Assembly: GCF_037975245.1 (NCBI RefSeq)
Contig: NC_092575.1
Coordinates: 16,950,310 to 17,014,309 of the forward strand
Length of the DNA stretch: 64,000 nucleotides
Reading direction: 5' to 3'
DNA from: Apostichopus japonicus
Lineage: Eukaryota; Echinodermata; Holothuroidea; Aspidochirotida; Stichopodidae
Shown here in pieces: positions 1-64,000 of this stretch. The position numbers were made by a program, and so were the translations under genes. Positions within the stretch are counted from its first letter, which is position 1; the number at the start of each line of letters is the position of its first letter. The notes under the pieces were generated by a model. It was not told the origin of the DNA. It saw only the letters and a list, made by a program, of their open reading frames with translations, and did no database searches.

Positions 1-1219
1 ACAAACATGACAGTCCCCGGTATGTAAAGTATATATACTAAGAACTGCACGGTAATGAATGGAATTGGAATCACGTGTATACAACCGAAATAGGTGGGTC
101 TGAAAGTACGTAAATAATGTCTCTCTGATCCAGGGCTAGCTAAGTGACATCCCTGGAAAGTAGAATATTGTCAAGCAAGATTCAAATTTGTACTCATTTC
201 TTGATCAGGGGCATAGCTAGACTTTCTTTGTTTTTAGGGGAGGGGGCCCAATCAATTTCTAATAGGGGCAGCCATGACCTATTTTACCCAAAAGAAAAAG
301 GGTTTTCTGACAAAAAAAAATTGGGGGCCTGACAGATATATGGGGAGACAGAACTACTCCCCCCTCTCACCTTCTCTCCGGGGGCTACACCACTGCTACT
401 GATTTTCAAGTTGATTATTGACTTTAAGTACTGCAAATCAACTACATCAAACACTGCATCAAAACTTTTACCTCACTGTTACTTACAAATTAGTAGACCA
501 TGAGTGGATCATTTGTCGGTTACTGAGGATCAAGAGTAGATGTCGGCTGAAGATCGTTCATGATCACTGATGAAATAATCCATACATGTGAAGCCACTGG
601 TCAAGTTATTATCCTATGGAGAAAGAAAAATGAACACTACCATTTTAACACTTCTTTTCTAGTCTACATACTTGTAGAGAAGGGTTAAAGGTTTTTATAC
701 TGTAGCTAATACAAGCATAGGCAACGTAGTACCTCAGCATTAATAATTTACTATGCTAACAGAGGTATTTTTTGAGGCAATCTAACTTTTGCAGTAATAA
801 ATGTCTTTCAGGCATATTTTGGTGCCAAACATCAATTGGGACATTGAAGAGGCTGAATCGAACCAAACGTAGCAAGGGTATGCCAACAAGATTTCAAGAG
901 ATACATGGAAAATGTTGGGGTAAAACTAGTGTAAGAATAGTCAGTCAGTGCATATATACCTGCAGACATACAGTATCTATAGTGCTCTAGAGCTGTATGA
1001 CTACAGTAACACAGGTCTGCTGCATTTTGAAACCTAGTTTATGATCCTCACAATGTTTGCATACATGTACTACTATGCTTTATATGTACAGTGGGTGTTG
1101 ATATACACACACTAGCCTATAATAGTTCATGTTGCTAGAGGGCCTTTTAAGAAATTTAACCATTTCTGATGACAACTTTAGTTTTACATCCATAGACTGA
1201 ACCAAAATGACTGACATTG
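1..1219. other. Intergenic, no gene recognised
   Basis: I see no splice-consistent coding segment, RNA gene or clear element end here. The short open frames have no recognisable protein features. The stretch around 200-380 contains G- and C-runs of the type found at the edges of the hAT-like elements elsewhere in the window, so part of it may be an eroded transposon. Confidence 0.4.
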
Positions 1220-1221
1220 CG

Positions 1222-1817
1222 GTACAATTATAGAATACAGGGCCATTCATGAACTCTTCCCAGCATCCGGATGCGCGGATGCGCGGATGCGCGGTGTGTC
1301 TGTACATGTCCGTACACGTATGACGCCCTCTAAAATTCCATCACGTATTTCATTTTGACTCCGCATCCGCGCATCCACCCCGGGAGTACTAGGAATGGAC
1401 TTAAATAATTTTCGAAAGTTTCCCCATATACCATCACGTATCCACGCATCCGCGCATCCACCCCAGGAGTCCTAGGAATGGACTTAAATAATTTTCGAAA
1501 AAGTTTTGACATATACCATCATGTATTTCCAATACTGAAAGTCCCGTATGTACGAAGATATTCCACATCAATAGTGTGTCGTTCTTAAAAGGCATCCGTA
1601 CATGTGTGACGCCCTCTAAAAATCCACCACAGAAGTACTAGCAAAGGACTTAGGAAATTTTTGACTCCGCATCCACGCATCCGCGCATCCACTCAAAAAG
1701 AAAGAACTGGGACTTTGACATTTTTTACTCACGTACGTACTGGGGTGAGACTGAGCATCCGCGCATCCGGATGCTCAGATAGTATCATCGAGTGGCCCTG
1801 TATTCTATAATTACTCC
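1222..1817. mobile_element. Foldback-type element with GC-rich internal subrepeats
   Basis: The ends are inverted repeats: ATTATAGAATACAGGGCCA near 1226-1245 is matched in reverse complement by TGGCCCTGTATTCTATAAT near 1793-1812, and similarity extends a few bases outward on both sides. Inside, a short GC-rich motif (GCATCCGCGCATCC and its complement) recurs about eight times, and a 50-60 bp segment beginning at that motif is directly repeated near 1361 and 1446. There is no coding capacity. It looks like a non-autonomous foldback or MITE-like element; the family is not recognised. Confidence 0.6.
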
Positions 1818-2845
1818 GACATTGCCACAGTACAAGCAAATAAAATTCTGTATTTTAAAGTACTTTCATGAAATATTTCACACATCTTCTGGAATTGTAC
1901 AGCAAACTTTACTACAGTAGGCCTACTACACAGTACAGGAACAATGTTTTGAATTTCTTCTTGCCTCTTTAAGACTTAGTACTTAATTTTTACTTGAGAC
2001 TGACTATACAGTAAAAATCTATCCATTTTGTCTGATAGAAACTGATCAAACCTTTACATTGTTATATAATATAGGATAGCACAGTAAAGCAGCCAAACGA
2101 ACTTTACGCCGGTGCATATAATTTAGTGTAGCTTAGAATTAATACTTAGCAAAGGCTACAGGCCAAGGCATTTGATCAAATGTCATCCTTGAAATTGAAA
2201 CATAGTAGCACTTAGAACTACCAAACACTAAGACTGAAGAGGCTCCCAAAATTTCACCCTGTCTTAAACGTATATTGCCGTATGAAAAGAAAACCTTAAA
2301 CTTAAACATTGACTGATTTAGGGTTGGACTAGGCTCAACAACTAAACAAGGTTAGGCAACTTAGTCCTATGTTAAATTGCCTGGATATAGGCTTAACACT
2401 ACAGAACGTTATTAACCAAATGACGAACGTAACAGAACTTGTCATTTGTGAACTGATCGAGCCAATGTGAAGATCAGACTTATCCTACCACTATTATACT
2501 TTAGAAGTTCAAAAGCATTAACAAGAATTACATTCAAATATTCAGTGGACAGGACGAACGCAGCTATATGAGACGCCGACTGTATGAGATTATGACGGCT
2601 AAAGCAACAACTAGAGCTAGAACTTTAGGCTAACATTTTTATATTTTCCCCTCTCATGCAGGTCAGAAGGTCAGTTTCTACTAATCATTGGAAAGCCAAA
2701 AGTGCACAAATAATAATTTTTTGTGAAGAGCAAGATCGACGTAACACATATGGCGAGACGTATGCTTTCTTACAAGATGTTCAAGATTTGGTCGTAGAAA
2801 AGCCAGATTTTAGTTTTTTTTTCAAAAATAAAAGAGGTTTACCTA
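1818..2845. other. Intergenic, no gene recognised
   Basis: AT-rich sequence without recognisable exons, RNA genes or repeats. An open frame starting at 2656 runs into the repeat array that follows and is not supported as a gene. Confidence 0.4.
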
Positions 2846-4110
2846 TGGGTCATATGAACTCTAAAGACGATTTAGAAAACTCTCACGATGTGTTTTGCCG
2901 CTGGCCCGGGTCCAAAGAATACTTGACCAATTCAAATGACCACCACACTATGTAACTGGACCACGAAAAAGAAACCTTTGGGCCCTAGTCAAGACCAGCA
3001 CGCATTGGACCACCTAACCAATGGGTCATATAAACTCTAAAGACAATGTAGAAGAGTGCCATCATGCGTCTTGCCCGGTCCAAAGAGTGCTTGACCAATT
3101 CAAATGACCATTACACCGTCACTTCTTAAATGGACACAAAAGGACAACGAAAAAGCTTTGGGCCCTAATCCATCCAGTACGCCTTGGACCACCTATACAG
3201 TGGGTTATATAAATTCTAAGGACAATGTACGTAGTAGATAGAGTACCATAATGCGTCTTGCCCGGTCCAAGAGAGTTTGACCAATTTAAATGACCCTTAC
3301 ACCATCACTTCTTAAATGGATGAAAGGGGAAACGAAAGAAATGTGGGCCCTCATAAAATCCAGCACGCCTTGGACCAACTACCCCCAATCGTTAGGTGGT
3401 CCAAGGCGTGTTGGTCTTGATTAGGACCCAAATGCTTTTATTCGTTGTCCCGTTACACTAATTTAAGAATTGATGATGTAGTGGCCATTTGAATTGGTCA
3501 AGCACTCTTTGAACCGGGCAAGACGCATTATTGTACTCTTCTTTATTTTCCTGAGAGTGTATGTTACACATTGATTAGGTGGTCCAAGACGTGCTGGTCA
3601 TGATTAGGGCCCACAGCTTTTTCGTTGTCCCGTTACACTAATTTAAGAAGTGATGATTTAGTGGTCATTTAAATTGGTCAAGTACTGTTTCGACCGGGCA
3701 AGACGCATATGGTACTCTTCTAAATTGTCCTTACAGTTCGTGTTAACCATCGGTTTGGTGATCCAAGGCGTGCTGGATGGATTAGGGCCTTAAGCTTTTT
3801 CGTGGTCCCGTTACATTTATTTCAAAAGTGATGATGTAGTGGTCATTTAAATTAGTCAAGCACTCTTTGGACCGGGCAAGACGCACTATGGTACTCTTCT
3901 ACATTGTCATAAGAGTTCATATGATCCATCGGTTTGGTGGTCCAAAGCGTGCTGGATGGATTAAGGCCCAAAGTTGTTCGTGGTCCCGTTACATCCATCT
4001 TATAATTGATGGTGTAGTGGTCATGTGAATTAGTCAAGCACTGCATAGACCTGGGAAGACGCATTGTGGTAATTTCTACTTTGCCTTCAGAGTTCATATG
4101 ACCCATCATT
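2846..4110. repeat. Inverted tandem array of about 175-bp units
   Basis: About three direct copies of a unit of roughly 175 bp start near 2846, 3020 and 3197. Each begins with TGGGTCATAT or a close variant and contains GACCAATTCAAATGACC and TTGGACCACC. From about 3390 the same unit continues in the opposite orientation for about four more copies up to about 4110, for example GGTCATTTGAATTGGTCAAG near 3483. The centre of symmetry is near 3380-3400. The array has no convincing coding content and ends just upstream of the putative first exon of the TBC-like gene. Confidence 0.75.
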
Positions 4111-4335
4111 GATAAAACCTCATTATCTTTGGAAAAATACGCTAAAATGTACTTTTTCGACGAAAAAATCTTGATAATCTCGTACGGAAGCATTCGGCTT
4201 TCCATAGTTGTATGTCGAATCCATTATCGAATAACAGTAACATGTGTGCTACAGTTACTTTTATTCGCGAATGTCGAACGAGGAACGCGGAATAAGTAAC
4301 TAACTTCACACCGGTGTCCGATCATATCGACCCAA

Positions 4336-7300
4336 ATGGAGTCTGTCTCACCACCAGAATGGTTAACAAGGAGTAAACAAGCCTTGCTTAAGAGTCAGGT
4401 ATCGAAGAGAATTAATTCATTTCAAAATTGTATTGATAAGCAAACCATATCGTGGGCTAGTAGTTACAAGTCACATCGCAGTTTTGTGCCAAAACTACCA
4501 CTGAACCAGGCCGTGAAAGAGGCTTCACCCATTCCCTAGATACCTAATAACCTACTTAGGCCGGAAAATATGACGCAAGGTTTCCTAGACAACAGCATGC
4601 TATTTTCAGCCCGTTGAATGATTTGTAGCAGCAGTAAATATTTCTGATAACGTTTATAAACCCCCTAACCTTTCACTCGCTTACGTTTTATGCGCTTCAA
4701 CAATTGTCTACATATGCAATCAACTTTAACAACTTGTTAATTGTAATTAAGCCTGGGCTATAGCCTAGGCTTAGCTGGCCCTAAACTGAAGGTACAATAC
4801 TGGTGGCTAGCACTAACTCAACTGACTAGCTATACAACAAAGGTAGTATAGTCAGTATTGCGAAGTTCGGCATACTGCGAAGTTCAGACACCCTAAAAAA
4901 TACACGATTTTACCATGAAATCCTACAGGAAGAGCCAAATTTCAGCAAAAAGTACGAAGCTACAATTATTTTCTCTCCAAAATGACCGTGTGCAAGAAAG
5001 TACTTACATATTTGTCAATAAAATGACGGAGATCTATGAAGTATGTTATAATTACTGAAAGAGCAACTGCGCCACCAATTTTATCACCAGCGCCACACAG
5101 TGGGTTGGGTGTCCGAACTTGGCAATACTCTATCAAAGAAATACCAGTTCCACAATCAAGAAGAATCTTCTTGGAATACAACGTGAAAACAGTTTGCAGG
5201 AAAGAAAGTTTGGCCGTGTATCGTACTATAACAAATTTCTCCCACCAAATCAAGTATATTTTCAGGTGATTTATCATAGAAGATTTAGTTTTGGGGTGTT
5301 TTAAGGCTTAGGTGTCCGAACTTCGAAGTGACCATGCTACTACTAGATCTATAATATGCTGGTAGAATGTCATAAGGTGACCTATGTTTTGCAAGAATTC
5401 CGGAAACATGATGTTGACTCCACCCCCACCCCCCCCCTTCCACATAGGCCATGAAGTTGTCAGTACCTTGACAGTACGTGTAAAAGGCATTGAAGACTCG
5501 CCCCAAACTGCGCGCATGAGGCCATCTGAAAAAGTTAACTTTCTGTTTCTTGCAATTGACGCTACAAAATGCAGATAGTAATGAATTGGATACCTTGTTA
5601 TTTTTAGCTGGACCTGAGATATCCATCGCTGTAACGTTTGTACACTGTGCTGTGGGTATTGACCGCAGCTGTATGTACTGACTGTACACTAGTGTGTAAT
5701 TACCAACGGTAGCAAGCTGTGTGTGTATTTTCTGGGATCGATGGTGGTGTTTAGCACTTATGTTACACCTCATTCGAAACTAGGTCAAATTACCGGCATC
5801 AGACCTTCGAGTCTTCACACCCTTTAAAGGGAGGGGTGACATTTTGAGGATCTCTCAAGTATTTTGGTGGTTCTAGGCCTAGATGTCAAATTCAAACCAC
5901 TTATTCTTAATTGCAGTTTTACTCGACAGAGCCTTGACAAAAACAGTTATATTTGCAACAGTGAAGGAAGAAAACATCCATTTTTTTTTGTGGCACTTAA
6001 AAGAATTATTTCAATTATTTTACTATAATTTTGCTGTAAACTTAAAATGCAAACGTAAGTTTGGTAAATTTTACCTTGCTTAGAGCACTGCTACTCGAGA
6101 ACTTTAGTTATATAAATCTATAGCATTCAAATGAAATCAAACTGTTAATCAAAGCCACATAGATAAAGGAAGGAACTAAATTAGAGAGCAAATCAGAGAG
6201 ATTTGGATTATGGCTGCCCTATAGTAGAACATTTTTGCTCTTAGAATTGCAAATTGACCATTGAAAGATATTGTTAACATGAATCAGTCAAGATGAGAAT
6301 CATGTTTCAGTATACATTATAAGCTTCTGCAACAGGACTGATTTTTGGCATAAAATTTCATTTCAGGAATGGCAAGAGTTTCAAGATCAACTGACAGCAG
6401 CAGTGGACCATCACCTTACAGAAGTTCAGCTTGATAACTTTAGAGATCTTTCAGAAGAAGCAAAAAGAAGCTTATTGCAGAATGCACTGCAATCCGTTCA
6501 TCAAGGTATTAGTGACATTGATCGTTCAAATTATGAAATGCTTCAGTCACTTTGAATTTTGAAGATTTTACCCATTGTCAAATAAAGTTGCCCTAACTGT
6601 TAAATATCTAGTCTTTGCCATGTCTTAACAACATGTAGGGCCTTCACCTTTACTTACGTAGTATGACAAAATATTGATGAAATTGTGTGCAATTTCTTGG
6701 GAATTACCTTCGCTAAAAGTGGTGCAGGTTTGATACAGTACCTATACTGCAGTACAGTCTCTAGAATGCATTGAAGTTCATTTGTGTGACATTGATTCAG
6801 CTATAAATAATAGAAATATATATGTAACCAGACTGTACAATGCCAATGGGCTAGAATAATTTGGGCACATTTCTTTCGTTCTTTCCATTGAACAAGTTAA
6901 CAGACTTTGAGTTGATATATAGAATGTAAATGTTTAAAGGCATTGAAGACTCGCCCCAAACCGCATGCGGCCATCTGAAAAAGTAAACTTTCCGTTGCTT
7001 GCAAGTGACGTTTTGTTCGTGTCGCTACAAAATGCAGACAGTAATGAAATGTGATACCTTGTTATCTTTTATCTAGACCTGAGATGTCCATCACTGCTAT
7101 GCACACTGAGTTGTGGGTATTGACCTTAGCTGCATGTACTGACTGTGCACTAGTGTCTAATTACAGACGGTAGCAAGCTGTGTGTGTATTATCTGGGATC
7201 GATGGTGGTGTCTTATACTTCTGTTACACCTCATTCGAAACTAGGTCAGATTACCGGCAAGAGACGTTTCTTTGTGTGCGAGTCTTCACACCCTTTAAAT

Positions 7301-10300
7301 GTCAAGGTCATACACATATTAACCAATGACCGTACTAGCTATTACTTTACTATCAACTCTGAATAAGCTCTGATTGTACATAAATTACATTGTGAGGTTC
7401 GCTTGAATGTGATTTTGCAATTCATGTTTTTATGGTACTGAAAAATGTTCAGTTTTTAGTACAGTTTTTCTAAAACTTGCTTAAACAAGAATAACAAAAC
7501 TAATTTTAAAATGGACACAGAGCTATGTATTGTCACATTGGCATGAGTATTGGAGTGTGGTATTAATGAGAGAGCAAGGGAGAGGATATTAGGGAGTTAC
7601 TTGCCTACTTCCATAGTGCTGAAATATTAATGATAGTATTAAGATTAGTACTGGGTATCAACATATAAATAGTTTGTAAAAAACTTGTTTATATATCTGT
7701 CACCCACAAAGTGACTCCCACAAAGCATAAATTTCCATTGCAGTTGTTATTTCAGTACACTTGCTGCAATGAAAACTGTCATCCTAAATCTTGTTTTGCA
7801 GGCGGCAGCTATGCAAGAATCTCAGCACGCGTTTCCGAAATCATTGCAGAACACATTCACTTGAACAGGAAATATCATGTCGATACTATGACAACACCGG
7901 AATGGGCGAGTTTGCAGACTCAGGCCAATGCAGGGTTGCTTCACTTGCTGCAGAAATGGCCAGATCTGAAGAGCAAGTTGTATAGATGTTTCAATATACA
8001 GCTGCCCCAGTCACTCAGGAGGCTAGTGTGGAGTCTGTACCTAGAGAATCCACAAGGTTTGCTCACATCCTCTGATTCTATTGAACAATTCTCATTGCAA
8101 CAAGAGGCCAGCGACACTATGAGGGTGACAAATTATGCTTTCCTATCCCTAAAAAAAAAAAAATTTGTTTGCCTTCTGTCACCATCAGGGTACTTGTAGA
8201 TTATTTCCCAATCTTTTTTTATCATTCGACCAAAATCCTCCCTACGCCAAGTATAAAATTTAGATTTAGTAACATTGAACTTTTCTAGTTTTATTTCATG
8301 ACTTGTAGTTAACTTTGAATGTTTATGCCAATAAACTACATTGGTATGTGGAAAGGCATTGGGAAAATATCCATTACTGAGACAAAAATATCTATATGAG
8401 GTCTTTATGTATTCACACTTGTTGTATATTATATGCTTGACTATATACTGGAGAGAATCTGCTGAATCTCCAAATGGTCACAGATTTTGTCAATTTTAAC
8501 CGTCCATGAAATTGGACATCTTGACTGAGCTCTCTCATTCTGTGTCTTACAGTAGTTAAAGAAGTGTGTATTATGTTAAAGATCTGCTTTATTGGCTCCA
8601 ATTATAGCAAGCTATAGCTAGGAAAGTTTTGTGATTACGTAATCAACCTGCCACGGTCGTAAATCGACCTCTGGGCTTAACAATTAGCCTACATAGCTTC
8701 TTAACACCATTAGGCTCTTTGTGTAAACACTGTTTGGAAATATGTTCATGTCTACAGTGTAGTTAATCATACTGCATTCACACAAAGACCCTCATATCAG
8801 CAAAAATATATGGCAGGCGTTGCAGACTTATTGGTAAAAAGAGGTCATTTTACGACTTAGGCTTGTCGATAACGTAATCTCCAAGAAACTTTTCCATGAT
8901 AGCGTGCTATAGTTGGGGTCTGCACAGCAGACCTTTAATATATTGTACTCTGTTCAAATGCTATTGAGGAAGTGTTTTGTGAAGAAAATCTAGGTACAAA
9001 GAAATAAATGAAAAGCAAAGCAGTATCTTTCAGTTTTATTAATGGTATCGTACAGAGCAAAAGAAACTTTGGGCTAGAATGGGATTCCCAGTATGCTTTC
9101 CATTGTTCATTTACTTTATGTATTTATTAAAGGTTTTTAATATTTGCTTTGTTTTAATGCTTTTCTACATTTTCAGTAGGTTCATCGAAGATGTAGTAGA
9201 TACATGCAAAAGATTAATTTCAGTTATAAATATTTTCATGATTGTATGCAAACTTTTCCGGTTAAAAATTTTTTTACATAATAAACTTGTTTTCTCTTCA
9301 CAGTGAAAACAAAATATTTAGAGAAATTTCGCCAAAACCCAGAAAGCACCATGTCTTTGCTTGATCTTGAGATTGTCAAGAACTGTGATCATTTGCTGCA
9401 AACTGAGCAGACTCTACAACCGCTTAAAACTTTTTCAAGTAAGTTGAACATGTGAAACATTTGATTTTAAAAGAAATGTCTGGTAGTCCTTAGAAGTTAC
9501 CATAATAAACGATAAACATTTTTCAAAACATGTTTTTAAAGTATGAGTAATGAGTATGAGTAATATTGCGTTTGACAGAGAAATTATGTTTTAATCGTTT
9601 AGGATGGATATTTCAAATATACTTTGAACAGTAGAGAACGTGAAGTCATCTGGGCAAATGCAGATTGCGACATAACCCACGCTGTATACAGTTCCTACAG
9701 TAATCAACAACAAAAACAACCGCATTTGAATACAGATTAATTTCTTCCTTAATTTTGGGTGAAATTTCATATAAATTAGATTGGTTTTAAACAATCGTTA
9801 AGCCATAATATATGTAGTGCATCAGTGATTTTGTGAGTTTTGTGTAATACAGTGAAGTTTGAACAGCTGACTCTTAAGATAATGGTTGCCATGGTCTTGT
9901 GGCTCCTTTCAGAATGACTTTCTTTTAAGAATGTCATGCCTCACTCTTTCACTCTCTTATAAACTTCCTTTCAAAATTGACAGAAAGTCTTCACCTGATG
10001 AAAGCTGTTCTGTCGTATTACCACGTGACGTTGCAGACTAGCTCTAGCATCATTGCATCAGACTACATGCTGGCATTACCTTTTGTCTATGTTACCCTAG
10101 CAACCAATCCAAGCACATCTCTGAAGGTTGCAGATACGGCTACCACGATAGAACAGTTCATGACCTTCATGGAGTGCCGACCTGTTTACATGAAGGAATC
10201 TTACACCACGGTATATATATATATAGATGTTAATCAACATTTGAACCACATTTCTAATCACTCTCTCAACTTCCACAGACCATAGCATTGAAATTATAAC

Positions 10301-13300
10301 TACAGCTACTCAGTCCGGACTGAAGATTCAACTTTATTTGACATACCTCTATTCACAATGCACTCTTTATACTATTGTGTGCTAATGTGGTTCAGATGTT
10401 GATTAAGTAAACATAGGGGTCTACATAGCATATAGCAAAGTCTGTATATATATATATATGCAGAATGCAATTGCTTCAGCCTTGCTATAACTAAGCATAT
10501 GCCTATGCAATAAGTTGGAGAGTGATACATCTGGTTGTACGTACAGAGTCGATGCCTTTAAATGATATGTCCGTAAAGATACAGCATCAGTATGACTGCT
10601 CCTTTAAAAGGTGCATGTACCACTCATATCACAAGTGACAGTTAATAATAGTGCTTAAAGCACACTATGTTATATATACTTCATATCTATCATCCTACTA
10701 TCATCCGAGTATGTTCGCCTTTCAGAGGATACCTGCACTTGATTAGTATTTTTGGGATAACGAATGGAAAAAAGATTAAAACTTGCAAAGATATCATGAT
10801 AGGTCATGGAAAAAATATGGTTTTTAGTATTGGAAAAGAATCAATAAGTATTGGTTAATATTGCTATCTGTGAATCCTATGCTGGCTTAGATCTCAGAGA
10901 GTCTCCATCAGCTAAAATTTGAACAATTTACTGATCGCCTAATCAGTTCAATTAAATTCAGGATTTATTTATTCTTAAATGTATACAAAAATAAGTACAG
11001 CTGTGCTTGGTTTACTAAATTATTACAGTATCAAGAACACATGATGGACACTAGCGAAACAGGTTTTAATGTGTCGAAGCTAGTGGCCATTAGAAAAAAT
11101 ATAGTGGAAAAGAGAAAGTACAAAAAAATGTAAAGAAAAACAAATGTTCATGAAAAGTCGTGTGAAAATGTAACATCTATAACAATCGATAGGGGGCTGT
11201 TGATTAATGCAGCAAGGGTACCAACCAGGAATGAATCCAGTGTGTGGGACTGGCGTCTTTAAAGCCAATTTCCATGTTGAGGGGTCTGGCATTTTCCAGC
11301 CCCCCCCCCCCCCACCCACTCATCCCCAATAGACCAAATAAATAATAATTTATGTGAAATAATGCCTACTGAGTCATATTTGGGCTATAATTTAGGTCCA
11401 CATGGAAGCTTGTGGTAATAAGTACATATAATTCTTTGTGTGATGTTGAAAGGGGTGAGGGGGGGGTTGGTGTACACCCCCCCCACTCAACACCCTTCCT
11501 CTAGATCCACACCTGCAGACATTTTGAGATTACCTTAAAGGAAACTGCGAGAGTAAGTAGCAAAGTGTTGTATACTGCTAGGGAGGTTATGCAAGATGTT
11601 ATAGGAATATCTGGCTTAATAACAATCTACTCTTAACTATTCTGTGCTGCAGTTGTTAAACACAGTTTGACTTGAATTTTTACATGTGAATATCTTTTAT
11701 TTTCAAAAAATATCTATCATGCACAGTTACAAGCATGTACCATCTCTCTGATGAATACAGTTGAAGCATGCTGGTAGGAAGTTACAGCAATTTTTTTTTA
11801 TACCTTGCCAGTGGCAAAAGGAACTTATTATGATGAACAAGAGAGTTCTGTTAATTGTGAAATGTTTTGTTTTCCTATGTTTAGGAGTTTGAAGCTGTTT
11901 GGACTGAATTTACTGACAAAGTCATCTCCAGATTGGGAGCAGCTGATGAAGATTTGCTGGGACATGTAAAAGCCATTTTGGATAAAGGTATCCCTTTCTC
12001 AAACGATTTCATTTTGAAATTGATCAATTGATACAGTAAAGATTATTAAGCTGATGCATAATAGGGTAATTGCTTATAAAACCATGAAAATTGATTGAAA
12101 TATTTTTAGTAGTTTAGCACTGATGTGTCTCATGAAATGTGTCTCTGGTGTCTCGTGATCATCAGATTTTCAGTGATAGATTTTCACTCGGTCACAAGGC
12201 TTTGGCTTGACGCTCGATCTGTAAACCTCAGGTTTGGTGGTGACTATTATAGCATTTATCGTATAGTGTGTGATACTGCATATTGTACATAATCAATCCA
12301 CTCACACCATTCCAAGGACTGCTTTTTTTCCTTTTTGGACTGGAGATGCTCTTGTCCTCCAACTTAAGTACTTGATAGGTTTCTGCTTAAGTCAATCAGC
12401 TGCTGTCAATTTATCTGCTTGAATGTAATTGGCAAGTAAAAAGAAACATAGAAATGTCACCTATGTTCAAATGTGTTGGTAGCCCTCACAGAGAACAACA
12501 TACAAATGAAGACAATCCTGTCTAGTTAAGACTACTAGTTATTTTTTGTTTTTCAAAAAACAAGGTGGTGCCTTGGCCTTGGCCTTAAATAAGACTGTAA
12601 ACGTTCAACTTGACCTTTATCAAAAGTATTAGAAAATTCCAGTATTATTGCCTACTCCAACCCCAAATTGCTGAATTCCATTTCATTTTTAAGGAGTTTT
12701 ATATAACATTTCATTTTTAATCCTTGTTCAGATTCTCCAGCAGAGAGCTTTGCAGAGAAGATGAAAACAGTGACCAGACCTATGGTCCGCTCTATGTTTG
12801 TTGGTAAGCTAACAGTGACCAGACCTATGGTCCGCTCTATGTTTGTTGGTAAGCTAACAGTGATCAGACCTATGGTCCGCTCTATGCTTGTTGGTAAGCT
12901 AACAGTGATCAGACCTATGGTCCGCTCTATGTTTGTTGGTAAGCTAACAGTGATCAGACCTATGGTCCGCTCTATGTTTGTTGGTAAGCTAACAGTGACC
13001 AGACCTATGGTCCGCTCTGCGTTTGTTGGTAAGCTAACAGTGATCAGACCTATGGTCCGCTCCATGTTTGTTGGTAAGCTAACAGTGATCAGACCTATGG
13101 TCCGCTCCATGTTTGTTGGTAAGCTAACAGTGATCAGACCTATGGTCCGCTCCATGATTGTTGGTAAGCTAACAGTGATCAGACCTATGGTCCGCTCTAT
13201 GTTTGTTGGTAAGCTAACAGTGATCAGACCTATGGTTCGCTCTATGTTTGTTGGTAAGCTAACAGTGATCAGACCTATGGTCCGCTCTATGTTTGTTGGT

Positions 13301-16300
13301 AAGCTGATAGTGATCAGACCTATGGTCCGCTCTATGTTTCTTAGTAAGCTGACAGTGATCAGACCAATGGTCCGCTCTATGTTTGTTGGTAAGCTAACAG
13401 TGATCAGACCTATGGTCCGCTCTATGTTTGTTGTTAAGCTAACAGTGATCAGACCAATGGTCCGCTCTATGTTTGTTGGTAAGCTAACAGTGATCAGACC
13501 TATGGTCCGCTCTATGTTTGTTGGTAAGCTAACAGTGATCAGACCTATGGTCCGCTCTGCGTTTGTTGGTAAGCTAATTGCAACAATGAACTTCACAGAA
13601 TGAACAAAAGCGAAGACATTAAATTTTGTAAACTTTGGGCAGCGAGTATGCAGGGTCTAGTTGTGATGGGATATTTCAACGTAACAAATAGACAATAAAT
13701 GTATATGCTTGCAGAAGCCCTTTTATATTTCCCATATAATAATAGTAATAATAACTAGTCTTATATAGTGCATACTCCAACAAAAGTTGTTCAATGCGCT
13801 CTACGGGTGCTGAATGTGCAAAGACTAATAGAGTTGAGAGAAAAGAAAAGTTTTAAGACAGCGCTTGAATTGAATAACAGAATCTAAAGACCTAATTCCA
13901 ACCGGGAGGGAGTTCCATATAATATGTTTCCATTTTGTGTCGATGCTCGCTCATTGGTTACAAAATGTCACTTTGGCTCAATTCCGATATTCGTTTCATA
14001 TGTCCATTACTGTGCCTCTGTAGCATATGCTGCTGGATCATGTATCACATGGAATGTAACTACAAAGTAGGCACATCTTTTATGGTAATCATAAAATTTG
14101 ATAAAAAATTGAAGTATTTGTATGAACTTATCAGTCTTTTTTGTTTTGTTCTAGGATATCTCTCTCTGGATTCGGTCTTATTTGTTTGGGATCAGTATTT
14201 GATTGGATTGGATGCACCAAACTATGACATCATACCTGTCATAACAGCCTTGACTATTTCTCTATTGAGACTACAGGTCCTGCAATGTCAAACAGTAAGT
14301 CATAAAAAAAGAGATTTAAAAAATTTAAAAAGTAAGTTATGTACAGTGTGAAATATCTTGCTGCATATACTGTCCAAAACACGGTAGCAATGTTTTACAC
14401 TTGTAAAACATAACTGGAAAGATCCATACAGCAATGTTTTTTTTTCAACCATAACTTAACTGCAACAATGAACTTCACAGACTATACAAAAAAAAAGTCA
14501 TTAAATTTTGATAACTTTGGCCAGTTTTGTTGGTCAAAATTAAAAGTCTTAACTAAAAGTCTTAAAAATTGACATTAATGTACAAAAAGGAATTGTGTAA
14601 AATGGTATCTTTCAAAAGTGTGTCATCAATAAATTTGATTTGTTGATTTTTTTTTTATTATTTACTTTTTTTGGTTGGGTGGGTCGGTGGGTGGGATTAT
14701 GGCAGTTTTCTTGAAAAGTTATTTTCATGGGTGGGTACATAATTCTTACATGACACTTAAAGTTAATATATAAACTATACTTACAGTGTATAACTCTCTT
14801 CCAAGACATGGCACAGGAATGGAACAACACAAATCTGACCATCATAGCCCATCCATGCCATGTTGTAAACTTTATACAACAAAACTATCACCAACCAAAT
14901 GACTCAGTCTTTTGTGTAGGTTTCAATATTAATATTGTTGGAGATGCTATCAAGCTTAGTTGTGAAAAAATAGCTTCAAAAGTCGGTGATGTGCAATACA
15001 ACCCACTGAGTTAAAAATAATAATAATTATTATAATTACAATCGCATCTAAGAATTTTTTGGTTGTAAATTCCAGATCATTTCAAACTTCTCAAGTTTTT
15101 TAATAATTTTATGTTGTTTGTTTTGTGTTATTTATTAATGCATGACAGGCAGAGGAAATCTCAAGTTGCTTAAAGAGGGATGGAAATAAACTGAAGAAAG
15201 AATTTTACATGTATGAGGTAAGGTACTAGGGAATTGATATTTTATGAAAAGTAGTTTTCAATGCTGATGATTTTTTTATAGCTGTAATTTTGGTTTCAAG
15301 ATTATTTCAATGTTCAAAATTTTACTACATTTCGGATGTCATCCATGGACGTTACTACTATGATCATTGCATGTCTTTGTGTCATAATTAGTAGAATTTA
15401 TGTTCAATCTGATTAGAATTTTATCTTTTGACCTGGACTGAGGAGTCCGTTGTCATCATCGATTTAGCTCCAAAGAGGCAGATCAGACATGAAGCATTCA
15501 CGGCTCCATTTTGAGAAATTTGTGTTGCAATTGAAAATGTCTTATTTGAGGTCATAAAAGTATGAATTTTGTGTTGCATTTGGAGGAACTCATCTTATCT
15601 TATAATTTGTGTACTAAACTAAGTCGTCTAACCAGTTAAAATACTCTCCCACCACCACCACCATTCCTGCTGGAAAATATATTAGAATTATAATGTTCTC
15701 TGGGATTTAAATTACAGGTCAGTTCAATCAATACAAAACTGAAATGGACATGTCAACTGCTTTAACAATCTGATTTTTGATCATTTTGTCATTTCTTCAA
15801 ATTTTGTCTTCTTTATGTAATATTTTCTCTCTTTTTTTTTTTCATTGGATTTTACAGATCAATAGAAATTTTCATCAAGATCTCAATACTTCCTTGAACA
15901 GCAGACCAGTGTTAGATTCCCAAAATTGTAAGTTGGCTTTCAATTTTGCATTTATTTTCATCTTGTTCAATGTGATATTATTTCTGTATTGTAGTCTGTA
16001 TCTTCTCACCCCCACCATACTCTTCCCATTAAGTCCAGCTTTTGACTAATTCAAGGATTCATTTGAAAAGACGCATTCCATGGTGGTAGTGCAGGTTTTT
16101 TTCTTGATAAACTCCACCTCACCTCCCCAACCCACATAGAATCAAACCAACACAGATAGTACAAACTTCACTGTTTTCAGATTGAAACATAAAGTAACTG
16201 TCCTAGAAGCAGCACTGTGAGCTAAAATGTATTGCCCAGCCATCTCATACTTTTCTTAACATTTTTGAAGTAAAAAACCTTTATAGAGATTAATGATGAG

Positions 16301-17714
16301 CTTCAAAACTCCTGGGCCTCAATTGTGCTTCAGATTTGCGGCTGACATCAAAATTAATTGGACATATCCGTGACATGTCGGTAGTAGATACAGAGGTATT
16401 TTTATGTTAATTCTTCTTTACACAAAAGTGTCAGTTCTTTAAGGTGATTTTCTATTTTGCATAATTTTATAGATCCAATGCCTTGGAATGTCAATGTTCC
16501 AGCATCAGATGTGGATTCCTCCGTGAACAGAGAAAATATCAGGTTGAAGGATCTACTTGAGAAGGTAACATAGTACCCTGCCACCCCCCCCCCCCTCCGG
16601 CCCCCCACTTATACCACTGGATCGATCTTTGTATAATTTGATGTATGGCAACACAGAAATTTAATATTTAAATTCTTAACTTTCTCCTTTGTCACTGAAA
16701 CTGTTCGCCTTTAAAAACCAAAACATAAAAATAAGCAAAAATGCTTCAATGAAACATTTGGATACATTGATGTTGCAGTTGATGATACATTGATGTAGCA
16801 TCAAGTTGAAATTTATGAAATGGATATTTCAAAGATATGACAATGCTAACATGTCTAAGACGGATAACAGAGAACCATTAAACCTATTATGTCCAAGTTC
16901 CCTGTTCCTGCTCTGATTCTGTGACTGAGATATATACGATACCGAAATTTAGTCACTTGAGTTGGGAAAAGACACTTTTCAATTTGTAATCACTGTTGGC
17001 ACATCCATACTTCACCAGCAACTTTCAAGGGGTTCTACTTTTGTATTCTTCAAGAAGAATAGTTGAGATGTAAACTTGTATTTGGGATGTAAACAGAGGA
17101 ATTATCTAAAGATCATGGTACCGTCTTTCTCTCAATTCCTATTTTCTGTTCTCAATATTCTGATAGTGTCTTCATCTGTAGTAAAAGTGAAATATCAAGC
17201 AGATATGTTGTCAAAGACTAAAAATTTATACCTATGAGATATTCTTTTGAACTTAAAATGCTAATATCTTTGAAACTATTCTAGCAATTTGTGTCGTTGT
17301 TTTTGCTTGGTTAGATGTGAACAAGTTCAATACTTCACCAGAACTAAACGTTGCAAATCGTTAACAGATTCTAAATTTACAGACAAAATTGAAGAGTAAG
17401 AGAGGAGGAGATTTCAACGTAATTTATTCCTACGAAATTATTTCTCAAGTCTCTCGAAACAAACGCTTGAATCTGTTGCATTAATCTTTAGGAATCCAGG
17501 AAGAGACAGGAGGTAGAAGAGAGGTATACTACAGGCATGAAAGAGATGAAGGAAGAATTAAATCAGTTGAGGAAACTGATAGAGAAAGACGAAGATGCCA
17601 AGGTATGTTGATAGACGATGGTCGGACTGGATGCGATAGTGTAGCACATAGGCCATTAGGCTGCAGCCTCTGAAGGAACAAAAGAAAAAGAAGAGAATAA
17701 ATATATATATATGT

Positions 17715-17797
<83 letters not shown>

Positions 17798-18832
17798 AAT
17801 ATATATATGATATATATTGCCCCAAATGTTGACACTATTACAATGTATTATAAATTGATCAAAGGCAAACGATATTTGATTTCATATTTTGAACTTATGT
17901 CGTGTGTGCAGATGTAAGTAAAAGAAATTCTTATGATAAAGTGTCATTAGAATTTACAAAATGATGGATTGACAGTAGACCTTGCAAAAAAGGCCTGTTA
18001 AAGGTGGAGCTTAGTTATGCATGCATTCCCTGCAGTCAGATTTGCCTCTTATTGGACTTACTGGAATTAAGTCAATGTTTGAAATAATTTGCTGCTGTAA
18101 CCTTGCTATTTAATATGCATAAAAAACAAAGGCAAATCACAGCATCTTTGCCTCCAAGGGTAACTTTATACCATATGTATATGTTGATATTGATCAACAT
18201 ACTAGAATTTTTTGACATCTGTTTTCATTTTCAATATCTTCCCATGATAAAGGTATGTTGAAGTGTTTGGAATGTTCATTTAAGGCAAATCTCTGCTTCT
18301 GGTTTAAGATCTAGTTGTTATTGTCAACTCCATCATCACGAAATAGGTTTGAACAAATCCTTCTAGGTTTAATAGTCCTACCCTGTGTCTGAAGTCCTGT
18401 TAAAACATGCTTAAGATCATGTAACACCATGGGCCGGATGGAATCAGATTAAAACAAGGTTTGGCCATCAGCAGGGTTTTCCTATCTCACCTTTAGAGTT
18501 TTTTTAGCTATTTTTCTGTCATCTTTTCTATTTGTATGAAATGTTTACACTTACCTTAAATGTCACATGGGTTAAAGGTAGATCACCTTTAATGTCAGAA
18601 AATTAACATAAACAAGTTTTGTCGAGTAGTTCATTGTCTGCATAGAGAGGATAATTTTGTTTTAAAACTTTCAATAACAGGTCACAATATGTAACATTAT
18701 TATGTCACCTAGAAATATGATTTGTGTAAAATACTTTCCTAAATTGTAGCATGTTTTTCATTTCTTTCAAACCCACAGAATGAAAATGACATTCTTCATC
18801 AACCTAGCACATCTTACTCTGGTCCGCAATAA
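4336..18832 (+). CDS. Degenerate TBC-domain (Rab-GAP-fold) protein with C-terminal coiled coil
   Basis: Thirteen coding exons join in one frame: 4336-4398 (putative start exon), 6367-6505, 7802-8056, 9304-9438, 9984-10210, 11885-11987, 12732-12803 (alternative end up to 13568), 14155-14294, 15149-15217, 15858-15927, 16473-16564, 17492-17602 and 18779-18832. All have AG/GT borders and matching phases. The shortest product is 509 residues. TBC signatures seen: [10 protein letters not shown] near residue 140 (motif A, after an LPQS turn) and [19 protein letters not shown] near 325-345, which resembles the distal TBC subdomain of TBC1D19. The arginine-finger region is [11 protein letters not shown] (about 172) instead of IxxDxxR, and the YxQ region is [10 protein letters not shown] (about 222), so both catalytic residues appear to be missing. 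Residues about 440-492 are charged, heptad-like coiled coil. A pseudo-GAP or scaffold role in membrane traffic is inference. The TAA stop lies inside an AATAAA at 18828-18833. The first exon is the least certain; the rest is well supported. Confidence 0.8.
5481..5827 (+). mobile_element. MITE with TTAA-type ends, copy 1 (degraded)
   Basis: Same family as the copies at 6934, 34187 and 54157. The left end reads AAAGGCATTGAAGACTCGCC and the right end GAGTCTTCACACCCTTTAA, which are imperfect inverted repeats. The TTAA is intact on the right but changed to TAAA on the left. The interior is non-coding and shares GGGATCGATGGTGGTGT and CATTCGAAACTAGGTCA with the other copies. It lies in the first intron of the TBC-like gene. 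Confidence 0.75.
6934..7298 (+). mobile_element. MITE with TTAA-type ends, copy 2
   Basis: Starts TTAAAGGCATTGAAGACTCG and ends AGTCTTCACACCCTTTAA. The termini are inverted repeats bounded by TTAA on both sides, the target used by piggyBac-type transposases. It is about 365 bp long and has no transposase. It sits in the intron between the exons at 6367-6505 and 7802-8056. Confidence 0.8.
12767..13576 (+). repeat. 45-bp minisatellite built from an exon end plus its splice donor, about 18 copies
   Basis: The array begins inside the coding exon that starts at 12732 (acceptor TTGTTCAG). Each unit is 45 bp: about 33 bases of exon ending TTTGTTG, then GTAAGCTAACAG. The first donor is at 12804 and the last, same phase, at 13569. 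Either joins in frame to the exon at 14155. Translation stays open through all 18 units, each giving a 15-residue block containing [10 protein letters not shown]. Copies differ by a few bases (MF, ML, AF and MI variants). One copy, near 13430, has lost its GT (TTGTTAAGC); another, near 13337, has TTAGTAAGC. The array may be intronic, or it may extend the TBC domain by up to 255 residues if a distal donor is used. Confidence 0.9.
13579..14521 (+). repeat. Direct repeat pair of about 60 bp bracketing intronic sequence
   Basis: GCAACAATGAACTTCACAGA followed by an A-rich stretch and CATTAAATTTTG occurs at about 13581-13641 and again at about 14463-14521. The second copy is downstream of the exon at 14155-14294, so the pair brackets that exon. 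The first copy directly abuts the 45-bp minisatellite. Confidence 0.65.
13735..13930. repeat. Probable dispersed repeat with AATAAT-rich head
   Basis: Starts with AATAATAGTAATAATAAC, then TCTTATATAGTGCATACTCC and GTTCAATGCGCTCTAC, and ends near GGGAGGGAGTTCCATATAAT. This layout (triplet-rich end, TTATATAG core, GGAGTTCC end) is typical of short interspersed elements in marine invertebrates, recalled from general knowledge. No second copy was found in the window. Confidence 0.35.
17699..17815. repeat. (TA)n microsatellite
   Basis: Nearly uninterrupted alternating TA with a few GTATA and AAATATA interruptions, within the last intron of the TBC-like gene. The open frames across it are artefacts of the repeat. 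Confidence 0.95.
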
Positions 18833-19934
18833 ATTCTCCTCTTTTGTGGAACACTCCAAGATGGAACACCCTAGGAGATGATTACTAAACTGGACAGGTT
18901 ACCAATATGCAGATTGCCTTAGGTGGATGTGTTAAGTAGAGGGTCATAAATTGAGGGTCTACTTGAGGGATTCCCTCTAGCTATCAAAGATGGCATCACA
19001 TATGATAACCTGAAACTACGAGCGTGTATCATATTTTAAGTGACCTTCGTGGACGTTAACTTCATAGCGTGGAATCTAATGCTGTCGTTCTGTTTATGTA
19101 AGAGATAAATACGTATATATGATAGAGGTATATCTGATGAGAGCAAAGATGGTTTGATTGTTACTGGATGGATTGATGGTTATAAGGAGGAGAAGAAGAT
19201 GTATAAGGAGGGGGAGGAAGATTAAATGATGGTGATGGGTGCAGCATGGGAGGAAAACTGCCAAGAGTGGTGAACAGCCGGGCCAGCTGAGGTCATTGTT
19301 TTCCAAGATATGATGGAGGTGGAGAACAATTATTTGCATGCAGTGGGAGGATGAGATGTTATAACCTGACATTCAGACATCTTCAATCATCCCTGACCTA
19401 CTTACTATGTTCTTACCATTCTTCTCTTGGTCCCGCACCCATCTTCACCCACACTCCTCCCCCCCCCCCACCCTCTTACCTCGAGGATGGAAGCAAAATG
19501 CACTAAACACAAAGCTTAAGAGATCAATCTCTCCGATACTTCCCTTGGTTATTAGCAAACAAGCTACAACTGCGAGTCATGCTAGCTTTTGCATCCCTTG
19601 ACATTACTAGTAACAATGACAAGAAACCAATGGGAGCTATGAAACATCTTTATTTGGTTATTTTAAAGTAATAATCTGAATATTAACTACAATCATGCTT
19701 GGTTAAAATACCAACAGATTTCCAATTAGTTTCCATTGTAATGATTGTAGTAATGTTGGCCTAAAAGACAATTGATGTTGTATATAACAGCTATATCTGT
19801 ATGAAAAGATTGCTGAATGTCTCATAACTTAGACATATAATTGGCAGTGATAGTAGTGGATACAGTCACATTTTTTGCTAATTTTGTATTTAGTACCTAT
19901 TTACCTAGCAACCAAGTAACTCATTGATATTCAC

Positions 19935-20560
19935 CTTGAAAACTGGTCAAAAAAGAATTTTGTGCTTTGTTTTTAACTTTTACAGAGGTGGACATTGTTT
20001 ATTTTAATTTTGAATTTGAAAGAGAAATTTTGTAGAAATACTTATTTGGTAAAATATTTTAGTGCATCATTCTGGGTTACCTTGAACAACTCTGCACTCT
20101 TCACCTTGAAAACTGTATTAGATATATATATTTTTCGGCAATATATTATTTAAAATTTTATCTAAAATGTTACATGAAGTTTTGTACCTTTTTATCATTC
20201 ACATATTCAGCTACTTATATTAATATAGTGAATTTTAATGAGAAATATTGTAGAAATATTTATGAGTTAAAATATTTTAGTGCATCAATGTGTGTTGCTT
20301 TGAAAAACTCAGCACTCTTCACCTTGAAAACTACACTATATTAGATATTTATTTTTCTTAATTTTATCTTAAATATAGCATGACTTGAATCCTTTTTCAT
20401 GATTCACATATTCAGACATTTATTTTAAAATGGTGAATTTTAAAGAGAAATATTGTAGAAGTACTTATTTGGTAAAATATTTTAGTGCATCATTCTGTGT
20501 TGCTTTGAACAACTCTGCACTCTTCACTTTGAAAACTGTTTTCTATATTTTCGGAAACAA
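19935..20560 (+). repeat. Tandem repeat, period about 205-215 bp
   Basis: TTCACCTTGAAAACTG recurs near 19931, 20100 and 20318 (TTCACTTTGAAAACTG near 20523). TTTTAGTGCATCA is found near 20060, 20275 and 20480, each followed by a run ending in AACTCTGCACTCTTCAC or a close variant. About three full units plus a partial, AT-rich, no coding potential. Confidence 0.75.
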
Positions 20561-21136
20561 ATTTATTAAAGAAAATTCTCAAATATAAGGTGAAGTTCAT
20601 CCTTTTATATGATTCGATTTTATTCAGATATTTGATGTAAAGCTATTGTTGTATTATCCTCCAGTTTGCTAAATATTTCACTTCTTGCCTGACAAGTGTG
20701 TCAATCAATAGCATAGTAATGCAATTGGCAGATCACACACTGACTAGTGCAGTGGAAAGTTCACCTAAAATTCGGCAAACATGCATCATCATCATCATCA
20801 TCAAAATCTATCAAACATGTTACTGATTTTATTGAAATGTTTATACATAGAAAAGATTGTACCTAAAATTTCTGTCCCGTCTTTTTTTTTTCTGGTTTTT
20901 AAATTGTGATAGTGTAAAGGATATCTTTAGGCATGAAAAGTTAGTTTGATATGCTGTAGAATGATGAATTTCACTTTTATTGGTGCATTATTTTTACTAC
21001 CCCTGTTAATTTTTTGATAAATGACCCTTAAACATCTTGAGTCTGATCACATAGCCTATTTGGTTACTTGCAATAGGCAGGCAAGTAACCTATGCAGTCA
21101 AGTTGGCGTGTTTATGTGTGTTTGACACCCTAGCTG

Positions 21137-22010
21137 GTAAACATGATATCTCAAGATACTTATCCTCTGCAGTTCTCATATTTGACATGTGGCTTCCCCA
21201 TAATTAGTACAAGAATCGTATTGTTTGGAGTGGAGGTCAAACATGACTTGGGTCAGCAGAGGGCAAAATGTGAAAATCTCAAAAGTGTATCTCCAGAACC
21301 TGAACATCACAGGAGCTTATGCATTCAATGTAGGTTAGCCTTATGTAGTGTAAAGTTTTTACACAATTTGCTGTAGTTCAGCGTTCATTTAAGGTCACGA
21401 GGGGTCAAAATTTGAAATCCTTGTAAACATGATATCTCCAGATGGGAACTTTAATGGCACTTACATATTGCATGTGGCTTCCCAATAATGAGTACCAGAA
21501 ACCTATTGTTTTGTTTGGAGGTCATTTGGGTCAGCAGAGGGCGAAATGTGAAAATCTCAAAAGTGCTGTATCTCTAGGACCTGAACAATAAATGACCTCA
21601 TATATGCATGGTAAAGTGTAAAGATTTTGCACAATTTGGTGTAGATCAAAGGTCATTTAAGGTCAACAGAGGTCAACCCTGACTTGTAAGCACAATATCT
21701 CAAGATAGGAAACTTCACAAGATCCCATATTTGACATATGGCTTCCGTCCCTATAATGAATACAAGATTCCTGACGTTTTTCTTGTGAAGGTCAAAGGTT
21801 TACAGTGGTTGCCAAAATCTGAAAACTATTTGTATCTCTCAAAGACCAAACTTTGGTCAATTAAGGTATGCATGTGCACGGAAGATTACTCTTGTGATCG
21901 GCAAAAGGTCTACATATTTCTATGCAGGTCAATGGCATATGAGGTCAACAGAGATGAAAACATTGTAAACATGATACCTCAAAAGGGAATATCATGACAT
22001 TCATGTTCAT
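21137..22010 (+). repeat. Diverged tandem repeat, period about 275 bp, rich in AGGTCA-like half sites
   Basis: Units near 21140, 21425 and 21690 share the order: ATGATATCTCAAGAT or a variant, then GACATGTGGCTTCC, AATGAGTACAAGA-like sequence, GTTTGGAGGTCA, GGGTCAGCAGAGG and AAATGTGAAAATCTC. Related sequence occurs at 55500-55745 and 56860-57100. Several GGTCA half sites occur in each unit, for example AAGGTCATTTAAGGTCA. No protein is encoded. Confidence 0.7.
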
Positions 22011-22186
22011 CAAGTGTGCTGCACCTTATGTTGATCAGTGTTTGTATATTTTTTTTCACCTGGTAGTGGGAAAAATGCAAAGAAGGTCATTCAAAGTTTC
22101 CTGAAAGTGACTTAAACTTTTTTCTGGACATCATCCTTCCTTACGAAGAAGTGTCTTCGAACATAACCGTACCGTACTACTAACCG

Positions 22187-22395
22187 TACTAACGCCGGTG
22201 CCTTTCAATAATAAAGTCCCGAGTTCGAGTCACTCCAAGAATAATGTATGTCGTTCAGTTACAGAGTTGTTAACAATTCATAATCATGGACGTTACAATA
22301 TGAATCTAAGAGACTGACTTCGGTCAGCTTGCGGCTTTGATAAGCACATGTGGCTTCTTCGCGTGTTCCTGCTTGCAGGAGGATCTAAAAAACAT
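22187..22395 (+). repeat. Dispersed repeat, inverted copy at 52528
   Basis: Contains GAATCTAAGAGACTGACTTC, GGCTTTGATAAGC and GGCTTCTTCGCG then CCTGCTTGCAGGAGGATC. The reverse complement of the same order is found at about 52528-52640. The upstream part has AGTTCGAGTCACTCC, which resembles a tRNA box B, so a tRNA-derived SINE is possible but not proven. Confidence 0.6.
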
Positions 22396-23853
22396 ACATA
22401 CATACAACTACACAAAAGTAACCATCATAGCGCATCGAAGCAGAGGGGGAAAAAAGGGCGATATACCAATTAATGAAATATTCAAGTTAACTGCGTTGTA
22501 TCTGTTCAAGTGTGCGGATACCTTCATACTGAGCGTGTGAGCATGCGAACTTTACTGTAGTTTTCATACGCGAGTAACATAAGAATGCGCAAAACCACGT
22601 GCCATCATCTACAGTTCCTATAACCGAAGCTCGGGCTTCGATTAACAATTTTCACAAATTCCGTTTCGGTATATGTTTCAGCTTTGGAAAACAGACTGAT
22701 TTGCAACGTAGCTGAACCGATAAGGAAGGGCCGGAGGTTATTGAATGATTTCATAACGGAGAGGTCCGGACCGACTGGCATCGTTCAAACCGACTCCCTT
22801 TTAGGTAGCCTGTGATCCCCCAAGAAAATTTTAGACGAAAAATGGTGCATCTTAAGTTATATTTAGACTAGACTTAGCTCTGAATGTAAAATTGTGCTAA
22901 CAACTACTCCTGCTCTTTTTTTTATGCAGTTGAAGAGGGGAGGAGGGGGGTACACCCATATGAAAAAAAAATGACTGATCCATTTTGCCCAGATTAACTG
23001 TGGTGAGTTTGTTGACCTTCTTTTCTTATGTAGAGGGTGATTTACCAGTTACCAGACCCCTCTATACGGTACCATATTGGTATTAATTGATTTAGACTTT
23101 GGGAGCATTTGACATATGTATGTGGTGAGGATTTCTAGATTTTTTTTCACACAAAAACACATCAACAATTGGATAAAAATATGGTCTAGTTTTGCTTATA
23201 AGTCAGAATTAGTCATTTCTATACAAACTATATGTCTATTTTGGGAGGATTCTCACAGTCGCCCCCCCCCCCCTCCAAGTTGGTGTCAGTGTTAAAAAGG
23301 CCCAGTTGGATCAATTAAAATGGCTTGACTGCTTGGTCTTCCGCACAGGCCATTAGGTCAGTCCCTCAGATCCGAGACAGTATAGGCAAATACAAACACA
23401 GTTATGGCCTCAAATAACATCTCTCAAGGAGAAAGGAATACAAGATCATGAAAATGTTACGCAGTAGGTATACCAACCTATAAGGTGTAGCTTCGATATA
23501 TTATTGGAACCTTTCTGATGTGTGCAGAACTTGAAAAGGTCTATCTCACGAACGGAGACGTAATGTCTGTAACTTTACGAGTGGCCACGACCCCACATTT
23601 TATATTTTCGGTAACTAAAGCACAACATTGGAAATATTATTTCTTCGTTATAGCCTCAAGTGAATTTGTTTAGATTGTGTCAAAATACCAACCCGTTCCT
23701 CTCGTCGGCTATAGGTCAAGCTTCGTGTAAATCAAAGTGTTGACCTGATGCCAGGCTTCACTTAGCATGGAAATTAAAAAAAACTTTGTAGAACGCTCAT
23801 ATAAATGTCCCGCGCGCACAACAGTTTACTTGGCAACTGACGTCTGGAACAAT

Positions 23854-38641
<14,788 letters not shown>

Positions 38642-40350
38642 TGAATTCACTTATGTCGGGTGTAGGAAGGGAGGGGAAGGGGAAGGGAAGTGGGTGGGTG
38701 GGGATGTTGCAACAGCTAAAAGAAGAGTGTCCTTTCTATAACGCTCGTTAATAATGCTGCAACGTTTACTCTATAAAGCTATATCATTGCACACATGAGA
38801 ACGGAATTGCCCATCAATGTACAACTGCAGCTGCTGAGTTACATCATGATAACATATATATATATATATTTTCTGTCGATATATATGGTTCTGATATTTG
38901 TCACAACATTTTCCTGACAAAAAAAAGACGAATTTAAGTTGCTGTCTTCAAGTCAGTGTGAATGTTGCAAGTAACAAATTGTTGTCATTTATAAAGGAAA
39001 ATGTCTTGTAATGATGGGTACGTTAACCGAACGGCGAGTAAATACACACGTTAATATCGCGTTGATGATACTAAGCCGACGCTACCCTCCCGTCCCTTCC
39101 CCCATATCTATAAACTTGGCACTCGTACAGCCTAATATAAAGTTATGAAATGTCAATACACTTGGCGCGCATGCATGCGTCCAATGAATGTTTTGGCGGG
39201 TAAACAAAGATGATGTTATTGTCTGCACCGTCGAGATTGATTGCATAACGAGGCATTAAACGTGCATTTATGGATATGGTTAGTTATGGATGGAAATGCT
39301 CCATTGTGATGATAAATCATGCATACTATACGATCTACATGACACTTACTTTTTCCATGACATGTAATATAACATCCCCCCCCCCTTTTTTTGTTAATAA
39401 ATATGCAACCCCAATTATACAAACGTTGTTGTTATATATTTCATGCTCATTATTGTTCAAATATCATAATGTGTATTTTCTACATCTCGTTCAGTCCATC
39501 ATGATCTGTAAAGTGCAGTGCCGGATTATACAATTGACATTTAAGATATGTGCATAGGCTAGGGTCCCCGAAGTTGAGGGCGCTTCCAAGACCAACTTTC
39601 TACTTTCGGGTTGTTGAAGCACGTGGCTATTAGAAGTCCAGAGAGAGTTCTCAAAATAGTTTCAGGATCAGGAGGCCTGGCTCTGACCCTCTAACTTATT
39701 GTGATAGATTTATCAACGGTTAAAGTAACGTAGAATATAAGACGTCGCAGAGAGCTGTAGTAGGCCTCGTTGTCAGTTTCCATAGTGACAACTATATACT
39801 ATTGTCTAGCGTTCATGCATAGCTAGCCCACCTGTCTCGCACATTCCATTTACTCATCTGTGTAACAACACGCATCAATCAATTTGGTAATAACGGCATA
39901 TTCAGCTGTATCGTAATAGCTGTCATTTTTTACTTCATTGGCAGTGCAACTACGTACAGCAAGGATAACACATACCGTGTAAAATAGAACAGATAATACT
40001 GGGCTGAGAGAAAATGCCCCAGTACAAATTGCATGTACTTTTGCACACTTGACATGCAACAAGTATTCTAAGTGTGCAAAGCGGTAATTTTCAATTTGTT
40101 TACGTTATGCACTGTGTGTAAGTCTTCAAAGTGAAATTTCTTTCTACGCATCCGTACCAGGAGGAAATCACCACATTTGGACAAGATACACGATTGCTAG
40201 ACGTTATCTTAAATACGCCTGTTTCCAAGCAGTTTTATTTCGACTTTGGACCCAAAGCCGGTAGAATATATTAACCCGCTTAACTTCGATTATCAAAGTG
40301 TTAAATCGAAGCCTAAGCTACAAGTTTACCAGCCACTTTGTGTAACGAAG
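38642..40350. other. Intergenic: SLC5 3' region and upstream region of the oxidoreductase gene
   Basis: No coding exons recognised. AATAAA at 39396-39401 could be the SLC5 poly(A) signal, about 755 bases after the stop. At 39165-39225 a CATGCGTCCAAT-containing segment has an inverted copy at about 47005-47065. The promoter of the downstream gene should be just upstream of 40351, but no element is called with confidence. Confidence 0.45.
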
Positions 40351-43300
40351 ATGGAGACATGGAAGATTCTTACAACATTTGCCGGTAATATTGATCTCCC
40401 TTGTGTTTTTACTTTAAATTTGAAGGGGGTGGGGATCGAGGGGATATTTTGTTGCAAGAGGGCTGCAATTAATATGAGGTTCTGGGGGGGGGGGACTCTT
40501 ACCTTCAGATCTTGTCAACAAAGTGAAAAATATACACTGGTGACAACCTTTCTTTTGTAGAATGAGAATTAGTCCAAGTTGATATGACTGAGAAACTTGA
40601 GGGGCCGAGGGTAGGGATTGGGGGAGGGAATTCGACAATATAATTGTCTCGCATAGTTTAGGAGAAACAAGCTGTCCTCGGAAATGTTCGTGAGAGGAGG
40701 GGGGGGGGGGGTGGGCCGATGTGTATTCGACTCCCGAGCTGAACATTTTAATCTCAGGACCGCGAGGACGTCAAAATCAATTTCGGAATTAGGTGGTGAT
40801 GGGCGCGTTAAGCCAATCGCTAAGGGGCCGATCATATCTGTTGATGCATATCTCTCTCTTTAATATGTAGTTGCCATTGCAGCGTATGTATTCCACGGTG
40901 GTGATCCGCCCAGGATAATTCAACCTCGTAACCCGAATGACCCCGAACGGCTACCGAAAGGAGTCACGAAGAAAGTTTTGATCGTGGGTGGCGGACTAGC
41001 TGGTCTTTCGGCCGGACTTGAACTGGTGGAGAGAGGGTATGATGTCACAATCCAAGAGAAGAACCAGGTGTTAGGTGGGCGATTGATGACAGAAGAAGTG
41101 GAAGTACAGGGACAGACGTTTCATATTGAACATGGTTTTCATGGTAAATATTTTCTCAGTTCCAAATGAACTTCGTAGCTCTTATGATATTGTAATCAAG
41201 TGTTACCTCTCGATTTAGCTATAATGAATAGGCTATACCATAAACGTCCCTCTCTTAATGATGGAGTGAAATCGACGCAAGAAATGTCTTCAATGTATTG
41301 CTTTCTCAACAGTAATGCTTGTAAGAACGTACTTTGCACTGCATGGTGGCAACAGGTTTATATTTGCGTTAGGCTGTCTGACCATTAGCAGGATAGCCAA
41401 GCTTATTTATGTTTTAATGTATTGACTCATGTTGTCGAGTGTTGTCCTTTGATTTCAAAACCATCTGTGACATCCTGGTAGAAGAAAACCAACACACCCC
41501 GGTGACGTTACAATATGTGTGCGTGTGTTTTTATCGATGTAAAGATGCGAGTTGCTAAATACGACCATCCTGACGAGATGGGCGAAAGGGGGGGGGGTGG
41601 GGGGGGGGTCTACAGCTCCTGAGGGGGGTCTACAGCCGCTGCGTACAGAATCAATGAGGGGTCCAGTATAACTATTGAGGGGCCCGAAAATATGGGATAA
41701 TGAAAACCTCCATCCTCATATTCATAATATGAAACATTTACCGCTTACATTTAACTCTTATTTTCTTTGTTCCTGTAGGTTGGTTCAACAACTACCATAA
41801 TATGAAAGATTTACGGAATCGGCTCGGTGTTAATAAATATTTCTATCCATGGGTGGAAAATTATTTTATGTTCCGAGACTACGAAATGGAGGAGGTTCAT
41901 AGCGTTGGACCATTTCCTTTCAATCTATTGTGTAAGTATATAGTCTATATACTCTGTACCGCCATTCATTATCTGACGTAATATGTATATGATTAGTGAT
42001 GTAGTTGGCTACTGTCATAAAAGGCAATTGGGAGCTGTATTAGCCAATGATATGCACGAATTTTCTTTCTAGGACGTACATTCAAGTCAACGTTGTCTAC
42101 TGGATAGGTACTTTGCCATGCGGCCGGCGTGTTCAAGACCTTAGTATAGTTGTACAACAAACCTGCATTAGGTTATCGCGGCATTCGCTTCTGCTGTAAA
42201 ATATGTTCTTGAGATATACTATAGAAACACACAGAAAGTACCTGCAGCTCCCATTGACCAACATGTACTGGCGAAAAAAAAAGAGTTCGCCGAGGCTAGG
42301 GACCTTCCTCGACAAGCAAACAGTAACTTGGCAGAGCCAATTGCATACACTACGGATTCTAATGGAACAAGAACCTCCAAATTCAAATGCCGACTGCCTT
42401 TGGCAGGAGCGTGGAGAGCCAGATTGGACCACAGGGAAAATTACGTCACTCCATGGACATGATTGTTCCTGTATGTCCGATTATTTTATTCCAGAGCCTC
42501 TCTGAGTTTGTTCTTCACTATGTTAGCAATTTAGATTTTAAATCTCTACTACCCGGGATGTCCTATACGGCAGGCCGTGATTTTCTGTGTTTGCTTTATA
42601 AACATTAAATAAACTTCAAAAAAACCCTGAGTACTGCGGTATCAAAGCTATATATAAAGCTACTATAGCCAAACGCTTGAGGTGACAACATTTTATATAT
42701 TGATTAGATCCAACATTTGGAACATGAGATTATCCAGTGTGTAACATATATATTTCTCCGACTATGTATGCCTAACCAGACTGCATCTGCGTTACAGCAT
42801 GGAGGTAAAATCTGTTTTTACCTCCATGGTTACAGGGAATTGTTGCAGCCTTTCAGGTCTCGCACCACAGTTCTTAGTGACTTACCTCGTCAGTTTCAAG
42901 ACCTGCCAAAGCATAGATAAAAGTTTTCAACTGGTATATCCTACCCACCATATGATAGCTGAGACCTTGGCCTATCATGGCACTTGCAAGCTTCCATATC
43001 ATGGCCGTTTAGATTTTGAGCTAGGAGAGGAGCAAGTTTAGCATACTGAACCCCCCACCCTTCCATCTGCTCGCTCGGAGTAATATCAACATTTAACCAA
43101 AGATTTTCTAAAATGGTTTATATCACCTTCGTTCCTCCTTATTTTCACAATATCTGTACTTTAAGTTATGCTCTTTCATATAAAGGCAGAACTAACAATG
43201 ATGGTAACTGATAATATACTTAAACAAGCTGCATTATACGTTAGGTACTTTTATCTAGGCTTTTCTTCGACAATGGTTAACCTTTCGAGCGGATGTACAC

Positions 43301-46300
43301 TACTCTAATTGTGGTGCGGTACCTTCATATATATGGGTAAACCACTGTTGCATAACATCGAGATAAGACCAACTATTGTTACCAGAACATATAAGTACTG
43401 ATTCGGAAGATTAGTGATGTAACTGGCTCACGCGGAGCAGACCTTGCCCTTCTCAGCCTAAAACGATGAAACTAATAGCTAAAAGATATCAATAAAAACA
43501 AAACAAACGAAAAACAAGGGCAACAACGTCGCAGAAGCTCAGCAAAGCTTCTATATACATTTGAGAAATTTCTTTCGATTGGCAATATTTCTGAGCAGTT
43601 TATCCATTTGTTTGTGGACAAAATATAAGACTTCAGCGGATTAACATTTATCATTTCCTTTCCTTCCATTTGCTTTTTTCTTGCCCTATTATCCTTCTTA
43701 GCAGACAGAGTTAGAAAGTTGTAAACATTTGTTTTACAAAAGAAGACGTAAAAGATAAATGTATATATTTTCATTGATATATATAGTGTAAAAGTCAGTG
43801 GGCCTGATGTTTCGATCCTAGCAGGATCTCCTTCAGAGGCTAAAGCTACTGTAACAGCCTCTGAAGAAGATCCTGCTAGGATCGAAACGTCAGGCTCACA
43901 TGAAAGACTTTTGTAACATTTTCCCGGAATGGAATGATTTCAAGGGTTGTTAGCCCAAATTACCGTAGGGCATAGGCGTAGGAGGCGGCGGAGGGGGGGG
44001 GGGGCTGGGGGCTGCAGCCCCCAACGAAAAATTGTTTTGGAAAATTCAGGCAATATGCTGGGAATTTTCGGGCACCTATACTGAAAGAAAAATAATTTGC
44101 AATGTGTTTTTCAATGGTTAAACTTATATTATTATGATCATTATTATTGTAACGACTTCCCCAATAATTATAACCAATATGGAACGGTAATAACACGGAA
44201 AATGATTGTATGTTATTGGCATGCGATGTCATAACCGATGCATGCCTATACGATATGCACATTAACATGTCCGCGCGAAAAAAATTGGTTATAATTTTCG
44301 GGCAAGTCGTTACAGCCCCCCCCCTCCCCTCCCCAATCGAATTGGGCTTCTACGCCTTTGCTGTAGGGTGTATACCAACCGCCCCTTGTTAGTCCCCGAA
44401 ACATTTCCCCGAGATTGTCGTATTCCGGAAAATTCCTTCAAAGTGGAAACACTGTCACGAACTTATTTTATGCACTGAATAGATCGTTGTACTTATTACT
44501 AGGGATAAACTATGCCCCATTGCAAAAATAAGGAAACAACAGTTTATGCACTTCGTGACTTTTCATTCATCATGCAATAATTAGAACGAAAACGTAAAAA
44601 AAAAAAAAAATTTGTTTGAAAAACAAATTTCATGATCATTTTAGATGATCTGTAGTCTACATTTCATCACAAATGAAAACTCTACATAAGGCCCTGTTTT
44701 GGGCACTCACTCGACGACAAAATATTTTTCCTAAACAACTTTGGTTCGACACCATTCGAACGTGATATACACAACATTTCAGCAAATTTGGACAGACGCT
44801 GTATAGGAGTAGCATTTTTTACGTTTCCATGAAATGACCTCTCGTGACTTCAAATGATTCTCAAATTTTAATTTATTTGCGCATGTATGAAAACTTAACT
44901 CTCACAAAACACTTACGAAATTTAAGCCAAATCGAATGAAAAAATTGACGAAATGGAAACACGGGAAACACGGTGGCAAAAAGTAAGACAATTTTGGCAC
45001 GATCGCCCAGTTGAAAGGTTTCAACTGAGCCAGCTAAAGGTTATTATCTGATCTACAAATAGAGAGAGAGAGATAAAGATACGTAAACGAATGAAAAGAT
45101 AGCTCAGTCGTTCCCACTGTACCTGTTGGGCAAATATCTGATTTGTGACGTCACGATTAATATACTAGATAACTTCCTGCCAGAACGTCTTTCATCACAT
45201 TAGTAAACAAACATACTTCTCCTTTCTAAATGTTTGCTTCGATCGTATGGAAAGCCGTTTTAACATTTAATAAGGAATTTCAGATATCTCGAAATAATTT
45301 CAGATATCTCAAATTAAATTACAGATATCTCCAATTTATTTAAGATATCTAAAAATAATTGCAGATATCTTAAAATCAATTTCAGATATCTCGAAATACC
45401 AGGGAATTTCAGATATCTGAAATTGAATTCGAGATATCTCGAATTCAATTTCAGATATCTCGAATTCAATTTCAGATATCTGAAATAGAATTTTGGATAT
45501 CTCGAATTCAATTTCAGATATCTCGAATTCAATTTCAGATATCTGAAATAAAATTTCAGATATCTCGAATTCATTTTCAGATATCTCGAATTCAATTTCA
45601 GATATCTGAAATAGAATTTTAGATATCTCGAATTCAATTTCAGATATCTCAAATTCAATTACAGATTTCTGAAATTTCCCGATTAAATGTTAAAATGGCT
45701 TTCCATACGTGCCATTTAACATTTAATCGGGAATTTATGCATATGCATTTCAGATATCTCGAATTCAATTGCAGATATCTCGAATTCAATTTCAGATATC
45801 TCGAATTAGAATTGCAGATATCTTGAATTCAATTTCAGATATCTCGAATTCAATTTCAGATATCTCGAATTCAATTTCAGATATCTGAAATAGAATTTCA
45901 GATATCTCGAATTCAATTTCGGATATCTCGAATTCAATTTCAGATATCTCGAATTCAATTTCAGATATCTGAAATAGAATTTTGGATATCTCGAATTCAA
46001 TTTCAGATATCTCGAATTCAATTTCAGATATCTGAAATAAAATTTCAGATATCTCGAATTCATTTTCAGATATCTCGAATTCAATTTCAGATATCTGAAA
46101 TAGAATTTTAGATATCTCGAATTCAATTTCAGATATCTCAAATTCAATTACAGATTTCTGAAATTTCCCGATTAAATGTTAAAATGGCTTTCCATACGTG
46201 CCATTTAACATTTAATCGGGAATTTATGCATATGCATTTCAGATATCTCGAATTCAATTTCAGATATCTCGAATTCAATTTCAGATATCTCGAATTAGAA

Positions 46301-49206
46301 TTGCAGATATCTTGAATTCAATTTCAGATATCTCGAATTCAATTTCAGATATCTCGAATTCAATTTCAGATATCTGAAATAGAATTTCAGATATCTCGAA
46401 TTCAATTTCGGATATCTCGAATTCAATTTCAGATATCTTGAATTGAATTTCAGATATCTGAATTAGAATTTCAGATATCTCGAAATCTATTTTAGATATC
46501 TCGAATTCAATTTCAGATATCTCGAATTCAATTTCAGATATCTGAATTAGAATTTCAGATATCTCGAAATGTATTTTAGATATCTCGAATTCAATTTCAG
46601 ATATCTTAAATAAGAAACAATTTCAGATATCTAAAATTCCCGATTAAATGTTAAAATGGCTTTCCATACGATCGAGCAAATAAGCTTGTACGAAATACCC
46701 CAGCTGTGATGTTTAGAACAAACATCCATACCGGTTATTTTTATCATGGAATGTCTGGAACAGCACTATTTCACTTAGACGTGTATGTAATCAGTATGTA
46801 TTCAGTAGCAATATCTTATCCATGCAGGGTAGAAAATGCGATTACAAAAACAAATACCTCAGCTCTGTATCAGTACGATATATATAGACTTTAAACCCTA
46901 GTTAGGCCTATGCATTAAATCACGACTGCCCAACAGTATCTCATTGATACAATATTTGTGTTGTAAAATAGCACACGATCATGAAGATGTACTTTGTAGA
47001 AAAATATCAGACAATATAACATCGCCTTTGTTTACCCAAGACATTGATTGGACGCATGCGCGGACAGATGTGTTGGCCATTCCGCACGTCCGTAACTATT
47101 CATAAGACTGTGTGCTGGACAAAACGTGTTTTATCCAATTGCTGACGTATGGCTGCCACCATTATCATTGATATTACTTTATGCCGCCCCATCCCCTTTC
47201 TAACTCTTTCTCACTCTCAAGTAACGTTTCTGTGGCAGACCAAGCCATTCAAAGGACATATTTCACGTATACCCCAAGTCAATAGTTCAGCTATAAATGT
47301 CCACTGTGTAGCCTACATAGCCTGTGCTAGATTCTAAAATGCCCAGAGTCAGAGTACAAGTCCACAAGGGAGAGTTTGAATATACATCAGTCAACCTGGC
47401 TAGAATTCGACTCGGAGAATGAACACGCCGACTCACAATAAGTCTGACTCAAGCAGTTTTGGCAAGCTGTCAGTGTACACTCTGTTGATGCGTTTTAAAA
47501 ATGATCGTTATTCAGTGTAAGTTCTTGTTTAAAAGCTTGTTTCTGTTGCTGTAAAATTGCAAGGTTCATTGAAATTCTGTTTCTGTGGCCTGGCCTTTTA
47601 CTTAATCAGCGGTCACTGCACCCGGAGTAAACTCGCGTCCCATGAATGGTAGAAAATAGTGAGCCAACACATATAGTTACCCTGCTAGGTGATAACATTA
47701 GACAAGCATAATTAACATGATTTGAGTATACTATAACTGTGGGTTAATTCCATGTTATAAGTCACACATATTTGGTTGTACAATCGAACATTTCTTCTTG
47801 TTCTCTTCAGATTTGGCCGTTAAGAGTCCAAACATCTCACTTCTCAAGTTAATGCTGAATCCACTGTTCGCTAGCTGTACTATGTTCTACAACCACGATA
47901 CCTTCTACGAACGCTACGAAAATATGACATTTGGTTCGTTTGTGTCCTTTTTAGTTTATTATTGTATTTTCACCTTTTTTTTATTTTCTCATTGTATGAC
48001 GTAAACAATTTAAATATTAAACGAAAACAACCATTCGAAAAGTAGATTCTAAGTACTAGATAATTACAATTGCTTACGTGAATTGCTGTACGCCAATACA
48101 TGTGGTCAAAGTCTTGAGTGAAAAGTTGTACGTTTACCAAAAAAATAATATAATCATACAAAAAAGTAATAATAATTACACCACAGCAATCGGCGGCGAA
48201 GCCGAGGCCACATGGTCGGAAAACTCCTCTGCCCCAATATTGTGAAACAGTTTGTCTCAACGTTTTTGTTAACTTTGTGGTTTGCCCTTGTACCCAGAGT
48301 TTCTGACCCCCCTCCCCCATCCCACCTCATCCAGATTCAACCTCTTCCGCCGCTACTGAAACAGACATTGCTATTATTCTTTATGGTCTTATGACGAAAG
48401 AAGTCTAAATATACAGTAACCTCTAATATATTATCAGCAGATTTTGTTTCCTGTTTGAATTCTTTTACATGTTCTTTTACATAATACATCAGAAAGACAA
48501 ACATATTGCTCTTTTACAATTTTTCCAGTAGGCTGATTCTTGTTTATTGTCCAATGTCTGGACTTTAATACATTTGACGAACTTAACTGATGGACAATAT
48601 AAACTTTCATATTTTGTTATATAGCCAGATATGCAGTGGCCTAAAAACAAATATCGTTATTGCAGTGTATTAGCAGTAAATATTTATAGGAAGTGCGTAT
48701 CACGTACGATTGCTAGCTTAGCTTCATTACATGCTGTTCGTGCAACAACTTAGGACGAATCATAGAAAGGATGAGAACGAACGTTGTCGACGTTGTTGTG
48801 CATACGGTTCGTGATATTCCATAGAGTGCGGTTAGGTAGGCCATATGTATTTCATTACGCAGTGGCCAACTGTAGGCTTGTAATAGGCTATAGGCTAAAG
48901 TTAGCTAATTGCATCTGCCAAACTAAGTAAGAAATTGAATCAGTAGGCGTGAATGTTACTACAATTATAATCGAGTTAACGGAGCTGACAGTATTCAAGA
49001 TCAAAAGAGCACTGACAAAATACCATGCTAAAAAAACGACAGTTTTGAAACATTTTTTTCGACACTGAAAGGGGGGAGCAGTCGCTCCCCTGCTCCCCCC
49101 CCCCTGGCTACGTCCCATACCTCTATTCAAGTTGTTTGCATAAACGACTACGTTCTGTCGTCCATCTAACAGCATACGTTCTCTTGGCTCCTTGTAATGC
49201 CAGGAT

Positions 49207-49286
<80 letters not shown>

Positions 49287-52200
49287 TAGTTGGTTGGTTG
49301 GTTTGCGTCTATCTTGGCGCAGAGTGCTCTATGTCCGGTGGACAAAGCGAAATATATGTTGAGACTAGTGGAACACTAGTTTAGTTGTTACTCAGAGTTT
49401 CACGCGTTGAGCGATCATCAGACAACTGATGTCTGATGATCGCTCAACGCGTGAATTTCTGAGTAACAACTATATAAACAGGAAACTTCTATAGATCAAT
49501 CAATGTTTGATTCTTATCATTATTCATGTATACGTCCCTTTAGTATGTTATAATTATTCATGAATGCATGTCATTATCTTGCTATCGTTCATTTAACATT
49601 CTTGGTATATAATTATTTTGCTTTGGAAATCATCATGATAAGACAAAGGATGTGATGATATATGAATACTGCAGTACGACTACATGGCAAGCCATTTACC
49701 ACTCTATACTGTACTCTCGTAATGTGCTTCAAAGCACTCATAATGACAGTATGAACAGTTCCTTATACCTTTTTTGCTGATAGAAACAAATATGCTATTC
49801 CATACTGCTCATTCTGTCAGTACAGGTGCATTGAACCATGGCATAAAAGTACATTCTATTGGTCAGTTAGTGCATTTCCATGACTAAAAGGTCATACTTC
49901 GTTCGCATATATCCTTTACAAATGAGACCATTTCCTATATGGATATGTCCATAGGAAATGGTCTCGTTTGTAAATGGTTATATAACTATCACAGATGAGG
50001 ATAATGATTGAATGTACTTCCTTCATTTTTCGTCTGCGGGATTACATTATTTTGTGCGTAACTCTACTTTCTGCTAGCTCCGTAACACAGATTTGCATTC
50101 AACAACCTTTATTTTAGATATAATATATACATAATAGCTAATATCAGTTATAGCCTATATGGCAAATAAAATTTCACAATATATTTCTAATTTTTCTCTT
50201 TTCTTACGTTTCCATGCAAAACAGCTGAATTTGAGGATTATTATGGGATAGATAAAGCTTTTAGTGATGTACTCCTGAAGCCTGCGTTGTCAGCTACATT
50301 TAATGAGCCTGAGGTATTCAGTGCTGCTGAGATGCTCATGTTCTCTCATTTTTATTTCACCGGAGATGATAAGGTAAGGTCTGTTGAACAGTCGAGGATT
50401 TAAAGAAAAAATTACTTCTTGAGTAAACTTGATTTATTTCACTGTAAAGAGACTATAGGGTATATATGCATACTCTCCTTGGTACAAGCTATCATTTGTC
50501 TCTGATTCATGCCCCCTAGTACCTACATCAGTCGGGGGATTTAAGATTGGTGAACGCTACTGGCCGCATGTAGTGGTATATGTAAATGTTGCCCCCATGC
50601 ACAAACACTGCAGTTGATCCATTCACCGTTGTAGTTGCAGAGCTGCTTATTTGGCCTTCCATAGAAAAGTTATTTTTATGTTTTCGGGTGTTGAAAGCCT
50701 ACAAGCCAACACAGTCTTTACGAGTCAGTATATATCACCATCTACGACCTACGATTATATGATTTTGAGTATTTTTAGTGTGTTTCGATGGCGATCAGAC
50801 TGAATCATTCTACAGTTAGTTTGTTTCCTTGTTTTTCGTGTTTTTTTTTTGTGACGAACGGTTTAAATATCTCTGTAAATACAAGTTGTGTTATTACTTT
50901 ACTACGGACTTTCGTCAGTGTGTGTTATTACGGATTTTCGTCATCGTCTTCAGCAAAGTTTAGTCGGCTCTTCAGCTCCGTGCCTGGACATTACAAACGT
51001 TAAATGGGTTAAGTTTCCAAATACATTTTTTGGGGTCGGGGGGGGGGTCGAAAATAATAATAGAGTTTGATGGATTATGAGATATCCATGTTTTTTAATG
51101 TCATCATTTAATCAAACTGAAAATGTTGGTGCATGGCAAAGAAAATTCCAAATGTGCTTTGATGGTCCCTTTCCCAATTTTTCCTTCTCTTTTTCCTAAT
51201 TGGCTTTTTTTTTAAAGGCTGACAGACGTGAAGTTACAATTGTAGATTATGGAACTGCACTAATAAACCCCTGGGCTGACAGGATTACTCAACTTGGCGG
51301 CAAGTAAGTGGCATTTCAACCATTCACGATTGAACAATATATTTAGATGTATAAGAATTTCACGAGCTTCATTCACTGGGATACTGTTTCCATTCCTTCG
51401 CTATCTTGGTAAACAGCCGCATACAAATGCGGAATATAATTCAAGGGATTATAGCTGGCTCATTTTGTGTGTGGTTGGAAGTGAACCGCCGATCGACTTA
51501 TAATCTACATGCGTATTTTTACAATCCCGTATAACCAACACCCCTATATCAACAAATGGACCAGTCCCACGTTCCTCTCATCTCCAAATTATTACATCAT
51601 CAGGGTCAAAGGTTATATATGTTTCTACCACTGAAACATTGACCTCTACCCATTGAACAAAGATATCCCCTTTTGTTTTAATCAGTCACTTACATCTTAA
51701 AGCTGCAGTAGAGAGCACAATATATTTGATAGCAACCAGTAACAAGCATTTGTTGTGTCTTTGTTTGTTAAACCTGTTTTCATCAATTTTGGAACATTAC
51801 AGGAAGGTTCGCGGTTCTGTCCCAATAAGAATACGTTTCTTACCCAGTGTGTATAGTCAGATAAATTGTCATCACAGTGCTCCCGACACCCCGGGCATGG
51901 ACTATGTCTACTTGTCACAGCAATGGGCGTGGTGCTGACACCGGTCTGTCCTTCCTCTCCCGCCACCCCCGCCCTCCATCTCAAACGTCACATTACTGTG
52001 CCCATTTTTATGTATATTTATGTTTTTATGTTCTTTATTGTGGTTTTTAACCCTGTCTTATATATCATATTTTACTTTTATTGCTATTACTTTTTAGGTT
52101 TTCTTAAGTTTGGTAATTTTATATTCCATGTATTAGTTCTTTTGTACAATGTTCTTGAGCATGTTTTATTTCATGATAACAGCACTTTAATATTTGGTAT

Positions 52201-53501
52201 TTATTATTAATGTCGACCTAGGTCCCTGGAACACCTCGTCCGGCAAGTTAACGTGGAATAGTTGCTGTCTTTTTCAATTTCCAAGATTTGCAATACTCTC
52301 AGGCCAAATCCGCCCCTGATCTCAGTGACACCATGCATGTCAGTGAATAATATTCTCTGTCTCACACAATCCTAATCAGAGGCTTAAATTTAATAAATGC
52401 AGCTTGTTTAAAATGGAATCCCTTTTCTATCTTGCATTTGCCACTTCTCTTTCCTCCTCGGGTTTCCTCCGTGTGTTCAGTGTAGTACTGTATATCACAT
52501 GTATATGTTTGTATGTATGTATTTTAGATCCTCCTGCAAGCAGGAACTCGCGAAGAAGCCATCATTGGCTTATCAAAGCCGAAAGCTAACCGAAGTCAGT
52601 CTCTTAGATTCATATTAACGTCCATGATTACTTTACTACTGGTTCACTATTCAACTTCACTATACTCCCATGTTTGACATGAATATTCAACGATTTCCTT
52701 TTCGTTTCCCAACAAAGGCTTCAAGTCAACACACCGGTGGGCGATCTCAAAATTGACCCTGATAACGGCAGATTGACACACGTCATCGATGACGAAACCA
52801 ATCAGTATGATCACGTGATCCTAGCGACCGATTTACCAGCAACTAAGAAGATTCTCGAGTCTACCATAAAAAGCAACTACGAAATGAGCCCGAAAATTGC
52901 CGAGATCTATACCAATCTCAAGGCGAATGTCGATAAAATCCCAATAGCGCCTCCATACAAAGTGATTCGTGTATGGTTTGACAAAAAGATGACAAACAGC
53001 CCAAATTTTAACGTTGTGCAAACACCTCAACACCATCCGATTAATCTCATAGCTCAGTATCATTTACTGGAGAAAGAATACATGGACTGGTCGGAGAAAA
53101 CTGGCGGATCAGTTGTTGAATTCCATGCCTATGTTTGGCAACATGGAAACGTATCTGACGATAAAGTTTGGGATGTCATCGCTCCAGCTGTAAAGGAAAT
53201 TTATCCAGAAATAATAGAACGAGAATTTAAGATCCTTTATTATCATGTATATTCTTATCAAAATTTCGCATCTTTTAGTAGCGGGATAGAGAAATATCGC
53301 CCAACATCCGGGTATCCACAGGAATGCGGCATTCCGAATCTAAGCTTCGCCGGTGATTGGTTACATACAGATTACCCGTCTGCTCTCATGGAGAGGGCGG
53401 TGTCAACAGGTAGAGAAGCAGCCAATCACATCCTCCTTAAAGATCACGTGAGGCAGGTTTCACTCACTGTCACTGGGTCACATGGTCCTGGCATTATATG
53501 A
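40351..53501 (+). CDS. FAD-dependent oxidoreductase, carotene-desaturase-like, membrane-anchored
   Basis: Seven exons: 40351-40384, 40871-41143, 41779-41931, 47811-47933, 50225-50373, 51218-51303 and 52718-53501. All borders are GT-AG with matching phases, giving 1602 bases and 533 residues. Residues 1-20 are hydrophobic ([11 protein letters not shown]), a signal or anchor. A Rossmann FAD motif follows at about 46-70: [14 protein letters not shown], then a GYDVTIQEK strand whose acid binds the ribose, then [16 protein letters not shown] near 100 resembles the HG.HxFF..Y.N motif of phytoene/zeta-carotene desaturases. The C-terminal FAD motif [20 protein letters not shown] (about 481-500) is typical of the amine-oxidase/desaturase superfamily. 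It may desaturate, isomerise or oxidise a hydrophobic substrate; carotenoid or retinoid is inferred, not shown. The start ATG has A at -3 and G at +4. AATAAA at 54064 is a possible poly(A) signal. Introns 3 and 4 hold most of the repeats. Confidence 0.9.
43803..43893. repeat. 39-bp-arm hairpin with GATCCTGCTAGGATC-GAAAC core
   Basis: The arms at 43803-43841 and 43855-43893 are reverse complements with two mismatches, separated by 13 bases. The plus-strand right arm reads CTGAAGA, then the self-pairing GATCCTGCTAGGATC, then GAAAC. That matches the order of a hammerhead ribozyme core (CUGAUGA, stem II, GAAAC) except for one changed core base. Such motifs are known in Penelope-like retroelement termini. 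No reverse transcriptase is nearby. Confidence 0.75.
43971..44360. mobile_element. hAT-like MITE with near-perfect 8-bp target duplication
   Basis: Starts CATAGGCGTAGGAGG and ends CTTCTACGCCTTTG, which are imperfect inverted repeats. The flanks are CCGTAGGG (43963-43970) and CTGTAGGG (44361-44368), seven of eight identical. GGGGGCTGCAGCCCCC follows the left end and a CCCCCCC run the right. The same family forms the host sequence into which the element at 25794 inserted. Confidence 0.75.
45232..46681. repeat. Concatemer of palindromic 21-bp units (GATATC/GAATTC) within inverted termini
   Basis: Some sixty units with a base period of 21 bp (AGATATCTCGAATTCAATTTC and variants such as AGATATCTGAAATAGAATTTC) fill the region. 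The outer ends are inverted repeats: CGATCGTATGGAAAGCC plus TTTTAACATTTAAT at 45240-45272 and its complement ending CATACGATCG at 46674. Two internal junctions near 45709 and 46198 show the same termini head to head (CATACG then TGCCATTTAACATTTAATC), and a 489-bp block is duplicated in tandem. It therefore looks like three joined copies of one foldback-like element. Minus-strand open frames across it (YLKLNSR repeats) are period-21 artefacts. Confidence 0.85.
49209..49284. repeat. (TA)n microsatellite
   Basis: About 38 uninterrupted TA dinucleotides in the fourth intron of the oxidoreductase gene. It is preceded at 49070-49120 by a GGGGGGAGC...GCTCCCCC hAT-like remnant. Confidence 0.95.
49382..49472. 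repeat. 43-bp-arm near-perfect hairpin
   Basis: The arms at 49382-49424 and 49430-49472 are reverse complements with two mismatches and a 5-base loop. The minus strand of the left arm contains CTGATGA, then CGCTCAACGCG, then GAAAC, in the order of a hammerhead core. However, the flanking stems I and III do not form in the right places, so ribozyme activity is doubtful. Confidence 0.8.
49915..49974. repeat. 23-bp-arm hairpin
   Basis: TTTACAAATGAGACCATTTC at 49915 is matched by GAAATGGTCTCGTTTGTAAA ending at 49974, with one G/T-type mismatch and a loop of about 14 bases. Confidence 0.75.
52528..52640 (-). repeat. Dispersed repeat, inverted copy of 22187-22395
   Basis: Contains GATCCTCCTGCAAGCAGG, CGCGAAGAAGCC, GCTTATCAAAGCC and GAAGTCAGTCTCTTAGATTC, the reverse complement of the segment near 22270-22390. 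It lies about 80 bases upstream of the last exon of the oxidoreductase gene. Confidence 0.65.
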
Positions 53502-54156
53502 GTTTTACTCATTAACGCTGTAGATGCAATATAATGTAACGTTGTCGAAAAGTGCAACATGTCGGAGATGTCGAAACCGTATAATCGTGAAACACGATAT
53601 TAAGCTGTCTCACGGTGTAACGTAGTGGTTTCTATACTGGTTTATTATATCGTCTAATATTATCAACGTGCAGAACATGAATTAGAAAGAAAATGCCAGA
53701 GATAAATTGAGGATTTGGTACGGATCCATCACTCCCGTACAGCGCGTCGTCCATGGTATTAAATCAATGTCAATACAGTCCACAGAAGTCCATAAAACAT
53801 TCAGTCTGATAATGTTTGAGCAAGTTTGGACTGAAAGGCAATTTTCCAAGCGGTTCTCTCATTTAAGTTCTGGTATAGCTCCCCAATTAACGGAAGGCGC
53901 GTGCGACTGGTTTTTAGGCGTTTTTGTTTTCTTTAGAAGTTTTTGTACAGCTCGTTTGAATTCAGCTCCAACTACATTGGTCACTGTTTTGAAAACATCA
54001 GAAAGGCTGGTGGAAAATAGAATGAGAAAAGGGCAAAGTGTGTGGTTTGTTGTGGCCTAGTTAAATAAATTGTTGAGAAGCAAAGGCCGCCGGGTTTATA
54101 TGCCAACTTAAAGATATGTACATTATCAAGAATTTTGGGGGACGATATATACATAG

Positions 54157-54465
54157 TTAAAGGCATTGAAGACTCGCCCCAAACTTGTCGGTACAAAATG
54201 CAGACAGTAATTAAACGTGATACCATGTTATCTTTGATCTAGACCTGAGATGTCCACCGCTGCTATGTACACTGTGTTGTGGGTATTGACCGTAGCTGTA
54301 TGTATTGACTGTACACTAGTGTCTAATTACCGACGGTAGCAAGCTGTGTGTGTATTTTCTGGGATCGATGGTGGTGTCCAACACTTCTGTTACACCTCAT
54401 TCGAAACTAGGTCAGATTACCGGCATGAGACGTTTCTTTGTGCACGAGTCTTCACGCCCATTTAA
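54157..54465 (+). mobile_element. MITE with TTAA-type ends, copy 4 (internally shortened)
   Basis: Starts TTAAAGGCATTGAAGACTCG and ends GAGTCTTCACGCCCATTTAA. It lacks about 60 bases after CGCCCCAAA that the other copies have (GCGGCCATCTGAAAAAG and following). It lies about 650 bases after the oxidoreductase stop. Confidence 0.8.
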
Positions 54466-55499
54466 GGGAACACAAGGGGACTATCAGCTACGGCTTACAT
54501 ATGACAGAGATCTTTGTGTCATAACAACTCCTCAAGCAGCTCCGAAACATCTTTCCATTAATGAGAACTTACCCCAGTTTGAAAGTCGTGTCTGGGAGTC
54601 GTCATTTTGTAAATCTGTGATGTTACAGCGCCATTAGGATCTGAACGTTTTTACTTCATCTGTACTTTTCTTAACATATTTTGCACTGTTGGCACTGAAA
54701 CCATAACAATCATTATGTCATGTGACGAGCTTGAATATTTTAGATTCAGCATCTCCAATGCAGAAAATAGATACAGTGTGATAAAGAAAGAGAAACATGA
54801 AAAACTTGAAGCACATGTTGTTCGATGATTTCATATTTTAGACTTGTTCAAGTCTTCCGTCGTCGGTGTTATTTGTGAAGAAATGTTAAATGTGTGATAT
54901 TTCCCAAAATGGAATTTACGACTTTTCTTAGCTCTTTGGGAATGTTTATTCAGGATATCTAATTTTCTCTATCACAAACACCAATAATTATGTTTGGGTT
55001 TGTGTCTTTACGCGTAAATAGGAAAGATTGACTGGGCGGACAGCTTTATTATTATGAGTTTTAAATATTATTTATTATTATTTATTATTATTTTGTTAAC
55101 ATATGGATTTTTGGATTTTGCAAATATTCGTGATTTATTTCAACATCTTTGAATGCTATTTTTATGGAAAGCTTATATGAAGAAGACTTAAAAAAGGGGG
55201 TATTCCAACTAATTATTTTCATTTAATCCTGGAAATTGTTAGTCAACTTCACTTACCACAAAATGTTAATGGTGGCTTGATATGTAATTGCATGAGTGGG
55301 CATAATCATTACTCGGTGGACAATGGGCGAACTCAAGTAACTTACCCACCCAGTTAGTGTTTTAGTACTTTCCTAGAGCGACATACAGACCCCCCCCCCC
55401 TCCCCGCTTCAACCCCAATCAATGGTGTCAGGTTTACTATTTTGGTTTAGTAAGCAGTCGAGTCAGACTGAACCAGCACATTTTCTACCACATCACATA

Positions 55500-55745
55500 A
55501 AATTCTACCACATTATACCGGGTTTGGTGGAGGCCACAGGTCATTTAGGGCCACTATGGGTCAAATTGTGAAAACCTTGTCAACACGATATCTCAAGGCA
55601 GGAAGCTTGGATCAATCTAGTATTTCGTTTGAAGAAATACCACAATAAGTAAAAGAAGCCTATTGTTTTTTTGTGGAGGTCAAAGGACATTTGGAGTCAC
55701 CAGAGGCCAAATTGTGAAAACGTGCTTTATAATCTACTGTGTGTC
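55500..55745 (+). repeat. Dispersed copy of the 21137-22010 repeat family
   Basis: Shares the order GTGAAAACCTTG, ACACGATATCTCAAG, GAAGCCTATTGTTTTTTTG-like sequence, GGAGGTCAAAGGACATTTGG and GTCACCAGAGG with the tandem units upstream. A related copy occurs at about 56860-57100. Confidence 0.6.
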
Positions 55746-56859
55746 CCACCGACCAGCCTATTCGACAACATGCGTTACGCCTCATTGGAATAAGAGAGGT
55801 TGTTGGCAATTGGAAACTAGCTTATGGGCAACTGTAGATTTTATTAGCGAACCAGGCGAACCGACCCAAGTTCCGTCAATTAGCCGTGTCGCAAACGCAT
55901 ACGTCGTTGCATTACATATTTGTGATTTTTGTACCTATAAGACGTTAATCGGAATGAACGATACCGTTGTGAATCATAGACCTGTATTAATCTTTGTTTC
56001 CGTTGTGGAAGCTTTCCTTCGTATTTCGCAACTGTCGATATTCAGTGCCAAATAAAAACTTCAGGTTTGGATTTAGTTACGTTGGGAAATGACCAGGCGC
56101 CATTTACGAAAATTAACTGTTGCCTATAGTTAGATTATTTATCAATGACTATCATCTCAACGCGAATTGACTGTGTAAACTGGATCGCTGTACGGGCAGT
56201 TTTCACGTGCGGAGATTGTTCATAAACTTCACGGAGCATATAAAACATACAGAGAAACATAATTTAAAATCTAATTAACAATTTATTACAGGTAACGGCT
56301 TAAGCTTACAAACTACGTAATGGGTTTTCAAGGCATTCGTAAATATGTTGGGCTCAAATCTGAATTTCTCAACCAATTAAAAAAGAAATTAAACATCAAT
56401 ATCACCATGGCTTGGTTATGCGCAGGCAACTCCTACACAGAAGAGTATAGTACTAGCCGCCGTGGTATAGACTACTAGTACTTACAATGAACATTCGTCA
56501 TCCCTATCTGAGTAGGGTAAAATCGTGTTCGTTAACACAAAAACGTGAAGGAAAAATGTTTCGTGTCACAATACCAATACCAACATCTCCTAAATGGTTT
56601 CTTAGGGCATATCATACATGTCATCAGTCATAATTCGCAAAATATACAACAATTTAAAGGGTTTTGAAACAAGTTTGCTGTTATTGCTGATAGGTTTTTG
56701 CAACGATTTTTCACTCCACCCAGTTGCGAGTTGAAGATAGATGCTCTTTCAATATTCAAGATTTCCATTGCGTAAAAGAAATTTTTAGTCACGGTCGCCA
56801 ATAGCGAGTAGTTTTAAAATATGTTTCGAGGCCTGAAAACCTTTAAACCATGATTTTTC

Positions 56860-57100
56860 TTGGTAGAAATCACGGATACTTTTCATACATGGTACATGGA
56901 TTTGCCATATTCAGTACAAGAAGCCTGTTGCTTGTGAGGTCAAATCTCATTTGGGGTCACCAGCAGTGAAACTCAGAAAACCACTTTTACATGATATCTA
57001 ACGATGGGAATGGTGGATACTTCTCATATATACATGGTGTGAGGATGCATCACATTCAGTGAAATACCCCTATTGTTTTTGGTGGAGGTGTATATTGCCA
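56860..57100 (+). repeat. Dispersed copy of the 21137-22010 repeat family
   Basis: Contains AGTACAAGAAGCCTGTTG, GAGGTCAAATCTCATTTGG and GGGGTCACCAGCAG, then ATGATATCTAACGATGG and ATTGTTTTTGGTGGAGG, in the order seen in the other copies. Confidence 0.55.
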
Positions 57101-58655
57101 CGACTGACCTGTGTTCACCATGCCATCGTGTAATTGTAAATCAAAACAGCGGTTCGGGCCATTTGTGACAGCTATTTCTGCATAGTTATAGAAGCAGAAG
57201 CCTAGTGCAATGACTTCATCCAAACCTCAATGCAGTTAGTTCCAGTCATGGCAACAACAAAAAAACAAGAGATAGACCTACCACCCAGAGCACTATAGGC
57301 TCCGCTGCACTGTTCAAATATCTTAAACATGTACGGCATAGTTTATGTATATATCATGCAGCCTCACTGTTTTTTCTTCTTCATTGTTTTAAATTTAAAA
57401 AAAGAAATTATTTGACATCTTATGGAAGCAGTAAACTGGATCTACGACATTACTTTTAATACAGAGCATATAAACACAAAGTTCTACATTTGAAATGGAA
57501 AGCAAAACAAATCTGGCACATCTTTTGTTTTGTTAAAACTTTACCAGACTTATAGCTACTTGGATAGTGAAGTTTCGAAAATAGATAGCAATGCGTTAAT
57601 AATAAAATAAACAGAAAGTATAAAGATTATTAAACGATTGAAACAATTAGTGCATCTTTTTAACGAGTAACAAATACGCGTAAAACAAATTTAAAAATGA
57701 AAATGAGTTAACAAAAAATTCATCACCTCTATTCGCGTTATATACAATGATTAATATGCTTATCCTGTAAGGTTATATCATACCGCAGATATGCTTTAGA
57801 AAAGTTAGATGAAACGTTTAATATTGTGAACCCACATACTTAATATTTGAGTAACCATATGTAGTGGTTAAAACTGGTATATGAAATATTGGGAAAAAAT
57901 CAGTTATGACTACCCCATACAGAGCAAATTAATGGAAAAATGACAAAATTGAGACCATTGTCAGTCACTGCATGTAAAATATAACAATAAGTATATAAAA
58001 CATACCAAATAGGCCTAAGTTTAGAATGAACGATTACTTGACCGTTTTGTTTTTAATTTAATGTTTTATTTCTTTTATTTCTTCTTCCTTGCTTTCTTTC
58101 TTTGATATTTTGATATTTTGACGTTTTACATTATTTTATTTCAAATATTCAGAGGTCAAATTAGACCTGTTTCCATTTTATATAGTAAGAGATCTACTCT
58201 TCATCCTTTCCTTTCTTTTGTTATTGTTATTTTGTTCTGCATTTGCCTTCGTTAACGTCCTTCTTGTTAGTTTGTTTCTTATTTCAGTTTATTTAAGGTG
58301 TTTTGAGATTTTTTTTTTCCATCTTAATGGTAAAAGGTCTTTACCGTTATCTTTTTGTAGTTGTTGTAACTATTATTTTTTTTCTTTTCTTTTTATTATA
58401 GTCAATACCGCATGTCTTGTAAGACAACCTCTCTTTTACAGAGACAGTCGAGTCCATTTAATAACTAATGCGATACAATTCACGGAAATTTAGTTTCTGG
58501 TGCTATCTTAAAATATCTTTTTACAGCACATATGCCTTTATATATGTTGTATAATGAGGCCGTAATTAATGTATGCATGTAAACATGCTTTCAAGAGTAT
58601 AGTAAAGATTGTAGCAACCCAGTATCTATGTTGATTGTACAACGACTGGCTTATA

Positions 58656-60125
58656 TTAGGCTACACAGAATATTCGGAGACCTGGAGCTCTGGAACCGTA
58701 TCCATTGCCGTCTGTTTCAACTACAAGGATAGATATGTGGTTGGCATTCTCTAGGACAAAAATACCACCAGGATTTATCAATTCTGACTCACCGAATCTT
58801 CCTAAGAAAAATCCTGAAGAATTATACATTAAAACTGCCCCCTTGGTCTTTTCACGGGAACCACTGACTTTGGAAGCGCTACCCTTGAAATTGTTGAATG
58901 ATTCGGTATAACAAACCGAGGCATAAATATTGTCATCAGAGTCAACCGCCACACCAAACGGTCTAGCTGTATGCTTTGAAACTTTGGTTGTTATGAACTG
59001 TTCCACTTTTGACTGGGCAAGATTGATGATTTTGAGACAACAATTTGCCTGATCTGCTACGATAAGCTTATCTTCAGCACTGTTAAGAGCAATACAAGCC
59101 AGGGATGGTGCTTCGGTAGGTTTCTTACCCCCACCCTCCACCCGTATGGTGCGTAATGGCTTCTGAAATTCATCGAACACACTAATAGCATTGCTTAATT
59201 TGTTTGCTACGTAAATTAACTTTTTCTTATCTACTGATATGCCTAGAGGTTGATCTAGATTCCCATCACCAAAGGAACACACATATCTATCATTCTCATA
59301 TAATCGTACGCTGTTACTATTTGTATCAGTTACGTAAACAGTGTTACCTGCTGCACGGAAGATGCCACATGGACTCAAATCTTTACCAGCGCAGCCCACT
59401 TTTATGTTGCCACTCACGGGGCTTTTGTCATATCCTAGCCAATCCAGATAAAGGTAATTGCCATTCGATGAGTCGGTTACAAATATGGAGTCGCCATCAC
59501 TAACAACATCTTTCGGTTGTTTCATACAACCTCTTATCACAGAAAGAATGCGGCCTTTTGGATGTACCACTACCTGTAAAGGAGATTTATTAATCCCCTG
59601 CCCATCCAAGAAAGCTTCTACCACGTAGACGCCGCATCTGTCCGGGATAAAACTGAGTTCAAATTTCTCATCAGCTTTTTCTGGAACCACATCCCATTTC
59701 TTCTTGTCGTAATAACTAATGGTCGCATTTAGCCGTTTGGAATCGATTCCTCTGATGGGCTTCCCTTTTGAATCACAAATCTGAATCGAACAGGTGATGG
59801 TGACGTCACAGACGTGCTCGTGACTCTTCCCGGAAAGTTCGATAGAGCTTGCATTAAGATCGGGAGATCCATCGTCTTCGAGTTTTAATCCTTCCTTAAA
59901 GGACTCCACCATTCCGTTGACCATGAAATTCGTTGGGAGGTTTGATACACCACCGGCAGGTATCTCCTGCTCCTGTCGACATGTCGGACAAATAAGTTGA
60001 CCTTTTTTTGCTGCCCACAATGCAATGCATTCTTCGCAGACGACATGTTGACAAGGGAGAGTCTTAGCTTGTTCGAAGAGCTCGAAACATATGGGGCAAG
60101 ATAAAGAATTCTTCATTCCCTCCAT
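58656..60125 (-). CDS. RING-filamin-NHL protein (TRIM2/3/71-like, no B-box), probable E3 ubiquitin ligase
   Basis: One uninterrupted 489-residue frame. A C3HC4 RING finger sits at residues 10-49: C10, C13, C25, H27, C30, C33, C46 and C49, all zinc ligands present. A filamin/ABP280-type immunoglobulin repeat follows at about 103-190 (CDVTITCSIQICDSKGKPI to GINKSPLQVVVHPKG). From about 196 to the end there is an NHL-type beta-propeller with repeats such as PKDVVSDGDSIFVTDS, CGIFRAAGNTVYVTDTNSNS, PLGISVDKKKLIYVANK and PFGVAVDSDDNIYASV. The B-box and coiled coil normally between RING and filamin in TRIM proteins are missing; that span is about 50 residues. The expected role is E2-dependent ubiquitination of targets bound by the propeller. 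A 3' splice site on the minus strand ends at 60147, so a 5' UTR exon is likely upstream. Confidence 0.93.
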   Translation of the reverse strand: MEGMKNSLSCPICFELFEQAKTLPCQHVVCEECIALWAAKKGQLICPTCRQEQEIPAGGVSNLPTNFMVNGMVESFKEGLKLEDDGSPDLNASSIELSGKSHEHVCDVTITCSIQICDSKGKPIRGIDSKRLNATISYYDKKKWDVVPEKADEKFELSFIPDRCGVYVVEAFLDGQGINKSPLQVVVHPKGRILSVIRGCMKQPKDVVSDGDSIFVTDSSNGNYLYLDWLGYDKSPVSGNIKVGCAGKDLSPCGIFRAAGNTVYVTDTNSNSVRLYENDRYVCSFGDGNLDQPLGISVDKKKLIYVANKLSNAISVFDEFQKPLRTIRVEGGGKKPTEAPSLACIALNSAEDKLIVADQANCCLKIINLAQSKVEQFITTKVSKHTARPFGVAVDSDDNIYASVCYTESFNNFKGSASKVSGSREKTKGAVLMYNSSGFFLGRFGESELINPGGIFVLENANHISILVVETDGNGYGSRAPGLRIFCVA

Positions 60126-60146
60126 GGTGACCCTGTTGGTATTAAT

Positions 60147-60160
60147 CTGAAATAAATAGA
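60147..60160 (-). promoter_or_regulatory. Probable 3' splice acceptor in the 5' UTR of the RING-NHL gene
   Basis: On the minus strand the sequence reads TCTATTTATTTCAG, a good pyrimidine tract with AG, 21 bases before the start ATG at 60125. There is an (TA)n microsatellite just upstream. This suggests the transcript begins in a non-coding exon further right, with an intron covering the microsatellite. Confidence 0.55.
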
Positions 60161-60175
60161 TAAACTATATATCTA

Positions 60176-60247
<72 letters not shown>
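60176..60247. repeat. (TA)n microsatellite
   Basis: About 35 TA dinucleotides upstream of the RING-NHL gene, probably inside its 5' UTR intron. Confidence 0.95.
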
Positions 60248-60250
<3 letters not shown>

Positions 60251-61314
60251 AAAAGCCTCATACATTGTCCCCGTTCTGGCGAAGTGACGAATGTTCAAAA
60301 TGTGAGTTTTGAGAAAACGTTCTCTAAAGATTTCTAACAAAGTAGTAATTTTTGTGTAAACATATTCGTCGTTATGTCATGTCATTTTCAGTTAAATTTA
60401 GACATTCGTCACACATTCGGTACTATGCTAGAACTAAATTTGAAGTTTCGTCCTGTTACAGACTAGTATTCGTCACGTTTGTGTAGTAGCCATAGGGTAC
60501 ACCGTGAATGTTCACTGTCACATGGGGAGAAGAGGGGGGTAGGTGGAATCACCTTACGCAAGAAGAAAATAATCGAAGGGGTGGCACATTGGTCTTATTG
60601 ATTTTAAGAAGAACGTCCACGGTTTACTATAGTGTATAAAATAGACAAGGAATTTGCATGGGTTAAACGCAGGTATCAACATACGTGTTTTAGTATGTTT
60701 TTCTTGAGTGACACACAGGCACTGTTTAGATAACATGTGCCAGGTTAGAATAATAGTATTGAAAACATTTTCCTTAGCATTTTGGTTAAAGAAAGACACA
60801 ACGTAAGCCACACTATACTTTGTAATGTACTTTTTTTTAATGTAATACCTTGATGCTTTGCAACAAAAAGGTCAAACTGTCGTCGATGTATACTCCAAGT
60901 ACTCAGTTTTGGAGGTTCTAGCCACCTCAGCTCCTTCATTCCCTCAATAATAATACGTTGCGATCTTGATAGAATGAGACCTTCATGTTTTATGGTTTTA
61001 TTTTCAAAACAAATTCCTTTATTTTGGGGGTGACACAATTAAGTCTTGCAGTCACTTGCTGGAACTATGTCATTTACAGAACACTGATAATTTTATTGGT
61101 CAAATTCAACAGAGCTCTTAGGAATTGTGCATGATACAGCAGTATCATCGGCATCTTTTGTAAGAGAAATGTGTGAACTTGACCTATTTTCATAAGTTTA
61201 TATAGTACATAATATAGCAGATAATGGACCCCTCACCCCTAAGGCACACCAACCTTAATTCCGATATTTCCGATAACCCTTTATGCAACCTAACTTGTCT
61301 GGACCATCCTTGAA

Positions 61315-61505
61315 GAAATTGTGCCAGCCAGGCGCGGCGGAGCGGAAAAATTATTGGGGGGGGGGGGGGTAATGTGTGGAGACTATCTAAGCGGAGCGCC
61401 ACCATCGGTTGGCGCGGAGCGTACAAGAAAATTTTGGGTTTTTTCAAACCCCCAGATGGCCGGAAACGGCACTTCCCGAGTGTTTTATGCTGCGAAAACG
61501 TAGCA
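61315..61505 (+). mobile_element. hAT-like element fragment
   Basis: Carries GCGGAGCGCCACCATCGG, TTGGCGCGGAGCGTACAAG, then CAAACCCCCAGATGGCCGG and AACGGCACTTCCCGAG, the reverse complement of the 26700-26830 segment. The ends are not clearly defined. Confidence 0.6.
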
Positions 61506-61650
61506 CTAAAATATGGGTCTCAAGCCTGCAGTTTCTCAGATTGCACGTAAAAGTGTGTAAAACATTGTAATTTGTAAATTCGATGGTGTTTTAAGAGAGT
61601 AGCTATTACTCGTAGTGTACTCGCAAAGACGTTTTTGAGCGTAGTAAGGG

Positions 61651-62063
61651 CAGTGGCGGAGCTAGGGGTATTGGTCGGGGGGGGGGGGGCAAGAATGGAG
61701 TCTGTAGGGGCGCTTTCGACACTATCTAAGCGGAGCGCCACCACAGGTTGGCGCGGAGCGTACAGAAAATTTTTGTGTAAAGTTACTCCCTAGATTGCAG
61801 GAAATGACCCTTTCCGGGCCTTGCTAATTTGCAGATAAACGGAGAATAAATAGGTGTCGTCGCCATTTTGTCGGAAAATTACACCAACAGAATATGACAA
61901 ATGTCAATAGGTACTGTATATGAGAGCGCAATAAAATAGTCAATAATCGCGAATAAGTTAAAAGTAGTGAAAAGCTGAAAAGGGCGCCAGCAGTCCATTT
62001 GAGTCCGTCAGGAGGGGGGAGGGGGATCCGCCCCTGACTGTATATATGGACGCTCCGCCACTA
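61651..62063 (+). mobile_element. hAT-like MITE with perfect 8-bp target duplication
   Basis: Begins CAGTGGCGGAGCTAGG and ends GACGCTCCGCCACTA. AGTAAGGG flanks it on both sides (61643-61650 and 62064-62071), the 8-bp duplication of a hAT insertion. The interior matches 25794-26174 in opposite orientation. No transposase. Confidence 0.9.
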
Positions 62064-62339
62064 AGTAAGGGGATGTTGGAGAACTGGCTGAAATGAGGCA
62101 AGTCATTGGCCTATAAGACGAAGTTGTGTTACGCTTACCGGTACTCACACTCACTGCTTCCACTTTTCACGGGGCGTGAAGACGCGGTTGGGGTGACAAT
62201 GTGGTCTATAGCCAGGGGACGGGCTGAGGGACCAGGGTCCCCCAGCAATTACTAAAATTATTACACCTATAAAGTATACGTGTGCATCGGGCAGATCGAC
62301 AAGTATGCGTTGAAAAATGGGCAGATGCACGTTTCGGAG

Positions 62340-62450
62340 CCTTGGTAAATATTGGGGGGGCTTATCATGCATTTGCCCCCTCAACTTTTTCATTGGGGGG
62401 GGGGGGGCTGAGCCCCCCAAGCCCCCCGGTTCCGCCGCCACTGGTGCCAG
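62340..62450. mobile_element. hAT-like element end
   Basis: A poly-G run followed by GCTGAGCCCCCCAAGCCCCC and CGGTTCCGCCGCCACTGG. The GCCGCCACTG end is the hAT-like terminus style seen elsewhere in the window. The other end is not identified. Confidence 0.45.
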
Positions 62451-64000
62451 CCAATGAATAAGCCATGTTTCTTTGATAAATCGTAAAAGATTTGGCAAGA
62501 CAGTATTAAAAGCACTTGAAAAGTCAAGAAAAAGACCATTTGTTATAATTTATTCCTTACAATCTTAATGAAACACAATATCATAGATTAATCAAACGTT
62601 TGATATCTGCAATACATAGATTCTTCGAGTGGCTTGCAACTTCCGTTCTGGAACAGCAAGTGCCTTCTCCTTTCTTATCGAGCAACCTTATGGGTTAACA
62701 ATCCCAATGTATGGAAACCAGGGCTGAGGGTGTATCAGTTTGGTGATGTTCATTTGGTTTGTATGTCCATATTCTGAATTGGTTTATTTTTCCAAAAGGT
62801 CCGGTAAAACTTCCCTGTGATCCTGAAATTCTTAGCCTGTGGAAGAAAACATCCAAGGTTCAGTCAAATCTTAAGGTTGCTATACAGATTTTCTAATAAT
62901 TCGGTCTAAACGCCCCCTCCCCCCCCCCCCCTCGTCCTTTGTAGCAAAGTAACTACTTAAGTATAAACTATGCTAGTACCTTTCAAAGTTTCATGTAAAA
63001 GTATGTGACCTTCAACCAATAACTGTAGGTATTACTAAGCCAGATAAAGGTAGCTATAAGTTAAGCTAGAGCAATGCTCGTGATGAGCAAAGCCGCCAAC
63101 AGCTCAGAGAAACCGTACTTCTTTTAGGGAGATGTTACATCTTTAACGTTTCTTTACATATTAACTTGAAGCTGGTGTTTGCATGTTTTAAATTGTCATA
63201 GTACTGGTATTTGTTTATTGAACTTTTTACATTCACATTGAAAGGAGACAGGAAACCAAAATAATTAAATTACACCCCCCCCCCCTCCCACCATCCCAAG
63301 TGGCAATATGACATTACACATTGGCAAAAAAAGTAGCTCCATGCCACGACTTGTAAAAACCAATTTACTCCCGTACCGTGCAAGATAATGGACTTAGATA
63401 TTTTAGGGATAAGTTTATCACAAGGATCTTGACGGTGATATAAGTTCATTATGATGGTTGGGATCCTTCCCTTTAATCCGTAGATATATGGTTAGGCTAA
63501 CACTAAGAATGGTTTAAATTAATTAACCTTGGTCTAGGTATTGTATAGTCTTCGCGGTCACAATTAAAATTTGAGTGAAATATTCATCATTTTTATACAA
63601 GTTACAAACATTGTCATCAATGTCCGTCAGTGTCTTGCACCGTATGTTTCCTCATTGACACACAGCTCTTATTAAATGTACCGACACTGTTACACCGATT
63701 CAGTAGAGATAAATAGCGTTACTCAAGTCTACTGTATATAGCTACTCGCACAACAGATACAAGCATCGAATGTACTGCAATCATAACACTAGGCTACTAT
63801 TCAGGTATATTATTGTTGACCAACTGGCCATTCTGTTTTCACGAGTTATGCTATCGTGTATGAAATGCTGCATTAATCAACTAAAAGATGAGGTGGAAAT
63901 AATAAAGATGTTACCTTCCCATAATCCTGGGTGTATTCAAATGGCAGTTGGTTGACTTGGTTGTTATGTTCGGCTTGATCCAAAGGGTAATATTCGTCGT

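Follow-up and report, generated by a model that had tools for sequence, protein, structure and literature searches.

Human IFI6 (6-16, G1P3) reportedly contains a minisatellite with multiple splice donors, as described by Turri, Cuin and Porter in 1995. Its repeat unit is 12 bp, and the 130-aa protein is its shortest form. According to the available part of one report, two downstream units of the IFI6 repeat act as extra donors, giving rise to three mRNAs, of which the one encoding the 130-aa form predominates (PMC4526556). In human paralogs, internal tandem repeats located at exon-intron boundaries are described, in the text available, as altering both splicing and coding sequence (PMC2812944). 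Intron gain by tandem duplication is reported for potato RdRp in a source that, in its accessible portion, also cites fission-yeast 24-bp AGGT arrays (PMC4974935). A search of the literature returned no further splice-donor arrays.

The array analyzed here lies in a 64,000-nucleotide stretch of the Apostichopus japonicus genome (the window, to which all positions refer). TRF detected on the + strand, at 12766-13577, a tandem repeat with a period of 45 bp, 18.0 copies, 95% matches and 0% indels; the unit list shows that each copy joins about 33 bases of exon end to 12 bases of intron start. This agrees with the first-pass annotation, which had described an exon end amplified 18-fold together with its splice donor. 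A genome search that skips very common words matched the array at this place and at no second one, and a dispersed element as the source of the unit was rejected on this result. Likewise, a protein search revealed no second copy of the gene, as all 13 matches (E up to 1) fall inside the gene at 4336..18832.

The gene model (4336..18832, + strand) was built by hand, with borders picked to keep the frame; its 13 exons join through 12 GT-AG introns into one open frame that encodes 509 aa when the first donor is used. Exon 6 (11885..11987, + strand) ends in phase 1 and is spliced to exon 7, which starts at 12732 after TTGTTCAG with the bases ATTC. To the first donor, TTG/GTAAGC (the slash marks the splice border), exon 7 spans 12732..12803, a 72-nt exon in phase 1 at both ends that matches the frame of exons 6 and 8. 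Exon 8 (14155..14294, + strand), the shared acceptor exon, follows TTGTTCTAG and begins GATATC. Donors extend from the first, after 12803, to the last, after 13568; intron 7 measures 586 bp from the last (13569..14154) and 1351 bp from the first. The claim that each of the 17 donors could splice in frame to the exon at 14155 was supported, no unit having an in-frame stop, and the product lengths of 509-764 aa were reproduced.

The features of an IFI6-type array are present, in that the repeat spans the exon 7-intron 7 border of the gene model and a donor-like GT in the same phase occurs in 17 of the 18 units, the count originally given. Unit 15 is the sole unit without the donor GT, reading TTG/TTAAGC at this site (13434..13435, + strand), while unit 13 keeps the GT but reads TTA/GTAAGC. 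The donor sequence is equal in 16 of 18 units and matches CAG/GTAAGT at 6 of 9 positions. Other signals are less regular than the statement that every unit carries CTAAC and AG: the motif occurs in 15 of 18 units and an AG at that place in 17, while GTAAGCTAACAG is exact in 14.

On this evidence we lean towards a neutral minisatellite across the exon 7/intron 7 border, with the first donor mainly used and the next ones occasionally. Exon length argues for the first donor: 72 nt falls within the 69-255 nt range of the other internal exons listed, whereas the 837 nt of an exon 7 containing the full array does not. The IFI6 precedent, where downstream units serve as extra donors, also supports this explanation. 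Against it stands the equality of the donor sequence in most units, which gives the first donor no advantage in strength.

A rather unlikely reading is that the distal donors near the acceptor are used, so that the array is mostly or wholly coding and its 15-aa basic-hydrophobic repeat contributes up to 255 additional residues. Among donors of equal sequence, splicing can prefer the intron-proximal one, which is background and not an observation from this locus, and every unit is stop-free, in frame and without indels. In the part of the source available, SRSF1 activates intron-proximal donors, which favours this reading, and hnRNP A1 activates intron-distal ones; since these effects are opposite, donor choice can move either way, which also counts against first-donor preference (PMC5585400). 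The 837-nt exon would be longer than any other internal exon of the model, 3.3 times the length of the largest, and amino-acid changes have accumulated in the array at about the neutral rate. AlphaFold, given the array frame alone as a single sequence, predicted one long helix (pLDDT 68, pTM 0.19), a result that favours neither side.

The comparison with neutrality uses 13 distinct substitutions, with unit 1 as reference: 9 are non-synonymous, 4 synonymous and 0 stops, against an expectation without constraint of 72/27/1% for the three classes. The ratio of 9:4:0 is thus near the neutral expectation. A dN/dS of 0.2 would yield at least 9 non-synonymous changes among 13 with P = 0.013, or at least 8 among 12 with P = 0.026 when two always co-occurring changes are merged. 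For dN/dS of 0.3 and 0.5 the probabilities are 0.07 and 0.29, and constraint in this range is compatible with the 13 events. Loss of at most one donor GT among 13 events has P = 0.89 under neutrality, so that neutrality suffices to explain the single loss. No sign of selection to retain donors or peptide was found in these substitutions, and among the options first offered for the array, that it could be neutral fits best. The open frame was discarded as a sign of function, since one of the three antisense frames is likewise open across the array (a 334-aa ORF) and the absence of stops has P = 0.87 by chance alone. The absence of indels across 18 copies counts mildly for frame-keeping.

The same substitutions bear on the proposal that splicing draws on several donors to a similar extent, giving an isoform ladder with a copy number that varies among individuals and acting as a source of variable-length protein or as a splicing-competition device. 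Minisatellite copy number is usually polymorphic, and the locus offers 17 same-phase donors, of which 16 share the same nine bases. A precedent exists in the UBC splice-site array, which in the available text produces a stochastic ladder in human cells, although its authors, in the same portion, found no tissue-specific or feedback regulation (PMC10809524). As the substitutions show no selection for donors or peptide, we regard this ladder as improbable. The view that the array is an adjustable length element, in which 17 equal donors compete, protein length is graded at one position in increments of 15 residues, and array length differs among individuals, seems to us just as improbable.

Splicing within the array, with the donor in one unit and the AG in a unit further downstream, would excise in-frame pieces of 45n+12 nt. 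The AG linked to CTAAC keeps the frame, the distance from the donor at 12803 to the scored AG being 102 nt, and other donor-AG pairs are equally in frame because of the 45-bp period. The acceptor-like signal that had been attributed to each unit proved weak at the one unit border scored. There, the CAG after CTAAC is preceded by a tract of 50% pyrimidine, versus 72% on average (range 56-89%) across the model's 12 acceptors; another AG lies 7 bases upstream, where the corresponding distance is 20-135 in model acceptors; and only some 3 bases separate the branch-like A from this AG. The border also has a third AG, with 61% pyrimidine and the previous AG 31 bases away, which comes nearer to true acceptors but does not keep the frame. 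No AGGT, the mark of a UBC-type dual-specific splice site, occurs within 12766-13577. Such excision therefore appears highly improbable.

The identity of the protein bears on whether exon 7 is used at all. The repeated peptide had been interpreted as a TBC helix. No match to Pfam TBC (PF00566) was obtained with the 509-aa protein at E up to 1 or with two parts of it at E up to 10, in searches whose HMMER filters drop most weak matches, and no other Pfam family matched the protein. Weak hints came from elsewhere. A PDB search with the exon 3 peptide gave a sub-threshold match (E = 0.088) to USP6NL, which we take to be a TBC protein; with the whole protein USP6NL was not matched, and two chains, both named C4HR1_4r, appeared at E 0.2. 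A small home-made TBC profile gave the protein a marginal score of 5.3 bits; two of the 500 shuffles, of which 386 were reported, scored higher, placing the gene third among itself and the 500 shuffles. The best stretch for the profile lies in exons 3-4 and not in exons 7-8. The placement of the repeat in a TBC helix is weak; the exon 7-8 peptide may resemble the final part of a TBC domain, possibly one of TBC1D19 type. That no known family covers the protein is in line with exon 7 being unused or the gene model wrong, the array then being ordinary intronic DNA; so are the hand-chosen, frame-keeping borders and the phase of exon 6, by which skipping of exon 7 would also preserve the frame. We nevertheless consider this very unlikely in view of 13 exons and 12 GT-AG introns forming one open frame, with the exon 7-8 joint in phase.

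The neutral minisatellite that we favour would have started with a single 45-bp tandem duplication over the exon 7/intron 7 border, which may have occurred through the two bases AA common to the flanks GAAAACAG and GCTAATTG. Unequal exchange or slippage would then have expanded it to 18 copies. Adjacent units are more similar than units in shuffled order (1.82 vs 2.20 differences, P = 0.02), which fits the trace left by unequal exchange. Tandem arrays are not rare in this genome, as a 200-kb sample holds 5 with a period of 15-120 bp and at least 5 copies, and this too supports neutrality. An array of this kind does not arise by chance; a period divisible by three has a prior of about 1/3. The main donor is most likely the first, which closes an exon of ordinary size (72 nt). 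Those that follow directly are probably used at a low rate, with 15, 30 or more residues gained, and copies beyond them would act as intron. The array would be tolerated since the unit is stop-free and its 45 bp are divisible by three, so that errors of donor choice leave the frame intact.

RNA segments comprising two units, three units, or exon 7 together with the first unit border did not fold clearly better than shuffles (z = -1.09, -1.40 and -0.55; 29, 19 and 61 of 200 shuffles equally good). At the right edge of the array lies a 68-bp intronic stretch (13575..13642, + strand) that shares 84% identity with part of intron 8 (14457-14524). That intron 8 holds an ancient copy of the exon 7 border, as a relaxed alignment hinted, was rejected, since beyond the 68-bp match neither side beats shuffled sequence.

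The locus illustrates that a minisatellite whose unit length is divisible by three can lie over a splice site and leave the reading frame intact. To our knowledge, the choice of the spliceosome among many identical donors has mostly been studied with built constructs. The array provides a natural series of 17 same-phase donors in 45-base steps, with one step missing, and would be a natural test bed for this choice if its length were indeed adjustable. Comparable arrays are already known in human genes, and the copies here look neutral.

The comparisons that follow rest on the available portions of the sources. The human paralogs share tandem repeats on exon-intron borders, but involve segmental duplications and novel introns, whereas here the genome search shows no second gene copy and the donor side alone is repeated (PMC2812944). 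In potato and fission yeast, as here, splice signals are multiplied by border duplication or by repeated short exonic duplication; in potato, however, duplication affected the acceptor side and produced a new intron, while here it is the donor side and no good new acceptor is seen, and the fission-yeast unit bears AGGT, with introns over several units, in contrast to the AGGT-free unit here (PMC4974935). UBC shares frame-preserving tandem units with splice sites, the product ladder being its own, but uses AGGT as both donor and acceptor at 228-nt intervals, whereas here the good acceptor lies outside the array (PMC10809524). The unit of IFI6, a human interferon-induced gene, is short, in contrast to the 45-bp unit here, with about 33 coding bases and 15 residues added per unit. 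Both loci carry a repeat array with donors in its downstream units, predicted here from sequence and used in mRNA in IFI6 (PMC4526556), and human IFI6 is the closest precedent.

The array at 12766-13577 on the plus strand was resolved by TRF into 18.0 copies of period 45 with 95% matches and 0% indels, in agreement with the roughly eighteen 45-bp copies at an exon end described in the first-pass annotation. The commonest unit, written in codon register, is ACA GTG ATC AGA CCT ATG GTC CGC TCT ATG TTT GTT G|GT AAG CTA and encodes 15 residues. The exon end lies within unit 1, adjoining the unique portion of exon 7, and unit 18 continues into unique intron sequence (GTAAGCTAATTGC). In a hand-built gene model at 4336-18832 (13 exons and 12 GT-AG introns in one open frame, the first and last exons being least certain), exon 7 ending at 12803 gives a 509-aa protein in one open frame and exon 7 ending at 13568 gives 764 aa with no internal stop; products of 509 to about 764 residues had indeed been predicted. 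The frame is open partly by construction because borders were picked for frame-keeping. Ended at 12803, exon 7 has a length of 72 nt and both of its borders are in phase 1; the frame therefore survives skipping of this exon too. Comparison of the protein with the genome (671,581,487 bases, 35 contigs) yielded 13 hits with E of 1 or below, every one inside this gene. Just upstream of the gene, TRF reported two adjacent tandem arrays, a 186-bp one at 2972-3381 and a 178-bp one at 3391-4097, whose consensus units resemble each other's reverse complement.

The donor GT is retained in 17 of the 18 units, as had been claimed. Sixteen units carry TTG|GTAAGC, while unit 13 has TTA|GTAAGC and unit 15 has TTG|TTAAGC. 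By a simple match count to CAG|GTAAGT, the 16 units score 6/9 and the model's other 11 donors 5 to 8; no unit is preferred on donor strength. CTAAC and AG had been assigned to every unit, which holds for most of them but not for all: GTAAGCTAACAG is exact in 14/18, CTAAC is present in 15/18, and AG occupies that position in 17/18. This AG would keep the frame if used as an acceptor, and is separated from the branch-like A by about 3 bases. At the one unit border scored, its tract is 50% pyrimidine compared with 56-89% (mean 72%) among the model's 12 acceptors, and another AG lies 7 bases upstream compared with 20-135 for the model acceptors, so that it looks like a poor acceptor at that border. 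The unit's two remaining AGs have tracts of 39% and 61% pyrimidine, and either would break the frame.

We lean slightly toward a neutral minisatellite across the exon 7/intron 7 border in which the first donor, after 12803, is mainly used. This donor is favored because exon 7 with the full array would be 837 nt, against 69-255 nt for the internal exons of the model listed. In human IFI6, the shortest form is that of 130 aa. Two downstream repeat units of that gene act as donors, with three mRNAs and the 130-aa form predominant in the excerpt cited (PMC4526556). Intron-proximal donors are described as activated by SRSF1 and intron-distal ones by hnRNP A1 in an excerpt on donor choice (PMC5585400), and use could therefore move toward the last unit, with its donor after 13568.

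The sequences at the left flank (GAAAACAG), at the right flank (GCTAATTG) and across the inner junction (GCTAACAG) share a 2-base overlap, from which we infer that 2-bp microhomology could have served the first duplication. Units differ on average by 4.9% per site, and adjacent units are more similar than under shuffled order (P = 0.02). A genome search with 12732-13060, which passes over very common words, returned the array as its only match. The 68 bp that begin at the array's right edge (13575-13642) recur at 14457-14524 in intron 8 with 84% identity; searched against the genome, the copy in intron 8 returned these two sites and no others. Intron 7 also contains a dispersed repeat (13734-13922) with at least 39 further copies at 88-93% identity among the 40 of 200 candidates scored. 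Elsewhere in the window, TRF identified a 21-bp array (45276-46606) in which about 63 copies show a higher-order period of 489 bp and the unit includes TTTCAG, and 2.3 copies of a 371-bp unit at 97% (27632-28490) that includes GGTTCGAATCC, which we take to resemble a tRNA-derived promoter box.

Relative to unit 1, assumed ancestral, the units carry 13 distinct substitutions (9 non-synonymous, 4 synonymous, 0 stop), a change common to several units being counted as one event on the assumption of spread by duplication. All single changes of the consensus, with transitions weighted two to one, are expected to be 72% non-synonymous, 27% synonymous and 1% stop, and to strike the donor GT in 4.4%; for 13 such changes, the probability of zero stops is 0.87 and that of at most one donor GT loss is 0.89. 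At least 9/13 non-synonymous changes have probabilities of 0.74, 0.29, 0.07 and 0.013 at dN/dS of 1, 0.5, 0.3 and 0.2, respectively. Two same-codon changes always co-occur and, counted once, leave 8/12, with probabilities of 0.80, 0.37, 0.11 and 0.026. It is unlikely that the repeated peptide is under strong purifying selection, although weak selection may act on it. Of the three antisense frames, one also stays open across the array. A 334-aa minus-strand ORF (12652-13656) spanning the entire array is taken as a repeat by-product.

A 200-kb sample without N, made up of 20 stretches of 10 kb placed on ten contigs at round, fixed coordinates, contained 5 TRF arrays in which a unit of 15-120 bp is repeated five times or more, and in one of these the copy number is 10 or more; extrapolation from this small sample gives roughly 3,400 to 17,000 arrays in the genome. 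An excerpt on the Apostichopus japonicus HiFi assembly reports 671.6 Mb, 34 scaffolds, 23 chromosomes and 19,828 genes (PMC10344927). With that gene number and ten introns each assumed, a 45-bp duplication would be expected to include a donor about 1.3% of the time. On this rough estimate, tens to some two hundred arrays might touch a donor, if tolerated, and it indicates only that one such array need not be selected for.

The protein may contain the TBC domain within which the array had been placed. No TBC family was matched in Pfam, whether by the 509-aa protein (E up to 1) or by two parts of it (E up to 10). USP6NL, which we take to be a TBC protein, is matched by the exon 3 peptide, but the E value of 0.088 falls short of significance, and a whole-protein search matched only two chains, both named C4HR1_4r (E 0.2). 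A home-made profile, built from Gyp1p, three PDB chains of TBC1D15/17 type and a TBC protein encoded in this genome, scored the protein at 5.3 bits, with 2/500 shuffles higher (386 of the shuffles reported); the best-matching stretch lies in exons 3-4 and not at the exon 7-8 joint. By eye, a 22-residue stretch of the exon 7-8 peptide could be where a TBC domain ends, in which case the repeats would be inserted close to a turn between two helices. The array frame folded alone as a single long predicted helix (pTM 0.19), which was set aside as evidence.

Related kinds of arrangement are in print. Excerpts describe splicing altered by tandem repeats at exon-intron borders in human paralogs (PMC2812944), polyubiquitin splice ladders (PMC10809524) and intron gain through duplication across a border (PMC4974935), and arrays of donors are represented by IFI6. 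By its anatomy, the present array fits the IFI6 kind.
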